DNA of 64,000 nucleotides from Opitutaceae bacterium (lineage in GTDB: Bacteria; Verrucomicrobiota; Verrucomicrobiia; Opitutales; Opitutaceae). Positions 1-64,000 of this stretch are shown here, piece by piece. Each line of letters starts with the position of its first letter. Within the stretch, counting starts at the first letter, position 1. Both the position numbers and the translations under genes were made by a program. The DNA lies in assembly GCA_028281165.1 (NCBI GenBank), contig JANQKI010000185.1, positions 1-64,000 on the forward strand. Direction: 5' to 3'. The notes below the pieces were generated by a model. That model was not told the DNA's origin, searched no databases, and saw only the letters and a list, made by a program, of their open reading frames with translations.

Positions 1-31
1 TCGACGATCAGCGATCGCCGCTACAAGTGAG

Positions 32-835
32 CTAGGAGCTCAAACCATAAACTTCAGTCGCCGTTTGCGTCGTTCGCTGAGCCAGCTCCTCAAACGGAAC
101 GCCAAACAGATCCGCGCAAAATTCTGCTGTGAATCGAACATAGGCCGGCTCGTTTCTCTTTCCGCGATGCGGCATGGGAGCCAAATAGGGGGCATCCGTT
201 TCAATCATCAAGCGGTCTAGGCCTTGCAGCAAAGCAGCGTCGCGAATGGCCTCTGCATTCTTGAAAGTGATGATGCCGGTGAAGCTGCCAAAACCACCGC
301 GATCGAGAAGTTGCTGCATTTCTCCAGGTCCTTCCGAGAAACAATGGAAGACTACTTTACTCCAATCGAAGCCGGATTGATCAATCACTTCAACGCATTC
401 GTTGAAAGCGCCACGCGAATGGATCACGACCGGGCAGTCGAGAGTTTTGCCGATCGCCAGCTGCCGCTCAAAGGCCAGCTTCTGTCGATCGAAAACCTGT
501 CTAGCCTCAACGGGATCCTTAGGAAGATGGAATCGATCCAGACCGATTTCTCCTAACGCGACGGGGCGGTTCTCCCTTTCAAAGTAAGCAGGCAACTGAT
601 CGGCCGCGTCCTCCCAATCCTCTTCCACCGAAGAGGGATGCAGGCCTACTGTATAATCGATTTGGCCCTGCCGCTCCGTCGCCAATTGATAGTACAAACT
701 CCAATCTTGCGGTTCGGTACCCACAGTTATCATACGCCCAACGGCCGCATTCGCTGCTGCCTCGAGCGCGTTATCAAGGAGTCCTTTCCTATGGAAACTG
801 TCCAAGTGCGTATGAGTATCGATAAGACCTTTCAC
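32..835 (-). CDS. tatD: TatD family metal-dependent hydrolase (DNase-like)
   Basis: Predicted metal-dependent phosphoesterase of the TatD/YcfH family, a TIM-barrel amidohydrolase-like fold whose studied members act as 3'-5' exonucleases on DNA or as D-aminoacyl-tRNA-type hydrolases. The metal ligands are in place: the N-terminal HTH pair (His8, His10), Glu96 in the GEIGLD motif, His139 in IHSRG, His164 in FHCF, and Asp214 in ETDAPYL. The 267 residues match the usual family length, so the gene is complete. The start codon is GTG (complement of 833-835), chosen because the HTH motif follows directly; no strong ribosome-binding site is seen. It is divergent from trxB across a 137-bp gap. The exact substrate cannot be told from sequence. 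Confidence 0.93.
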   Translation of the reverse strand: MKGLIDTHTHLDSFHRKGLLDNALEAAANAAVGRMITVGTEPQDWSLYYQLATERQGQIDYTVGLHPSSVEEDWEDAADQLPAYFERENRPVALGEIGLDRFHLPKDPVEARQVFDRQKLAFERQLAIGKTLDCPVVIHSRGAFNECVEVIDQSGFDWSKVVFHCFSEGPGEMQQLLDRGGFGSFTGIITFKNAEAIRDAALLQGLDRLMIETDAPYLAPMPHRGKRNEPAYVRFTAEFCADLFGVPFEELAQRTTQTATEVYGLSS

Positions 836-972
836 AGCAAGCGACTAACAGTCATCTCGCAGCTCAAAGCAAACTTTTCAAACGACGCAGTAGAGATCGC
901 TTTACAAACGGTTGCTCATATTGCCTTCTCCTAATTTCTCCAAACCGCTTACTTTTTCGCACGTATTGAATC

Positions 973-1911
973 ATGTCTTCGGAAATTGAAAACGTTATCA
1001 TCGTAGGAACCGGCTGCGCGGGTTTAACGGCCGCCATCTACACTTCGCGAGCCAATCTTTCACCCCTGGTTATCGAAGGCAATTTGCCGGGAGGACAGCT
1101 GACCCAAACCAGCGAAGTAGAAAATTTCCCTGGCTTCCCGGAAGGCATCGACGGCTTCATGCTAATGGACAATCTGCGTAAGCAGGCTACCAGATTTGGA
1201 ACGCGATTTGAGCAGGCCTACATCGAATCGGTGGATTTCGCGCAATCTCCCTACACCCTGAAGACCTCCTCGAAAGAGTATAAGGCAAAATCTGTCATTA
1301 TCTCGACCGGAGCCTCGCCGCGCTTGCTTGGCGTTCCGGGCGAAAAGGAGATGTTCGGAGGAAAAGGCGTCACGACCTGCGCAACCTGCGACGGAGCGTT
1401 TTACCGCGACATGGATGTCGTAGTCGTTGGAGGCGGAGACACTGCCTGCGAAGAAGCTCTCTTTCTCACTCGCTTCTGCAGCAAAATAACGCTCATCCAT
1501 CGCCGCGACGAATTGCGGGCCTCGAAGATCATGGCCGAACGCGCCATCAACCACGAAAAGATCGAGATGGCGTGGGATACTGTGGTGGAGGAAGTTATAG
1601 CTGATGAAACCGGAAACGCATCCGGGGTTCGCCTTAAGAACGTAAAATCGGGCGAAAGCAGTGAAATAGCCTGCAAGGGAGTCTTTATCGCAATCGGCCA
1701 TATTCCCAATACCGCTGCATTCAAGGACTTCGTCGATACCGACGAGGAAGGATATTTTAAGCCGCTCAACGGCAGCCAGATACAAACTAAGGTTCCCGGC
1801 GTTTACGTGGCTGGCGATTGCGCGGATCATGTCTACCGCCAAGCCATCACGGCCGCTGGCATGGGTTGCCAAGCCGCCATCGAAGCCGAGCGCTGGCTAG
1901 CCGAGCAGTAA
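973..1911 (+). CDS. trxB: Thioredoxin-disulfide reductase
   Basis: NADPH-dependent flavoenzyme that reduces thioredoxin in the cytoplasm. The FAD-binding glycine motif GTGCAGL is at residues 12-18. The redox-active CATC motif is Cys136/Cys139. The NADPH-binding GGGDTA loop follows shortly after, and the C-terminal FAD motif GDCAD precedes the conserved [11 protein letters not shown] segment. Length (312 aa) is typical of low-molecular-weight TrxB. The ATG at 973 fits the usual N-terminus. It is followed by the satD operator region and is probably transcribed alone. No thioredoxin gene is adjacent. Confidence 0.96.
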
Positions 1912-1920
1912 ACCGGATTT

Positions 1921-1985
1921 GGTTTATTTTCTAAAAGTAAACCTTTTTTAGTTTACATTCTAAAAGTAAACCTTAATAGGTTTAC
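1921..1985 (+). promoter_or_regulatory. 29-bp-period operator-like array upstream of satD
   Basis: Three GGTTTAC-type half-sites lie exactly 29 bp apart, beginning at 1921 (GGTTTAT), 1950 (AGTTTAC) and 1979 (GGTTTAC). The first two continue as TTCTAAAAGTAAACC and so form imperfect inverted repeats with GTAAACC at 1937-1943 and 1966-1972. The third half-site ends four bases before the satD ATG at 1989. This looks like a binding array for a dimeric regulator, possibly SatD itself, which has a C-terminal helix-turn-helix-like segment. Protein binding is inferred. Confidence 0.6.
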
Positions 1986-1988
1986 TAA

Positions 1989-2636
1989 ATGGCTTCACTA
2001 CACGCAGTCCTGACGGGAGATATTATCAATTCAAGCGAGCTAAGTTCGGATCGGCTGGAAATGCTTCCGGATATAATCAGTGACGAAATTCATGCCGTTG
2101 GAACCTCAGCAAAAGATCTGTTCATAGGATTCTATCAGATCTTTAGAGGAGACAGCTGGCAATTCATTACCAAATCGCCCGATTCAGTATTAAATGTGGG
2201 GCTATCGTTGCGTGGTCGACTTCGTGGCATCCATGGAATGGATACGAGATTTAGTATTGGAATTGGAGAGGTGAATGAAAAAAGGAGAAGTGGATCCCTA
2301 GCAAACCATGGCGAGTGCTACAAGCTTTCAGGAAAAGGCTTAGACGAGATGAGTGCCAATCAAACAGTGGATATCAGGATGGGCTCTAAAATCGAAGGAA
2401 TTCAGAACTTCGCTACGACGACTGCACGTCTCATCGATGCGATCACGACAAATTGGACCGAAAAGCAAGCCTATGCATGCGCTTTGGACCTATGCGGACA
2501 TTCTCATGAAATTTCCGGCAACGTGATGGGCATTACAAAACAAGCCTTTGGTAAACATCTCGCAGCAGCCAAATGGAATCTTGTTAAAGGAGGCCTTGAC
2601 GCCTTCAGAGAGGAGATCAGGTTACACTTGCCCTAG
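1989..2636 (+). CDS. satD: SatD family protein with C-terminal helix-turn-helix-like segment
   Basis: The 215-aa protein resembles the SatD family, named after the secretion-and-acid-tolerance operon of streptococci and of unknown biochemical role. Visible features are the N-terminal VLTGDIINSS motif (residues 7-16), a central RGDSWQ motif near 53-58, a region resembling a compact alpha/beta domain, and a C-terminal segment (about 157-198) with ITKQAFGKHLAAAKW that reads like a sigma-region-4 or MarR-like helix-turn-helix. The next gene encodes a DUF3307-like membrane protein, a combination I recall from other bacteria. The ATG at 1989 sits just after a periodic operator array, so autoregulation is plausible. 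The family call is from motif recall, and whether the N-terminal domain is enzymatic is unknown. Confidence 0.72.
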   Translation: MASLHAVLTGDIINSSELSSDRLEMLPDIISDEIHAVGTSAKDLFIGFYQIFRGDSWQFITKSPDSVLNVGLSLRGRLRGIHGMDTRFSIGIGEVNEKRRSGSLANHGECYKLSGKGLDEMSANQTVDIRMGSKIEGIQNFATTTARLIDAITTNWTEKQAYACALDLCGHSHEISGNVMGITKQAFGKHLAAAKWNLVKGGLDAFREEIRLHLP

Positions 2637-2638
2637 TC

Positions 2639-3367
2639 ATGCCCCACCTGGATTTCAAAATATTCATACCCCTTCTCACGGCTCATCTGGTAGTTGACTT
2701 CTACTTGCAGAGCGGCGAGCAGGTTCATAACAAGAGGAAGCCTTCTGTATTCGTATTTCATATACTGATGGTCGGCATAGCGACTTATGTACTGCTAGGC
2801 GACTAGACGGCTTGGTTGGCTCCCATCATGGTCATGGCAAGCCATGGGCTGATCGATTGGCTTAAGCTGGCAGTCAGTCCCAAATGGATTGGAGATTTGC
2901 GAGCTTTCGTAATTGATCAACTTCTACACTTAGGAATACTCTATGGAATAGCCGTAGTAATAAATGAATACATGGATTATAAAGGATGGTGGGGACATCC
3001 AAGCCAAGATCCCTATCTTTTTATTCTGCTAATATTGTCCGGAGTGATCTTGGTGACGAAAGCCGGTGGCATTCTTATTCAAAAAACTCTCAACACAATT
3101 TTAGAAGAAAAACGCTCTCAAGAGGGTTTGCCGAAAGGAGGGCGTTACATTGGCTATTTAGAGCGGCTCCTCCTTCTCATGTTTATAATGCTGGGTCAAG
3201 TTACGGCGATCGGATTCCTAGTAGCCGCTAAATCCATATTTCGTTTTGGAGAAATGAAAGAGAACGAGCAGGGGAAAGCGGAATACATCCTAGTAGGGAC
3301 ACTACTAAGCTTCACTGCAGGAATCAGCTTCGCCATAGCCATCAAAGGAATGTGGGATCAGCTTTAG
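2639..3367 (+). pseudogene. DUF3307-like membrane protein interrupted by in-frame TAG
   Basis: Reading from ATG 2639, two bases after satD ends, gives 55 codons beginning MPHLDFKIFIPLLTAHLVVD, then TAG at 2804-2806, then 186 further codons in the same frame to the stop at 3365-3367. The HLVVDFYLQ segment before the stop and SHGLIDW after it are the His/Asp-containing membrane motifs expected at the start and middle of DUF3307 proteins. Four or more hydrophobic segments follow. The amber codon sits where a tryptophan is plausible (GD-stop-TAWL), so one TGG-to-TAG change would explain it. The 2816 TTG start of the downstream part is probably not a natural start. Alternatives are programmed readthrough or a sequencing error. 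Confidence 0.75.
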
Positions 3368-3444
3368 TGCAATCTGAGTGCCGATCGAATGCGCCAAAAG
3401 AAACTGAGGATTAAATCAAGAGAAGCTTCTCTTAAATACTTTAT

Positions 3445-3523
3445 TTAGAATAATTCTAATTCGCTCTTGATATTTAGAATTATTCCAGTTTTTAGTTGAT
3501 ATTGAGATTGATTCTTATTATCA
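3445..3523. promoter_or_regulatory. Three Fur/PerR-type 7-1-7 boxes upstream of the Fur-family gene
   Basis: Box 1 (3445-3459) is a perfect 7-1-7 palindrome, TTAGAAT-A-ATTCTAA. Box 2 (3474-3488) repeats the left arm, TTAGAAT-T-ATTCCAG. Box 3 (3509-3523) is TGATTCT-T-ATTATCA, closer to a classical Fur arm. The centres of boxes 1 and 2 are 29 bp apart. The 7-1-7 layout is the known binding format of Fur, PerR and Zur family proteins, and the next gene encodes such a protein. Autoregulation, and control of the suf genes behind it, is inferred. Confidence 0.6.
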
Positions 3524-3551
3524 GTCTGCCGATTTAAAAGCTAGATTCGCT

Positions 3552-3983
3552 ATGTTACACCAAGAAGCAACCGAAGAACTGAATCGCAAACTGGCGAGGG
3601 CCGGCTTGCGATCGACGCGTCAGAGGGAAGTGGTTTATGGCGCTATTCTCGCCAAACGCGACCACCCCACCGCAGACGATATTTTTGCCAGAGTAAAGCA
3701 AGAGATGCCTACCATCTCTCTCGCCACGGTCTATAACTGCCTCGATACCCTGGTCCATTGCGGCCTAGTAAAACAGGTCAACCTAGAGCGCGAATCGACG
3801 CGCTATTGCCCGAACCTAACGGAACACGCTCATTTTCACGACAACGAATCGGGGAAGATTTACGACGTGCAGCTCGACTCGGAAGCCATTTACAAGCTGC
3901 AGTCGCTACTTCCCGGAGAATTCGACGTAAGTTCCATCGACATAACGTTTCGAGGCAAAGCCGCCTCAACTGTAGAAGCTTAG
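3552..3983 (+). CDS. Fur/PerR family transcriptional regulator lacking CxxC zinc motifs
   Basis: A 143-aa Fur-superfamily DNA-binding regulator. The winged-helix domain spans residues 1-80, with [11 protein letters not shown] near 19-29 and the recognition region [14 protein letters not shown] at 54-67. The regulatory metal region HAHFH is at 92-96. The usual structural-zinc motif CxxCG after it is replaced by DNESG (97-101), and no second CxxC pair is present, so the Cys4 zinc site of canonical Fur/PerR is missing. The stop codon is immediately followed by sufC, which suggests it regulates Fe-S assembly in the same transcript. Whether it senses iron, peroxide or an Fe-S signal cannot be decided. 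Three palindromic boxes lie upstream. Confidence 0.88.
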
Positions 3984-4005
3984 CATGATAGACTTTTTCA
4001 ACAAA

Positions 4006-4767
4006 ATGACAGCCACACTAGAAATTCAGAATCTCAATGTAAGCATCGGAGAGAAGCCGATCCTAAAAGATTTCAGCCTGACGATTCCCAAGGGTGAAGT
4101 GCACGCCATCATGGGTCCCAACGGAACAGGCAAGAGCACCCTGGCCAAGGCTTTGGCTGGCCATCCCGATTACGAGATCACAAGCGGTGACGCCTTGATC
4201 GACGGCGAATCCATTTTGGAAATGGAGCCAGACGAGCGCTCGCGCGAAGGCCTATTCATGGCGTTTCAATATCCAATCGAGATACCTGGCGTAACCATTG
4301 CCAATTTCATCAGAGCCGCCTTGAACGGCCGCTTGCCGGAAGGCGAAGAGCTCAACGCCCCAGCGTATTACAGATCTCTATACGAGAAGATGGACATGCT
4401 GAAAATCGATCGGAAATTCACGTCGCGATTCGTAAACGATGGCTTTTCGGGAGGAGAGAAGAAGCGATGCGAGATCCTGCAGATGGCCATGCTCGATCCG
4501 AAATACGCTATCCTCGATGAAACCGATTCCGGCCTCGATATTGACGCCTTAAAGGTAGTGGCCGATGGAGTGAATTCTTTACGTGGAGAGAATCTTGGGG
4601 TTCTCGTTATCACTCACTACCAGAGGCTGCTCGAATACATCGTGCCCGACCACGTGCACGTCTTGTACGACGGCCGTATTGTTAAGAGCGGCGACAAGGA
4701 TCTGGCTTTGGAATTGGAAGAGAAGGGCTACGATTGGGTAAAAGAACTAGCCGAAACCGCAGCATAA
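4006..4767 (+). CDS. sufC: Fe-S cluster assembly ATPase SufC
   Basis: Cytoplasmic ABC-type ATPase of the SufBCD scaffold, which powers Fe-S cluster assembly. The protein has Walker [10 protein letters not shown], the Q-loop region [12 protein letters not shown], the ABC signature FSGGEKKR and Walker [12 protein letters not shown], in the SufC style with no membrane domain. I chose ATG 4006 ([10 protein letters not shown]) because it matches the usual SufC N-terminus. An in-frame ATG at 3985, one base after the upstream regulator stops, would add seven residues and cannot be excluded. It is followed 18 bp later by sufB. Confidence 0.95.
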
Positions 4768-4785
4768 ATAACCTGTATTTGAATC

Positions 4786-6195
4786 ATGACGACAACGACA
4801 ACTCAAATTGAGATTGATCGCGACAAGGGCGATTTCCAGTACCCGGAGCAGCACAAGTACGATGCCGGCACTGGCCTGAGCGAGAAAACGATCGACTACA
4901 TCTGTGACGTAAAAGGAGAAGACGACTGGATACGCTCCTTTCGCAAACGCGCCCTCAAAGTTTTCGAGAGCAAGCCCATGCCTACTCATTGGGCAACCAA
5001 GGATCTGGAAAACATCGATTTCGATAAGATTCGCTACTATCTAGCAGACGGCCAGCGCGCTTCACGCAGTTGGGAAGATGTGCCCGACGACGTCAAGGAG
5101 ACGTTCGAGCGACTGGGTATACCCGAAAACGAGAGAAAGTTTCTAGCTGGCGTCGAGGCTCAGTTCGATAGCGAGGCCGCGTATTCGAATATCAAAGACG
5201 CCGTAGCCAAAGATGGCGTCATCTTTGTCGGCAGCACCGAGGGACTTCTTAAACATCCTGATATTTTCCGCAAATGGTTCGGCAAAGTCATACCGACAGG
5301 AGACAACAAGTTTTCCGCTTTGAATAGCGCGGTCTTCTCAGGCGGCTCTTTCATCTATGTTCCACCGGGCGTGAAGGTAAGCCATCCGCTACAAGCCTAC
5401 TTCCGCATCAACGCGGAAAACTTTGGGCAGTTCGAGCGCACTCTTATCATCGCAGACGAAGGATCGGAGGTCACCTATATGGAAGGCTGTACCGCTCCGA
5501 AGTTCGACACAGCAACCTTGCACAGCGCCGTGGTCGAGCTAGTCGCTATGCCTGGAGCGAAAATCGAATACATTACGGTGCAAAACTGGGCTAGCAATGT
5601 GTACAACCTCGTTACGAAGCGGGCCCTGGCTCATGAAAACTCGGTCGTAAAGTGGATCGACTGCAACATCGGCTCGCGTCTGACCATGAAGTACCCAGGC
5701 GTCGTTTTGAAAGGCCGCAAAGCCCGTGGTGAAGTTCTCAGCATTGCCTTGGCCAATGATGATCAGCACCAGGACACAGGAGCCAAGATGATCCACGCTG
5801 CGGACGAAACTACTAGCAACGTGATATCCAAATCAATCAGCGTTGGAGAGGGCCGATCCACCTACCGTGGTCAAGTGCACATGCCAAAACACTTGAAGGG
5901 ATGTAAGAACAACACCGAATGTGACGCATTGCTCATCAACTCGAATTCACGCACCGACACCTACCCTGCTATCACCGTCAGAGGCGACGACAACTCTGTG
6001 CAGCACGAAGCCTCGGTCAGCAAGGTTTCCGCCGAGCAAATCTTTTACATGCAGCAACGAGGACTGAGCGAGGGCGAAGCCATGAGCTTGAGCGTCAATG
6101 GATTCGTGAACGATCTGACCCGACAGTTTCCCATGGAATACAGCGTGGAATTGAAGCGGCTGATCGAGCTGGAAATGGAAGGTTCTGTAGGCTGA
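4786..6195 (+). CDS. sufB: Fe-S cluster assembly scaffold SufB
   Basis: Core scaffold subunit of SufBC2D, where the nascent Fe-S cluster is built. The 469-residue length and the order of conserved blocks are typical: an N-terminal helical region, VFVGSTEG-like and [13 protein letters not shown] segments leading into the beta-helix, then YMEGCTAP, whose Cys235 corresponds to the conserved sulfur-accepting cysteine region. The C-terminal half carries the [12 protein letters not shown] block and [10 protein letters not shown]. It is transcribed between sufC (18 bp gap) and sufD (27 bp gap). No cysteine desulfurase (SufS) or SufE/SufU gene lies in this window. Confidence 0.97.
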
Positions 6196-6222
6196 GGCGC
6201 TAACCAAGAAAATTTTATTACC

Positions 6223-7572
6223 GTGAGTTCAATTGCAGAAGATGTCCCAATGAAGACGGAAAGCCAATCCGTCACAGCCTTTAAGGAGACCTTCAATCAC
6301 CATATTGAAGATCTCGATACAACGCCAGGCTGGTGGCGAAGCATGAAACGCGAGGCTTTTGATCGTTTTCTCACGACGCCTATGCCGAAACGCAAAGACG
6401 AGAGCTGGCGCTTCGCTTCGCTAAGCAACTTGTCGTTCGCGGAGTTCGCCTACGGCAAGCCGCCATCGATCACCAATGCTCAAGAGCTTGTAGAGAAATC
6501 TCGGATACTCGAGCACCAATCTGGCAGCTTCACTTTCGCTGACAATCAAACAATTGATGCGGAAAAAGCCTCCTTCGAGCTGCAGAAAAAAGGCGTTATT
6601 TGGACGAGCCTCCGAGAAGCCATCAGCAGGAATGGCGAACTGCTAAAAGATTACTTCATGAAGCAGGAAGCGAATCTTGGTTCAGAGAAATTCTCACTGC
6701 TGCACACGTCGTTCGTCGAAAATGGCGCCCTGCTCTACATTCCCAAAGGCGTAGAAGTCGAGTATCCGTTTGTCTCGTATAATTGGATCACTGGACAAAA
6801 TGCAGCCGTCTTCCCGCATACCCTGGTCATCGCAGAAGAATTCGCCAAGGTCAGTTTGGTCGAAGCCCACTTCTCGACCACAGAAGACGTTGGAGCTCTG
6901 TCCTGTGGGGTCACCCACTTGTTTGCCGGTGTTGGGGCGAAGATCGACTACACGTTGCTGCAAAATTACAATGAGGAAACCCTCGGTTTTCAGATCAATT
7001 CCAACATCGCGGGCAAAGACGCGACGGTTAAGACGGTTAGCGTAAACGTAGGCTGTCGCAACTACCGGAGCGAAACCCACGGCCAGATCAAGGGAGCAGG
7101 AGCTCACGTCGAAATGCTGTCTTTAGCTGTGGCAGATAAAGATCAGGAGATCGACCAAAGGACTTTGCAAACACACTCGGCTCCTCATGCCACCTCTGAT
7201 TTGCTTTTCAAGAATGCATTGAAGGACAATGCCAAAACCATCTTCTCCGGTTTGATAAAAGTCGATGATGGCGCTCAGCAGACCGACGCTTATCAAACCA
7301 ATCGAAACCTTCTTCTCAGCAAGACCGCTGAAGCCAACTCGCTACCTGGACTGGAAATCGAAGCCAATGACGTGAAGTGTAGTCATGGGGCGACTACCAG
7401 CCAAATCGAGGAAGAAGAAATTTTCTACATGCTCGCCCGTGGCATTCCCAAAGAGAAAGCTCAGGAGCTTGTAGTCTATGGTTTCTTCGAAGAAATTCTG
7501 GAACGTATCGAGGACGAAAAACTCAAGGAATTCGCTAGATCAGTCATCCAAACGAAATTCAGCAGCAAATAA
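6223..7572 (+). CDS. sufD: Fe-S cluster assembly protein SufD
   Basis: Partner of SufB in the SufBC2D complex, thought to help deliver iron and form the interface cluster site. The C-terminal beta-helix holds the conserved VKCSHGATTS block (Cys386, His388), followed by EEEIFYMLARGI, both hallmarks of SufD. The assigned start is GTG at 6223; an in-frame ATG at 6250 (MKTESQSV) is an alternative giving nine fewer residues. Length (449 aa) is typical. It lies 27 bp after sufB and 14 bp before the SufT-type gene, so all four are likely one operon. Confidence 0.96.
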   Translation: MSSIAEDVPMKTESQSVTAFKETFNHHIEDLDTTPGWWRSMKREAFDRFLTTPMPKRKDESWRFASLSNLSFAEFAYGKPPSITNAQELVEKSRILEHQSGSFTFADNQTIDAEKASFELQKKGVIWTSLREAISRNGELLKDYFMKQEANLGSEKFSLLHTSFVENGALLYIPKGVEVEYPFVSYNWITGQNAAVFPHTLVIAEEFAKVSLVEAHFSTTEDVGALSCGVTHLFAGVGAKIDYTLLQNYNEETLGFQINSNIAGKDATVKTVSVNVGCRNYRSETHGQIKGAGAHVEMLSLAVADKDQEIDQRTLQTHSAPHATSDLLFKNALKDNAKTIFSGLIKVDDGAQQTDAYQTNRNLLLSKTAEANSLPGLEIEANDVKCSHGATTSQIEEEEIFYMLARGIPKEKAQELVVYGFFEEILERIEDEKLKEFARSVIQTKFSSK

Positions 7573-7586
7573 ACCAGAGACACGCC

Positions 7587-8177
7587 ATGTCAGAAATACA
7601 ACAGCAAGACACTCAGGAAAGAAGCCTTACGCGTGAGGTCGAAGCGGTTCAGATTCCGAGCGGAGATCGGTTTGAGTTGCCTGCCCTTACCAAAGTGCAC
7701 ATCACGCAACAGCTCGGCGGGAGCTATACCGTAATGACGCCCTATGGTTTGGCTCGCATCGATGGGAAGGACGCGGACGCGCTGGGAGCTGATTTAGCTG
7801 AGGAACAGGAAAAGCGTATCCAGGAGTCTCAAGCCAACGTGTCTGGTCAGCCTTCTGGCGAGGAACCGGACGAGGAATCGCTTTGGCAGCAATTGAAGAA
7901 CGTCTACGATCCGGAGATCCCTGTTAACATTGTAGACCTAGGACTGGTGTATTCCTTGAATGTCGAAAAGCTGGAAAACGGCGGAAACAAGGTGAACATT
8001 CAAATGACGTTAACTGCCCCTGGTTGCGGAATGGGACCAGCCATAGCTGAGGACGCGAAAAGCAATGTAATGCTCATTCCCGGCGTAGACGAAGCAGAGG
8101 TAAACCTCGTGTGGGAACCTGCTTGGGAACAGACCATGATCAGCGAGGAAGGTCGCATGATCTTAGGTCTGGTCTAA
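7587..8177 (+). CDS. sufT: SufT-type Fe-S maturation protein (DUF59/MIP18 family, long form)
   Basis: The 196-aa protein has an N-terminal extension (1-90) typical of the long SufT form, then a DUF59/MIP18 domain from about residue 97. Key blocks are YDPEIPVNIVDLGLVYSL (107-124) and TAPGCGMG, with the conserved Cys147. DUF59 proteins act in late Fe-S cluster maturation or transfer; the exact client set here is unknown. It is the last gene of the suf cluster, 14 bp after sufD. Confidence 0.88.
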   Translation: MSEIQQQDTQERSLTREVEAVQIPSGDRFELPALTKVHITQQLGGSYTVMTPYGLARIDGKDADALGADLAEEQEKRIQESQANVSGQPSGEEPDEESLWQQLKNVYDPEIPVNIVDLGLVYSLNVEKLENGGNKVNIQMTLTAPGCGMGPAIAEDAKSNVMLIPGVDEAEVNLVWEPAWEQTMISEEGRMILGLV

Positions 8178-8206
8178 CTAGCTCATCTACAGTCTGTTGC
8201 ACGCAA

Positions 8207-8326
8207 CTCCTTCACTCATGGAAGGAGATTATGAGAATTCATTTGAATTACTCGAAAATCCGTTCTTCTTACCTAGCAAACTTCAACCAATTGGAATTTC
8301 AGTATGCCAAAGAACGACGACGATAA
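8207..8326 (+). promoter_or_regulatory. Hairpin plus short leader ORF before clpP
   Basis: A perfect 7-bp hairpin (CTCCTTC 8207-8213, GAAGGAG 8221-8227) contains a strong Shine-Dalgarno sequence in its 3' arm. Four bases later an ATG (8231) opens a 31-codon reading frame that ends at 8326, overlapping the clpP start at 8304 by 23 bases. The arrangement could couple or attenuate clpP translation; it could also simply be the hairpin at the end of the suf operon, though no T-run follows. The peptide is not recognised. Confidence 0.3.
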
Positions 8327-8885
8327 GAATCAGGATCCTCCCGTAAGTTCCTTGATCCAGAAGAAGTTTCTGGAGGAGAGAAAAGTGTTTCTGTGGGGAG
8401 AAGTTTCAGACGAATCAGCCAAAGATATCACTGAAAAGCTGCATTATCTTGAAGCGGCGGATCCTGGTAAGCCCATCAATCTTTATATCAATACGCCGGG
8501 CGGCTCTGTGACTGCCGGGTATGCCATTTACGACACCATCAAGCTGATCAGTTCAGAGGTAAACGTCATCGTTACCGGTCTGGCAGCTAGTTGGGGAGCC
8601 GTGTTGCTTGCCGCTCCAAAGAAAGGCAATCGCTATGTGTATCCACATGCCACTGTCATGATGCATCAGCCTCTTATTTCAGGCCAATATCGTGGTCATG
8701 CCGTGGATATTAACATCTTCGCTGAGAACATGGAAAAGACCAAGGAAGAGATTAACCAAATCTTCGCTGAAGCCACTGGTCAGCCTATCGAAAAAATCCG
8801 CGAGGATACGGATCGGGACTTCTATCTTAACGCTCAAGAAGCGATCGACTACGGTCTCGCCGATCATATTGTAGACAAGATTTAA
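8304..8885 (+). CDS. clpP: ATP-dependent Clp protease proteolytic subunit
   Basis: Serine peptidase subunit that forms a tetradecameric degradation chamber with Clp ATPases. The catalytic triad is visible as Ser96 in GLAASWG, His121 in MMHQP and Asp172 in DTDRDFYLNAQEA. Trp97 follows the nucleophile in place of the more common Met, and the N-terminus is rich in Asp and Lys. Both features fit one of several ClpP paralogs in the cell. Length (193 aa) is normal. No clpX or tig is beside it, so it is an isolated clpP. A 10-bp hairpin follows the stop. Confidence 0.94.
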   Translation: MPKNDDDKNQDPPVSSLIQKKFLEERKVFLWGEVSDESAKDITEKLHYLEAADPGKPINLYINTPGGSVTAGYAIYDTIKLISSEVNVIVTGLAASWGAVLLAAPKKGNRYVYPHATVMMHQPLISGQYRGHAVDINIFAENMEKTKEEINQIFAEATGQPIEKIREDTDRDFYLNAQEAIDYGLADHIVDKI

Positions 8886-8891
8886 CTACAA

Positions 8892-8925
8892 CTTGCAAGA
8901 GAGTTCCGTTGGAGACTCTTGCAAG
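8892..8925. terminator. Hairpin between convergent clpP and crcB
   Basis: A perfect 10-bp inverted repeat (CTTGCAAGAG 8892-8901, CTCTTGCAAG 8916-8925) sits between the clpP stop and the crcB stop on the other strand. No clear T-run follows on either strand, so it may be a weak bidirectional terminator or mRNA 3'-end stabiliser. Confidence 0.5.
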
Positions 8926-8932
8926 AAGCAGG

Positions 8933-9322
8933 TCAGTCAAACAAGGCATCGCCTATCCGCAATCCCAAGAAAACGGATACGATACAGCAAACTACGCTGG
9001 CAAGGGCATTCATTGTTGCCAGCCACCAGTGCCCTTCCTGAGCAAGTCGCAGGGTTTGCAGACTGAAGGTAGAGAAGGTTGTAAAGCCTCCGAAAATTCC
9101 CACCGAGATAAATAGAGGAAGGGCGGAATCCTTCGACCAGCCGTACTGGGTCAGCAAAGGCGCCGTAAAGCCAATTAGAAAAGACCCGAGAGCGTTTATG
9201 ATCAATATGCTCCAGGGAAACTCGCCGGTCAGTTTTCGATCTATCAAATATGTGGATACGTATCTAAGGCTACCTCCAAGAAAGCTGCCCAAGCCAACGT
9301 ACAAAACGGATTTCAGTTCCAT
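8933..9322 (-). CDS. crcB: Fluoride ion exporter CrcB/Fluc
   Basis: Small four-helix inner-membrane protein that forms an antiparallel dimeric fluoride channel. Diagnostic segments are GSFLGGSLRY near residue 12, NALGSFLIGF around 44-53, and GIFGGFTTFSTFSLQ around 75-89, the last holding the Phe/Thr/Ser residues of the fluoride path. Length (129 aa) is typical. It lies 14 bp downstream of the amidase gene on the same strand and may be cotranscribed with it. No fluoride riboswitch was recognised in the short gap. Confidence 0.94.
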   Translation of the reverse strand: MELKSVLYVGLGSFLGGSLRYVSTYLIDRKLTGEFPWSILIINALGSFLIGFTAPLLTQYGWSKDSALPLFISVGIFGGFTTFSTFSLQTLRLAQEGHWWLATMNALASVVCCIVSVFLGLRIGDALFD

Positions 9323-9336
9323 AGTCCGGAATTTGA

Positions 9337-10476
9337 CTACCCGCTAGAGCTTTCGTTTGGCGAGTCTGCTTCGGGGCTTGGACCGTACTGCTTCACAAAG
9401 GCGTCAATGCTTCTGCTAAGGCTGCTAGCCAGTTTTTCCCGGTAAACGGGCGTTCGCACCAAAAGAGCCTCATCAGCATTAGTCAAAAATCCGCATTCCA
9501 CCAAAACACCCGGACACTCCAACGCTTTGAGAGCAGCGAATCTAGCCTTTTTCAGTCCCCTATCCGTACGCTGGAGATCTTTGATCAGATTTTTCTGTAC
9601 CGTAATTCCCAACTGGAAGTTCAACGCATCCTGTTTATTGCCTGGCCACTCGATAGCATTCTCGCCTGGTGACTCGCTACCCGTCGAAGGTTGCCCCGCA
9701 GGAGTCAGAGTAAAGGTTTCCAAACCCAAGGCTTCCGTATTCAGAGAACCATTAAAGTGTATGCTGACGAAAACTCCCGCATCAGCTCGATTGGCGATCT
9801 CGGCTCGGTCCCCTAACGGCACCAGACGATCGTCATAGCGTGTCAAAACCGTTTCGTAACCAAGGGCTTCCAATTTCTCCTGCAAACGCAAGGACACTTC
9901 CAAGGCCAAGTCCTTTTCGAGAAGCTCCAGTTCTTCGTTCTTAGCTCCGTCTTCAGTTCCTCCGTGACCCGGATCTATAGCAATAGTGCGCGACTTCAAA
10001 GAATCGGCAACGCCTTGCAGAGAAGGTTTCAAGAACAGCTCGAAATCGCGCTTTGAAAGCGCAAAAGCTCCTTTTCTTCTTTCAAAAGGCTCTCCCAGGA
10101 AAACAAGAGTATCATTTAGAAATGCCCTACGACTGTTGACGGTTAGTCGGATCTCCACGTCTCCTTTGGAGACAATCCATTCATCGGAATCAGGAACTCT
10201 GGCAGCTTCGCCTCCAAGCGACTTAGCTTGAGAGGCGATAGAAAGGCGAGGAGTAACCTTAGGTTTCGGCTTGGCTGCAAGTCGCTCTGTCTCCTCGGCC
10301 GCTTTTCGAGCTGCTTCTTCGGCCGCCTCTTTTTCTAAATCGCGTTCAGGCTCTTCGGGCTCAGGCTGAACGGCTACGGGCTCGGGCGGTTGAGGCGTGG
10401 TCTGACAACCCCAAAAGACAATAGCGACCAGGGTTAGAAGGAGCGGGATTTTGCAGAGCTTGAAGAAGGAGAGCAT
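9337..10476 (-). CDS. N-acetylmuramoyl-L-alanine amidase, lipoprotein (Amidase_3)
   Basis: Zinc-dependent murein amidase that cuts the bond between MurNAc and the stem peptide. An N-terminal signal with lipobox VFWGC predicts lipidation at Cys24. A Pro/Glu-rich and then Lys/Ala/Glu-rich linker spans 28-75, followed by a small domain and the Amidase_3 domain from about residue 164. Metal ligands fit His171 (DPGHGG), Glu187 (LLEKDL) and His240 (VSIHFNGS), and the catalytic Glu lies in VLVECGFLTN. The lipid anchor suggests a periplasmic membrane-attached enzyme in cell separation or recycling. Its neighbours, infC upstream and crcB downstream, give no further clue. Confidence 0.93.
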   Translation of the reverse strand: MLSFFKLCKIPLLLTLVAIVFWGCQTTPQPPEPVAVQPEPEEPERDLEKEAAEEAARKAAEETERLAAKPKPKVTPRLSIASQAKSLGGEAARVPDSDEWIVSKGDVEIRLTVNSRRAFLNDTLVFLGEPFERRKGAFALSKRDFELFLKPSLQGVADSLKSRTIAIDPGHGGTEDGAKNEELELLEKDLALEVSLRLQEKLEALGYETVLTRYDDRLVPLGDRAEIANRADAGVFVSIHFNGSLNTEALGLETFTLTPAGQPSTGSESPGENAIEWPGNKQDALNFQLGITVQKNLIKDLQRTDRGLKKARFAALKALECPGVLVECGFLTNADEALLVRTPVYREKLASSLSRSIDAFVKQYGPSPEADSPNESSSG

Positions 10477-10508
10477 TGGCGAACCGGACTGAATGCCATC
10501 CTATGAAA

Positions 10509-11138
10509 TCAGGAAACCGGGGACTCGACATCCTCCTTTTCAGAATCCTCCAAAAGGTGCTGATTGAATTTGGGTTTCCTTCTATTAGCGGGTAGTGGAG
10601 ATATCATTACACCAATATTACGCCCGACAAGCTTTGGTTCATTATCCGCATGACCCATATCCTCCAGGTCGGAAATGGCTCTATTGATCGTTTCGAAACC
10701 GACTTCAGTGTGAGCCATTTCACGTCCGCGAAAGGACAGGGTTAGCTTCACCTTATTTCCCTTGTCCAGAAATTCTTCAGCATGTCGCAGCTTCGTCAAA
10801 TAGTCATGCTGCTCAACGCGAGGGCGAAACTTCACTTCCTTTGTTTTGCTGCTGGTGCTCTTATGATCCTTGCCCTTCTTTTGCTGCTCGTAGACGTATT
10901 TGCCAAAATCCATGATACGGCAAACAGGCGGGCGGGCGGTAGCCGCTACTTCCACCAGATCGAGGCCAGCATCTAAAGCTATCTCCAAGGCCTCTTTTGT
11001 ATCCATTATCCCGAACTGATGCCCGTCAGGGCCAACTACTCGAATTTTTGGGACGCGTATTCTGTGATTGCGTCTTATGCTAGCGAATGGGTCTGTTCGT
11101 CTTTGCGGTCTTCGTTTACCCGATCTTGGTTTTGGCAT
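10509..11138 (-). CDS. infC: Translation initiation factor IF-3
   Basis: IF-3 binds the 30S subunit and checks start-codon and initiator-tRNA pairing. The N-domain block IRVVGPDGHQFGIMDT begins near residue 33, the basic linker lies around 85-95, and the C-domain block KEVKFRPRVEQHDY and FRGREMAH follow. The N-terminus as read from ATG 11138 is about 25 residues longer than E. coli IF-3 and very basic (PKPRSGKRRPQRR). The C-terminus also extends past the core. No rpmI or rplT follows, so the usual infC-rpmI-rplT cluster is broken here. Confidence 0.95.
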   Translation of the reverse strand: MPKPRSGKRRPQRRTDPFASIRRNHRIRVPKIRVVGPDGHQFGIMDTKEALEIALDAGLDLVEVAATARPPVCRIMDFGKYVYEQQKKGKDHKSTSSKTKEVKFRPRVEQHDYLTKLRHAEEFLDKGNKVKLTLSFRGREMAHTEVGFETINRAISDLEDMGHADNEPKLVGRNIGVMISPLPANRRKPKFNQHLLEDSEKEDVESPVS

Positions 11139-11239
11139 TCAGTAGGTTTTGTTCTTCTTGCAATGGATAATCAGCAAGAGGTTATCGTCCATTCTAAGAG
11201 GATATTCAACTCTTTTTATTGAGACGAAATTCTCCGCCA

Positions 11240-11650
11240 TCAGACACTGAAACTCTCGCCACAGGAGCAACTGGAAGTCGCATTAGGATTACTAAATTTG
11301 AAGCCGCCCGAAATCAAGGCGTTAGAATAATCCAACTCGGTCCCCCTCAAATACAAAGCGCTTTTACTGTCTACAATAACCCTGGCATCTCCATTACTGA
11401 TGAGGATGTCGCCTTTTTTAGCCTGAGAAGCGAATTTCATCTTATAGCTAAGGCCATTGCAGCCGCCTCCCGAAATGCCAACCCTCAAGAAAGGAAATCC
11501 GGCTTCCCGCTCACGAAGCTGCAAGATTTTGTCCCTGGCGCTAGAAGTGACTTTTAGCAGACGCTCATCTCCCTGTCTCACTCCTTCAGGCAACGAGATT
11601 TCTTCGTTATTTTTCACTCCGGCAGAACTATCGCCCATATTTTCCCTCAT
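11240..11650 (-). CDS. A-type Fe-S carrier (IscA/ErpA/SufA family)
   Basis: A-type carrier protein that passes Fe-S clusters from scaffold to target enzymes. The three conserved cysteines are Cys64 in GGGCNGLSY and Cys128 and Cys130 in SSCSCGESFSV. The family core starts near residue 33, so about 30 N-terminal residues are an extension. A start at Met5 (11636-11638) is also possible. It sits between infC and pdxA, away from the suf cluster at 4-8 kb. It cannot be assigned to IscA, SufA or ErpA by sequence alone. Confidence 0.93.
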   Translation of the reverse strand: MRENMGDSSAGVKNNEEISLPEGVRQGDERLLKVTSSARDKILQLREREAGFPFLRVGISGGGCNGLSYKMKFASQAKKGDILISNGDARVIVDSKSALYLRGTELDYSNALISGGFKFSNPNATSSCSCGESFSV

Positions 11651-11680
11651 TCAAGTTTTCCTGATTTCGTCCAAATAAAA

Positions 11681-12604
11681 CTAACTCATTAAACGGATAG
11701 CCAGTCTAATGGCATTAGAAAAACTCAAATGTGACGCGGTTCCCTGCCCTGCGATATCGAAAGCAGTGCCATGATCGGGGCTCGTCCGAATGTGGGGAAG
11801 GCCAAGGGTAACATTTACCGCTCGATCAAAATCTACGGTTTTAAGGGGCGCCAACCCCTGATCGTGGTAAAGAGCGACGACCACATCGAACTCGCCATTC
11901 AAAGCTCGAGCGAAAACGGTATCACCTGGCACGCAATCGCTTAACCCAGGATAGAGCCCTCGACTTCGGGAAAGAAAAGGGTCGATCCATTCCTTTTCCT
12001 CGCTGCCAAGAATTCCCCCTTCGCCTGCATGCGGATTCAAGCCAGCCACCCCAATTCTGGGCGGTCGGAAACCTAAACGCTGACCCAGGTCATTAGCTCT
12101 TTTTAGAGCCCGTCCGAGAACCGCTTCATTCAGAGCAGCGCTCACTTCCATGAGAGGTATGTGCCAAGTCGCTAAAACGACGTTCAACTTCCCTCCCGAA
12201 AACGCCATGGTTGGCTCGCCACCCCAAGCATCGGCGAAAAACTCGGTCTGACCGGGAAAGGAAAAACCAGCTTTCACGCACCACGCTTTTGAAATCGGCC
12301 CCGTGACCACCGCATCGCAATCCCCTCTTTTGCACGCTTCAGCTGCTACTTCCAATGCTTCAATAGCCAGCTTCCCACCCGCAATGGAAGGCTTTCCAGG
12401 CTGATGCTCGATTTTCGTATCGCCAACCGGTATAGCGTTGAAAGGAAACACAGCAGACGAAGACAGGCATTGCAAAAAAGAAGGATGCCCAACAACCGTT
12501 ATTTCTGCCTCGTATTCAAAAGAAGCAGACAGACATCCTTGTATCAATTCAGGCCCGACACCGGAAGGATCGCCACAGGTAATCGCTATTCGAGGTTTCT
12601 TCAT
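11681..12604 (-). CDS. pdxA: 4-hydroxythreonine-4-phosphate dehydrogenase (PdxA)
   Basis: NAD-dependent enzyme of DXP-dependent pyridoxal phosphate synthesis. Conserved blocks are ITCGDPSGVGPELI (residues 8-21), VTGPISKAW (100-108), NPHAGEGG, ALYHDQGLAPLKT, and the C-terminal GLPHIRTSPDHGTAFDIAGQG. Two of the three metal-binding histidines known in E. coli PdxA (His211 and His266) are kept in NPHAGE and YHDQG. At the first site (E. coli His166, GHTEFF) this protein reads GQTEFF, with Gln119. It follows lpxA by five bases on the same strand and is probably cotranscribed with it. Length (307 aa) is slightly short but complete. Confidence 0.92.
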   Translation of the reverse strand: MKKPRIAITCGDPSGVGPELIQGCLSASFEYEAEITVVGHPSFLQCLSSSAVFPFNAIPVGDTKIEHQPGKPSIAGGKLAIEALEVAAEACKRGDCDAVVTGPISKAWCVKAGFSFPGQTEFFADAWGGEPTMAFSGGKLNVVLATWHIPLMEVSAALNEAVLGRALKRANDLGQRLGFRPPRIGVAGLNPHAGEGGILGSEEKEWIDPFLSRSRGLYPGLSDCVPGDTVFARALNGEFDVVVALYHDQGLAPLKTVDFDRAVNVTLGLPHIRTSPDHGTAFDIAGQGTASHLSFSNAIRLAIRLMS

Positions 12605-12609
12605 GAAAG

Positions 12610-13392
12610 TTATCGGACCCTTCGCTGACGAGCGAAACCACGTTTGCCTTCTTGAAAGAAAGTCAGAAATTTTCGAGTCTCTTCAAACTGTCCGTAATCC
12701 GATTGCAATAAAAAGCTGACAGCGTCCTTAAGTCGTTCGGCGTTCATCACTTCACGATAACAATGCTTTAAGGCGCTAATCGCGTCGTTTGCATGACCAC
12801 GTCGTTTCAAGCCCACTAGATTGAGCCCAAACAACGTGTTGCGTTCAGCCAGAATCGTAAAGGGAGGGACATCGACAGTAGCCGTTGAATCTCCGCCGAA
12901 CATCACGCCTTCCCCAATGCGGCAGAACTGATGTATTCCCGAAGCTCCACCAAGAAACGCGTTGTCTCCAACGGTCACGAATCCTCCGAGAAGGCTGTTG
13001 TTTCCAATCACGACGCCATCCCCAACTAAACAGTCGTGACCCAGATGAGTTACGGCCATGAGAAAGCAATTCTTGCCAATAGACGTTGAGCCACCTTCAA
13101 CCGTCGCTCTATTGATTGTCGAACTCTCGCGTATCGTAGTCTTATCTCCAATACTAGCAAAAGTAGGTGTAGCAGGATCGAAACTAAGATCTTGAGGCAG
13201 GCCTGCAATCGTCGTAAAACTGTCGATTGTCACATTTTTACCGAGACGAGAACCATTTCTCAAGATGGCATGAGCTGCTATCTTGGATCCCTCCCCCACT
13301 TCAACATCATCTTCGACAATAGCATAGGCGTCGATTTCCACATCATTAGCGATGCTTGCTTTTTTGGATACAATGGCAGTGGGATGAATCAT
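12610..13392 (-). CDS. lpxA: UDP-N-acetylglucosamine acyltransferase
   Basis: First enzyme of lipid A synthesis, transferring a hydroxyacyl chain from ACP to UDP-GlcNAc. The left-handed beta-helix is made of hexapeptide repeats over residues 1-185. The catalytic histidine is His119 in HLGHDCLVGD (E. coli His125), and the family block FCRIGEGVMFGGDS is followed by TILAERNTLFGLNLVGLKRRG. The helical C-terminus is present, giving 260 aa. It points to an outer membrane with LPS, as do lpxD and bamA further on. lpxC and fabZ are not adjacent; pdxA follows by 5 bp. Confidence 0.95.
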   Translation of the reverse strand: MIHPTAIVSKKASIANDVEIDAYAIVEDDVEVGEGSKIAAHAILRNGSRLGKNVTIDSFTTIAGLPQDLSFDPATPTFASIGDKTTIRESSTINRATVEGGSTSIGKNCFLMAVTHLGHDCLVGDGVVIGNNSLLGGFVTVGDNAFLGGASGIHQFCRIGEGVMFGGDSTATVDVPPFTILAERNTLFGLNLVGLKRRGHANDAISALKHCYREVMNAERLKDAVSFLLQSDYGQFEETRKFLTFFQEGKRGFARQRRVR

Positions 13393-13406
13393 TTACGCTG
13401 CGGAAA

Positions 13407-14003
13407 TCAAAACGTCATTTGCGAATCCTTGATGAGATCGAAAGTCTTAAGCATGCGTATGAATTGCAAGAGATCCGATTTCACGTAAACTTGCTTGGTA
13501 TCCACTCGATCAATCAAATCAAGAACCATCGACTTGAACGAAAGGATTCCATCGACTCCTTTTTCCTTTAGAGCCGTAACGCACTGCTTTCTGAACGGCT
13601 CTTGAGTCGGGAAAGCAGGAGCAACCAAGACCTTTTTCGGCATCTCCTTTTCGCCAAGAGCCCGAAAGCCATCAAACTCGAACCATTTCTCCACTTTCTT
13701 GAGGACTGTCGTTTCCAGATAGCGAAACATTTCAGCTCCACTGGTTACGGAGGCCAAAGCAGCTTTATCTCCATACCAGCCCCGTACGCAGACAAACGCG
13801 CTTTGAAGCTTGCTCAGTTCGCTTGAAAAAAGAAGGAACGAAGGCTCGCGACTCTGGGCAGACTTAACGTTTCGAATATAAAAATCCACTCCCTCATTTT
13901 GCTGGGAACGTTTGGACTGTAACCGAGACTTGCGAAGCGGCTGAACAAGAAAGCCATTGCTCTCCAAGTACTCGCAAACGATCTGCTCATCGACTGAACT
14001 CAT
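13407..14003 (-). CDS. Conserved-looking hypothetical protein
   Basis: A 198-aa protein I do not recognise. It is soluble with no signal peptide or membrane segment. The N-terminus (EYLESNGFLVQPL, then NEGVDFYIRN and FLLFSSELSKLQSAFVCV) has the strand-helix-acidic pattern seen in some restriction-endonuclease-like folds, but this is only a resemblance. The C-terminal half (LSFKSMVLDLIDRVDTKQVYVKSDLLQFIRMLKTFDLI) looks like helices packing on that core. It starts 36 bp downstream of the aroB stop and runs into lpxA after 14 bp, so it is probably cotranscribed with them. No function is proposed. Confidence 0.72.
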   Translation of the reverse strand: MSSVDEQIVCEYLESNGFLVQPLRKSRLQSKRSQQNEGVDFYIRNVKSAQSREPSFLLFSSELSKLQSAFVCVRGWYGDKAALASVTSGAEMFRYLETTVLKKVEKWFEFDGFRALGEKEMPKKVLVAPAFPTQEPFRKQCVTALKEKGVDGILSFKSMVLDLIDRVDTKQVYVKSDLLQFIRMLKTFDLIKDSQMTF

Positions 14004-14039
14004 AATCCAGAATCAATGAACTATGAGATCGGCTTCACG

Positions 14040-15137
14040 CTAGTCAACCGCCCCTACCGATCGCCAAATCTCACGAACAAGGTCGGCATCCGCGCTTTCA
14101 ATGGTCCCCGCTCTGCCGATTTCTTTCATAACCACAAAACGAATCACACCAGACTTCACTTTCTTGTCACGCGTCATGGCAGTATACAAAGCGTCAATCG
14201 AAAGCGGTTCTTTGAGATGTGTCGGAAGACCAAGACCACTCACGGCTTGTATCGATAGATCAACGTCGTCCTTGGCAATGAATCCAAGCTTCTCGCTTAG
14301 CCTGCTGGCCGCCGCTAGGCCAATTCCAATCGCCTCCCCGTGGAGATAGTCGCCATAGCCAGCCACATTTTCGATAGCATGGCCAAAGGTATGACCGAGA
14401 TTCAGCAAGGCTCTCCCTCCGGATCCAGCCAACTCCTTTTCATCAGCTTTCACTACCGCGGCTTTTATCTCGCAATTCCACTTGATGATTTCCGCAAGAC
14501 AATCGTCCCGCGAACTCGTGATTGGCTGATCAAGGAGTTTATCAAACAAAGCCCTGTCTGCCAACATGCCATGCTTGATAATTTCCGCTAAACCAGAAAC
14601 GAATTCCCGTTCGGAAAGCGTATGAAGAAATTCGATATCAGCGTAAACCGCTATCGGTTGGTGAAACGCGCCAACCAGATTCTTTCCGGCGTCGATATTC
14701 ACACCTGTCTTCCCGCCGATTGAACTGTCAACCATCGCCAACACCGTAGTGGGAATTTGGATAAATCGAATTCCTCGCATGTAAGAAGCTGCTGCGAAGC
14801 CACCCAAATCGCCAACCACACCGCCTCCGATCGCTAACAAAATGCCCCCTCGGTCCAAGCGCTGAGCTGCCAGAAAGTCGAGGACCTCTTCGTACTGGCT
14901 TAGACTTTTGCTCTTCTCGCCTGAGGGAATTGTCATGGTGGGGATGTCGTCCAGCAGATTCCCAAGGACTTCCTTGATTGATGGTTGAACGCCTGCATCA
15001 ACGAGAGCCGCCAATTTAGCTCCACTCGCAACCAGCTCCTCGAGCTGCTTTTCGAGTTCGGAACGAAGGCCAGAACCAATGCGAATTGGATAAGTAGAAA
15101 GAGCAGTTTCTACTGTTACGGTATGGATTGAGGACAC
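14040..15137 (-). CDS. aroB: 3-dehydroquinate synthase
   Basis: Second step of the shikimate pathway, turning DAHP into 3-dehydroquinate with NAD and zinc. Diagnostic segments are IPSGEKSKS near residue 95, AIGGGVVGDLGGFAAASYMRGI (122 onward), QIPTTVLAMVDSSIGGKTGVN, and the metal-binding histidines in LLNLGHTFGHAIE and YLHGEAIGIG. Length (365 aa) is normal. It is followed on the same strand by an uncharacterised gene and lpxA. aroK is not adjacent. Confidence 0.96.
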   Translation of the reverse strand: MSSIHTVTVETALSTYPIRIGSGLRSELEKQLEELVASGAKLAALVDAGVQPSIKEVLGNLLDDIPTMTIPSGEKSKSLSQYEEVLDFLAAQRLDRGGILLAIGGGVVGDLGGFAAASYMRGIRFIQIPTTVLAMVDSSIGGKTGVNIDAGKNLVGAFHQPIAVYADIEFLHTLSEREFVSGLAEIIKHGMLADRALFDKLLDQPITSSRDDCLAEIIKWNCEIKAAVVKADEKELAGSGGRALLNLGHTFGHAIENVAGYGDYLHGEAIGIGLAAASRLSEKLGFIAKDDVDLSIQAVSGLGLPTHLKEPLSIDALYTAMTRDKKVKSGVIRFVVMKEIGRAGTIESADADLVREIWRSVGAVD

Positions 15138-15167
15138 GGAATGAGAAATTCGAAGATTGACGAAGAA

Positions 15168-16217
15168 TCAGTTCAGCTGGACCAGATTCATGCGGTCGAC
15201 GTCCCTTTCACCAAGACCAAGCTGCTCTGAATAGGCCAGAATCTTCAACTCCCGAGGGAGCGGCGCAAACCCATTTTCCCTGCGATGCCGATTGATCCGC
15301 TCTCTCATAACTGAATCAAGAAGAACAGGATTGTCTGAGAGCAAAATCGAAGGTTCCGAAACTGTGTAGAGGGAATTGAAAATCGGACCGCCAACATATT
15401 GGAAGCGCTCAAGGCTAGCGATATTCAATGCCCAGGTCTCACGCAGTTCGGGAATGGCGCCCATCTCGGCAACCGCGACGGGAGCCGTGGCCGGGCTCTT
15501 TAAGAAACGAAGCGTGTTACTAGCGTTCCAGAGTGTCGCGTTCATGAGAGCCCCGTTAATCCCCAAAGTCGGGTGATCGGAATAGCACGGAAGGTTCACC
15601 CAGAAATCGACTTCATGCATGAGCGGCATGGGCAGGTAGCTTTTTCGCTCTCGAGCCTCTTCCTCTTCGTTCCTTCCTATTGCATTTTCCCTTTCAATAT
15701 CGACCCAGTATTCCGAGGTCTGAGCTGGCAAAGGACTGTCGTAAAACCAGTTTTCATGATAATAGCTCCCGGAATCCAAGGATCGGACGAAGACTTGATT
15801 GAAATAGACCGAACGTTTACTTAAAGGTGGCAAGAAGCCAGAGGATCTCAAAGTACGACTGCTGAGTCCTAAAATGAAAATATCTGTTCGGCGATACCCT
15901 CTCTTCGTTAGTGCCTGAACAACGGCTTCAACCAGACTCGCTGGCGTGCTCAGCCCTGGTCCTGAATCACTGTAGACCTTCAGGCCAACACGGCCTCTGA
16001 GTCCCGGTTTGAATGTAACATTTTGCGAGGTCTCGTAAGCCCGCATCAGGTTTTCAACCGCTACCAGATATTTCTCCAAAGTGAAATTGGGCAGCTCGTA
16101 GTGATAAACGCGATTGGTTGGCAGGCGTTCTTCGAAATAAGGATCGATCGCTTGAGCGGCCAAACGACACGTAAACAGCGAAAGCCCTAAAAGCAAAATG
16201 GCAACCGGTCGCCTCAT
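15168..16217 (-). CDS. Exported DUF362-like protein
   Basis: About 349 residues from the preferred start at Met 16215-16217. From there the sequence RRPVAILLLGLSLFTCRLAAQA is a normal Sec signal with an alanine-rich cleavage site. The in-frame ATG at 16277 would add 20 residues before the signal and is less likely. The mature part contains GLKVYSDSGPGLSTPASLVEAVVQAL and later FWVNLPCYSDHPTLGINGALMN, which resemble the two core blocks of DUF362 proteins. No ferredoxin-type cysteine clusters are present, unlike many DUF362 members. It lies 30 bp upstream of aroB on the same strand. Function is unknown and the family call is moderate. Confidence 0.65.
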   Translation of the reverse strand: MRRPVAILLLGLSLFTCRLAAQAIDPYFEERLPTNRVYHYELPNFTLEKYLVAVENLMRAYETSQNVTFKPGLRGRVGLKVYSDSGPGLSTPASLVEAVVQALTKRGYRRTDIFILGLSSRTLRSSGFLPPLSKRSVYFNQVFVRSLDSGSYYHENWFYDSPLPAQTSEYWVDIERENAIGRNEEEEARERKSYLPMPLMHEVDFWVNLPCYSDHPTLGINGALMNATLWNASNTLRFLKSPATAPVAVAEMGAIPELRETWALNIASLERFQYVGGPIFNSLYTVSEPSILLSDNPVLLDSVMRERINRHRRENGFAPLPRELKILAYSEQLGLGERDVDRMNLVQLN

Positions 16218-16360
16218 TTTGATCGAAAGGATGGATACGCTGAATCTCATTTGGAGTTTTGAGGAAAATAGGCTCAATCAGGTTGTAATCAAGAATCAGC
16301 TTGTAGATAATTACGCTTTGACATGGGGAAGTGGCAAGAATCGAGGCTTTGCATGAATTG

Positions 16361-16390
16361 ATGACAACCATCCCAATTAAAAGTTGTCAT
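16361..16390. promoter_or_regulatory. Inverted repeat between divergent genes
   Basis: ATGACAAC at 16361-16368 pairs perfectly with GTTGTCAT at 16383-16390 across a 14-base spacer in the 265-bp gap between the DUF362-like gene and the TPR lipoprotein gene. It could be an operator for either promoter. No T-run follows, so a terminator is unlikely. Confidence 0.3.
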
Positions 16391-16482
16391 TATAATTACG
16401 TTAACACTAAAAGATGATTGCGTCGTAGTTACGAGGGATCACATCACTTGGAATTCGACGCGCTATCGTTCCTACCAGCAGC

Positions 16483-17952
16483 ATGCTTCGCCAAAATCGT
16501 CTCTCCCGTAGTCTATCCCTTTTTACGCTTATCTTCGTTGTTCTAGGCATGCTTGCCGGCTGCGCTAGTCGTGATGAACGTATAGCATCGACACTTCGCA
16601 AAGCTGATGAAGCGATTGACAAGGATGACTTCGCGGCAGCTCTTAAGATCCTGGAAAAAGCGGGACTTAAATACGATGACAGCCCGGTGGTTCAAGAGGC
16701 TTTGGCCAACGCCTACGCTGACAGTGGAGACCTTAACAAAGCTTCGGAATCCTTTAAAAAGGTCATCCAGCTCGATCCGCAAAAAGCAAGGCTCTGGGCT
16801 AGGATTGGCGAAATCTATACCCGACTAGAGCGAAACACCGAAGCCATTGACAGTTTCAAGTCATACCTGGAATCGCACTCCAATGACTTTCTGGCCTGGA
16901 AAAACATAACGCTATTGCATGAACGCGAGGGGGAAATCTCCGCCGCCATAAACGCGGCTCTCAAATGGAACAATCTTCGACCCTCCAGCTCCCCTGCCCT
17001 CAAGTTGGGCGCCCTTTTCCAGTTGAGCGACAACATCCCGCAAGCTCGATCTTGGTACTCGCAAGGGGCCGCCTATAAAGACGATTCCGACGCTCACGAA
17101 TCGCTGATTCGCTTGATCGATTTGGAGATTCGTCTGCAACAATACCTTCCTGCTGAAACCTGGATCACGGCCTACGAGCAGCGTTACGCCGACGAGCTGC
17201 CGGATGGCCGTATTGAAAATGCCAAAACGATGCTGGCAAAATGGAAGCAGGCCCAGATAGATATAGCCGAAGCGGCAAAGCGACTGGAAGAGCAACGTAA
17301 GGAGCTCGAACGCAAACGTATCGAAGCCGCCCAACGCGAAGCGGAAGCGAGACGGCAACGAGAAGCCTATGCGGAGGCGCAAAAAAATCAGGCCGAACAA
17401 GCTCAAGGCGAAGGCATAGAAAGAGCTCCCACGGCTCTGGCAGGCAATGACGATGCGATCACAAGCTCTTCGACGTCTACTGGTAGTGAGAAATTGGATG
17501 CATTGCTTAACGAGGCTATACGAGCCATGGATACGGGCGATTTTCAAAGCGCGATCACCACCTATTGGCTGGCCCTTGGCGAAGACGCAGGCGATCCGCA
17601 AATCTGGCACTCCTTGGCAGGAGCCTATATGGCGAGCGAAAGCTGGTCCGATGCGGAGGCCTGCTTACTCGAGGCAAAACGTCGAGCTCCGCGCAACGCC
17701 ACCATTGCAGCCGACTACCTTTCCGTCATTTCCAATACACAATCCGCAGCTAAGTGGTCCAGCGAGGCGCTCGCTCTGCAAAGGCTCTTCCCGCAAAACG
17801 CTCGTATCACGCTGCTGGTAGCTCAATCGCTACGGAAAGCCAACGCATCCCCTTCCAAGATTTCTCGAGCCTACAATGATTTTCTCCAACTCGCTTCGCC
17901 TGAGATGGAGGGCTATCAGGAAGCTTATAATTATCTGAATCGAGGCATATAG
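16483..17952 (+). CDS. TPR-repeat lipoprotein with central coiled coil
   Basis: A 489-aa predicted lipoprotein: the N-terminal hydrophobic segment ends in the lipobox LAGC (Cys27). Tetratricopeptide repeats run over about residues 33-190, with clear units such as ALANAYADSGDLNKASESFKK. A highly charged coiled coil rich in Glu, Arg, Lys and Ala occupies about 258-310. A second TPR block (about 335-470) includes WHSLAGAYMASESWSDAEACL. This layout, TPR then coiled coil then TPR on a lipid anchor, suggests a periplasmic scaffold; no enzymatic domain is present. It is followed by a palindromic element and then dnaG. The specific partner is unknown. Confidence 0.85.
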   Translation: MLRQNRLSRSLSLFTLIFVVLGMLAGCASRDERIASTLRKADEAIDKDDFAAALKILEKAGLKYDDSPVVQEALANAYADSGDLNKASESFKKVIQLDPQKARLWARIGEIYTRLERNTEAIDSFKSYLESHSNDFLAWKNITLLHEREGEISAAINAALKWNNLRPSSSPALKLGALFQLSDNIPQARSWYSQGAAYKDDSDAHESLIRLIDLEIRLQQYLPAETWITAYEQRYADELPDGRIENAKTMLAKWKQAQIDIAEAAKRLEEQRKELERKRIEAAQREAEARRQREAYAEAQKNQAEQAQGEGIERAPTALAGNDDAITSSSTSTGSEKLDALLNEAIRAMDTGDFQSAITTYWLALGEDAGDPQIWHSLAGAYMASESWSDAEACLLEAKRRAPRNATIAADYLSVISNTQSAAKWSSEALALQRLFPQNARITLLVAQSLRKANASPSKISRAYNDFLQLASPEMEGYQEAYNYLNRGI

Positions 17953-17971
17953 TTCGTTTCTCCTTTCTTGC

Positions 17972-18124
17972 TTTAGAGACTGCCAAATAAAACGAATTTC
18001 AATGCGGTTTTGCACATATGGTAGGGAGGCCTGTCCTCAAGCCTCCGCTTCAAAATCACATATACGGAGGCTTGGGGACAGGCCTCCCTACCTCGCTTAC
18101 CCCTTTATTGGACAAGTCTCTTAG
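17972..18124. repeat. REP/MITE-like palindromic element, copy 1 (long form)
   Basis: The core is a 28-bp inverted repeat, 18020-18047 against 18065-18092, with one mismatch and a 17-base loop. It is nested inside weaker outer inverted repeats: AGAGACTGCCAAATAAA at about 17975-17991 against the complement of TTTATTGGACAAGTCTCT at about 18104-18121. A shorter relative at 60457-60535 shares the core arm and the right flank (CGCTTAC, then TTATTGGAC). The element ends directly at the dnaG start codon. No transposase is encoded, so any movement would depend on a protein elsewhere. Confidence 0.75.
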
Positions 18125-19966
18125 ATGCCCGCTATCAAGCCCAGCAGCATTCGCAACCTGAAAGACAGAATCGATATCGCTGATGTCGTATCCAGAGAAG
18201 TCACTCTAAAACGAGCAGGCTCTAGTCTTAAAGGCTTAAGTCCCTTCAACCAGGAAAAGACGCCTTCGTTTTTCGTCTCCCCCGACAAAGGTCTCTATAA
18301 GTGCTTCTCAAGTAACAAGGCCGGAGACGCCATTTCCTTCGTCATGGAAACCGAAAGGCTTTCTTTCGTTGAAGCGGTGGAAACGCTGGCCAAGCGCTAC
18401 AGCATTGAGCTGGAGTACGAAGAAGGAGGACGACCTCAAGAAGACCGCTCGTTACGCCAAGAACTGTTCGATTTGCATCAGTTCGTGGCCGATTTTTATC
18501 ACGAGCAATTTCATGCGAAAACTGACAGCGGAAATTGGATACGCGATTATTGGACTAAGACGCGACAGTTTGATCTGTCGGTAGCCGACGAATACAAGAT
18601 TGGATTTGCAGATCCTTCCGGCATCGAGCTTGGCAAGCGAACCATTAAGAAAGGTTTTTCCAAGGAAGCCATTGAAGCCAGCGGTCTCTTCTACACACGT
18701 CGTGGACTTAATCCGGAAACGATGGGATATCGCTTTCGCGGCAGGCTGATGATCCCTATTAACGACCACCAAGGTCGGGTCGTCGCCTTTACTGCGCGAC
18801 AACTCGAAGTAACGCCCCAAGACGATCCAAGTCGCGAAGCCAAATACGTCAATTCGCCTGAAACTCCGATTTTCAACAAAGGCAATCTGCTCTTCAATCT
18901 GGATCAAGCTCGCATGGAAGTTGGCTCTGAGGATCCTTTCATTATGGTCGAGGGCCAGCTCGATGCCATTCGCTGCCAAAGCGTGGGCCTAAAAGGAGTC
19001 GTCGCCCCACAAGGCACAGGCATCACCGAAAATCAACTACGATTGATAAAGCGCTACGAGCCTCGGATTCGCTGTTTTCTTGATGGCGATAAAGCGGGCC
19101 AAGCGGCTGCCTTGCGCATGCTTCCGATCGCTTTGCAGCAAGGCGTGGAGGTTTCGTTCATACCTCTCGATCCGGGACAGGATCCTGATGATATCTTTCG
19201 CGACCAAGGCCAGGAAGCGATGAACCAACTCGCTGAGCAGGAAATCGATTGCGTAACCTTCGCTTCGCAAGCCATAGCTCCCGATTCGGCTAGTTTAAGC
19301 CCTCAAGCCAAAGCAAAGTCTGCTCGCGAGTTGTTCGCTATCTTCTCGAAAGCGGACTCCGCCGCAGCTCAACAGGAATTCATCAAGCAAGTGGCCATTC
19401 ATTTAGAGCTGGATGCTGCAGCTTTGCTGTCCGATTTCGAACGCTACGTCAGAGGAATCATGAAACCGCGTCCGAATTCAGAGAGAAACGAGGAAAACGA
19501 ACCAAAGCCCAAAGGTCCGGTCTATTCGGTGGAACGCGACTTAGTTAGCCTTTGCCTGCACGAACCGGATTTGGGAAGAGAAATCGCGCATATAGTTGCA
19601 GAGGAGTGGATTGATACTACCTTACCCGAAGGGGAACTGCTTAACACGGTTTTGAACGAATTCCTCCACGACATGTGGAATGGGCCTGATTCTCTTAACG
19701 ACCACTTGGAAAACGCCGAATTAAAGTCACTCTTAGCCAGTATTTTATTCGAAAAACCAGAACTCGAGAACGCTCTTCGTTTGGCCAATCAGGCCATAAA
19801 AAAGTTGGCGATCAAATTCGCTAATAAAAAATATGATAAATTAAGACTTGAATTAGCTCAAAAAGAGGGAACTTATGACGCATCCTATTCTGTATTAATG
19901 GAGCAGCGGGTAGAAATCGACGCCTTAAAACTAAACCCGCCCCAGATAGGAACGCCCGCCTCTTAA
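18125..19966 (+). CDS. dnaG: DNA primase with degenerate zinc ribbon
   Basis: Primase that makes RNA primers for replication. The N-terminal domain aligns with the zinc ribbon, but the four ligands (CPFH and HCFGC in typical DnaG) read SPFN at 39-42 and KCFSS at 59-63, so only Cys60 of Cys-His-Cys-Cys survives. The surrounding fold residues (EKTPSFFVSPDKG, AGDAISFVMETERLSFVEAV) are kept. The Toprim domain has VEGQLDAI, the FLDGDKAGQAA motif and DPDDIF, with its acidic catalytic residues intact. A C-terminal helical DnaB-binding region completes 613 aa. It sits 36 bp before rpoD, as in the classical macromolecular synthesis operon but without rpsU. Confidence 0.95.
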   Translation: MPAIKPSSIRNLKDRIDIADVVSREVTLKRAGSSLKGLSPFNQEKTPSFFVSPDKGLYKCFSSNKAGDAISFVMETERLSFVEAVETLAKRYSIELEYEEGGRPQEDRSLRQELFDLHQFVADFYHEQFHAKTDSGNWIRDYWTKTRQFDLSVADEYKIGFADPSGIELGKRTIKKGFSKEAIEASGLFYTRRGLNPETMGYRFRGRLMIPINDHQGRVVAFTARQLEVTPQDDPSREAKYVNSPETPIFNKGNLLFNLDQARMEVGSEDPFIMVEGQLDAIRCQSVGLKGVVAPQGTGITENQLRLIKRYEPRIRCFLDGDKAGQAAALRMLPIALQQGVEVSFIPLDPGQDPDDIFRDQGQEAMNQLAEQEIDCVTFASQAIAPDSASLSPQAKAKSARELFAIFSKADSAAAQQEFIKQVAIHLELDAAALLSDFERYVRGIMKPRPNSERNEENEPKPKGPVYSVERDLVSLCLHEPDLGREIAHIVAEEWIDTTLPEGELLNTVLNEFLHDMWNGPDSLNDHLENAELKSLLASILFEKPELENALRLANQAIKKLAIKFANKKYDKLRLELAQKEGTYDASYSVLMEQRVEIDALKLNPPQIGTPAS

Positions 19967-20002
19967 TCACAATCCCGCGCATGCGGCATCCCTAATCATT
20001 TT

Positions 20003-21721
20003 ATGCCACGGAAGAAAAAAAGCGACGCCACCAAGAAACCTGGACTGACCAAAAACCAGATAAACGAACGTATTCGCTATCTCATCAGGCTCTCGAAGGA
20101 GCAAGGCTATCTAACCTACAGCGACATTAACGATGCCTTGCCTGAGGGCGTGGACAACCAGGATGACATCGATAACGTCATCTCGATTCTGCAAAATCTG
20201 GAAATCGACATTCTGGATCCTGCTGAAGTGGATTCCTACAAAGCGAAGCAGGAGCAAGCCGAGGAAGAGCAAACCAAAGCCAATCAGCACGATATCCTGG
20301 ACGATCCGGTTCGCATGTACCTTAAGCAGATGGGCCAGGTGCCTCTGTTGACACGCGAACAGGAGGTGGAAATTTCCAAACGTATTGAAAGTGCCGAGCT
20401 CAAGGCTCAAGAAGCTCTATTCTCCGTCGGTCTCGTTGCCGATCTGACTATCGATCTAGCCGATAAGCTTTTGAATCGCGAAGAGCGGTTCGACCGAATC
20501 GTCATCGATAAGAAGATCGAAAATAGGGAATCTTACTTCCAGGAACTGCCCGGGCTTCTTGAAAAGACCCGCAAAGCCTACGAAAGACTGCAGAAGACTT
20601 GGGAGGAGCTTCGCGATGAAGATGATGCCGACGCGAAAAAGAAAATGCGCTCCAAGTTCCGCAAACAGGAGAATGCGCTGCGCGGCAACTTTCCAAAATT
20701 CTTCTTCAAACTAAAAGTCTACGAAGAACACCTGGACGAAGCGATCGGCAGAGACCTTTCACGTATCAGCAAAATCTATCGTTTGCTCGAAAGAGCCAAG
20801 AAACCGAAGACGCAGCGAGATGCCATGATCAAGACCGATGCCTTGAATCAAGAGCTTGAGGACATGCACGACAGATACCGCATCGATCCTGATAAGCTCA
20901 CTCGCTTGATCTCGGAGGTAAGAAAGTTTCTCAAGGAAGCCCACCAGGCCAAGACGGAGATGGTGGAGGCCAACCTTCGCCTGGTCATCTCAATTGCCAA
21001 GAAGTACACCAACCGCGGCCTCTCCTTCCTCGACCTAATTCAAGAAGGCAACATGGGGCTAATGAAGGCAGTAGAAAAGTTCGAATACCGTCGCGGCTAC
21101 AAGTTCTCAACCTACGCCACATGGTGGATTCGCCAGGCCATCACGCGTTCAATCGCGGATCAGGCCAGGACTATTCGCATTCCGGTCCATATGATCGAAA
21201 CGCTCAACAAAGTGATGCAGGTGCAAAAGCAGCTCCTGCAAGAATACGGCCATGAGCCAACCCCGGAAGAGGTTGCCGAAGAAATGGCTCTACCTGTTGA
21301 GCGGGTACAAACAATCATGAAGATGGCTCAACAGCCCATCAGTTTGCAAAGCCCGGTGGGCGATGGCGATGACACGAATTTCGGAGACTTCATCGAGGAT
21401 AAGTCTGCCGAAAACCCATACGACCAGACCGCCTTCAGCCTGCTTCGGGAGAAGATCATCGATGTGCTCGACAGCCTGACCGAGCGCGAGCGCCGCGTCC
21501 TTTCGTTACGTTTCGGACTGGTGGATGGATATAGCCGCACACTCGAAGAAGTCGGAAAACAATTCAAGGTCACTCGCGAGCGTATTCGCCAGATCGAAGC
21601 CAAGGCTTTGCGGAAGATGCGCCACCCAACCCGTATTCGACAACTACACGGTTTCTTCGAAAACGAGCAATTTGACGGTCCCAACACCTTTCTATCTCAA
21701 AATCAGAAGAATCTGCAATAG
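20003..21721 (+). CDS. rpoD: RNA polymerase primary sigma factor (sigma-70)
   Basis: Housekeeping sigma factor. Region 1.1 is at the N-terminus ([30 protein letters not shown]). Region 1.2 holds [17 protein letters not shown], followed by a non-conserved acidic/basic insert. Region 2 contains [27 protein letters not shown] and [15 protein letters not shown]. Region 3 follows, and region 4 ends in the helix-turn-helix block [24 protein letters not shown]. Length is 572 aa. It is cotranscribed with dnaG (36-bp gap). Confidence 0.97.
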
Positions 21722-21803
21722 GTCATAAATCATGGCGCATTCGCCTGCAATGCAGGCCCTAATCGTCATTTAAAACTATCAAAGCCCGCTCGGGCATAGT
21801 ACT

Positions 21804-22064
21804 ATGAATTCCATGCAAACAATATTCGCTTTACTGCCCAACCTAGGAGCTCCTGAAATCGTCTTGATTTTGCTCCTGTGCGTTCTGCTATTCGGCGCTA
21901 AAAAACTGCCTGAATTAGCGAGGGGCCTAGGCAAGTCCATCAAGGAATTTAAGAAGGCTACTTCTTCGGTGGAAGAAGACATTCGATCCGCAATCGAAGA
22001 GGAGCCGCCTGCAGTGCCGAAAAAGACCGTGGACGAAAAAGAAAAGACGGCCGTTAAAGACTAG
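21804..22064 (+). CDS. tatA: Twin-arginine translocase subunit TatA/E
   Basis: Pore-forming subunit of the Tat system that exports folded proteins. The single N-terminal membrane helix covers about residues 17-34, then LLFGAKKLPELARGLGKSIKEFKKA provides the FGxxKLPEL hinge and amphipathic helix. An acidic/basic tail completes 86 aa. The start ATG at 21804 is preceded by a GC-rich hairpin-like stretch. The window also holds two proteins with RRxFL signals (51.9-54.4 kb) that would use this system. tatC is not adjacent. A terminator follows at 22098. Confidence 0.93.
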   Translation: MNSMQTIFALLPNLGAPEIVLILLLCVLLFGAKKLPELARGLGKSIKEFKKATSSVEEDIRSAIEEEPPAVPKKTVDEKEKTAVKD

Positions 22065-22097
22065 CTGTCTTTACAATTTCATTACAAATTTCATCGA

Positions 22098-22131
22098 AGC
22101 CCGCTAGCCAAAATGGACAGCGGGCTTTTTC
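22098..22131 (+). terminator. Intrinsic terminator after tatA
   Basis: Stem AGCCCGCT (22098-22105) pairs with AGCGGGCT (22119-22126) and is followed by a T-run, a standard rho-independent terminator that ends the tatA transcript. Confidence 0.88.
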
Positions 22132-22180
22132 GTATCCGTTTGAAAATGGCAGAGGTTTGTTAGTGATTCTCCTGCTAAAA

Positions 22181-22233
22181 AAGCGTTTAGCGTATTCAAA
22201 TTTGCGTTTTAAGAATGACCTCTTTAAACGCTT
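22181..22233. promoter_or_regulatory. Inverted repeat upstream of mreB
   Basis: AAGCGTTTA at 22181-22189 is a perfect inverted match to TAAACGCTT at 22225-22233, separated by 35 bases and ending 38 bp before the mreB start. It may be a two-half-site operator or a structured 5' leader. There is no further evidence for a regulator. Confidence 0.3.
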
Positions 22234-22271
22234 GATTCAAAACGTCCTTTCGTTGAGCATCTTAGGCATTC

Positions 22272-23303
22272 ATGTGGCGCAATCTCCTCGGACTCTTCTC
22301 TAACGATATCGGTATCGATCTGGGAACGGCTAACACGCTAGTCTACTCCAAAGATAAAGGTATCGTCTTGCGCGAGCCAAGTGTGGTTGCGATTCACAGT
22401 GGAACGAGGAAAGTCCTGGCAGTTGGAGACGAGGCGAAAAAGATGCTGGGCCGTACGCCGGGCAATATCACCGCAATACGCCCGATGAAGGATGGCGTGA
22501 TCGCCGACTTCGATATCACCGAAGCCATGTTGCGCTATTTCATCAAACGCGTTCAAACGGCAAAAATCATTCCACCACGCGTAGTGATCGCTATTCCTTC
22601 AGGCATAACCGAAGTTGAAAAACGCGCCGTTAAAGAATCGGCGACCCATGCCGGAGCCAGAGATGTTATGCTCTTGGAAGAGCCCATGGCTGCCGCCATT
22701 GGAGTCGGGCTTCCCGTTGAAGAACCTGCCGCCAACATGATCGTGGACATTGGTGGGGGTACAACAGAAGTAGCGATCATTTCACTGGCTGGGGTCGTTT
22801 ATGCGAAGAGCATTCGCGTCGGAGGGGACGAATTAGATGCGGCCATAATCAACTACATGAAGCGAGCCTACAACTTGCTTGTCGGCGAGAGGACGGGAGA
22901 AGAGATCAAGCTGCGCATCGGTTCGGCCTACGCCTTGGATGAAGAGATGACGCTAGAGGTCAAAGGACGCGACTCAGTGGCCGGCTTGCCAAAGACAATT
23001 CAAGTAACATCCCAAGAAATTCGCGAGGCCTTAAACGACACCGTCAATGCCATCGTCGAAGCGGTCCGCAACGCCTTGGAACGCTGTCCACCCGAACTTT
23101 CAGCAGACCTTGTAGATAGAGGCTTCGTACTGGCGGGAGGCGGGGCTTTGCTGCGTGGCATCGATCGACTGCTTTGCGACCGTACTGGTCTTCCGGTTAC
23201 AATTGCTGACGATCCTCTTAGCGCAGTGGCCAATGGTTCGGGCGCCGTGCTCGCCGAGCTGAATGCGCTTCTTCCCTACGTAGCTAGCGATTCTAAAGAT
23301 TAG
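22272..23303 (+). CDS. mreB: Rod shape-determining protein MreB
   Basis: Actin-like filament protein that guides lateral cell wall synthesis. The nucleotide-binding blocks are present: IGIDLGTANTLVY (phosphate 1), IVDIGGGTTEVAIISL (phosphate 2) and FVLAGGGALLRGIDRLL (adenosine). Length (343 aa) is typical. It heads the mreB-mreC-mreD-mrdA operon and is preceded by a terminator and an inverted repeat. Confidence 0.98.
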   Translation: MWRNLLGLFSNDIGIDLGTANTLVYSKDKGIVLREPSVVAIHSGTRKVLAVGDEAKKMLGRTPGNITAIRPMKDGVIADFDITEAMLRYFIKRVQTAKIIPPRVVIAIPSGITEVEKRAVKESATHAGARDVMLLEEPMAAAIGVGLPVEEPAANMIVDIGGGTTEVAIISLAGVVYAKSIRVGGDELDAAIINYMKRAYNLLVGERTGEEIKLRIGSAYALDEEMTLEVKGRDSVAGLPKTIQVTSQEIREALNDTVNAIVEAVRNALERCPPELSADLVDRGFVLAGGGALLRGIDRLLCDRTGLPVTIADDPLSAVANGSGAVLAELNALLPYVASDSKD

Positions 23304-23331
23304 GACGCGCAACTCATGGAGTAGCTGAGTT

Positions 23332-24171
23332 TTGTTTAGAAAACAACTCGTCCAATTTCGTCCTATTATCGCGCTGGTAAGCGTAGTTGTTTTCTGGTTG
23401 CTAGCGCCTGTCTTCATAAAATCACTACTAAAGACGACTTTCTACGAATTCCAAGCCCCTGTATCCGTAACCGCGTCCTACATTAGGCAGCTGCAGGATT
23501 TCTGGTCAGGACGGCTGAAATCCAAAGACGACCTCTACGAAGCGGCTCAAGACCTGGCCCGCTTGAATGCCGCTTACGAACTCAAAGTCGTAGAGAGCAT
23601 TTCACTGGAAAAGGAAGTCGCACGGTTGGAAGAGCTGCTTCAGCTCCCATCGCGCCCAACCTATCGTTATGAAATCGCCCGCGTCGTTGAACGCGACTTC
23701 AACTCCTGGTGGCGACGAATGGTCATTCGAAAAGGCAGTGTCCATAATATCCAGCATGGAGCCCCAGTCGTTTTTACGGGAGGCGTTGTAGGACGCGTCC
23801 AAGAAGTTAGAAAGTACACCTCCGTTGTCTACTTGATCAGCAACATCGATATACGCCTAGCAGTTGTTCTGGAGGGAGACAATCGCGTGATTAGCTTCAC
23901 TGGAGCTCAATCGACGGCATTTGGAAACCCTCGCGGCCTAGCCGAATACGTCCCGACTGATATTAAGATTAGCGATCCGCGAAATCCTCCTCGCCTTCTT
24001 ACGTCTGGATTGGGTGGCGTCTTCCCTCCAGGGCTTCCGGTAGGCTACATAAAAAATCTGCGTCAAGGGGCGGGAGGCATGTTTCTTGATGCGGACGTGG
24101 AATTGGATCGCCGTCTAACGCATCTCAGCGAAGTGGCTGTACTAACACCCATTTTGGAATCGAATCCCTAA
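23332..24171 (+). CDS. mreC: Rod shape-determining protein MreC
   Basis: Bitopic inner-membrane protein bridging MreB and the periplasmic wall synthases. One N-terminal membrane helix (about residues 10-28), a coiled-coil segment (about 55-95) and a beta-rich periplasmic domain with RKGSVHNIQHGAPVVFTGGVVGRV are visible. The start is TTG at 23332; the nearby ATG at 23316 opens a frame that stops at once. It overlaps mreD by one base (TAATG). Confidence 0.93.
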   Translation: MFRKQLVQFRPIIALVSVVVFWLLAPVFIKSLLKTTFYEFQAPVSVTASYIRQLQDFWSGRLKSKDDLYEAAQDLARLNAAYELKVVESISLEKEVARLEELLQLPSRPTYRYEIARVVERDFNSWWRRMVIRKGSVHNIQHGAPVVFTGGVVGRVQEVRKYTSVVYLISNIDIRLAVVLEGDNRVISFTGAQSTAFGNPRGLAEYVPTDIKISDPRNPPRLLTSGLGGVFPPGLPVGYIKNLRQGAGGMFLDADVELDRRLTHLSEVAVLTPILESNP

Positions 24172-24707
24172 TGTTCTCCCTATCGAAAAATCGGTGGCTC
24201 GTTGTGAGCATGGGGCATTTTATCGCGTTGTTCCTCATCACCCAGTTAAACTACTACTTGGCGATTGTATCCATGAATGTGATAATCACGGGAATGCTGA
24301 TTTCCTACAGCGCATTGATGCTTAGCTATTCCCAAGGACTATTCTCTCTCATTCCCATAGCGTTCTATCTCGACAGCAAGTCTCCCCTGCCTTTCGGTTC
24401 AACATTGGCGATTACAGTAGCTTTGCATAGCTTAGTGGTCGGCTTCAGGAATCGACTTCGTCGAGAATCCATTCCACTCGGCATCTTCGTTTCTCAGTCG
24501 GTCAATCTGCTTATCTTTCTGGGCTATTCTTTCTTCATCGCCTCAAGCCCGTTTGGCCATACGGTAAACTATTTCCATACAGCTCTGAACCTGATCCTAA
24601 GTTCGATTGTCGTAGCGATTGTGAATCAATCCTTCTTCGTTTTGCAGACTGAAGCCCTATCGTTTTTCGGAATAAGACTTGCCGAGGAGCAAAGAGAATC
24701 AAGATGA
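24171..24707 (+). CDS. mreD: Rod shape-determining protein MreD
   Basis: A 178-aa, strongly hydrophobic protein with about five or six membrane helices, in the mreD position of the shape operon. It overlaps mreC by one base and mrdA by four (ATGA). Sequence identity of MreD is low in general, so the call rests on context, length and hydropathy. Confidence 0.82.
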   Translation: MFSLSKNRWLVVSMGHFIALFLITQLNYYLAIVSMNVIITGMLISYSALMLSYSQGLFSLIPIAFYLDSKSPLPFGSTLAITVALHSLVVGFRNRLRRESIPLGIFVSQSVNLLIFLGYSFFIASSPFGHTVNYFHTALNLILSSIVVAIVNQSFFVLQTEALSFFGIRLAEEQRESR

Positions 24708-26653
24708 CACCCGAAGAACATCAAAAGTATCAAGCTAGGCTATGGATTTTCTACGCCATCCTGGGAGTGATCATTCTGACTTTAGTGGGCGGACTTGGTT
24801 TTCGTCAGATCATCGAGTCAAGCGCATACGCTGAGAAAGAGAAACGCCAGAATCAGCGCCGCATTCTCACGCCTGGGCCACGCGGCAATATGTTCGACCG
24901 GGATGGACGTCTTGTAGTTGCAAATCGACCACAGTTTTCAGCCGTGGTCCACCTTTCCGACGAGTCCATACGGAGAGCTTTTCGAGCGGAATACCTCGCA
25001 TTGGTACGCGATCATCGCGAACGAGGCGAAAAATTTCGGTCTAGGAATTTGGAAATCCAAGCCAGAGCCAACGTCATCCAAAGCTATCTCGACAATATAA
25101 ACCTAATGCTCGGCCGTGATGACAAAGTAGAAGCAAGATCGCTCAGCAGGCACTTCGAGACCAACACCTATTTGCCTTACAAAATCATCGACGATCTCAG
25201 CCGAGAAGAGTTTGCCATATTGCTGGAATCGGAGCCCATCAATTCTGCAGTCGATGTTTACGTGTCATCGGTTCGTCACTACCCGTATGAATCGGCTGCC
25301 GCTCACACTTTGGGCTACGTTTCAACCAGCTTGCTTGAGCCAAGGGAGGGACTGCCTGGTAGCGATTTGAGGACCTTTCAGTCGAAGGGCATCTTTGGGA
25401 GAAATGGTATCGAGAAATTTTACGATACCGAACTGCAAGGAAGCATGGGGACGGAAATTTGGACGATCGACGTTAATGGCTATAAATTCTCCGATCCCAT
25501 ACAGAGAATCTTTCCACGAAAAGGAAACGATTTGCAGCTTTCTCTCGATATGGACCTGCAGATGGTCGCCGAGGAACAGTTCGATAAATACGAAAGCGAA
25601 GGCGCGCTTGTAGCCATAGATTTGAATACAGTTGAGATACTGGCCATGGTCAGCAAGCCAGACTTCAACCTTAACGATACTTCTCCTTCGTTTTCAACAA
25701 GAGCTTTCAAGGAAATCGAAGAGAGAGGCGCTTGGGAGAATAAGGCTATCCGACGCCCCTATCCTCCTGGTTCTCCATTCAAGCTGGTAACGGCAATCGC
25801 TGCTCTCAAAGCGGGAATGATTGACGAGAACACGGTGTTCGACTGCCAGAATCAAATGATGGTCTCGGGCATGAAGTTCGTCTGCCACAGCGGCAACCAT
25901 CACGGCGAAGTCTCGCTACGAGACGCTATCAAAAAAAGCTGCAACATCTATTTCTACAACGCTGCTCTAAAAACAGGAGTGGATCTCCTCAGTCAGGAAG
26001 CCATTTTCCTAGGCTTGGATAAACCGACTGGAATCAATTTGCCGAACGAGACAAGGCATATGATCGTTCCCAGCAAAGAGTACAAGAAGGAGCGACACCA
26101 AGCGTCATGGTATCCTGGAGACACGGCTAACATGGCGATTGGGCAAGGATTCCTTCTCACCACTCCAATGCAAATGGCCCTGCTAACCGGATCCATCGCT
26201 CGCAACGAAGTCATAACGCAACCTAGTATTCTCAAGCAATCGCCCAAAGAACTGGTCATGCGACCCGCTCCTCGTCCGCTTGGCCTCCCGCCTTCTTTGC
26301 ATAAAGCGGTGGTCGAAGGCATGGAAAAGGTTGTGCAAGACGGCGATGGTACGGGAAGGTTCGCGAATCTCCGAGATGTGGATGGAGCTCGCATTGCAGG
26401 GAAAACCGGTACGGCTCAAGTAAGGCGTAAGGGAGGAACTATTGAACACGCCTGGTTCGTAGCCTTCGCCCCAGCCAACGATCCGCAGATCGCTCTGGCG
26501 CTTATTGTGGAAGGCAAAAATCTTAACGAAGGTCATGGCGGAGGTACTAACGCAGCTCCTATCGCGCACTACGTTTTACGCAAATACTTCGAAAAACACC
26601 CCGAGGACCTGCGACCCCAGACGCCAACTATAGCAAACGTCGCGCTTCCTTGA
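24704..26653 (+). CDS. mrdA: Penicillin-binding protein 2, elongation-specific transpeptidase
   Basis: Class B PBP that crosslinks peptidoglycan during cell elongation. One N-terminal membrane helix (about 12-34) is followed by the PBP dimerisation domain, including the GNMFDRDGRLV block. The transpeptidase motifs are Ser357-x-x-Lys360 in PPGSPFK, Ser412-Cys-Asn414, and KTGT starting at Lys567. Length is 649 aa. It is the last gene of the mre operon; rodA, which often follows, is absent. Its last 26 bases overlap the end of the transglutaminase gene on the other strand. Confidence 0.95.
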   Translation: MTPEEHQKYQARLWIFYAILGVIILTLVGGLGFRQIIESSAYAEKEKRQNQRRILTPGPRGNMFDRDGRLVVANRPQFSAVVHLSDESIRRAFRAEYLALVRDHRERGEKFRSRNLEIQARANVIQSYLDNINLMLGRDDKVEARSLSRHFETNTYLPYKIIDDLSREEFAILLESEPINSAVDVYVSSVRHYPYESAAAHTLGYVSTSLLEPREGLPGSDLRTFQSKGIFGRNGIEKFYDTELQGSMGTEIWTIDVNGYKFSDPIQRIFPRKGNDLQLSLDMDLQMVAEEQFDKYESEGALVAIDLNTVEILAMVSKPDFNLNDTSPSFSTRAFKEIEERGAWENKAIRRPYPPGSPFKLVTAIAALKAGMIDENTVFDCQNQMMVSGMKFVCHSGNHHGEVSLRDAIKKSCNIYFYNAALKTGVDLLSQEAIFLGLDKPTGINLPNETRHMIVPSKEYKKERHQASWYPGDTANMAIGQGFLLTTPMQMALLTGSIARNEVITQPSILKQSPKELVMRPAPRPLGLPPSLHKAVVEGMEKVVQDGDGTGRFANLRDVDGARIAGKTGTAQVRRKGGTIEHAWFVAFAPANDPQIALALIVEGKNLNEGHGGGTNAAPIAHYVLRKYFEKHPEDLRPQTPTIANVALP

Positions 26654-28856
26654 ATACCAGTCGAGGATTAGGCCAAGATTCTTTCGCTCCAAAACGCAAT
26701 CGTCTGAGACTTGCAATAACGCCGTCCCAATCCTTTTGGATAGAGGCACCATCTTTTTTGAAGGCCTGCTCGACTCGACGCAGTAGCTTGCTTGCTTTTC
26801 GACGAATAGGATCGTCTCTCCGAAAAGAGGCGACAATCATCTCCCGAAAGTTCAGAGCCAGGTTTCTTTGAATAACAAGAGCGGCTAACAGAATAAGTCC
26901 AAGCGTAACCATATACAGGATACGCCATACATTCCAAGGTGAACGTGCCCAATCGTAGATGTAGAAAATCGCATGAGTAGCCCAAAGCTCGGCTACGTTC
27001 AAGTACGCCGTAAAGAACTCTCTGAGCTGAACGGCGAACTCCTTTTGGGCGCTCTCATCGAAATTAACGATGCGGCGATACCAGAGCATCCTCAAGCTAT
27101 CCATGTAAGCGAAAGAACCAGATTCTGAAGGTTGTTCAGCAACAGCTACTAAATCAGGCCGTGTCGTTGGAGAAGGAGAACCAGGAGTTGGATCAACACG
27201 AAGCCACGAGCCGTTTCCATCATAGATTTCCGCCCAGGCATGAGCATCGGCGTTTCTTACCATAAAGTACTGCTCGTAGGCATTCCATGTTCCCCCCTTA
27301 AATCCAACGGCAGCTCGAGCCGGATATCCAGCTGCGCGAGAGAGCAAAATAAAGGACGAGGCGAAGAATTCGCAATGACCCGGAAGATCGCTTTGCAGCC
27401 AACGGATAACGGGATCGCTTATGCCCTGCGCTTGAGGCAAAGCGACTTGCATGGAATAGCGATGGGTTTTGCTCAAATATTGAATCGCCCTGTCAGCAAA
27501 TTGAGCTGCGGACAGCTCATCGTCTCCTATCAGCTCGGAAACGACCTCACTGAGATAGCGCCTAGACTCTTGATCAGCAGGAAGCTTCAAGAGCGTATTG
27601 GGATATTGATTGCTCGGGCTAGATTCGCTGTAGACGAAATTATCCAATAAAACAGTCGACTCGTCAAAGGCGGTACCGGGGATTGTTCCGGAGAAATCGA
27701 CGTTCTCCAATTGATAGGAAAGCATCTTCGAAGAAGGTTTCTTCATGGAGAAGACGTGCATTTGAGGCACCACGGAGAGATCACTAAGATGGGGAGTGGT
27801 TAGCTGAGTAAACGTTCCAGCAATGGGTAGATAGCGGCTCACGCCAGGTTCCAAAAAGAAAGTCCAACGATCCGTGACCTTATCACTGGGGGCGTTCGAG
27901 AATTCCTTTTTGCTCCAATACCTTCGAGCGTGATGAGGGGAGGCTGAAGCTCCGTTCATGTATTGCTTCAAGCCCTCGGAAAGAGCGAACCTTCCCTCAT
28001 AATATTCATCGAGAGCTAGCATTCTCCAGTAAGGAACGCTTGGAGCGAGTGATTGGCTTTCCACGTCCACCCGCAAAGCTACGCCATTATTTTTCTTGAT
28101 ATCGGTCACCTCCCCTAGCGAAATCGTATCCGAAAAGCCTGTTTGCGTCGCTCGCGGAGCCATTTCGAAAAGCGTGACTTTATTCTCGATATCTATTCTG
28201 GGTATAACCAGGAAAGACGCTCCCGCGATCGAAATAAGAGCAAGGAAAAGCAGACTTCCTTGCAAGGCTGGACGCCATTGAATCACTTTAGAGAGTTCGA
28301 ACCAGGAAAACGACTTTAGCCAGTGCTTGAAATGGAAGGACTGTGTTGGGCGACCTTCATTTCTACATTCCAAGATAGAACCAATCACCAAGAAGGCCGT
28401 AGCCAAGCCAGCGAAAACAAGAAGTTGAAATCCAAATACAATCGTAGAAGTCAAAATGCCGACCATCACCATCAGGAAGAGAGAGAGAAGCACCAGCTGC
28501 ATTTCCTCTCTTCTACTATTGTGATTAACGGACCGGTAGATGATAAGCCATGTATTCAGATTCATCATAGCAGGTGCCGTTTCTTTAGCTAGGATGTCAA
28601 TGGCAAGTAGTGGGATGATGCTAACGGCGTAGACCTTCCACCCCCATGATGGAATGCTCACGTAAAGCTTTGGTAAGAGGATACAACAGCCGATAAAGAT
28701 AAGCGCAGCTCGAGCTGGAATCAGGTTGTGACCATTCAGATTAAACAAGGTCGAAACGGCTATCAGTCCCGTCAGAGAACCGACCAGCCATTTGAGCATA
28801 TACAGCTCTTCAATGCTAAGCTTGCGCGACTTTGATTCCATTAATGAAAGCTCCAA
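26628..28856 (-). CDS. Transglutaminase-like membrane protein (TgpA/DUF3488 family)
   Basis: A 742-aa inner-membrane protein. About five or six membrane segments lie in residues 22-220, followed by a periplasmic transglutaminase-like domain with the Cys-His-Asp triad Cys495 (GHCEFF), His539 (AHAWAEI) and Asp555 (RVDPTPG). A last membrane helix (about 645-662) leads to a cytoplasmic tail. This is the architecture of Pseudomonas TgpA. It is the third gene of a moxR-DUF58-transglutaminase operon and overlaps the DUF58 gene by 41 bases, indicating translational coupling. The substrate is unknown, and whether it crosslinks or hydrolyses cannot be seen. Confidence 0.9.
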   Translation of the reverse strand: MELSLMESKSRKLSIEELYMLKWLVGSLTGLIAVSTLFNLNGHNLIPARAALIFIGCCILLPKLYVSIPSWGWKVYAVSIIPLLAIDILAKETAPAMMNLNTWLIIYRSVNHNSRREEMQLVLLSLFLMVMVGILTSTIVFGFQLLVFAGLATAFLVIGSILECRNEGRPTQSFHFKHWLKSFSWFELSKVIQWRPALQGSLLFLALISIAGASFLVIPRIDIENKVTLFEMAPRATQTGFSDTISLGEVTDIKKNNGVALRVDVESQSLAPSVPYWRMLALDEYYEGRFALSEGLKQYMNGASASPHHARRYWSKKEFSNAPSDKVTDRWTFFLEPGVSRYLPIAGTFTQLTTPHLSDLSVVPQMHVFSMKKPSSKMLSYQLENVDFSGTIPGTAFDESTVLLDNFVYSESSPSNQYPNTLLKLPADQESRRYLSEVVSELIGDDELSAAQFADRAIQYLSKTHRYSMQVALPQAQGISDPVIRWLQSDLPGHCEFFASSFILLSRAAGYPARAAVGFKGGTWNAYEQYFMVRNADAHAWAEIYDGNGSWLRVDPTPGSPSPTTRPDLVAVAEQPSESGSFAYMDSLRMLWYRRIVNFDESAQKEFAVQLREFFTAYLNVAELWATHAIFYIYDWARSPWNVWRILYMVTLGLILLAALVIQRNLALNFREMIVASFRRDDPIRRKASKLLRRVEQAFKKDGASIQKDWDGVIASLRRLRFGAKESWPNPRLVFKEARRLL

Positions 28857-29955
28857 CAGAGCTGCCGTCTAGAGGACTGAAAGTTATAATGTTTTTCGCG
28901 TTCAAATCCGGGGCTGAAGCGGCATTTGGAGTAGGCTCGATAATAGCAAGTTCGTCAAAGAAGGTCTCGAGATCCGCCACTCGATTCACTTTGATAGCTG
29001 CTCCATCCGCTACCATACACTGATCAAGCTTGCCGCTTAGGAAAAGGTCCTCAGCAAGCGTAGCCACCAGAGAGCACATTTTTTCGAAGCACGCCCCGTT
29101 TTGCCAAAGATAACTCGATGGATCGACGAGCAAGGAATAAAGACATTGGCTTTCCGCGGCATTCTGCTTAACGACCAGTCGTCCTTGTTTGGCGGACACT
29201 TTCCAATGAATGGAGCGAGGAGCGTCTCCCCTCTCATAATTCCGCAGACCAACAAGCTCACCCGTAGCTCCTTTGATCTTGGTGCTCAAACCTTGATAGG
29301 ACAATCCACCACCGTTTGCTCGAAATTCTTGATAGTCCACGCGGGCTGGCCAAACCCTGATTTCCTTACGGCATTCTCCGGCAATGTGCTTGCGTAGAAA
29401 TCCGAATGGAAAAACGGATACAGCATCACGCAGACGAACGATTTCCTTGCAACGCTTGCCAGGCTTGAATTTCCAAACCAATCGCGTCGAGTCCCTCGGT
29501 TCCAATCCTTCACTCAAGTAGAGTGTCCTATCTTCTCCGTTCTGAAGGCATTCAATATCAAACTGAATACAGAAAATAGGGAATCGCTTGCGGGCATTTT
29601 CCACTACAACGGAAATGTCGCCTTGCTCTCCCACTCGGAAAATCGAACTCGCTTCAACCCTCCATCTGGCGCTGTGGAAGTTCGACCAACACACGATTCC
29701 GCTAACAACGATTGATGATAGCAGAAGGGAAAGGGAGGCAAAAAGAATGTTGTTTTCCGTGTTGTAGGCCGCCAGCCCCAAACAAAGCCCGATCACTATC
29801 AACATCATTCCCGAGGAAGTGGGAACGACTCGATGCCCTTTGGGTGGAATGAAAAGTTCCTTGATGAGCCGATAGATGGAAAAGCGGTGCCGACGAGAAG
29901 CCGGACCTCTCCAGTCGAAATGATCCTCTGCCGATACCGTTCTCATAGGCTTCAA
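28816..29955 (-). CDS. DUF58 domain protein
   Basis: A 379-aa protein with two N-terminal membrane helices (about residues 42-90), a beta-rich region, then the DUF58 core with GLRNYERGDAPRSIHWKVSAK around 231-251. DUF58 proteins resemble a von Willebrand A-type fold and are found with MoxR ATPases. It is 12 bp downstream of moxR and overlaps the transglutaminase gene. The three proteins probably act as one envelope assembly or activation unit; the target is unknown. Confidence 0.9.
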   Translation of the reverse strand: MKPMRTVSAEDHFDWRGPASRRHRFSIYRLIKELFIPPKGHRVVPTSSGMMLIVIGLCLGLAAYNTENNILFASLSLLLSSIVVSGIVCWSNFHSARWRVEASSIFRVGEQGDISVVVENARKRFPIFCIQFDIECLQNGEDRTLYLSEGLEPRDSTRLVWKFKPGKRCKEIVRLRDAVSVFPFGFLRKHIAGECRKEIRVWPARVDYQEFRANGGGLSYQGLSTKIKGATGELVGLRNYERGDAPRSIHWKVSAKQGRLVVKQNAAESQCLYSLLVDPSSYLWQNGACFEKMCSLVATLAEDLFLSGKLDQCMVADGAAIKVNRVADLETFFDELAIIEPTPNAASAPDLNAKNIITFSPLDGSSVGAFINGIKVAQA

Positions 29956-29967
29956 GAACGATAAAGC

Positions 29968-30939
29968 CTACTTCGGCAATGGCACAATAGCTTGAATACG
30001 AGAAAGTATGCCTTCAACCAAACGGCGCTCCTCAAGCGCATCGGAGGACGGACGACGCAAATTCAGGCGATGACCCAAAACGGGAACTGCAACGGCTTGC
30101 ACATCCTCAGGAATGACGAAATCTCTTCCAAGGTAAATGGCTCGGGCTTGAGAGGCTGTTTTCAAGGCGAGACTCCCTCTAACGCTCACTCCTGCTTTAA
30201 ACTCGGCCTCTGTGCGCGTAGCAGTGACCAAGTTAAGCATATACTCCAAGACGCTACGCTCAATATAAACGCTCGTAACCGTTTTTCGTATGCGAGCGAT
30301 CTCCCCGTGATCGATTCGGTCATCAAAGGAAACCTTGTCGTAGCTAGCCAAATCTCCACTTAGAATATCAAATTCGTCTTGGACATTTGGATACCCCATT
30401 TGCAGCCGCATGAGAAATCTATCCATTTGGCTTTCCGGAAGCGGGAACGTTCCCTCATAGTCGACCGGATTTTGCGTAGCGAGTACGATAAAAGGATCGC
30501 CGACCTCATAAGTCTGTCCATCAATGGTCACCTTGCCATGGTCCATTACCTCGAGCAGACTGGATTGCGTTTTGGGAGTAGCTCGGTTGATCTCGTCGGC
30601 TAGAACGATGTTGGAGAAAATAGGCCCTGGCTTGAACACGAAGGATTTGCTCTGCTCATCGTAAATCGAAACTCCAGTCACATCGGTTGGCAGCAAATCG
30701 CTGGTAAATTGGATTCGCTTGAAATCCGAATCCATGGCTTTGGCTAAACAATAAGCCAACGTCGTTTTTCCCACGCCCGGCAGATCCTCAAGCAGAATGT
30801 GGCCTCCGGCAGCGAGGCAGATCAGGACGTTGTCCAAAACGTCGTCTTTGCCCTTAATACGCGTACCGATCGCCGTTTTCAAACGGCGGAACACGTCCTG
30901 GGTCGCATTGATTTCTTCTGTGGGGAGAAATTCGCTCAT
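29968..30939 (-). CDS. MoxR family AAA+ ATPase
   Basis: AAA+ ATPase of the MoxR type, thought to act as a chaperone for partner proteins with VWA-like domains. Walker A is DLPGVGKTT, Walker B is VLADEINRATPKTQ, and the sensor region contains FIVLATQNPVDYEGTFPLPESQMDRF. Length is 323 aa. It is first in the operon with the DUF58 and transglutaminase genes, the common arrangement for this group. Confidence 0.95.
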   Translation of the reverse strand: MSEFLPTEEINATQDVFRRLKTAIGTRIKGKDDVLDNVLICLAAGGHILLEDLPGVGKTTLAYCLAKAMDSDFKRIQFTSDLLPTDVTGVSIYDEQSKSFVFKPGPIFSNIVLADEINRATPKTQSSLLEVMDHGKVTIDGQTYEVGDPFIVLATQNPVDYEGTFPLPESQMDRFLMRLQMGYPNVQDEFDILSGDLASYDKVSFDDRIDHGEIARIRKTVTSVYIERSVLEYMLNLVTATRTEAEFKAGVSVRGSLALKTASQARAIYLGRDFVIPEDVQAVAVPVLGHRLNLRRPSSDALEERRLVEGILSRIQAIVPLPK

Positions 30940-31081
30940 TATCTGATATTCAGGCTAGTCAGTTTGTTAAATAATCGAACTCAAATTATATCGGCTCGGT
31001 TGCCCCGGAATTTACCCTAGCTACCGTCTAATTTCGGATAGCCGCATAGAGAGAACGGCTAGCCCCCGAAGCGATCGAAAA

Positions 31082-31795
31082 CTAAGGAAAGGCGCTTCGA
31101 GCACGGAATTCCTCCACGATAGACTCAAGCATAGTGTCTACCTTCATTTGGTTCGCGGATACTAGGGCTCGGAAGTCTTCCATGCTAAGTTGTTGTCTGC
31201 CAATGCCATGCGCGAAGTTATCGATCATGCAAATCGAGGTAACACCTATCTCTTTCTCAAACAGCAAATCGGCCTCGTTGGCAAAGGTCATTCCCACCAC
31301 ATCGCAACCCCAGGACTGAAGGATTCGCACCTCGGCCTTCGTTTCAAAACGGGGCCCGGTAGTCTGCACATAGGTCTTCTCCGTTTGAATGGGATGCGAA
31401 CAAACGCTCATAATCATTTTGAGCAGGGGATTGCCAATAATTGGAGCGAAGCCGCTCAGACCATCATCAAAAAAGGTTTTGGGCGAAAAACTCACGTAAT
31501 CATCGCAGGAGACAAACGTCCCCGGTCCAAGCGATTCCTTAAGTGAACCGACCGAGCTGAAGCAAATGGCATCCTCTACTTTGAGAAGTTTTAGAGCAGA
31601 CACATAGGCCCGGTAGTTAATCGAATGGGGTGGCAGAGGATTGTCAAAACCATGTCGATTTACGACTACTAAATCTCCTGAGGTCTTTAGAAAAACACTG
31701 CCATAGTCTGTCTCGATTTCCTCTATTCTCCAACCCTTGAATACGTTTGATCGCTCAATACTCGTCCCACTAATAATGGCTATCTTTTTGCCCAT
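31082..31795 (-). CDS. MTA/purine nucleoside phosphorylase family protein
   Basis: Phosphorylase of the PNP/MTAP (type II) family, which splits methylthioadenosine or purine nucleosides with phosphate. Visible blocks are IISGTS at the N-terminus, NRHG and PLPPHSINYRAYVSAL near 47-71, SSVGSLKESLGPG, the substrate-binding TTGPRFETKAE and GCDVVGMTFANEADL. The 237 residues are shorter than typical MTAP (about 280) mainly at the C-terminus. It lies 142 bp downstream of moxR on the same strand and may be independent. Choice between MTAP and another nucleoside substrate is not possible by eye. Confidence 0.87.
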   Translation of the reverse strand: MGKKIAIISGTSIERSNVFKGWRIEEIETDYGSVFLKTSGDLVVVNRHGFDNPLPPHSINYRAYVSALKLLKVEDAICFSSVGSLKESLGPGTFVSCDDYVSFSPKTFFDDGLSGFAPIIGNPLLKMIMSVCSHPIQTEKTYVQTTGPRFETKAEVRILQSWGCDVVGMTFANEADLLFEKEIGVTSICMIDNFAHGIGRQQLSMEDFRALVSANQMKVDTMLESIVEEFRARSAFP

Positions 31796-31925
31796 TATCT
31801 AAATCGATAGACATTCCGGGCGGGGATCAAATTCATTGTCGCGCCAATCTCGCAAAATCGATGTTTGCCTTCTTGCTTTTCGCAATCCACGCGTCATAAG
31901 GATGCCTCTTCGCTAGGGATCCTAG

Positions 31926-33245
<1,320 letters not shown>

Positions 33246-33268
33246 TCGATTCTAGGATACAATTTCTC

Positions 33269-33304
33269 AAGCCCGATGACTCCCAGCGAGCATCGGGCTT
33301 TTTG
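33269..33304 (+). terminator. Intrinsic terminator after eno
   Basis: Stem AAGCCCGATG (33269-33278) pairs with CATCGGGCTT (33291-33300), followed by TTTG. It separates eno from the AraC-type regulator. Confidence 0.88.
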
Positions 33305-33319
33305 TCTTCATTTTTGTCC

Positions 33320-33350
33320 TTCATAATTCGAAATTCCTCATTCATAATTC
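33320..33350 (+). promoter_or_regulatory. Direct repeat before the araC-type gene
   Basis: TTCATAATTC occurs at 33320-33329 and again at 33341-33350, exactly 21 bp (two helical turns) apart, the second copy ending six bases before the start codon. Direct half-sites on one helix face are how AraC-family proteins usually bind. Autoregulation is inferred; AT-rich chance repetition remains possible. Confidence 0.4.
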
Positions 33351-33355
33351 CATAA

Positions 33356-34162
33356 ATGTCCCTTAAAGACCCACTCTGGCTCGTGGAAAACGCGCGGTTC
33401 AGGCTAACAGCTAGCCCCGTCGTCTATCATTGCGAGCCGATTTGGAGCTGGAAAGCGGAGTCGTTGCCCGACTTTACGATCTGGGGAGTCTTGGAGGGTT
33501 CTGGCGAACTTTCTCTGAACGGCCAGGACTCGCCGCTGAGTCCGGGCGTGTGCTTTCTCTTTCAACCAGGTGACGCTATCGACGCTAAACAAAATCCACT
33601 TAATCCACTCTCTATTTTCGTAACACGTTTTGAAATTCTGGATACGGACAATGAGACTATTTCCGCCGAAGAGCTAAACTTGCCCAGAGGCGCCTTAAGA
33701 CCAATGGCTCCACGCAACCTTGAAAATCTGGCCAACCTATCGCTTTCCTGGAACGCGGAAAATCCAACACAAAAAGCCATTCAGGATCACGCTCTGAGGA
33801 TGTTTCTCCTTTTCATTGCAGACGCGTCGCATACAGCTTTCGATAAGCGAGCCCTTAAGGCTCTCAACGCCTTGGAATCAGACTGCAGTCGCAAATGGAC
33901 AGTGGAGGAATTGAGCAAAATCGCTGGACTTTCCACTTCGCAATTCAGCCGTGTATTTCTTCGCTTGACCGGAGAATCGCCAATTCGCCACCTCATCACT
34001 CTTAGAATGAAGGAAGCGAAAAAGCTGATGCTCGAAACCAGTCTTTCAATAGAAGAAATAGCTGAGAGAATCGGCTACACCAACGTAAATTTCTTCGAGC
34101 AGCAGTTTATTCACCGCATTGGCCAAGACCCTGAGTCTCTCAGGAGACATAGAGCCATCTAA
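33356..34162 (+). CDS. AraC family transcriptional regulator
   Basis: A 268-aa regulator with an N-terminal cupin-like sensor domain (about 10-130; GSGELSLNGQ and SPGVCFLFQPGD mark the beta-roll) and a C-terminal AraC double helix-turn-helix (about 170-265). The latter has WTVEELSKIAGLSTSQFSRVF and LSIEEIAERIGYTNVNFFEQQF. The ligand is unknown. It lies between eno and hemH without a clear target operon beside it; in related bacteria such stand-alone regulators often respond to sugars. A 21-bp-spaced direct repeat precedes it. Confidence 0.9.
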   Translation: MSLKDPLWLVENARFRLTASPVVYHCEPIWSWKAESLPDFTIWGVLEGSGELSLNGQDSPLSPGVCFLFQPGDAIDAKQNPLNPLSIFVTRFEILDTDNETISAEELNLPRGALRPMAPRNLENLANLSLSWNAENPTQKAIQDHALRMFLLFIADASHTAFDKRALKALNALESDCSRKWTVEELSKIAGLSTSQFSRVFLRLTGESPIRHLITLRMKEAKKLMLETSLSIEEIAERIGYTNVNFFEQQFIHRIGQDPESLRRHRAI

Positions 34163-34269
34163 AGTCTGGAAAACTGAAACCAGTCAAAGCATCATTATTA
34201 AGCCAAAACTTCTTCGCCGCTGTAGAGGCATTTGACAGCTAAACCAGATGCGCCTAACTGCTTCATTCT

Positions 34270-35295
34270 ATGTCGGATAAAGCTGTCCTACTCGTCAATC
34301 TAGGTTCGCCTGATTCAACATCGATTGAAGACGTTCGTCGCTACCTGGAAGAATTCCTATCGGATGATCGCGTCATCGATTCGCCAAAACTGATTCAGCA
34401 ATTTGTACTGAGATGCTTCATACTTCCAAAACGCCCACGTGAATCGGCAGAAGCTTACAAACGTATTTGGACTGACGAAGGTTCGCCTCTAATCGTAACA
34501 AGCAAAAACCTTACGAAGCTGCTCCAACATGAGATAGATCCACATGTAGAGTTAGCGATGCGCTATGGATCGCCATCGATTCCAAGCGCAATATCGAATC
34601 TCAAGGGAAAGGGCATCAAGCGGCTCGTACTAGTGCCTCTCTATCCACACTATGCCATGTCCAGCTACGAAACCGTGGTAGTCAAAGTCTGGGAAGAGAT
34701 AGTCAAGCAGGCTCCCGATATAAAAGTGGAAACACTACAGCCGTTTTACAACGATCCGGACTACATCGCGGCCTTGGTGGAAAATTCACAGCCGTATTTG
34801 GAGAAAGGTTACGATCATCTACTCTTCTCCTACCATAGCATACCAGTCCGGCACCTCAAGAAGGCGGATTCGTCAAAAGCGCATTGTCAGATCACGCCAA
34901 ACTGTTGTCGATCTTGTAGTCCCGTTCATAGTACATGCTATAAAGCCCAAACAGTAGCGACAACGGATGCCTTCGTTGCTCGCGCAGGTGTTCCTGTAGA
35001 CAGATTTTCGGTTTCCTATCAATCGCGACTTGGTCGCGAACCTTGGATAGAGCCTTATACAGACCAAGTCCTTGAAGCGTTGCCTTCGAAGGGCGTTAAG
35101 CGGCTTCTCGTCATGACTCCTGCTTTCGTGTCCGACTGTCTGGAAACACTCGAGGAGATAGCAATGGAAGGTAAAGAAATCTTTCTCGAAGCAGGCGGAG
35201 AGAGTTTCGAAATGATCCCATGCCTAAACGAGCATCCAAGTCTCGTACGCTTTCTAGCAGATAAATGCTCGGAACTCTTTTCCAAGTTCGCCTAG
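34270..35295 (+). CDS. hemH: Ferrochelatase
   Basis: Last enzyme of protoporphyrin-dependent heme synthesis, inserting iron into the ring. The catalytic histidine is His189 in SYHSIPVRH, and the partner glutamate is in DCLETLEEI. NLGSP at the start, GSPL near 71 and PLYPHYAMSSYE near 123 are family blocks. A cysteine-rich stretch (Cys206, 212, 213, 216, 223) follows the catalytic histidine; several such cysteines are known in other bacterial ferrochelatases and may bind an Fe-S cluster. Length is 341 aa. Confidence 0.95.
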   Translation: MSDKAVLLVNLGSPDSTSIEDVRRYLEEFLSDDRVIDSPKLIQQFVLRCFILPKRPRESAEAYKRIWTDEGSPLIVTSKNLTKLLQHEIDPHVELAMRYGSPSIPSAISNLKGKGIKRLVLVPLYPHYAMSSYETVVVKVWEEIVKQAPDIKVETLQPFYNDPDYIAALVENSQPYLEKGYDHLLFSYHSIPVRHLKKADSSKAHCQITPNCCRSCSPVHSTCYKAQTVATTDAFVARAGVPVDRFSVSYQSRLGREPWIEPYTDQVLEALPSKGVKRLLVMTPAFVSDCLETLEEIAMEGKEIFLEAGGESFEMIPCLNEHPSLVRFLADKCSELFSKFA

Positions 35296-35330
35296 ACAAA
35301 ACCCACGCAGCCACAGATCCGTCCAACACC

Positions 35331-35477
35331 ATGCACGCATTAAATCGTGAAGAAATCGAACTTCTCAATCTTCCAGGCGATCAAATTTGGATCATGGCTT
35401 CACCCAAGCAAGGCAACTCGAATACACTGTCCATGCGCGTAACTCGTATCCAGCCAGGCGAGGCAGAAACTGATTAA
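35331..35477 (+). CDS. Possible small protein (48 aa)
   Basis: A short frame from ATG 35331 encodes MHALNREEIELLNLPGD and continues to a stop at 35475-35477. It starts 35 bases after hemH and has balanced, non-repetitive composition. It resembles nothing I know. It ends 14 bp before the stop of the convergent repeat-protein gene. It may be a real hemH-linked small protein or a chance frame. Confidence 0.3.
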   Translation: MHALNREEIELLNLPGDQIWIMASPKQGNSNTLSMRVTRIQPGEAETD

Positions 35478-35491
35478 CTGCCGAACCTAAT

Positions 35492-38020
35492 TTAAAGGGT
35501 TCCGTCGTAGACTTCTACAAGAGTCATTCCCGAAGCGCCATCCTTGCCGGAAGCGACGGCTCCGTAAACTCCAGGCTCAAGCCATATTGTCATGGCTGAG
35601 CTTTTAGATCCAGTGTCTAGTGGAAAGGCACCGACTCTAGACGCTACCGACGAGATCGCGTTTCCAATGTTATTCCAATTATCGACATTAGCAATCAAAT
35701 CGCTGTATCGGTAAATTTGAAGAAGAGGATTTGAATTAAAATCCACTATTCCTTGCTGATCGAGTTCAGGCCCAACTGCTCGAATTAAAAATCGTTTTGG
35801 CTCATCACCCGAAACGACAAAGCCGGCAATAATAGCATCGGACTCGCCTTGAACATTGCTGCGTATCGAGAAATTCGATATACTGCATGTGTTCGGGAGA
35901 TCCAAACTTTGACTAGCGTCATAAAGCTCAATTAGGACTTGCCCCACAGAATTCTCCCCACAAGACACCTGAGCTCCATAGGATCCAGGCACAAGATCCA
36001 CAATGATCGCAGCATCTTTACTTTCTTGCTCAAGGGCAAACGCGCCGACAATGGCGCCAATCTCTTCAGTATTTTCACTGTCCCAATCATTGTTTTGGGC
36101 ACTCGCAACAAAAGCCCCAGACTGTTCTCTTTTATATAAAGTCAATATGGGATCGGAAACGAAATGCGACATACCCTGACTAGCTAAGCCTGGCCCAACC
36201 GCGCGAATCAGAGCCTTTTTTGAACCACTTCCCGTAATGATAAAGCCAGCCATAGCGGAGTTTGTAGTTTCATCGAGAGTAGCCCGTATCGAAATATTGG
36301 TTAAGCAAGAACCGTCGTTTCTAAGAATCACCTCTGCGGATTCACTATCAAGGATGGCTGAAAGGTCCTCGATCAATAGACTCGGTTTAGAAACTCGAAC
36401 CCAATAGCGAGAGTCTTCTTTAAGGCTTAAAAGATTGAGCACTGGTTGCTCGGCGCCATCCAGGGGATTTGAAACATCGCCAGATTCTCCCTCGTACCAT
36501 TGATAAGCTAAATCAGATCCAATGGCGTAAACGGACAAATTCAAATCTTGCTGATATTTAGCATCCTGACTCTTTGGTTGGGATAAAATGGTAACGGGCG
36601 CAAGTACATCTAAAATCACGGTTCGACTTTGATTTTCACCATATTCATTATGAATTTTCACATGATACTCCCCGATATCTTGTACAGATGAAGTCTGAAT
36701 AAAATAGGCCGACTCAGTCGCTCCTTGAATAAGGACACCATTTCGGTACCACTGATACTCTAAGACCGAACTACCCTCAGCAACGACTGACAATTGAGCC
36801 GACGCTCCTGCGAATACGACAACATGCGTCGGTTCTTCAAGAATCATCGGAGGCGTATTGACACTTAATGAGATGGGGTCGCTTTCAATATTGCCAAATT
36901 CATTACTAACCAGCACTTTGTATTCGCCAGAATGATACTCTTCGACACTTGTGATGCGATAGACTGGTGATGTTGCCCCAGCGATTTTCGTCTCATCACG
37001 GAACCATTGGTAGTTAACTTTCGGCAAACCACTTGCTTCCACAGAAAGCAAGACTTGCTCAGCAACCACGGCTTCGACTTCCGACGGCTGAGACAGTATG
37101 CGAGGAGGCGATTCGGTTTGTCTAACGACTACATTGAAGGATTCTTCAACGTCATGCTCTCCATCACTAACAATAACGGTAACTTCAGCTTCACCGCTAC
37201 GGCCGGGAGCAGGTGTTATGGTCAGTGTTCTATTGGAGAATTTTCCATCAATTTCAATGGAATCATTCGGCAATAAAAGTGTATCCGAAGACCAAGCGCC
37301 GACAATCAATTCCTTAGAGGATGTAGCATCATCCCAGATTGTGAAACCAATAGGATCACTCGCATGATCTTGATCAAATTCCACGTTTTCCAGGGAAGTT
37401 ATGGTAGGAGCTCTGTTGACAGGGGCAGAGCTTCCGCCGCCACCACCGCCGCCGCCACCGCCAGAAGATCCGCCGGAGCTCGAGCTGCCGCCTGAGCTGC
37501 CTCCGCTCGTTGGAGGATTCTGAGTAGGTTCGCCAGCGGGAGGAGGGCTAGAAGGTGGATCGTCTTGAGAAGGGAAGGATTGACTAGCTTCAGGCGCAAC
37601 TCCTTTAACAAGATTAGTGAAGCCTGAGCTTCCCGCGCTATTGAAAGCCCTTACTCTGTACCAGTATTCGGTAGATGGCGACAATCCAGTATCGTGAAAC
37701 TGAGTAACATTAGGCCCTACATAACCTACAGTCGAGAAATTGATCGAGTCGAGAGACCGTTCGATGCGAAATCCACTTTCATTAGAAGAATTATCTTTCC
37801 AACTCAAAATCAGTGTCTCTGCACTAACTGCAAAAGGATTAGCAATAAAAAATATTGTAATCAAGATTCGCCATAAAACCGAGAAGCTCTGGCCTGAGCT
37901 TTTACAATGAGTCTTTTGACCATTTCTGAAAAGCGAAACAGAAAAAAGGGTCCGGTCAGTTTTTGATGATGGAAGTAAAGTTCGAGTACAGTCTCCAAGC
38001 GTTGACGCTACCATCTGCAT
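35492..38020 (-). CDS. Secreted Fn3/cadherin-like/Ig-like repeat protein A
   Basis: An 842-aa predicted secreted or surface protein. After a long N-terminus with a hydrophobic signal (WRILITIFFIANPFAVSA, about 50-67) comes one fibronectin type III domain (about 68-140, SWKDNSSNESGFRIERS). A Pro/Ser/Gly-rich linker with a run of glycines follows, then one cadherin-like domain (about 205-305), three Ig-like domains (about 305-575), and two tandem copies of a roughly 130-residue domain with the LIRAVGP motif. It has the same layout as the 1032-aa neighbour, indicating gene duplication. The true start is uncertain. Binding partners are unknown. Confidence 0.82.
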   Translation of the reverse strand: MQMVASTLGDCTRTLLPSSKTDRTLFSVSLFRNGQKTHCKSSGQSFSVLWRILITIFFIANPFAVSAETLILSWKDNSSNESGFRIERSLDSINFSTVGYVGPNVTQFHDTGLSPSTEYWYRVRAFNSAGSSGFTNLVKGVAPEASQSFPSQDDPPSSPPPAGEPTQNPPTSGGSSGGSSSSGGSSGGGGGGGGGGSSAPVNRAPTITSLENVEFDQDHASDPIGFTIWDDATSSKELIVGAWSSDTLLLPNDSIEIDGKFSNRTLTITPAPGRSGEAEVTVIVSDGEHDVEESFNVVVRQTESPPRILSQPSEVEAVVAEQVLLSVEASGLPKVNYQWFRDETKIAGATSPVYRITSVEEYHSGEYKVLVSNEFGNIESDPISLSVNTPPMILEEPTHVVVFAGASAQLSVVAEGSSVLEYQWYRNGVLIQGATESAYFIQTSSVQDIGEYHVKIHNEYGENQSRTVILDVLAPVTILSQPKSQDAKYQQDLNLSVYAIGSDLAYQWYEGESGDVSNPLDGAEQPVLNLLSLKEDSRYWVRVSKPSLLIEDLSAILDSESAEVILRNDGSCLTNISIRATLDETTNSAMAGFIITGSGSKKALIRAVGPGLASQGMSHFVSDPILTLYKREQSGAFVASAQNNDWDSENTEEIGAIVGAFALEQESKDAAIIVDLVPGSYGAQVSCGENSVGQVLIELYDASQSLDLPNTCSISNFSIRSNVQGESDAIIAGFVVSGDEPKRFLIRAVGPELDQQGIVDFNSNPLLQIYRYSDLIANVDNWNNIGNAISSVASRVGAFPLDTGSKSSAMTIWLEPGVYGAVASGKDGASGMTLVEVYDGTL

Positions 38021-38523
38021 TCGGAGGAGTCATTCGAGTTTGCATCGCTCGAATGAGCCTAAGGGAAAAAGCAGCCTACTTTATGCAACAGATTAGAAAA
38101 CAACACGGTTTCCTGAAAAATAGGCTAATAAAGTCTGATTAAGGATCCTTCCGATGCGCATCGTCAAAGCGATTGCATCATCCAAAGTATGAATACCAAT
38201 ATTGAGTATTCGCGAAATCGCAACGCGTGAGCGCTTCCATGCTCTGTTTAGTGTCTCGCGTTGACGGAAAGTAATTTGCATACGCTTCGCTTAGCAATGC
38301 ATGTGCCTATTTTTTCCGAAAATCGTTTAACCTTTATGAATGAAGGAGTTATGGATCCTTAAAAAAAGCGATCTCGCGAAGGATTTCTTACTAGGAAATT
38401 TTTGCCGCTACTGAGAATCGGGCTATCCAAAGGAAGAAAGAAAAAGCCCTTTCGCGACCGAACTAGTCAGCGAAAGGACTCTTAGAAACTAAATTTTTTG
38501 GTTGGCGAATTAGAAACTGTTAA
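38021..38523. other. 503-bp intergenic region between the two repeat-protein genes
   Basis: It holds the promoter side of gene A and the terminator of gene B (38441-38480). A 62-codon minus-strand frame at 38093-38281 has no recognisable features and is not called. Nothing else was identified. Confidence 0.5.
38441..38480 (-). terminator. Intrinsic terminator of the 1032-aa repeat-protein gene
   Basis: On the minus strand the stem CCTTTCGC / GCGAAAGG (plus-strand 38470-38477 and 38448-38455) is followed by a T-rich tract (plus-strand A-run at 38441-38445). Confidence 0.75.
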
Positions 38524-41500
38524 TTACGGAGCCTCGTAGACTTCTACCAGAGCTTCACCTGTTGAACCACTGGCGCTCAAAGCTACTGCACCGTAAATTC
38601 CTGGCTCAAGCCAGACAACTATCGCTGAACTTTTGGATTTTGGCGTTAGCTGGAAAGCTCCTACGCTCGAAGAGACATCAGCAATTGTATCCGTAAAGTG
38701 GTTCCAATTATTGTTGCTAGTAACAAGAGCTCCATTGTTGTAGAGATGAATCTCTGGATCATCCAAGAAGTTAGTAACGCCTTGATCCGCAAGCTCGGGG
38801 CCGACCGCACGGATTAGGAAGCGTTTTGGTTCCGTTCCATTCACTACGAATCCAGCGATAACCACGTTATTGCCCTGACCAACCTGACCTCTGGTTGAGA
38901 TGTTGGAAAGAACAGTCGTTGGAATCGAATAGATGGTAGAATCGACATCATAAATTTCGACAAGCGCAGTACCAAGAGCACCAGACACTCCGGAGATCTG
39001 CGCGCCATAGTTACCAGCTGGAAGATCAAGAACCAGCGCGGCGTCTTTACTTCCCCTTGGTAAAGCGAAAGCTCCAACTTGAGTAGTACTTGATTCGACC
39101 AATTCGATGTCTTCGGTATCTGACCAATCGTCGTTTTGAGCTGCCACTTCGAATTGGCCAAACTCATTTAAGGCAAAAAGAGTGATTGAGGGATCCTCTA
39201 GTCTTTGCTGAATGTTAGGATCGGCAATTGAAGGTCCAACACCTCTAATTAAAATGCGTTTGCTGCCTTCACCCTTGATGACGAATCCCGCAATCAGAGA
39301 GTTCGTACCGGGCAAGATCTCCGCTCGGATGGATGTGTTGCTCAATAACTCGATCTGCTCACCTACGGATACTACGGCAGAATCACTGTTCAGAACGTTA
39401 TCAACGGAAAGAACTTGGCCATTGTCTGAAGATACCTGTACCCAGAAACTCGTGGATTCCGTCAAAGGTTGGGTCGTGTAAGTAGAGTCGGTAGCTCCCT
39501 CGATTGGAGAGCTCGTATCTCCAGTTTCGCCTTGATACCATTGGTATGAAAGATTTTCGCCCAGAGCTTCGACCGATAGCGTCACGGAACCATCTTCAAG
39601 GATATTCACGCTTACTGGCTGTTGAAGAATGACCAGAGTGTTGACAAAAAGCTCGGCGCTAGAGCTGATAACCGAACCTTCAGAATTCGATACAGTAACA
39701 GAGTAAAAACCTTCATCCTCAGCCAACGCCGTTTCTATAATATAGTTCGGTGAAGTGGCTCCTACTATATCAACACCATTTTTTCTCCACTGATAATCAG
39801 GTTCTGGATACCCTGAGGCCACAACAGTAAAGATTGCTTGCTCTCCTTCAAGTATGCTTACATCAATCGGCTGAACGGCGATAGTAGGAGCGAACGGCTC
39901 CTTACTGACGGTGAGTATGAATTCTTCCGATACCGAGTCTTCTCCGTCACTAACGGAAATCGTGATCGTGACAGTTCCAGACTCTCCAGGAGCAGGGGTT
40001 ACCGTGATTTTACGATTAGATGAAATGCCACTGAAAACCATATTCGCCTCTGGAACCAATACCGAGTTTGAAGAAGTCGCGGTGAGGACCAAATCCTTGG
40101 ATGCAGTTTCAGCATCCCAGATAGTAAAGCCAATCCCACCTGTATTCGTATCTTGGAAAATAGTGTAATCGGAAATTTCAGTTATAGTCGGTACACGATT
40201 TTCAATCGGAGCCCCGCCACCACCGCCGGAGCCTCCTCCGCCACCGGAGCCTCCTCCGCCACCGCCACCTGAAGGAGGTGGATCAGTATCAGTTACGGAT
40301 AAACTAAAAGCGTCGGAGGAAGTGTCTGTTCCATCATCGACGGTAATAGTTATAGTCGCGGATCCGTCCGTATCAGGTAGGGGAGTAATGGTTACAGTAC
40401 GATTTGTCCCGCTACCTCCAAGAACGATATTGGCGTTAGGCACCAAAGACGTATTGGAAGACGAACCAGAAACGATCAAACTGCCAGCAGCTGTCTCTAT
40501 GTCGCCAACGGTAAAGTTGATAGCCCCGGTACTAGAATCTTCGTCAATGGTTTGATTGCCAATATTGCTTATGGTGGGTGGATTGTTACCACCGACAGAG
40601 TTCACAGTTAGTAAAAATGTATCACTGGCGCTATCCGTTCCATCATTCACCGTCACAGTTATGGTTGCAGCTCCAGCTTCACCAGCCTGCGGTGTTACCG
40701 TTACGGTGCGACTCGCTCCACTCCCCCCGAAGACGATATTTCCATTGGGAACGAGTGTAGTGTTTGAGGAACTACCAGAGAGAGTTAGACTGCCAACAGC
40801 TGTCTCCGCATCGCCTATTGTGAAGTTCAATGCTCCGGTGTTCGTGTCTTGATCGATAGTTTGATTGCCAATGTCGCTGATCGTCGGTAGGCTATTTCCT
40901 CCAACTGAATTTACGGTCACCACGAATGTATCGCTGGCACTGTCGGTTCCATCGTCGACCGTCACTGTTATGGTTGCAGAACCTGTTTGCCCGGCTTGTG
41001 GGGTGACGGTGACCGTTCGGTTTGCCCCGCTACCTCCAAAAACGATATTCCCGTCAGGAATGAGAGTCGTGTTGGAAGAGCTACCCGATAGCGTCAAACT
41101 GCCAACAGCCGTTTCTGCATCGCCTATCGTAAAATTAAGAGCTCCTGTACTGGTATCCTGATCAATCGTTTGGTTACCGATGTCGCTAATAGTAGGAAGC
41201 GAATTAGAAGCAGTAGTCGTTGCATTGGCGATATTCGTGTATCCTGAATCCCCTGCGCCATTGTATGCCCTAACTCGATACCAGTACTGAGTCGAGTCTG
41301 ATAGACTGGTGTCAGTGTAGTTCGTAACGTTTGCTCCAACGGTTGTTATTTGAGAGAAATTCGTACCGTCTGTTGAACGCTCGATTTTGAAACCAGTCTC
41401 GTCACTAGAATTGTCTGTCCAGCTGAGATCGAGATCGGCTGCATGCGAAACAGCGACACCGCACAGAAAGAGACTTATAACCCACCGAATAAAATATGAG

Positions 41501-41622
41501 TAGAGTCTGTTTGACTGACTGGTAGTAGACCAGCCCTTGCGTCCAAGGGCGATTTGGGAAGCCACGTACATCATAACTAGCACATGTCTTCGCCTGGCCT
41601 TCCCCTCTCTGAAGGCCATCAA
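38524..41622 (-). CDS. Secreted Fn3/cadherin-like/Ig-like repeat protein B
   Basis: A 1032-aa paralog of the neighbour. A signal-like segment (about 42-62, ending VSHAA) is followed by a fibronectin type III domain (63-138). Three cadherin-like repeats of 103 residues occupy 140-242, 243-345 and 346-447; the first two are nearly identical. A glycine-rich linker (451-470) precedes a fourth cadherin-like domain (about 476-573), then Ig-like domains (about 577-755). Two C-terminal domains (about 758-893 and 903-1031) carry ILIRGVGP and FLIRAVGP. It is likely cell-surface or matrix material; no sorting signal was recognised. Start choice is uncertain because the N-terminus before the signal is long. 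Confidence 0.83.
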   Translation of the reverse strand: MMAFREGKARRRHVLVMMYVASQIALGRKGWSTTSQSNRLYSYFIRWVISLFLCGVAVSHAADLDLSWTDNSSDETGFKIERSTDGTNFSQITTVGANVTNYTDTSLSDSTQYWYRVRAYNGAGDSGYTNIANATTTASNSLPTISDIGNQTIDQDTSTGALNFTIGDAETAVGSLTLSGSSSNTTLIPDGNIVFGGSGANRTVTVTPQAGQTGSATITVTVDDGTDSASDTFVVTVNSVGGNSLPTISDIGNQTIDQDTNTGALNFTIGDAETAVGSLTLSGSSSNTTLVPNGNIVFGGSGASRTVTVTPQAGEAGAATITVTVNDGTDSASDTFLLTVNSVGGNNPPTISNIGNQTIDEDSSTGAINFTVGDIETAAGSLIVSGSSSNTSLVPNANIVLGGSGTNRTVTITPLPDTDGSATITITVDDGTDTSSDAFSLSVTDTDPPPSGGGGGGGSGGGGGSGGGGGAPIENRVPTITEISDYTIFQDTNTGGIGFTIWDAETASKDLVLTATSSNSVLVPEANMVFSGISSNRKITVTPAPGESGTVTITISVSDGEDSVSEEFILTVSKEPFAPTIAVQPIDVSILEGEQAIFTVVASGYPEPDYQWRKNGVDIVGATSPNYIIETALAEDEGFYSVTVSNSEGSVISSSAELFVNTLVILQQPVSVNILEDGSVTLSVEALGENLSYQWYQGETGDTSSPIEGATDSTYTTQPLTESTSFWVQVSSDNGQVLSVDNVLNSDSAVVSVGEQIELLSNTSIRAEILPGTNSLIAGFVIKGEGSKRILIRGVGPSIADPNIQQRLEDPSITLFALNEFGQFEVAAQNDDWSDTEDIELVESSTTQVGAFALPRGSKDAALVLDLPAGNYGAQISGVSGALGTALVEIYDVDSTIYSIPTTVLSNISTRGQVGQGNNVVIAGFVVNGTEPKRFLIRAVGPELADQGVTNFLDDPEIHLYNNGALVTSNNNWNHFTDTIADVSSSVGAFQLTPKSKSSAIVVWLEPGIYGAVALSASGSTGEALVEVYEAP
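40280..41205 (-). repeat. Three tandem 309-bp coding repeats
   Basis: Within the 1032-aa gene, three in-frame units of 103 codons begin near 41205, 40896 and 40587. Units 1 and 2 share most codons as well as residues, while unit 3 and the separate unit after the glycine linker are more diverged. This suggests recent unit duplication by recombination. Confidence 0.8.
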
Positions 41623-42030
41623 AGCAAATTGAATTCAATCCGTACGCCATTAGGTAGAATGCCCCATCGGCCACTATGAAACTATCCGGTAAATGAATGC
41701 GGACAGTGGTCATGAACCAGATAAGTGATTTCGTTTTGCTTAAAGATCTAGAAGACTGAACAAAGTCAGTATTCTGAAGCGCTAATAAGTTTCCTGTGGC
41801 GCTTCGCGCAAATTTTACAAAGGGAGGCTTCAAACCTGTTAGTTGCTGTGAATGAAAAACTCAGGCAAAAATCAGCTGCACGAAAGATCTATTGCAGAGA
41901 GCTTCGTAATGAAAAATATGATACGATTTTCCTATTTATCGTACCAAACTATTCAATACAGAATTAGAGCAAATTTTCATCTAGAGCGTCGCAAAACTAA
42001 GGCGTCATGCCTGTCATCCTACCCACTAAT
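41623..42030. other. 408-bp intergenic region upstream of repeat protein B
   Basis: The region between the repeat-protein start and the tRNA gene is moderately AT-rich. Open frames here overlap the coding start on other frames and have no credible content. A promoter for the repeat protein is expected here but was not identified. Confidence 0.4.
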
Positions 42031-42107
42031 TGGCACGCGGCAAGGGAGTCGAACCCCTAACCTCCTGATCCGTAGTCAGGTGCTCTATCCAATTGAGCTA
42101 GCCGCGC
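42031..42107 (-). tRNA. tRNA-Arg (anticodon ACG)
   Basis: The 77-base minus-strand gene folds into a full cloverleaf. The acceptor stem GCGCGGC pairs with GCCGCGT (one G-U pair). The D-arm, the anticodon stem CCTGA/TCAGG with loop CTACGGA (anticodon ACG), and the T-arm with GGTTCGACTC are all present. The CCA end is encoded. ACG is the inosine-modified anticodon that reads CGU, CGC and CGA arginine codons. Confidence 0.95.
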
Positions 42108-42193
42108 AGACCAATCCATTCGCCTGAGGCGATTAGGAGCTCAGGAGGAAAGAAACAATGCTGTGCCATTTCAAGGATTTTCTCGTTATCTCG

Positions 42194-42232
42194 AAAAAAT
42201 TAAGGCCGCCCCCTTTTCAAAGGGGACGGCCT
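42194..42232 (-). terminator. Intrinsic terminator after hpf
   Basis: On the minus strand a GC-rich stem (GGCCGTCCCC paired with GGGGGCGGCC, plus-strand 42204-42232) is followed by TTAATTTTTT, ending hpf transcription upstream of the tRNA. Confidence 0.85.
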
Positions 42233-42256
42233 GGAAAAGAGTAGCGCTAGCTAAAA

Positions 42257-42631
42257 TTAGACCTTTGGCAAACTAGCCGGAATTTCAATCTCGTGGGTAT
42301 CTTTACGTTTCACCCTCTTGAGGCGAGAGCGGCGCCGGAGCATCCGGTCCAATTTGTCGACCAGAAGGTCGACCGCCTTGTGACAGTCCGAATCTCTTAC
42401 CGAAACATTGAGAGCTGGACCATTGATAACAATGTGCCCTTTAGCGATAAATTCGTGTTCCTTTCCGCCTTTGCTGTGATCGCATTCCAAGTCAACCTTG
42501 ACCCTGATAATTCGCTCTTCGTGTCGAAAAAGCTTATCCACCTTCTCATGGACCATTTGCTTGAGAGCATCAGTCAATTCCATGTGAATGCCGGTGATAA
42601 TGAGGTCGTGGCTGTTGGTGTCTGTGTGCAT
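42257..42631 (-). CDS. hpf: Ribosome hibernation-promoting factor, short form
   Basis: The S30AE/YfiA-type protein (124 aa) binds idle ribosomes at the decoding centre and tRNA sites in slow growth. It carries the N-terminal ITGIHMELTDAL and the basic segment ending in DRMLRRRSRLKRVKRK typical of short Hpf/RaiA. The long-form dimerisation domain is missing. A strong Shine-Dalgarno (AAGGAG) lies five bases before the ATG. Confidence 0.92.
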   Translation of the reverse strand: MHTDTNSHDLIITGIHMELTDALKQMVHEKVDKLFRHEERIIRVKVDLECDHSKGGKEHEFIAKGHIVINGPALNVSVRDSDCHKAVDLLVDKLDRMLRRRSRLKRVKRKDTHEIEIPASLPKV

Positions 42632-43033
42632 GTTACTCCTTTTTGCTATTAGGTTTCGAGTGAGTTCAAAATCTCCAGAAATTGGACAAATCCAAAGGTT
42701 TCTAAACTAAGCTCTCCCACTCTCCGGGATGCTCTTTCTGGGATAGGTAGAACCGTCATTGAACGTTTTATAAGATAGAGGTAGAGCGTCGCGGTTGCAA
42801 CCTTCTTCGTACTCCATCTAAATATTTCCGACGGCGCTAATTGCTTGAATCTTTACCAATTTCTGAGCCAATCCGTGATTAGAAGCGTTTCTCACGTTTC
42901 TCGACAGGAAATTAATGGCAAACGCCACAGAATCACTTTGAAAAGGACCAGGATCCTCAAAGGATCTGTAACACATGGATCAGCCGAAGCGTAAGCTGCC
43001 TAATTCAGGATAAGATCAAACCTCAAGGATAGT
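42632..43033. other. 402-bp intergenic region between hpf and the RluA-type gene
   Basis: Divergent promoters for hpf and the pseudouridine synthase are expected. A direct repetition of GGATC near 42970 and several A/T-rich blocks are visible, but no coding frame, tRNA or clear riboswitch structure was recognised. Confidence 0.4.
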
Positions 43034-43822
43034 ATGCCAGCGACGGAATGGGGATGGCTCATTAGTCCAGAAGAATTCGACGAATGGACGATCGAGGACA
43101 CCGAAGACCTAACTTTGATTAACAAACCTGCTCACGTGGTTTGTCATCCCTCCAAACAAGGACCCTGGTCCTCAGTTGCAGGAGCATACAAAGAACACTT
43201 CGGCATCGAAAAAGCCTTTATGGTCTCGAGGCTAGACAGAGAAACGAGTGGAATAATCCTGTTTGCCAAAAAACGCCCTGTCTCGCGTCAATATCAAATG
43301 GCTCTGCAAAGTCGCAGGGTGTCAAAGAGTTATCTAGCGATTCTTGAGGGAGAGCTGAAAGATGAAACGCTAGCCGAAGCCGAAATCGGGCAGGACAAGC
43401 GTAGTCAAGTGCATTCCAAAAACTGTGTGAAAGTAGTAGGAAGCCGAAAAGAGGCGCTAACTAGATTCACTCCTATATATTCAAAAAATGGTTACACGCT
43501 AGCTCATGTTCGTCCATTGACCGGCAGAAAACACCAAATTCGCGTGCACGCGCAGCACATTGGTTATCAAGTGGTGGGCGATAAGCTCTATGGACCTGAT
43601 GAAACCCTATTTCTAGATTTCATCGAAAATGGCTGGAATGAAAAGCTAGCATCCGCATTGCCGATTAATCGCCAAGCCCTGCACGCCTATCGAATGGTAT
43701 TCGAATTTGAAGACGAAAAAAGGGAATTCGTCGCTCCGATGGCTCAGGATCTAAGTTCGTTTTGCGAATCAAGGTTGGGCCTTGGTCCAAAAGCACTGGA
43801 TTCTCTACTCCAAAGAATTTAG
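43034..43822 (+). CDS. RluA-family pseudouridine synthase
   Basis: RNA-uridine isomerase of the RluA group. The catalytic aspartate is Asp68 in SRLDRETSG, and other blocks are LINKPAHVVCHPS near 28-40, SYLAILEGEL, and RPLTGRKHQIRVHAQHIGYQVVGDKLYG. No S4 domain precedes it. The 262-aa size fits single-domain RluA or TruC-type enzymes; target RNA (23S rRNA or tRNA) cannot be assigned. Confidence 0.92.
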   Translation: MPATEWGWLISPEEFDEWTIEDTEDLTLINKPAHVVCHPSKQGPWSSVAGAYKEHFGIEKAFMVSRLDRETSGIILFAKKRPVSRQYQMALQSRRVSKSYLAILEGELKDETLAEAEIGQDKRSQVHSKNCVKVVGSRKEALTRFTPIYSKNGYTLAHVRPLTGRKHQIRVHAQHIGYQVVGDKLYGPDETLFLDFIENGWNEKLASALPINRQALHAYRMVFEFEDEKREFVAPMAQDLSSFCESRLGLGPKALDSLLQRI

Positions 43823-44037
43823 AAACAAGGAGGCTGCCAGGCAGGCGACACTCGGAAAATAGACAGCCTTTAATTACCTGATGAAAAAATTCATCCTTCT
43901 CCCTCTCAATAGCTTACAACATCGCAATTCTTATAAAACAGAACCAAACACTCCCCCACCTGATAGCTAGGCTTTTCCCCGATTTGTAAATCTTATGCTA
44001 ATTAGCGCTTTATTTAAAGATCCGGGAGGCTACGTTT

Positions 44038-44160
44038 GTGACTATGCGATTCAGCGCGTTCAGCATAGTGACCATGATGATCTCGGCCATCTTCATTTGG
44101 ATTTATGTCGTGAATGCCATGTGGGCTCTTGCTCAGCAAGTAATGGCTTTAGTTTTATAG
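44038..44160 (+). CDS. 40-residue single-pass membrane microprotein
   Basis: From GTG 44038 (or ATG 44044, two codons later) a 40-residue frame runs to TAG 44158-44160. A GGGAGG ribosome-binding site lies eight bases before the GTG. Residues from about position 9 form one strong hydrophobic helix (IVTMMISAIFIWIYVV), then NAMWALAQQVMALVL. The ORF is too small for usual gene calling but has good spacing, a start and a helix typical of small membrane regulatory or accessory subunits. It lies 177 bp before the MFS gene. Confidence 0.6.
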   Translation: MTMRFSAFSIVTMMISAIFIWIYVVNAMWALAQQVMALVL

Positions 44161-44336
44161 CTATCCTCTCTTAAGGAGCACATTCAAAACAAAAACTAAA
44201 GCATTGGCCCAATTCGCCAAGTTTATCGTTTAGGATCAATTTGAAGCAACCTGAATGCAAAATGAACTACATGCTCAAATTTGAAGAGCATTTGGATTTT
44301 GCTTCCTCTGGCAGGATGCCTTTGCTGTGATGCGTC

Positions 44337-45698
44337 GTGGCGAAGTCCGATCAAACCAATCCTCTTTCACTACCTAACATCCGCCGCTTTATCGCATTCC
44401 GGGTTTTGTTTAATGCCCGATTCTACTATCCTGTATTCACGATCATATTCCTAGACTTCGGTCTCTCGCTTGAGCAATTCGCTATTCTCAACGTCGTTTG
44501 GGCAGCCAGCATCGTACTGTTGGAAGTGCCTTCGGGAGCGATGGCAGATACAATTGGGAGGCGCAATCTAGTCGTCATAGCAGCGGCAATCATGATCATA
44601 GAAATGCTTCTTCTCTGTTTCGCCCCTATCGGAAACAGCCAAGTCGTCTTTTACCTCTTCATGGTAAACCGCATTTTGAGTGGAGCGGCCGAGGCCGCAG
44701 CGAGCGGAGCGGATGAGGCCCTTGCCTATGACACGATGAAGGAAGCAGGAATGGAGAAAGATTGGGGACGTGTATTGGAAATTCAAATGCGCCGCCAATC
44801 GATAGCCTTCGTAATCGCCATGAGTCTAGGAGCGATCCTTTACGATCACACTAGGCTTAATGTCTTTCTAGAATGGCTGAGCATTCCGCTCGTCGTCTCA
44901 AAAGAAATGTCAATGCGACTGCCTCTTTTTCTAACCCTGGCGCTAGGATTCGCAGCGTTTTTCGCAACATTGGGAATGCGTGAAACCAGCAACCAAGCCA
45001 GGGAAGGAAAAAAACTTACCTTAGGCTCTTGCAGTAATGTTGCTATCGACGCCTTTCGCAAAACCTTCTCGACGGGTGGATGGATCCTCAGAACGCCAGC
45101 CGCGCTCATTATTATTCTAGCGGGTTTTCTCTTCGATCATATCGCTAGGATGATCCTCACTTTGAACAGCCAGTATTATCGATTGATCGACTTGCCCGAA
45201 GCCAGCTTTGGATTTATTGGATCTGGCTTGGCTCTACTTGGCATATTCATTCCTCGCTTGGGAAGATGGCTAGTTGAGAGCAAGACGAAGGGTTTCAATT
45301 TCACGCTGCTCGGAATCTTAACGTTGGTAGGACTTTGGCTCATGAGCCTTTTCACTCCTGTTTGGGGTGCCCTCCCAATGCTCGCCATCTATGTGAGCAT
45401 CTTTCTGACAGGCTTTTTCGTAAGCCACTACTTAAATGAAGTTACGGACTCGGATATCAGAGCCACTGCTCTCAGCTTCAAAGGCCTTTCTTTCAATTTA
45501 GCCTACGGAGGGATCGGCATACTCTATTCCTGGCTGGTAAACCATCTAAGGCAGAGCGAAGAAGCCATGGGATCGCTACAAGGGGAGGAACTGGAGAACT
45601 CTCTTTTCATCGAAGCCATGTCATGGTTTCCAGGATACTTCGCTATCGTTTTTGCAGTTATCCTGCTGTACGGCTTCAGCAAGCGGAAGACTATTTAG
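44337..45698 (+). CDS. MFS family transporter
   Basis: A 453-aa integral membrane protein with about twelve hydrophobic helices and the MFS loop motif between helices 2 and 3, GAMADTIGRRNLV. Substrate is unknown; drug or metabolite efflux types have this form. The start is GTG 44337; the ATG at 44330 is out of frame. It faces the following gene end to end. Confidence 0.88.
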   Translation: MAKSDQTNPLSLPNIRRFIAFRVLFNARFYYPVFTIIFLDFGLSLEQFAILNVVWAASIVLLEVPSGAMADTIGRRNLVVIAAAIMIIEMLLLCFAPIGNSQVVFYLFMVNRILSGAAEAAASGADEALAYDTMKEAGMEKDWGRVLEIQMRRQSIAFVIAMSLGAILYDHTRLNVFLEWLSIPLVVSKEMSMRLPLFLTLALGFAAFFATLGMRETSNQAREGKKLTLGSCSNVAIDAFRKTFSTGGWILRTPAALIIILAGFLFDHIARMILTLNSQYYRLIDLPEASFGFIGSGLALLGIFIPRLGRWLVESKTKGFNFTLLGILTLVGLWLMSLFTPVWGALPMLAIYVSIFLTGFFVSHYLNEVTDSDIRATALSFKGLSFNLAYGGIGILYSWLVNHLRQSEEAMGSLQGEELENSLFIEAMSWFPGYFAIVFAVILLYGFSKRKTI

Positions 45699-45742
45699 CA
45701 AAGTGATTTTCGTATTCTATATATGAATACAAAGTCAAGCCA

Positions 45743-46744
45743 TCAATCTTCTGGCAAATCAGTTTCTTCCTTTATTTCGGCATCGCCCAGCTCGGGGAAC
45801 CAATGAGGAGCATTGGCAATGATGCTCATGATGACACTGCCAAAAATGATCTGGTTGAACGCCGCATCTTGTTCCCCAACCTCTTGCATGTTCGACTCTA
45901 CCCGCTCGGATAGTCGACTCATTGTCTCCACCGTATTTTTAAGGCGAACGAATCGATCTCGAAAATCAGTGTCTTTGATAGAAGCTCCCTGATCTCCCTT
46001 CGTACGAATCTTATCGATGATTTGAAAAAGACAGTCATTGACCCACTCCTTAACACAGGAATCGAAGTAAACCTTAAAAGGCTCTACAGCAGTCATAGAG
46101 TCCATTTGAAAACTGCCCATCTTTTCTGTCGGAATAGAGTTTTGCAGAAACAGGATTTCTTGAGCCCTTGACATGGCTGGACCCAGATTGACTTGAGACT
46201 CGTCATCAGAATCATGGATTTGGTCCGCCATTGCCTGGCAGTTGAAAATCATACGAATGTGCGGCTCGATATCATTATAGCCGATGTATCCAAGTTCCCC
46301 TTTGAAGAATTCCCATTGGTTTTCGCAAACTCTCGTAAAGTGTTTGCTCAATGTATCCATATGAGCGCTATCCGGATTCCGACTAACCTTCGCGTAAACA
46401 CCGGAGATATTTCTGAGAGCCAGACGAGCATGAACGACAAGCTCGCCGAGTTTAGCTTTAGCCGTTTTAATTGCCTCCTCGTAAAACTCGCCACATTCCA
46501 GCTCGATACGTTTTACTTCCTCCTTATAGAGCGCTTTCGGATCGTTTAGCGGGCTTGGAGTCGACTGTGTTTGCGTAAAACTCTCCGCAGCCGCTACCGT
46601 TTGCTTTTTAGAGGCATCTCGAAAGAGGGTTAGCATTATCCAACCGGCAGTCGCCCCAAAAGCGAGAATGGCAATTATTCCAAGAAACTCAGTAAAACGG
46701 CTTCCGTTTAAAAAAACCGAAGCGAATTGAAATTCATAAAGCAT
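45743..46744 (-). CDS. Membrane-anchored protein of unknown function
   Basis: A 333-aa protein not recognised. It has one N-terminal membrane helix (about 20-41), a low-complexity linker (45-70), and a long helical soluble part with conserved-looking Trp, Cys and Asp-rich segments (NQWEFFKGELGYIGYNDIE, IFNCQAMADQIHDSDDES). A hydrophobic stretch near residue 300-318 may be a second membrane or packing helix. Charged ends suggest a cytoplasmic or periplasmic coiled scaffold. It may be specific to this lineage. No operon partner is evident. Confidence 0.6.
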   Translation of the reverse strand: MLYEFQFASVFLNGSRFTEFLGIIAILAFGATAGWIMLTLFRDASKKQTVAAAESFTQTQSTPSPLNDPKALYKEEVKRIELECGEFYEEAIKTAKAKLGELVVHARLALRNISGVYAKVSRNPDSAHMDTLSKHFTRVCENQWEFFKGELGYIGYNDIEPHIRMIFNCQAMADQIHDSDDESQVNLGPAMSRAQEILFLQNSIPTEKMGSFQMDSMTAVEPFKVYFDSCVKEWVNDCLFQIIDKIRTKGDQGASIKDTDFRDRFVRLKNTVETMSRLSERVESNMQEVGEQDAAFNQIIFGSVIMSIIANAPHWFPELGDAEIKEETDLPED

Positions 46745-46896
46745 AATGCGAAGCAGGTTTTTAGGAAAAACCCGTTCCCATTATCTACGGTCACGACGCT
46801 AAGGCAGTTAAAGAAGCTTTAGTCTAAAAGACCTAGTCCACACAACCAGAGCGTCAACCAGACTAGTATTTACTATACCTTTACAAGACTCAGCCT

Positions 46897-47130
46897 CTAG
46901 CGCCTTACGTCCAAAAGCGACCCAACCATTTCGTCCTGAGCTCTGATTACAGCAAGATTAGCTTCAAACATACGCTCGCTTTCGATCAATTCCACCATTC
47001 GTGAGGACGTCACCTCTCCTTGGGCAATCTTTTCAGCAGCTTTTTCAAACTTCGCCTTGGCCAGCCTCGCTCCCTCAATCGATCGGCTAAAATCGGTAAA
47101 CGAAGTCGAAGAAACGGATGGGATGGACAT
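46897..47130 (-). CDS. Small FlgC/rod-protein C-terminal-like protein
   Basis: A 77-aa protein whose residues about 42-74 (SRMVELIESERMFEANLAVIRAQDEM, then GSLLDV) match the C-terminal helix pattern of flagellar axial proteins FlgB/FlgC/FlgG, which end in EMVxMIxAQRxYEAN and then DEMLGTLLD. The N-terminal rod half is missing, so it is a stand-alone tail-type protein; such small genes exist in other Gram-negative genomes. No flagellar operon lies nearby. It could be an assembly decoy, an adapter or a remnant. Confidence 0.68.
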   Translation of the reverse strand: MSIPSVSSTSFTDFSRSIEGARLAKAKFEKAAEKIAQGEVTSSRMVELIESERMFEANLAVIRAQDEMVGSLLDVRR

Positions 47131-47281
47131 GAGGCCATCATAAACTAAAGCAGGCTCTGAGAGCTATCCCGAGAAGCGTTCAAACCACCATCTATTTTCC
47201 TCTATCCAAAAGCTCATGGGTAGGCATTAAGCTCCAGCGACCAGTAGGAAAAAGCGCGGAAAACATAGAAGCAGAGTAGCC

Positions 47282-49813
47282 TTAGCGCCACTCGTGTTTA
47301 GGGTAGCGTCCCTTCAATTCCTTTTTGATCGATGCATAGGAATGATTCCAAAAGTCGTTCAGATTTTCCGTTGTTTGAACGGGGCGAGAATTGGGAGCGA
47401 GGATCTCCCAAAGCGGGGTAACGCGTCCCTGGCAAATGGTCACTTTATCATCCAAGTCGTAAAGCTCCTGAATCTTGGCCGAAATCATAGGCCGTTCTCC
47501 ATCAGCGTATCGCAATCTAGCGCGCTTCCCGTTAGCCAACGACAATCTGAGAGGCGTCTCGACATCGAGGAGACCAACAGCCTCATTCCCAATCCAAGAT
47601 TTAATATGAGGCAGAACCGATACCTTTTTCAGATCCTTCAGACTCCTAGCCCCATAGCAACATTGCTCTAAAACAAGAATCTTTACGTCTGTATCTATAG
47701 GGTCGATACCGTACTCAGGAAAAGCTTCAGCAATCAGATTGACGCGCGCTACGAATGACTCAACCTCATCGTCCCATTTCTCGAGACGAAGCTTACCTTC
47801 CGCGATCATCCTCCCTAGAATCGAAGCTGCTGCAGGCAAATCGACCTCCAGATCCTCTTCTCTTTCAATCTCCAAATCCAAGTAGCTTGCGAACCGTTTG
47901 CGAAGCACCCTTTTGCGCTTCTCATCGTAAAACACCGAATCGCCCGACTCAAAAGCATAGGGATAAAGATCCTCTAGCCAGTCCCGCTCAATCGCAGAAC
48001 AATGGCTCAATACAGTAGTTACTTGGCCTCGCTGGTTTCCAATCTCGCTCGCTTCGCAAGCAACAAACAGTTCCGCATCATCGACAGAGCTATCACGCGA
48101 AAGCAATCCTCGCTTCCCCCCAACCATATCGCAACGATAAGTGCCTCGATCAAGACGCCGACAGACACGATCAGGGAACCCAATCAGCAGGCATTTTCTC
48201 AATACATCGTCACTTAGCGAAGGATCGTCAACTTGCCCAGAACCCATTGGGCCAAGCAAGAGAAGCTGATCTACAATTTTTCCAATCTGGCGAGCAGTCT
48301 GACCATGGGCGCCAATAACGCGGCAGAACTTCAGTTCGAAATTTCGTTCCCTAATCGCTTTCCAAATATTGATCTGCGTTTTGAAATCGCACTGTGAAGA
48401 CTCGTCTTGGTACCGCTCTCTCCAAAGCTCAGTCTCCTTATCCACTTTTTTCAGTAAAAGGCCCCGGCTCTGCGCAGTGGCCGTTATCAGAGCCATATCG
48501 AAATAGCAGCCAGCATCCCAAGCGGCAAGTAGCATAGCGGCATATCGAGGATGGACCGGAAAGGAGCTCATCCTCTCGCCCAAGTCAGTCAATCTTCCTT
48601 CCACATTTATGGCTCCCAGGTTTCGCAGCAAGGATAGCGCGTCATGAAGCCTTGATTTCGAAGGAGTCTCGATCCAGCGAAATGTATCGAGATTCTCAAC
48701 ACCCGAAGCGAGAAGTCCGAGTACGGATTCAGAAAGGTCGAGGCGAGCGATTTCGGGTTCGATTCGATCAGATCGCTGGTGGTGGTCCTTCTCCGCCCAT
48801 AGCCGAATGCAGAGGCCCTCTGAAGTACGCCCTGCCCTACCCGTTCGCTGTGTTGCGGAGGCATCGCTGATCTTTTCAATCCAAAGGGTGTTTATGCCAC
48901 GACTCGGATCATAGCGGGCTATCCGAGCCTGCCCGCTATCTATCACGACCCTAACATTTTCGATAGTAAGCGAAGTCTCAGCTACGTTCGTAGCCACAAT
49001 AACCTTACGCCTACGACTGGCTTCCAAAACTAAATCCTGATCCTTTGCACTCAATTCGCTGTGCAGGGGGAGGAGTTGAAAGTCGCTTGAAGAAAGGACT
49101 GACCCCAAAGACCGAATCGTTCTGCCGATTTCATAGGCTCCGGGCATAAAAACCAGAACATGCCCCTCGTCAATTTCTCTCGCAGCCTCTCCCGTGGCTT
49201 GAGCAGCCAGATCCCAAACTGGCGTATTCGATCGAGCTAATCTATTTTCTATATACCGTATCGAAACAGAAAATACACGCCCCTCCGATCTCACAATTTC
49301 ACATGGTTCGAGATACTTTAGCAAAGCATCTGTATCCAAAGTCGCTGACATGACGATGATTTTCAAATCATGCCTCGATGTTTCTTGAAGCATCACAGCC
49401 CTTGCTAGGGCAATATCCGCCTGAGCGCTACGCTCGTGAAATTCGTCAAAGACGAGTATGGAAACCCCTTTCAGTTCAGGTTCGGCGATCAGTTTGCGTA
49501 GAAAAATTCCTTCTGTCGCGAATCGAATTCGAGTTTTAGACGAAGAAACATTCTCATGCCTAATCTGGTAGCCAGCCGTTTCTCCTAGCCGCTCTCCCAT
49601 TTCGAAAGCAACACGTTTTGCCAACATGCGAGTAGCTATTCTCCGAGGCTGCAGTACGATAACCTCGCCTGAATCCAGCAAACCGTTTCGATAAAGGAAT
49701 TGCGGCGTTTGAGTCGACTTGCCCGAGCCGGTCGGAGCCTCCAGGATCACTCGATTCGAACGGCTCAAAGCTTCGATGAGCTGAAGCTCTATTTCATGGA
49801 TTGGCAAACTCAC
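47282..49813 (-). CDS. hrpB: ATP-dependent helicase HrpB
   Basis: DExH-box RNA helicase of the HrpB type (843 aa). Walker A is APTGSGKSTQ at 27-36, the DEFHER motif is in VFDEFHERSAQADI, and SATLDTDAL, QRTGRAGR and the long HrpB-specific C-terminal domain are present. HrpB is a dispensable helicase in E. coli with unclear substrates. It is divergent from typA across about 140 bp. Confidence 0.93.
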   Translation of the reverse strand: MSLPIHEIELQLIEALSRSNRVILEAPTGSGKSTQTPQFLYRNGLLDSGEVIVLQPRRIATRMLAKRVAFEMGERLGETAGYQIRHENVSSSKTRIRFATEGIFLRKLIAEPELKGVSILVFDEFHERSAQADIALARAVMLQETSRHDLKIIVMSATLDTDALLKYLEPCEIVRSEGRVFSVSIRYIENRLARSNTPVWDLAAQATGEAAREIDEGHVLVFMPGAYEIGRTIRSLGSVLSSSDFQLLPLHSELSAKDQDLVLEASRRRKVIVATNVAETSLTIENVRVVIDSGQARIARYDPSRGINTLWIEKISDASATQRTGRAGRTSEGLCIRLWAEKDHHQRSDRIEPEIARLDLSESVLGLLASGVENLDTFRWIETPSKSRLHDALSLLRNLGAINVEGRLTDLGERMSSFPVHPRYAAMLLAAWDAGCYFDMALITATAQSRGLLLKKVDKETELWRERYQDESSQCDFKTQINIWKAIRERNFELKFCRVIGAHGQTARQIGKIVDQLLLLGPMGSGQVDDPSLSDDVLRKCLLIGFPDRVCRRLDRGTYRCDMVGGKRGLLSRDSSVDDAELFVACEASEIGNQRGQVTTVLSHCSAIERDWLEDLYPYAFESGDSVFYDEKRKRVLRKRFASYLDLEIEREEDLEVDLPAAASILGRMIAEGKLRLEKWDDEVESFVARVNLIAEAFPEYGIDPIDTDVKILVLEQCCYGARSLKDLKKVSVLPHIKSWIGNEAVGLLDVETPLRLSLANGKRARLRYADGERPMISAKIQELYDLDDKVTICQGRVTPLWEILAPNSRPVQTTENLNDFWNHSYASIKKELKGRYPKHEWR

Positions 49814-49954
49814 TGCTCAAGCAGGGACAATCGCGAATACTCTGTCAATTTCTTGAAGTTCGAGGGCGTCGCCAGCGGATATTTCACCTCCACGCTTGCC
49901 AAAGAAGGAAGCAAGCGTCATTCCCATCGCTTTCTCGAATCGAGGAACACCAGA

Positions 49955-51763
49955 ATGAAGCAGAACGAAAACATTCGCAACATCGCTATCATAGCTCACG
50001 TCGACCACGGGAAGACCACGTTAGTTGATTGCTTAATGCGCGAAGGTGGCGTCTATCGCGAGAATCAAGAAGTCGCCGAAAGAGCGATGGATTCAATGGA
50101 CCTCGAACGGGAAAAAGGCATCACTATTAAAGCGAAAAACACCTCGGTCCACTGGCGAGACAAGACCATAAATATCGTGGATACTCCAGGGCATGCCGAC
50201 TTTGGAGGCGAGGTAGAGCGCGTAATGAAAATGGTGGACGGCGTTCTCCTTTTGGTAGACGCCAAGGATGGTCCTCAAGCTCAAACGCGTTTTGTCCTTC
50301 GCAAGGCCTTAGCGCACGGCTTGAAGCCGATAGTCTTGGTAAATAAGCTTGATCGCGAACACGCGGATCCCGAAAGAGCGCACGATCTGGTTCTCGAACT
50401 CCTCCTGGAACTCGACGCCGATGAAGATCAGTTCAATGCCCCGTTCATTTACGGCTCGGCCAAAAACGCTTTCGCAGTCAGAAGTCTCGAAGATGAGAAG
50501 AAAGACATGACTCCCCTTTTCGAGACCATTTTGGAGCGTATTCCCGCTCCGGAAGCGGATGCTGAGAGCGATTTTCGCATGCTGGTGAGCAATATTGACT
50601 GGGACGACTACGTCGGTCGCGTCGCCATTGGCAAGGTCTTGAGCGGAAGTATCCAAACAGGCGATACGATTTTTAGAGTTTTGAAGGACGGCGCACGCCA
50701 ACGTTGCAAGATCACAAAGGTTTTTGAATACACCGGCTTGAAAACAAGCGAATCGATAAAAGGCGAAGCGGGCAACATTGTCGGCATTTCCGGATTCGAG
50801 GAAGTCGATATCGGAGAAACGCTTTGCGCGAAAGAAGACCAAGAAGCTCTCCCCTTTATCGATATCGACCCGCCTACAATCCAAATGCAATTTGCGGTTA
50901 ATGATGGCCCACTGGCCGGTCGCGACGGGAAGCTAGTGACCTCGCGACAAATCAGAGAGCGTCTCTTTCGCGAAATGAAGACCAATGTCTCCATTCAAGT
51001 GGAAGATTCGGAAACTAGCGGCGTATTCAATGTTTCCGCGCGCGGCGCAATGCAAATCGCTGTTCTGGTGGAAACGATGCGAAGAGAAGGTTACGAAGTG
51101 CTGGTCTCGCGCCCTACCGTAATTACCAAGGAAAGCGATGGAAAAACGATGGAGCCCTTCGAAACGCTTTGGGTGGAACTGCCCGAAGACTGCATGGGCG
51201 GGCTTATGGAGAACCTTGCTAGCCGCAAGGGACATATGACCAACATGGAAACGCGCAATGGAACCGTTTTTCTCGAGGCCGAAATTCCAACACGGGGACT
51301 GATTGGATTGGAGATAGACCTGGTAAACGCTACGAGTGGTCACGGGATCATGTCCCATCTCTTTAAGGAATACCGACCTCAAGCTGGCGAAATCGTTACC
51401 CGCCAATCCGGAACACTCGTTTCCATGGACAATGGCAAAACCACTGCCTACGCTCTCGCTGCTTTAGAAGATCGAGGAAAGCTCTTCATCGGAGCGGGTA
51501 CGGAAGTCTACGAAGGCATGATCATTGGCGAAAATCCGCGAAAAAGCGACATGCCAGTAAATCCTACTAAAGCAAAACAGCTGACCAATTTTCGCAGTCA
51601 AGGAGAAGGAAAAGGCATTCAGCTCTCGCCTCCCGTAACGTTTAGTTTGGAGCGTTCGATTGAATACATCGCTCCAGACGAATTCGTGGAAGCTACTCCC
51701 AACCACTTGCGTTTAAGAAAACGAATACTGAATAGCACCTTACGCAAACGAGCCGCTCGCTAA
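49955..51763 (+). CDS. typA: Ribosome-associated GTPase BipA/TypA
   Basis: Translational GTPase close to EF-G, acting in ribosome assembly and stress adaptation. G-domain motifs are [22 protein letters not shown] and NKLD; the C-terminal BipA domains follow, with [14 protein letters not shown] and [16 protein letters not shown]. The start is placed at ATG 49955 ([13 protein letters not shown]), giving 603 aa, the usual BipA size. The upstream in-frame extension to 49700 overlaps hrpB in antisense and is not credible. Confidence 0.95.
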
Positions 51764-51783
51764 TTTCGAAGGCAGATTGCTCG

Positions 51784-51939
51784 TATCCAATTTGGATATA
51801 CGGTGTTAGCCAAGATTTCGACACCGTTTGCGAAAAACTACGCGAAATCGAGAGAGAATTCGGGTTGAGATTTCAATATCGCCTGCGTAGTTTCATTATT
51901 CACTAGCGACTACCCTTGCTTGCTAGAAGGCATAGTCGC
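51784..51939. promoter_or_regulatory. Palindromes upstream of the Tat-signal dehydratase gene
   Basis: A perfect 7-1-7 palindrome, TATCCAA-T-TTGGATA, is at 51784-51798. A second structure, GCGACTA 51906-51912 paired with TAGTCGC 51933-51939 with inner CCTT/AAGG pairing, lies 30 bp before the start codon. The first looks like a repressor operator, the second like an mRNA hairpin or another operator. The regulator is unknown. Confidence 0.4.
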
Positions 51940-51969
51940 CAAACCCTTCTATCATCCTACCTGCAGTTT

Positions 51970-53346
51970 ATGGCTACCCCTCTCAAAGAATTGGAAGATA
52001 AAGAAAGCGATCTACCCTGCGACAGACGATCCTTTTTGAAGAAATCCACGCTCGGAGGTATTTCCTTAGGCGCCATGATGCTCTCCTCGGTCGAGGATAC
52101 GTTAGCCCACGTCACCTCGAACGTTAATCGTTATTCGAGCCCTTCAGATCTGAAAATTACAGACCTCCGGTACGTGATTGTGCATCACCTCGATCGCATC
52201 ACGCCAATCATTAAAATCGACACCAACCAAGGGATCTACGGTCTGGGCGAGGTCAGAGAAGACGGCGACAAGAGGAACGCCTTACGTTTGAAAAGCCACA
52301 TCCTAGGCAAAAATCCCTGCAATGTCGAAGGCATCTTCAAAAGCATCAAACGATTCGGAGGCCAGGGCAAGCTCGGCAGCGGCGTTAGCGCTATCGAGAT
52401 GGCGCTGTGGGATCTTACAGGTAAAGCTTACGGAGTACCCTGCTGGCAGCTATTAGGAGGTCGATACAGGAATAAGATCCGATTGTACACGGACTTCATG
52501 GGTGAAACCGATTTCAATAAATTGGTTCCTCGCATCAAACACCGCACGGGAAATGAAGGCTTTACTTGGATAAAGATGACTCGTTGTTTCCGCCTAGTCG
52601 ATGCAACTCCAGGCGGTTACATAAAAACGACCACGGAAACGCTGAGCGACAAGGGGATTCAAGCTCTCGTAGAGTATTTCACGAAAGTGAGAGAACTGGT
52701 TGGTCCAGATCTCCCGGTATCAGCAGATCATTTCGGAGCCTCTCGCGACCTGAACTCGATGATACGATTAGGAAAAGCTCTTGAGCCATTTCGTTTGGCC
52801 TGGATGGAGGATCCTCTCAGTTGGCAAATGACTGAACAGCTCAAAAGCTTGTCTGAGGCCATCGATACTCCCGTTTTAACAGGCGAAAACATGTATTTAA
52901 AAGAGCCGTTCATGAAACTCTGCGATGCTAAAGCGGTGGATATCGTGCATCCCGATCAAGCTTCCGCTGGTGGATTGCTTGAAACAAAGAAGATTGGGGA
53001 CTACGCCCAGGAACATGGTATTGGAATGGCGCAGCATTTCACTGGAACCGCCATATCATTCATGGCCAACGTGCACATCGCCGCCGCCACGGAAAATGCG
53101 GCAGTCTTGGAGTTCCATCAAGAAGGAGAGGAAATCGCGGAAATGGAAAGCATGGTGAATAAGACCGGCGATTTCTCCATGGTTAAAGACGGCTATGCTG
53201 ATGTGCCTCTAGACGCTCCAGGTTTGGGAATCGAGATCAATGAGGAGGGACTAAAAAAGCATCTGCATCCAATGGACAAAAGCTACTTCGCTCCAACACT
53301 TGAATGGAATGACTGGGTCGATACGAGGTTCATCTATAATCCGTAG
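51970..53346 (+). CDS. Enolase-superfamily sugar-acid dehydratase with Tat signal
   Basis: Member of the mandelate racemase/muconate lactonising subgroup (458 aa from ATG 51970). A twin-arginine signal RRSFLKK is at 19-25 and implies export, although the h-region is weak. The barrel has metal ligands Asp253 (SADHFGA), Glu280 (MEDPLSW) and Glu306 (TGENMY), with the usual spacing of 27 and 26 residues, and a catalytic His356 (MAQHFTG). Sugar-acid dehydratases of this kind make 2-keto-3-deoxy acids; the exact acid is unknown. The earlier TTG at 51916 is less likely. The downstream DapA-family gene is 44 bp away and is probably the partner lyase. Confidence 0.85.
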   Translation: MATPLKELEDKESDLPCDRRSFLKKSTLGGISLGAMMLSSVEDTLAHVTSNVNRYSSPSDLKITDLRYVIVHHLDRITPIIKIDTNQGIYGLGEVREDGDKRNALRLKSHILGKNPCNVEGIFKSIKRFGGQGKLGSGVSAIEMALWDLTGKAYGVPCWQLLGGRYRNKIRLYTDFMGETDFNKLVPRIKHRTGNEGFTWIKMTRCFRLVDATPGGYIKTTTETLSDKGIQALVEYFTKVRELVGPDLPVSADHFGASRDLNSMIRLGKALEPFRLAWMEDPLSWQMTEQLKSLSEAIDTPVLTGENMYLKEPFMKLCDAKAVDIVHPDQASAGGLLETKKIGDYAQEHGIGMAQHFTGTAISFMANVHIAAATENAAVLEFHQEGEEIAEMESMVNKTGDFSMVKDGYADVPLDAPGLGIEINEEGLKKHLHPMDKSYFAPTLEWNDWVDTRFIYNP

Positions 53347-53390
53347 TATCTAGATTTTGATTACTCACGCTAACCACAACAAATGTATCA

Positions 53391-54413
53391 ATGAATAGAC
53401 GTAAATTTTTGCAAAACTCATTCGTCGGCAGCATAGGCGCTTCTTGGCTTGCCCTAGGAAATGTATCCAAATCTTTAGGGCAGACAACTTCCAGCTCTTT
53501 AGGCAAACACGAACCTTTCAAAGGCGTGTTTCCCATTATGCAGACCCCCTATTTAGAGGACGACAGCATTGATTTCGAATCGATGTCGCGACAAGTCGAC
53601 TTCGCAGCCAAAGGCGGGGCCGGTGGCATGGTTTGGCCTCAGCTCGCCAGCGAATTCTACGTCTTGACCGATGAGGAACGCATGAAGACCGCCGAGCTTA
53701 TGGTGAACAAAGCTAACGGTCGGCTGCCAATGATCGTTGGCGTCCAATCGACAAACTATTGGAAAGCGTCGTTAAAACTGGCGAAACATGCCCAATCCAT
53801 TGGAGCCGATGGCATAATCTCTTTGCCGCCCTACACAAGTCGAGCCGAGGTCGAGGTTGCGGCAGACTACTATCGGGCTCTGGCAAGAGAAGTAGACCTG
53901 CCCATCTTCATTCAAAATAGCGGTGGCAACTATGGTCCAGCCATGCCAACGGAAAAAATAATCGAACTAGCCAAGGAGTATCCATCAATAGCCTACATAA
54001 AAGAGGAATCCAAACCAGTGACCCATCGCATTGGGGCGATGGTTGAGCAAGGCGAAGGCATCCTGAGGGGCGTTTTCTCTGGCGGCTGGGGTTCCACTCT
54101 GCTGAACGAATTAAGGCGAGGTTGCGTCGGAACGATGCCAGGTTCATCGATTGTCGATGTTTACGCTAAAATCATAGACCTGTTCCTCGACGACAAACGA
54201 GAAGAAGCTCAGGAAATTTTCGACAAGGTCGTCTCTCTAGTGCGCTTCAAAGGCAATTTCTCCATCGCAATGGAAAAGGAAATTCTTACACGACGCGGAG
54301 TATTCAGAAATACGCGTATGCGGATAGCTCCCTACAAAATCACCTGGGACGAGATAGACCAAGAGGAGTTCGAAGTACTGTTCAACAACTTAAAGCCGCA
54401 CTTTTCGGTCTAG
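53391..54413 (+). CDS. DapA-family lyase with Tat signal
   Basis: Protein of the dihydrodipicolinate synthase/N-acetylneuraminate lyase superfamily (340 aa). An RRKFLQ twin-arginine motif is at 3-8, followed by a hydrophobic stretch. The Schiff-base lysine is Lys204 in AYIKEES. The tyrosine that normally lies about 28 residues before it (E. coli Tyr133) appears as Gln175 in FIQNSGG, so chemistry may differ from DapA. Located right behind a sugar-acid dehydratase, it plausibly cleaves the 2-keto-3-deoxy product or a related keto acid. Its stop codon abuts the stop of the gene on the other strand. Confidence 0.83.
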   Translation: MNRRKFLQNSFVGSIGASWLALGNVSKSLGQTTSSSLGKHEPFKGVFPIMQTPYLEDDSIDFESMSRQVDFAAKGGAGGMVWPQLASEFYVLTDEERMKTAELMVNKANGRLPMIVGVQSTNYWKASLKLAKHAQSIGADGIISLPPYTSRAEVEVAADYYRALAREVDLPIFIQNSGGNYGPAMPTEKIIELAKEYPSIAYIKEESKPVTHRIGAMVEQGEGILRGVFSGGWGSTLLNELRRGCVGTMPGSSIVDVYAKIIDLFLDDKREEAQEIFDKVVSLVRFKGNFSIAMEKEILTRRGVFRNTRMRIAPYKITWDEIDQEEFEVLFNNLKPHFSV

Positions 54414-55790
54414 CTAGGTTCCCAAGCCTAGCCTTAGACTGTCTTGTATTTCCGGGTACAAAAAAGAAAACTTGGACTCGAGTAGTTTTGCGGGCCGCAT
54501 GCGGCAGCTCGCAAGCAGTGTCTCCTCGGCCATTTCTCCAAAGATCAACTTAAGCATAGCTTGAGGAACAGGCAGGATCGTCGGTCTACTCAGAGTGTTT
54601 CCTAACGCGTTTGTGAAATCAGCATTTGTGATTTGCTCAGGAGAGCAGACATTGATCGGACCATCAAGGGTCTCGTTATAAATCACTTCGTTAGCCACTC
54701 GTATCCAGTCTTCCAAGGCAATCCATGGCATCCATTGCCTTCCATCGCCAAGTCGACCTCCTAAACCGAAACGAAAGGCAGGCAGCATCTTGGCTAATGC
54801 TCCTCCCCTGGGATCAATCACTACACCCATTCGCAAGTAAGCTACCCGCCTGGAAAAGTCATGAGCAACTTGTGCCGAATCTTCCCATTCGTGACAAAGT
54901 TCAGCCAGAAACCCTTTGCCCATTGGAGAATCCTCCGTGAAATTCTCCTGGCTGCTATCTCCGTAGAACCCTGAACCTGACGCGCAAATAAACGCGTCGA
55001 GCTTTGCTCCGGACTCCTTAAGCGAATCGACCAGAAAGCCAGTCGAATCGATGCGGCTAGTACGCAAAAGCTCCTTACGGCGCTTCGTCCATCGCCGATC
55101 CGCTAGTCCTGCTCCAGATAGTTGTATTACAACTTCAACGTTGGAGAGTTTTTCCAATTCCATGCGCTTTAGCATAGTATCCCAACCTACATCATGTTCT
55201 TCTTTCGGATGTCTTGAAAGAACGAATACCTCATGTCCTTGAGCGCGGAGGAAATTAGCCAATTGTCGACCAGTGAAACCGCTTCCGCCAGCGATACAGA
55301 TACGTTTCCGTGGCTGATCAGCAAACCGTCGATAAGTTTCGCAATCCGCGCGTGTGATGGCATGGCGATAGGCGAAAAGCTTTTCCAGTTGCCGTCTTGC
55401 GTATCCAATACCCAGTTTTTGACCCAGGAAACCTCCCGGAAGCTCGAATTGAATTCGATCATCCAACACACACTCATCTTCAGCTGAAGCTCGAAAGGAA
55501 TGCTCATGCTTCCAAGATCGGAAAGGACCTTGCCTCTGAACATCGCGAAAAGACTTTCCCGCTTCATGGCGGTCATGCTCGGCAATCCAAAGCTTGCTGA
55601 AAGGTCCTAGCTTGATTTTGAGGTCAGTCCTCGCTCCAACTTCCAATCCACCCCTTCGAGTCAGAATTTCGGATTTAACCCAAGGGGGTTGCAAACGCTC
55701 AAACGCTCCATCGCGAGTATGCCAGTTGTAGACATCCTCAGGACGAGCTTTGATCACGGACTGGAATTGAAACGTTTCCATTGCCAGCAT
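54414..55790 (-). CDS. TIGR01777-type epimerase with N-terminal SRPBCC domain
   Basis: A 458-aa fusion. The first 150 residues are a START/SRPBCC-like ligand-binding fold (FQFQSVIKARPEDVYNWHT, then GPFRSWKHEHSF). From about 160 a Rossmann NAD(P)-binding short-chain dehydrogenase/epimerase domain begins with IAGGSGFTGRQL, continues with SGSGFYGD and the family-specific WMPWIALEDWI block. Such proteins are often linked to cell division or nucleotide-sugar processes but are uncharacterised. The track start has an alternative ATG three codons later. It ends where the dapA-like gene ends. Confidence 0.86.
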   Translation of the reverse strand: MLAMETFQFQSVIKARPEDVYNWHTRDGAFERLQPPWVKSEILTRRGGLEVGARTDLKIKLGPFSKLWIAEHDRHEAGKSFRDVQRQGPFRSWKHEHSFRASAEDECVLDDRIQFELPGGFLGQKLGIGYARRQLEKLFAYRHAITRADCETYRRFADQPRKRICIAGGSGFTGRQLANFLRAQGHEVFVLSRHPKEEHDVGWDTMLKRMELEKLSNVEVVIQLSGAGLADRRWTKRRKELLRTSRIDSTGFLVDSLKESGAKLDAFICASGSGFYGDSSQENFTEDSPMGKGFLAELCHEWEDSAQVAHDFSRRVAYLRMGVVIDPRGGALAKMLPAFRFGLGGRLGDGRQWMPWIALEDWIRVANEVIYNETLDGPINVCSPEQITNADFTNALGNTLSRPTILPVPQAMLKLIFGEMAEETLLASCRMRPAKLLESKFSFLYPEIQDSLRLGLGT

Positions 55791-55899
55791 TGCTAACCTA
55801 GCGCTAACGAGGGCGTAGGCTAGAAAATACGCTTTGATGAGCGTTTCGAAAGCTATCCAACCGCTGGAAGTCTATTAAGATAGCTTCTGTATCCAGAAA

Positions 55900-57339
55900 C
55901 TAGATAGAGGTCAAATAAAGCTCTTCGTATTGACGAGCCGCTTTTTTCCAAGAGAAGTCTCGAGCCATTCCGTTTTGCTGCGCTTTGCTATACGCTTGCT
56001 TATTCTTAAATAGTTTCAGCGATTCCTCCAAGGCTACTTTCAGTCCTTCATCTGTCGGCTCGAAAGAGATGCCAGCTCCTTTTTCTGGATCATCGGATAT
56101 GCTGAGAACCGTATCTTTTAGTCCTCCAACGTTGGATACAATAGGCACAGCCCCATAACGCTGGCTGTACATTTGATTAAGACCGCATGGCTCGAATATC
56201 GAAGGCATGAGATAGAAATCAGAACCGGCCTCAACCAGATGCGACATACTTTCGTCCAACTTCATAGCCACAGCGATGTGCTGGGGATGAGCCTTAACCC
56301 AGCGTTTCAAGGCTCTCTCGTAGTTCTGGTCGCCCATTCCGAGTATAATCAGCCGACAGTTATTCTTAACGAAGAAATTCATACTGCGCAAAACCAGATC
56401 CAATCCTTTCTGCTCAGTTAGGCGACAAATCATCCCGTAGACAGGTTTGTCCGTCGGAGGAAGTTTAACTTCGTCCAACAGCAAAGACCGGCATGCCGAT
56501 TTCCCATCAAGCTTATCAACGCTGTAATAGGCCGGCAGCGCATCATCAGAGCTTGGATCCCAAACGTCCGTATCGATACCGTTGGCGACCCCGATCAGAT
56601 CTTCTTCACGCACGGCTAAAACCCCATCCAACCCGCAGCCAAAGTCTGGAGTCAGAATCTCGCGAGCGTAATTCGGGCTGACCGTCATAATCTTGTCGGC
56701 AAAGAATATGCCTCCTTTGATCATGCTGATTTGCTCGTAGAACTCGAGTCCGTCCACAGCATTGAACTCTTCAGGCAGATTCGTGAAACGAAAAGACCGG
56801 CTCGGGAAAAGTCCCTGAAAGGCCAGGTTATGTATGGAAAAAAATGTTTTTAAAGCGAGCGAGGTTGTTGAATCCTGCTCCTCAATACGAAGGAAAAGCG
56901 GGGCTAAGGCCGTCTGCCAGTCATGGCAATGGAGAATGTCTGCCTTGATATCGAGCAGATGCATTGTCTCCACAATCGCTTTACAAAAATAGATGTAGCG
57001 ACGATCATTATCGTCATAGTCGCGACCCGGTTGTCCGTAAAGGAAACTGCGATCGAAAAATTCGTCGCGTCGGATGATATACAACGTTTGCCTCTTGCTC
57101 AAAGGCAACGAGTAGACTTCGCCTCGCAAAAAATCCTGATCCATTTCCAACTGCAGGACGAGCTTCAGCTTGGCTTTCTTAAAGGCCGCGGACTCCAAAA
57201 TCTGACGATAGCCGGGAAGGATGAACGAAACGTCGTGACCGAATTCCGCGAGCGACTTGCTTAATGCGGCGCAAACATCTGCCAGACCGCCTGTTTTAAC
57301 GAAGGGAAATAACTCGCTTGCCGCATGAACAATTTTCAT
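55900..57339 (-). CDS. glgA: Glycogen synthase (ADP-glucose)
   Basis: Starch-synthase-like GT5 enzyme that adds glucose from ADP-glucose to glycogen. The KTGGLADV substrate motif follows the preferred start at 57337-57339 (MKIVHAASELFPF); 14 further residues upstream are unlikely to be native. Other blocks include PGYRQIL, HCHDWQTAL, SIHNLAFQG, GVANGIDTDVWDP and PSIFEPCGLNQMYSQRYG near the C-terminus. Length is about 479 aa. It is divergent from rnr. Confidence 0.94.
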   Translation of the reverse strand: MKIVHAASELFPFVKTGGLADVCAALSKSLAEFGHDVSFILPGYRQILESAAFKKAKLKLVLQLEMDQDFLRGEVYSLPLSKRQTLYIIRRDEFFDRSFLYGQPGRDYDDNDRRYIYFCKAIVETMHLLDIKADILHCHDWQTALAPLFLRIEEQDSTTSLALKTFFSIHNLAFQGLFPSRSFRFTNLPEEFNAVDGLEFYEQISMIKGGIFFADKIMTVSPNYAREILTPDFGCGLDGVLAVREEDLIGVANGIDTDVWDPSSDDALPAYYSVDKLDGKSACRSLLLDEVKLPPTDKPVYGMICRLTEQKGLDLVLRSMNFFVKNNCRLIILGMGDQNYERALKRWVKAHPQHIAVAMKLDESMSHLVEAGSDFYLMPSIFEPCGLNQMYSQRYGAVPIVSNVGGLKDTVLSISDDPEKGAGISFEPTDEGLKVALEESLKLFKNKQAYSKAQQNGMARDFSWKKAARQYEELYLTSI

Positions 57340-57405
57340 AACTGAGTGATCAAGCAGTAGAGATTGAGACGAGGAATCCAATCAAAAACCTATAGCGACC
57401 AATAA

Positions 57406-59706
57406 ATGAAACTCAGAGAGCGAATAATCGCCTTGATGCGATCCAATGACTACGTCCCGATGGACAAAAAGGAGCTCCTAAACGCTTTGGATTTAACGAA
57501 AAAGAATGGTCGTAAATTGGACTATGAACTCCGATTGCTACTCAGTAACGGCCAAATCATTAAAATTAAGGGAGGCCGTCATTGCATCACTAGTGATGCG
57601 GACTTGGTTACGGGAAAGATACATTTTCGGCAAACAGGAACAGCCATAGTCATCCCAGATCTAGCATCAAACGGGAAACTTCCTATCCAAATCGATGCAG
57701 AAGACACCAGTGTTGCCATGCACGGCGATGAGGTCGTGGTTAGGCTCTACGACGAGTTTCATAAGACTCGCCACAAGCGCAGAGGGAGACGGAAGACCAA
57801 CGGTAGACCAAGTCGAAATGGTCCATCTGGGAGAGTCATACGCATTAAGCAAAGGGCTAGAACAACCGTGGTCGGCAACCTTCAGAAAACGCGATTCTTC
57901 CATTATGTGGTGCCGGATGACCCTCGCATCATCCACGACATATATGTTCCTGATCCTGCAAAATCCGATCTGCATCCGAAACCGAAAGTCGGTAGCAAGG
58001 TAGTGGTCAAACTCCACGAGTGGGAGCAAAAGCACGTCAATCCTGAGGGAGAAATTATCGAGAACCTAGGATCGACGCATGAGCCGCAGGCCGAGCTTAT
58101 GGCGATCTTGCACAAATACGACCTCGATCTTAATTTTCCCCAAACGGTTGTCAAAGAAGCCAAGGCCATCGATCAGAATATCAGCAAAAACCAGCTCGTT
58201 GGAAGACTAGACTTGCGTAATGAATTTACTATTACAATCGATCCCGATGATGCCAAAGATTTCGACGACGCGCTTTCCGTGCAAAGAATCGATGGTGACC
58301 ATATTAAAATCGGTATCCATATCGCGGATGTAGGAGCTTACGTAAAATCCGGTACTCACATGGATAAGGAAGCTCAGTCGCGAGGCAACTCGACCTACCT
58401 GGTAGGCACGGTTATTCCGATGCTGCCTCACGAACTTTCCAACGGCATTTGCAGCCTGAAGGAAGGGGTTGATCGCCTCGTAAAATCGGTATTCATGACC
58501 TTCACATTAGCAGGCAAGCTTCGGGATATCGAATTCTTCAATACAGTAATTCGTAGCGACAAACGTCTCACCTACAAGCAAGCCCACGCGATCATCTATT
58601 CAGAGAGTCTGCAGGAAATCAGGGACCTAAAACGTCCACCTGCTCATCAAACCGGATTTACTGGTAAGGCTCTCGATGAACTGAGCGACGACGAACTGGA
58701 GAAAATACGCGACCATCTAAAACAATTATGGATTGTCGCCGCTCGACTTCGTGGCGACCGCATGAGGAAAGGCAGTTTGGATCTGGATATGCCGGAAACG
58801 AAAATCTTCGTTGATGAGGAAGGCTATGCCGATCGACTGGAAAAAATAACGAACGACGAGAGTCATCAGCTCATCGAAGAGTTCATGCTAGCGGCCAATG
58901 AAGCCGTGGCTAAAGCACTCAATACGGCAGGGCTACCTTGCATTTATCGATCCCACGACGATCCAGATGAAGAGAAGCTTGAAGAGCTGCAGGAATTTCT
59001 AGGGACCTTTGGCGTGCAGGCCAAAAACCTGGGGGAACGCAAAGAGATGCTCAAAATGCTCAAGCTGCTGGAAGGTCATCCTCAAGGCCATTTGCTGAAA
59101 ACACAGGTCCTTCGATCTCTGAAAAAAGCCGCTTATACGGCAACGGCAGACGGGCACTATGGATTATACAAGCGTCACTATTGTCACTTTACTTCGCCCA
59201 TTCGACGCTACTCGGATTTGGTCGTTCATCGTGTTTTCGAATTCTATTTAGTGAAGTTCGCGGGAAGGCAGCCTCTCCATGGAGAGGGCTCACGCTACTA
59301 TGCTAATCGGATCGCTTCTCTATCGGAGCACTTAAGCCGGACAGAGGTGAACAGCATCGAAGCTGAACGCGAATCGGTTAAGGTGAAACTGTTGGAGTTC
59401 TTTGAACGGGAATTGGGGAAGAAAAAGAAGACTCAATTCACTGCTGTGATCACAGAAGTACGGAATCATGGAATGTTTATCGAGCTTACCGAATCGGGAG
59501 CTTTTGGAATGATTCACATATCGACTCTAACCGACGATCTTTACCGAGTGGAATCAGATGGATCGTCCATATACGGAAGGAAAAGCAATCGAAGATACCG
59601 AGTTGGGCAGAAGATAAACGTTTTGGTGGATCGGGTGGATCGCTTTAAGCGGCAAGTCGATTTTCGCATTCCGATGGGCAAGAAAGGAGCAAAATCAAAA
59701 CGATAG
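57406..59706 (+). CDS. rnr: Ribonuclease R
   Basis: A 3'-5' exoribonuclease of the RNB family (766 aa) that degrades structured RNA. The N-terminal winged-helix region is followed by cold-shock-like domains, then the RNB catalytic domain with DPDDAKDFDDALSV (four acidic metal ligands) and SNGICSLKEGVDRL, and the C-terminal S1 domain (FTAVITEVRNHGMFIELTE) with a basic tail. Order and size match RNase R more than RNase II. Confidence 0.94.
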   Translation: MKLRERIIALMRSNDYVPMDKKELLNALDLTKKNGRKLDYELRLLLSNGQIIKIKGGRHCITSDADLVTGKIHFRQTGTAIVIPDLASNGKLPIQIDAEDTSVAMHGDEVVVRLYDEFHKTRHKRRGRRKTNGRPSRNGPSGRVIRIKQRARTTVVGNLQKTRFFHYVVPDDPRIIHDIYVPDPAKSDLHPKPKVGSKVVVKLHEWEQKHVNPEGEIIENLGSTHEPQAELMAILHKYDLDLNFPQTVVKEAKAIDQNISKNQLVGRLDLRNEFTITIDPDDAKDFDDALSVQRIDGDHIKIGIHIADVGAYVKSGTHMDKEAQSRGNSTYLVGTVIPMLPHELSNGICSLKEGVDRLVKSVFMTFTLAGKLRDIEFFNTVIRSDKRLTYKQAHAIIYSESLQEIRDLKRPPAHQTGFTGKALDELSDDELEKIRDHLKQLWIVAARLRGDRMRKGSLDLDMPETKIFVDEEGYADRLEKITNDESHQLIEEFMLAANEAVAKALNTAGLPCIYRSHDDPDEEKLEELQEFLGTFGVQAKNLGERKEMLKMLKLLEGHPQGHLLKTQVLRSLKKAAYTATADGHYGLYKRHYCHFTSPIRRYSDLVVHRVFEFYLVKFAGRQPLHGEGSRYYANRIASLSEHLSRTEVNSIEAERESVKVKLLEFFERELGKKKKTQFTAVITEVRNHGMFIELTESGAFGMIHISTLTDDLYRVESDGSSIYGRKSNRRYRVGQKINVLVDRVDRFKRQVDFRIPMGKKGAKSKR

Positions 59707-59812
59707 TTAAGAGAGGCAGGGCAAATACAAGCCTCCGAGAGGTTCAGATTGGGCTAGTATTCGCGAACCCAGCGCTTGCTTAAGCTAACGAAAATAGCTT
59801 ACCTACTTGGTC

Positions 59813-60355
59813 ATGGAACACTATAATTACCAAGACGAATTCAAGCGTTTGTACGATCGCGCGGTCAAACTTTACGGCGAAGACAATCACGACAAAGCGA
59901 ATTATTTCAGCGAAGAAGAGCAGGCATTCCTTAAATCAAGTGGATGGAGAATCCAGGACTTCTACGACTATGCTGAGGATATGAATCACGGAGGCCAGCC
60001 TTCCTACGAAATCGCTCAATCGATCGAACAAGCCCGTCGCGACTATTTTCTGCATATTCAGAACAGTAAGCCCTCATCGCATCGTATAACCGTAGAGGAG
60101 CTACCAGCGAAAACGGATTCAGTTCAAGGCATCGAATGGCTCCCACGCATCCTCCCTAAAGCCAGAGCGAAACTAAAAGGAGAGCTTCCCGAAGAAATCA
60201 TGTATTGCTGTGGCGGTGACAGAAAGTTTCTAAAAACGCATGACATACATCCCGCCGAGTTCCTGCGTGTTGTTTGGGCAAACATGGATAACGATAGCGG
60301 GATTATCGAGTTCGTGCAAAAACGCAGCCCTGCCTTAGCGGGAGCTTCAGCCTAG
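59813..60355 (+). CDS. DUF5069 domain protein
   Basis: A 180-aa protein from ATG 59813 (the track's TTG 59807 adds two residues). The C-terminal domain contains WLPRILPKARAKLKGELPEE, then an aspartate-rich ending, resembling the DUF5069 pattern. The first 90 residues are an acidic helical domain with YFSEEEQAFLKSSGWRIQDFYDYAED. No catalytic motif or membrane part is visible. Function is unknown. Confidence 0.75.
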   Translation: MEHYNYQDEFKRLYDRAVKLYGEDNHDKANYFSEEEQAFLKSSGWRIQDFYDYAEDMNHGGQPSYEIAQSIEQARRDYFLHIQNSKPSSHRITVEELPAKTDSVQGIEWLPRILPKARAKLKGELPEEIMYCCGGDRKFLKTHDIHPAEFLRVVWANMDNDSGIIEFVQKRSPALAGASA

Positions 60356-60456
60356 AACAAAGAAATTAAATTCGGCTGCTGATCCCTTCTGGAATGGGAT
60401 TAGCGAGCCCGGAAAATGACAACGCCATCGAATCGCTTACAGATAGCGGGCAATGA

Positions 60457-60535
60457 CGATTTTACACGATGGTAGGGAGGCTTGTCCTCAAGCCCCCTAC
60501 CATCGCTTACGCTATTATTGGACGGTCTAAGAAAC
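60457..60535. repeat. REP/MITE-like palindromic element, copy 2 (short form)
   Basis: The core hairpin 60472-60502 (GGTAGGGAGGCTTG paired with CAAGCCCCCTACC around a TCCT loop) matches the left arm of the 18.0-kb element. The right flank shares CGCTTAC and TTATTGGAC. It looks like a collapsed form in which the inner arm and loop are lost. It lies immediately downstream of the DegP/HtrA stop codon. Confidence 0.7.
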
Positions 60536-60543
60536 TTTGCAGC

Positions 60544-61980
60544 CTACTCGACAATAATCGCGAGTATCCGGTAAATGCCTCGATTGTAGACAAAGAAAAC
60601 GTTGCGTCCCTCTTTCAGATTATCCTTGGCTTCAGAAACGGAAGATATCCTGTCCCCATTCACCTTTTCGATAACCATTCCGACAGGAATCCGCCCAGCG
60701 TAGGGACTATCTGGAGACACTTCAGTTACGACAATGCCTTCCATTTCGTCGTCCAGCTCGAATTGCTTACGAAGCTCCGAATTCAAGGCTTGAGCTTTTA
60801 CGCCCTCGATAAATTCTCCACGATTGGTGGAACCTGCTACAGTCGGGCCGCTATCTTTCTCTACCAATGTGGCATAGAGCGTCTTAGGCTTTCCATTACG
60901 CATGATGTCTAATTCAACATCGGCTCCTGGTTTCTTGCCAGCGATCTTCAAACTGAGATCGCGATCCGAAGAAACTTCTTCTCCATCAACTCTAATAATG
61001 ACGTCCTCTTGTCGCAAACCAGCTCTATCCGCAGGAGAATCTGGACTTATAGTCAGCACCAAGGCGCCATAGGGCCGATCAAGACCATAGTACTCAGCAA
61101 GATCGTTATCCACAGGTTGGATACCAACTCCAAGAAATCCTCGAGTAACCTTCCCCTCTTCTACCAGGCTGCTCATGACAAAATATGCCAGGTTGGAGGG
61201 AACGGCAAAGCCAATACCGATATTCCCTGTCGTTCTACCATCGGTAATAATTAGAGTATTGATACCGATCAGTCTTCCATGAGCGTCAACCAAAGCCCCA
61301 CCCGAATTGCCTTGGTTGATCGAAGCGTCCGTCTGAATAAAGTCCTGATAGCCAACATCAATTCGATTAAGATTGTTGCGGCCTTTCGCTGAGACAATGC
61401 CCATGGTAGCGGATTGCCCCACTCCTAACGGATTGCCAATGGCGAAGACGACATCCCCAATCTCAATGCCATCGCTATCCGTAATCGTCGCATAGGGCAG
61501 ATCGTCGGCATCCACTTTAAGAACCGCAATGTCGGTCAAAGGGTCAGTGCCTACTACTTCCGCTTCGTACTTGGAACCGTCATTCAAAACGATGGAAACC
61601 GTGTCAGCGCCATCGACTACATGATTGTTGGTGAGCACGTATCCATTTTTGGATACAATCACACCAGAACCAAGACCTTCAAGCTCTCGATTCTGTGGCG
61701 GCATTCCTCCACCGAAAAATCTCCAAAGTGGATCTTGTGTATAGCGACTCAAATCGACGATCTTCTTGGAGGAAACACTAACCACCGCAGGGGTGATGCG
61801 ATTCAATGAATCGGCGTAGCTCACGACGCCACCATTCAAAGATCGATCAAGTGGATCCTCATCGAATTCGACAAGCTCAGCCACCACCGGCGTGTCATGG
61901 TCTTTTGCGGACAAAGCCCAAGAAGATAGGATGCCCAAGCTAAAAGCCAAAAAAGTATATCTAATATATTTCGTTGTCAT
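60544..61980 (-). CDS. DegP/HtrA-type periplasmic serine protease
   Basis: Periplasmic quality-control protease (478 aa). After a Sec-type signal (about 7-25, ending in SAKD) the trypsin-like domain has the triad His120 (TNNHVVDG), Asp150 (TDIAVLK) and Ser226 (GNSGGAL). Two PDZ domains follow (about 285-370 and 390-475). Length fits the DegQ/MucD type. It is 53 bp downstream of lpxD on the same strand. Confidence 0.94.
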   Translation of the reverse strand: MTTKYIRYTFLAFSLGILSSWALSAKDHDTPVVAELVEFDEDPLDRSLNGGVVSYADSLNRITPAVVSVSSKKIVDLSRYTQDPLWRFFGGGMPPQNRELEGLGSGVIVSKNGYVLTNNHVVDGADTVSIVLNDGSKYEAEVVGTDPLTDIAVLKVDADDLPYATITDSDGIEIGDVVFAIGNPLGVGQSATMGIVSAKGRNNLNRIDVGYQDFIQTDASINQGNSGGALVDAHGRLIGINTLIITDGRTTGNIGIGFAVPSNLAYFVMSSLVEEGKVTRGFLGVGIQPVDNDLAEYYGLDRPYGALVLTISPDSPADRAGLRQEDVIIRVDGEEVSSDRDLSLKIAGKKPGADVELDIMRNGKPKTLYATLVEKDSGPTVAGSTNRGEFIEGVKAQALNSELRKQFELDDEMEGIVVTEVSPDSPYAGRIPVGMVIEKVNGDRISSVSEAKDNLKEGRNVFFVYNRGIYRILAIIVE

Positions 61981-62033
61981 CTGAGATTTTTAAGACACAT
62001 GCGCTAACGCAAAGTTTCCAAAGTTGATTGCGG

Positions 62034-63077
62034 TTACTGCTTCAAGCCCAAGCTCGCTTCGATCGCTTTCATTCGAGAGAAAAGATCGGGAAGCTTGCGA
62101 GTCAATACAGTTAAGCGCTGGTAAACGTTCAACGCAACAGCAGGAACACCACCGTACTTCGTTCCTGGTTCCAAATCGGAAAACGCCACTGAACAACCAG
62201 CTACCTGAGCTCCTTTACCTATAGTAAGATGACCGGAAGCTCCCGCTCTACCGCCGAAAACAGCGAAATCTTCAATGATCGCGCTACCAGCGATTCCCAC
62301 CTGAGCGCAAAGGATGCAATGCTGCCCTATCCTGACATTATGCCCTATCTGAACTTGATTATCGATCTTAGTTCCAGAACCAACTGTGGTTGGGCCTAAA
62401 CGCCCACGATCAATGGTAGTGTTTGCTCCAATTTCCACATCATCTCCTATCTCGACATTGCCGAGCTGAGGGATTTTCTCATGACGACCGTCAACGAATT
62501 CATAGGCATAGCCATCGGCTCCCAAAACGACGCCTGAATGAATCGTCACACGATTCCCAATACAAGTGTCCTCCATCAGAGTCACCCTTGGCTTAAGCCA
62601 GCAATCCTCTCCAACCTTTACGCCTCTTCCTAAAAAACAGCCCGCCTCAATCGAAGAACCAGCGGCCACCTGTACATCATCCTCGATTATGCAGCCAGGA
62701 CCAACATAAGCCGATTCGTTTATAACAGCAGATTCGGAAATAGTCGTTGAAATATGGATACCAACAGGTTTCCTTGGATATTGCTGTCGAGCGATTTCCT
62801 CGCAAATTCTCGCCAGAGCTATGGAAGGTTGGGCCGTATGCAAGAAAAGCTGATTCTCTTGGGGTTCTAGCTCGAAATCTTCGGGTACGAGAATTACCGA
62901 AGCCTGGCTTAAACCGACCTGATCTCGATATTTATCGAGATGAAGAAAAGAGAGGTCTCCCTCTCGAGCCTCGCTCAGCGTAGCAACACCTGTTATCGAA
63001 TCACCAGGATAATTGCCTCTTTGCCTAGAAGGTCCTACGCGCTTTTTAATGGACTCGATTGAATACTCTACTCGCAT
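62034..63077 (-). CDS. lpxD: UDP-3-O-acylglucosamine N-acyltransferase
   Basis: Lipid A enzyme adding the second acyl chain to UDP-3-O-acyl-glucosamine. The N-terminal domain (about 1-105; [16 protein letters not shown], then [14 protein letters not shown]) precedes a left-handed beta-helix with repeats and the catalytic His in IGHNVRIG. Length (347 aa) is normal. It is downstream of skp/ompH but a terminator lies between, so it may have its own promoter. Confidence 0.94.
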
Positions 63078-63130
63078 CGATCGTATCTATAGGGAGCTTC
63101 TGCTCACTCAGGCCTGAATCGGCAATAGAA

Positions 63131-63163
63131 AAATAAAAACCCCGCCAGACATAGGCGGGGGTT
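63131..63163 (-). terminator. Intrinsic terminator between ompH and lpxD
   Basis: The minus-strand stem CCCCGCC/GGCGGGG (plus-strand 63140-63146 and 63154-63160) is followed by a T-rich run (plus-strand A-run at 63131-63139). It would limit readthrough from bamA-ompH into lpxD. Confidence 0.85.
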
Positions 63164-63189
63164 TAGAAAATCAAATAACGCAATTAGGG

Positions 63190-63786
63190 CTACTCAGTAG
63201 ATTCGTCCTGACCCTTAGTAGCATTGATTCGAGCGATCACGTCGTCGGTAATTTCATATGACGAGGAAGCGTAGATAACAGTTGGCATGCCATTGCGAGA
63301 AGCTCCCGACAAATCGAATACCAAGGTTGCTCCTTTTTCTTCTGCAATCGCGTCAATCACATCTTTGATGTCCTTAGTATATAGGCTCATCTGAGTGCGG
63401 TTACGAGCTTCGATGGAGCGTTGCATGTTATTGACGAACTGCTCGATTTCAGCCTGCTTCTGCTGGATTTCAGCCGCCTTAGCCTTAGCATCTTCCGTAG
63501 CTTCTTCCCGAGCTTCAGTAGTGAGAATATCGCTACCAGCCTGCTCGACTAGCTCCTGATATTCCTGCATCAAGGCCTGACCTTCCTCGTTCATCTTGCC
63601 GATTCTTTCTCGACCCTGTTCTTGAGTGGTATTTATTTCCTCGGCAAATTCCTGCACCCTGTAGTACTCAGTAGCTGCACGAGCGACGTCCACTGTGAGC
63701 ACGACTGGCTGCTGAGCCATGAGTGTCGAAAGACTGGCTGCAAGTGTGAAGCCGAGAATCGAAATTAATGTTCTGAATGGGTTCAT
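63190..63786 (-). CDS. Periplasmic chaperone Skp/OmpH family protein
   Basis: A 198-aa protein with a clear signal peptide (ISILGFTLAASLSTLMAQ) and a mature part dominated by a long coiled coil (about 55-135, rich in Glu, Gln, Ala and Lys), then a C-terminal beta segment. This is the Skp/OmpH family of chaperones for outer-membrane proteins. It follows bamA on the same strand, as in many Gram-negative bacteria. Confidence 0.9.
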   Translation of the reverse strand: MNPFRTLISILGFTLAASLSTLMAQQPVVLTVDVARAATEYYRVQEFAEEINTTQEQGRERIGKMNEEGQALMQEYQELVEQAGSDILTTEAREEATEDAKAKAAEIQQKQAEIEQFVNNMQRSIEARNRTQMSLYTKDIKDVIDAIAEEKGATLVFDLSGASRNGMPTVIYASSSYEITDDVIARINATKGQDESTE

Positions 63787-63815
63787 AATCTTGTAGTTGA
63801 GGTTATCAGGGTAAT

Positions 63816-64000
63816 CTAAAATCTGCTTCCAAAATTGAATTCGAAGCCACCTCCATCATCATTGCGCCCATCAGTAGTCAATGGTATAGCGTAGTCAAGA
63901 CGCAGAGGCGTACCCATGACAGAAATTCGGATACCAAATCCATAATTATCATTCCAGCCACTGCGGTTATACCCTCTAAAAGAACCATCGGGGTGAAAAA
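63816..64000 (-). CDS. bamA: BamA C-terminal end (partial)
   Basis: The last 60 or so codons of an outer-membrane assembly protein run off the window edge. The readable sequence ends in a beta-barrel pattern, with YGFGIRISVMGTPLRLDYA, then FNFGSRF and stop (TAG, complement of 63816-63818). The terminal aromatic residue and the Omp85-type strand are typical for BamA, and the ompH/skp and lpxD neighbours support the call. TamA is the alternative. Confidence 0.8.
   Translation of the reverse strand, partial: FHPDGSFRGYNRSGWNDNYGFGIRISVMGTPLRLDYAIPLTTDGRNDDGGGFEFNFGSRF

Follow-up and report, generated by a model that had tools for sequence, protein, structure and literature searches.

SatD-like proteins as likely readers of a phased palindrome array beside a DUF3307 membrane protein gene

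The SatD family (Pfam PF16264) takes its name from the Streptococcus mutans gene satD ("secretion and acid tolerance"). Both satD and DUF3307 genes occur widely, and neither has an assigned mechanism; in the open-access literature on SatD, DUF3307, and their Pfam numbers, we found no mechanistic paper and no report of DNA binding or operators for SatD. Two other described systems should be kept in mind when examining these genes. The mycobacterial cyclase-LuxR-HTH fusion proteins carry a cyclase-type domain, a helix-turn-helix (HTH), and an AAA-type ATPase domain on one chain, whereas the Pycsar anti-phage systems possess a cyclase-fold protein beside a membrane protein, and their effector has a cyclic-nucleotide-binding domain.

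Here, we describe a satD-like gene in the window, that is, the whole stretch of 64,000 nucleotides from an Opitutaceae contig that was analyzed. Its product resembles canonical SatD in full-length homology, conserved residues, type of partner gene, and an upstream array with 28/29-bp spacing, but differs in giving no match to the Pfam model at E 1 (model cut-off 29 bits). With class III nucleotide cyclases, GGDEF domains, and GTP cyclohydrolase III, residues 1-149 share the fold (Z 10-11) and two metal-binding Asp residues; the window protein is smaller, is fused to an HTH, and is about 10-15% identical to them, the likeness being one of predicted fold. Like the mycobacterial fusions, SatD joins a cyclase-type domain to an HTH in a single polypeptide, though the former also carry the ATPase domain and, to our knowledge, no phased palindrome array is known for them. 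As in Pycsar, a cyclase-fold protein adjoins a membrane protein; the SatD pair differs by its HTH and operators, and by a partner without a visible cyclic-nucleotide-binding domain. For SatD, the data presented below point to a likely function, the reading of phased operators.

The locus in the window

Inspection of the window sequence upstream of the satD-like gene revealed three palindromes of the form GTAAACC-N6-GGTTTAC with a period of exactly 29 bp; they are assigned to neither strand. Palindrome 1 (1908..1927, GTAAACC-GGATTT-GGTTTAT) overlaps the stop codon of trxB (TAA, 1909-1911), palindrome 2 (1937..1956, GTAAACC-TTTTTT-AGTTTAC) follows 29 bp later, and palindrome 3 (1966..1985, GTAAACC-TTAATA-GGTTTAC), a further 29 bp on, lies 3 nt before the ATG; the array thus ends at 1985 and the start codon begins at 1989. 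An earlier note on this DNA had placed half-sites at 1921, 1950, and 1979 with a 29-bp period, and this was borne out: GGTTTAT and AGTTTAC have one mismatch each, and GGTTTAC is exact. The same note had, however, read the dyad as GGTTTAC plus the next GTAAACC 16 bp downstream, which is the wrong register and misses the left arm of unit 1 at 1908-1914; the relatives support GTAAACC-N6-GGTTTAC. With the register corrected, the three-unit array is confirmed as real.

The best three-unit score is 40/42 in the window, whereas none of 800 dinucleotide shuffles scores above 31, and these three sites are the only ones in the whole 5.1-Mb genome within one mismatch of the pattern. Neither a sigma-70-like promoter nor a terminator-like site was found at the array. 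The search for a wider regulon was conducted by pattern matching: no other good single operator site was found in the window genome, and outside the arrays the window genome and five relatives returned only isolated places with three mismatches, a background level for the array pattern.

The satD-like gene (1989..2636, + strand) encodes 215 amino acids. Neither Pfam nor NCBIfam provided a name for the protein, and the best of its near relatives scored 24.7 bits (E 2e-5) against PF16264, below the cut-off. When the divergent group to which it belongs was aligned with the canonical SatD group, hhalign returned a probability of 97.7% (E 1.5e-12) over 202 columns, that is, full-length homology, and D11, D55, Q58, R87, G93, and G108 (window numbering) are common to the window protein and nearly all of 102 aligned relatives. 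By these sequence comparisons, the protein is a divergent SatD relative that falls outside PF16264 membership, which corrects the plain name SatD used in the earlier note.

The AlphaFold model of this protein, built on a 77-sequence alignment, has a mean pLDDT of 94. Structure prediction had been suggested as a check for a cyclase-like N-domain, and residues 1-149 (1989..2435, + strand) are predicted with high confidence to adopt a cyclase/GGDEF palm fold of the class III nucleotide-cyclase type (Z about 11 to adenylyl cyclases and GTP cyclohydrolase III). The matches include the bacterial adenylyl cyclase 5mbg (Z 11.4, rmsd 3.4 over 145 residues), GTP cyclohydrolase III 2qv6 (Z 11.0, rmsd 2.4 over 116 residues), and the uridylate cyclase 8jsz. 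Judged by sequence position and predicted fold, D11 and D55 appear to correspond to the metal ligands of cyclase-type enzymes. The C-terminal HTH that had been proposed is likewise predicted with high confidence, at residues 158-196 (2460..2576, + strand), with the putative specificity residues 185, 188, and 189 in its recognition helix; the family HTH gave weak matches to LuxR-, sigma-region-4-, and YlxM-type HTH models. PADLOC returned no useful match, and none of the phage records searched for SatD carries one.

The partner gene (2639..3367, + strand) begins two bases after the satD-like stop and comprises a DUF3307 N-terminal part and a shared C-terminal membrane module. There is an in-frame TAG at 2804-2806 (codon 56), a sense codon in relatives, and the frame is otherwise open to 3367; this may be a recent nonsense mutation or an assembly error. 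Against DUF3307 (PF11750, cut-off 23 bits), readthrough of the TAG gives the partner 58.1 bits, and the portion after the stop reaches 28.1 bits on its own. The next gene had been called a DUF3307-like membrane protein, and this assignment stands for the domain, although not for an intact frame. The partner is presumably an integral membrane protein; its AlphaFold model (pLDDT 88) is all-helical, and comparison of the fold with the PDB gave no usable match (Foldseek E above 1, best Z 6.7). The partners show no visible cyclic-nucleotide-binding domain, Pfam giving DUF3307 or nothing.

The C-terminal module (3124..3364, + strand; GRxIGxLER...AAKSxxRF...AEYxLIGTL) is found in nearly all readable partners, even those with a non-DUF3307 N-terminal part, and makes up nearly the entire protein in short ones. 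This conserved membrane module is missing from Pfam and is the likely output of the system. It takes up the last 80-100 aa of partner proteins such as those at L004:681-1412 (- strand) and L128:2151-2567 (+ strand), where it is written GRxIGxLER...AAKSxxRF...AEYVLIGTL.

Phased operators and the recognition helix among relatives

Relatives were collected by protein search alone. A contig search with the window protein alone as query gave no matches, whereas the canonical SatD alignment did retrieve contig loci. The resulting sample of 104 SatD loci spans many phyla (Verrucomicrobiota, Bacteroidota, Balneolota, Ignavibacteriota, Calditrichota, Gammaproteobacteria, Spirochaetota, Chloroflexota, Acidobacteriota, Myxococcota, and candidate phyla), and its 80 contig-derived loci are those closest to an Opitutus SatD, a non-random selection.

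In a free scan that allowed any period of 20-45 bp and any palindrome length of 14-22, the best period was 28 bp in 41 and 29 bp in 42 satD upstream regions (83/104); neither the shuffles nor two control regions favored any period. Strong palindrome pairs at 28/29 bp are present in 65/104 satD upstream regions, compared with 0/824 AT-rich flank control windows. The earlier note had proposed the conservation of motif and spacing upstream of satD homologs as a check on its reading, and the array passes it. A second scan, restricted to spacings of 27-30 bp, assigned 149/152 unit spacings to 29 bp (88) or 28 bp (61). Arrays typically have three units, with a range of two to five palindromes, and at most loci no more than about 50 bp separates the end of the operators from the start codon.

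Five SatD loci on plasmids, of which three come from haloarchaea and two from Alphaproteobacteria, were obtained after the scan had been fixed, and all conform: Halorientalis and Haloplanus have pairs at 29 bp, Natronosalvus has 29, Sphingomonas 28 and 28, and Agrobacterium 28. The operators thereby gain a family-wide 28/29-bp rule that is valid in bacteria and archaea. The Halorientalis and Haloplanus plasmids (L127 and L131) show four palindromes arranged as two pairs, each at 29 bp, with the inner units 47 bp apart, start to start.

The question of which protein reads these sites can be approached through co-variation. Operator similarity tracks similarity of the recognition helix when the N-domain is controlled for (partial Mantel r 0.34, p 0.0002), whereas N-domain similarity adds nothing once the HTH is given (r -0.004, p 0.51). 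A residue-base table was drawn up for the 49/66 distinct loci that fit the GGTT half-site register, 17/66 lying outside it. Here, of all combinations of an HTH residue with a variable base, residue 185 and base 5 of GGTTNA are the most tightly linked (z 13.4), with Arg accompanying C in 9/9, Lys accompanying G in 8/8, Gln accompanying T in 12/17, and Val accompanying A in 6/8. Links were also seen between residue 188 and base 6 (z 9.9) and between residue 189 and base 2 (z 5.5); the best N-domain position reached z 5.5 against operator bases. Independence was assessed with 29 disjoint sister pairs on the N-domain tree, and base 5 changed in 7/8 pairs in which residue 185 changed, compared with 2/21 in which it did not (p 0.00017). 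The window protein, with Q185 and T at base 5, agrees with the rule, and the recognition code offers a single residue that can be changed to probe specificity.

It is this co-variation of helix and operator that ties SatD itself to the array. An HTH that, by sequence and model, appears to read operators beside its own operon is what one expects of a one-component HTH regulator. The earlier suggestion of an autoregulated sensor-effector pair accordingly gains support from the conserved array, the recognition-helix co-variation, and the predicted folds, with a qualification as to where the array lies. When satD and the partner gene overlap or nearly touch, the array precedes satD. Some loci of the divergent group whose two genes are separated (L003, L005, L017, L019, L020, and L043) have it in the gap, before the partner, though it stays upstream of satD in some loci where the satD-partner gap is 33 to 66 bp. 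The shift toward the partner upon separation is a tendency, therefore, and not a strict rule. Simple autoregulation does not hold at the loci with the array downstream of satD; as the array either stays before satD or moves to the partner, the likely common target is the partner's transcription unit.

Proposed mechanism and alternatives

We consider it very probable, on sequence and model evidence, that the SatD-like protein is a DNA-binding (auto)regulator of phased operators at the unit of its partner, linked to a nucleotide and with the level of the partner as output. The C-terminal HTH, presumably dimeric, would bind palindromes of 17-20 bp with a half-site that is usually GGTT-N-A, and two to five of these, at exactly 28 or 29 bp, would sit at the presumed promoter of the partner-containing unit. 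Neighboring SatD dimers, about 2.7 turns apart, would probably touch, resulting in cooperative binding. For the N-terminal cyclase/palm-fold domain, the most likely role is to sense a nucleotide or turn one over, which would alter DNA binding. The output would be the level of the partner membrane protein, which may act at the membrane in a manner that needs restraint. Regulation would take the form of repression, which fits operators near start codons. Array geometry, conservation, the recognition-helix link, the predicted folds, and the conserved gene pair are the parts of this scheme that the sequences support. Most likely, then, SatD is an autoregulator that responds to a nucleotide and controls its membrane partner, and the palm/cyclase fold appears to serve this small transcription factor as its input domain.

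There are other ways in which the locus could be read. SatD could chiefly work as a nucleotide cyclase, making a product that acts on the membrane partner in the manner of a Pycsar-type defence, and the array would do no more than tune expression. The fold with its uridylate cyclase match, the conservation of both metal-type Asp residues, and an all-helical, presumably membrane-integral partner fit such an enzyme; the dedicated operator-reading HTH that is predicted in SatD, the lack of a visible cyclic-nucleotide-binding domain in partners, and the PADLOC search, which gave no useful match, do not, and we regard this reading as unlikely, if compatible with the regulator reading and not exclusive of it. 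It is less probable still that another regulator binds the palindromes and SatD merely adjoins them. Although operator remnants persist in a sister genome without satD (described below), which such a regulator could account for, the array is unique in the window genome and accompanies the gene pair from phylum to phylum, archaea included, and its operators co-vary with the recognition helix of SatD, rather than with the N-domain, in independent pairs as well.

Repeats of this kind could also act as RNA, whether as hairpins, an attenuator, or a terminator for trxB, given that every palindrome could fold as a hairpin and palindrome 1 overlaps the trxB stop. RNA elements, however, would not be expected to keep a fixed 28/29-bp spacing or to co-vary with a DNA-binding helix, and with no terminator-like site found, we hold this to be highly improbable. 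As for chance repeats, the array region is indeed AT-rich, but the shuffles (31 vs 40) and the flank controls (0/824) leave chance a negligible probability, and this candidate is already refuted by conservation in relatives.

Gene pairing and history of the locus

Intact homologues in relatives are paired in the same way, a satD-like gene with a partner. In two haloarchaeal plasmid annotations, a "SatD family protein" overlaps a "DUF3307 domain-containing protein" by four bases, and when lists of matches were compared for 372 genomes of the order, satD-like matches were present in 21, DUF3307 in 23, and both in 19. The satD-like gene of L008 has no partner and no array, and a Glu replaces Asp11; it is probably a relic. 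Two DUF3307 proteins with the C-terminal module (L137 and L138) have neither satD nor the array adjoining, and another regulator is possible there.

In a sister species (G001), trxB (90% identity) and the Fur-type gene (92%) are kept, 188 nt apart, and satD and DUF3307 are absent. Between trxB and the Fur-type gene (L135/L132), the first two palindromes remain, complete and with 29-bp spacing. This looks like a deletion that started inside the array, or like operators that have another use.

A bolder reading, which we put forward as doubtful but worth recording, is that SatD is a nucleotide-sensing repressor of a harmful membrane protein, the two genes forming a widespread guard or addiction module, bacterial and archaeal, whose operators would follow a one-residue/one-base code and a fixed 28/29-bp spacing. 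The leads are the patchy presence of satD, the operator scar in the sister species, and the stop codon in the window, which interrupts the partner while the regulator has none. In Streptococcus pyogenes, satD is essential in all strains tested, yet it is present in 178/249 genomes and absent from 29% (PMC11323703), as expected of the repressor or antidote of a harmful neighbor. Should the partner be harmful when unregulated, this could explain satD as an essential accessory gene in streptococci.

Directly downstream of the pair, the window (3552-8177) carries a Fur-type regulator and then an apparent suf cluster, with sufC-, sufB-, and sufD-like genes and a further gene.
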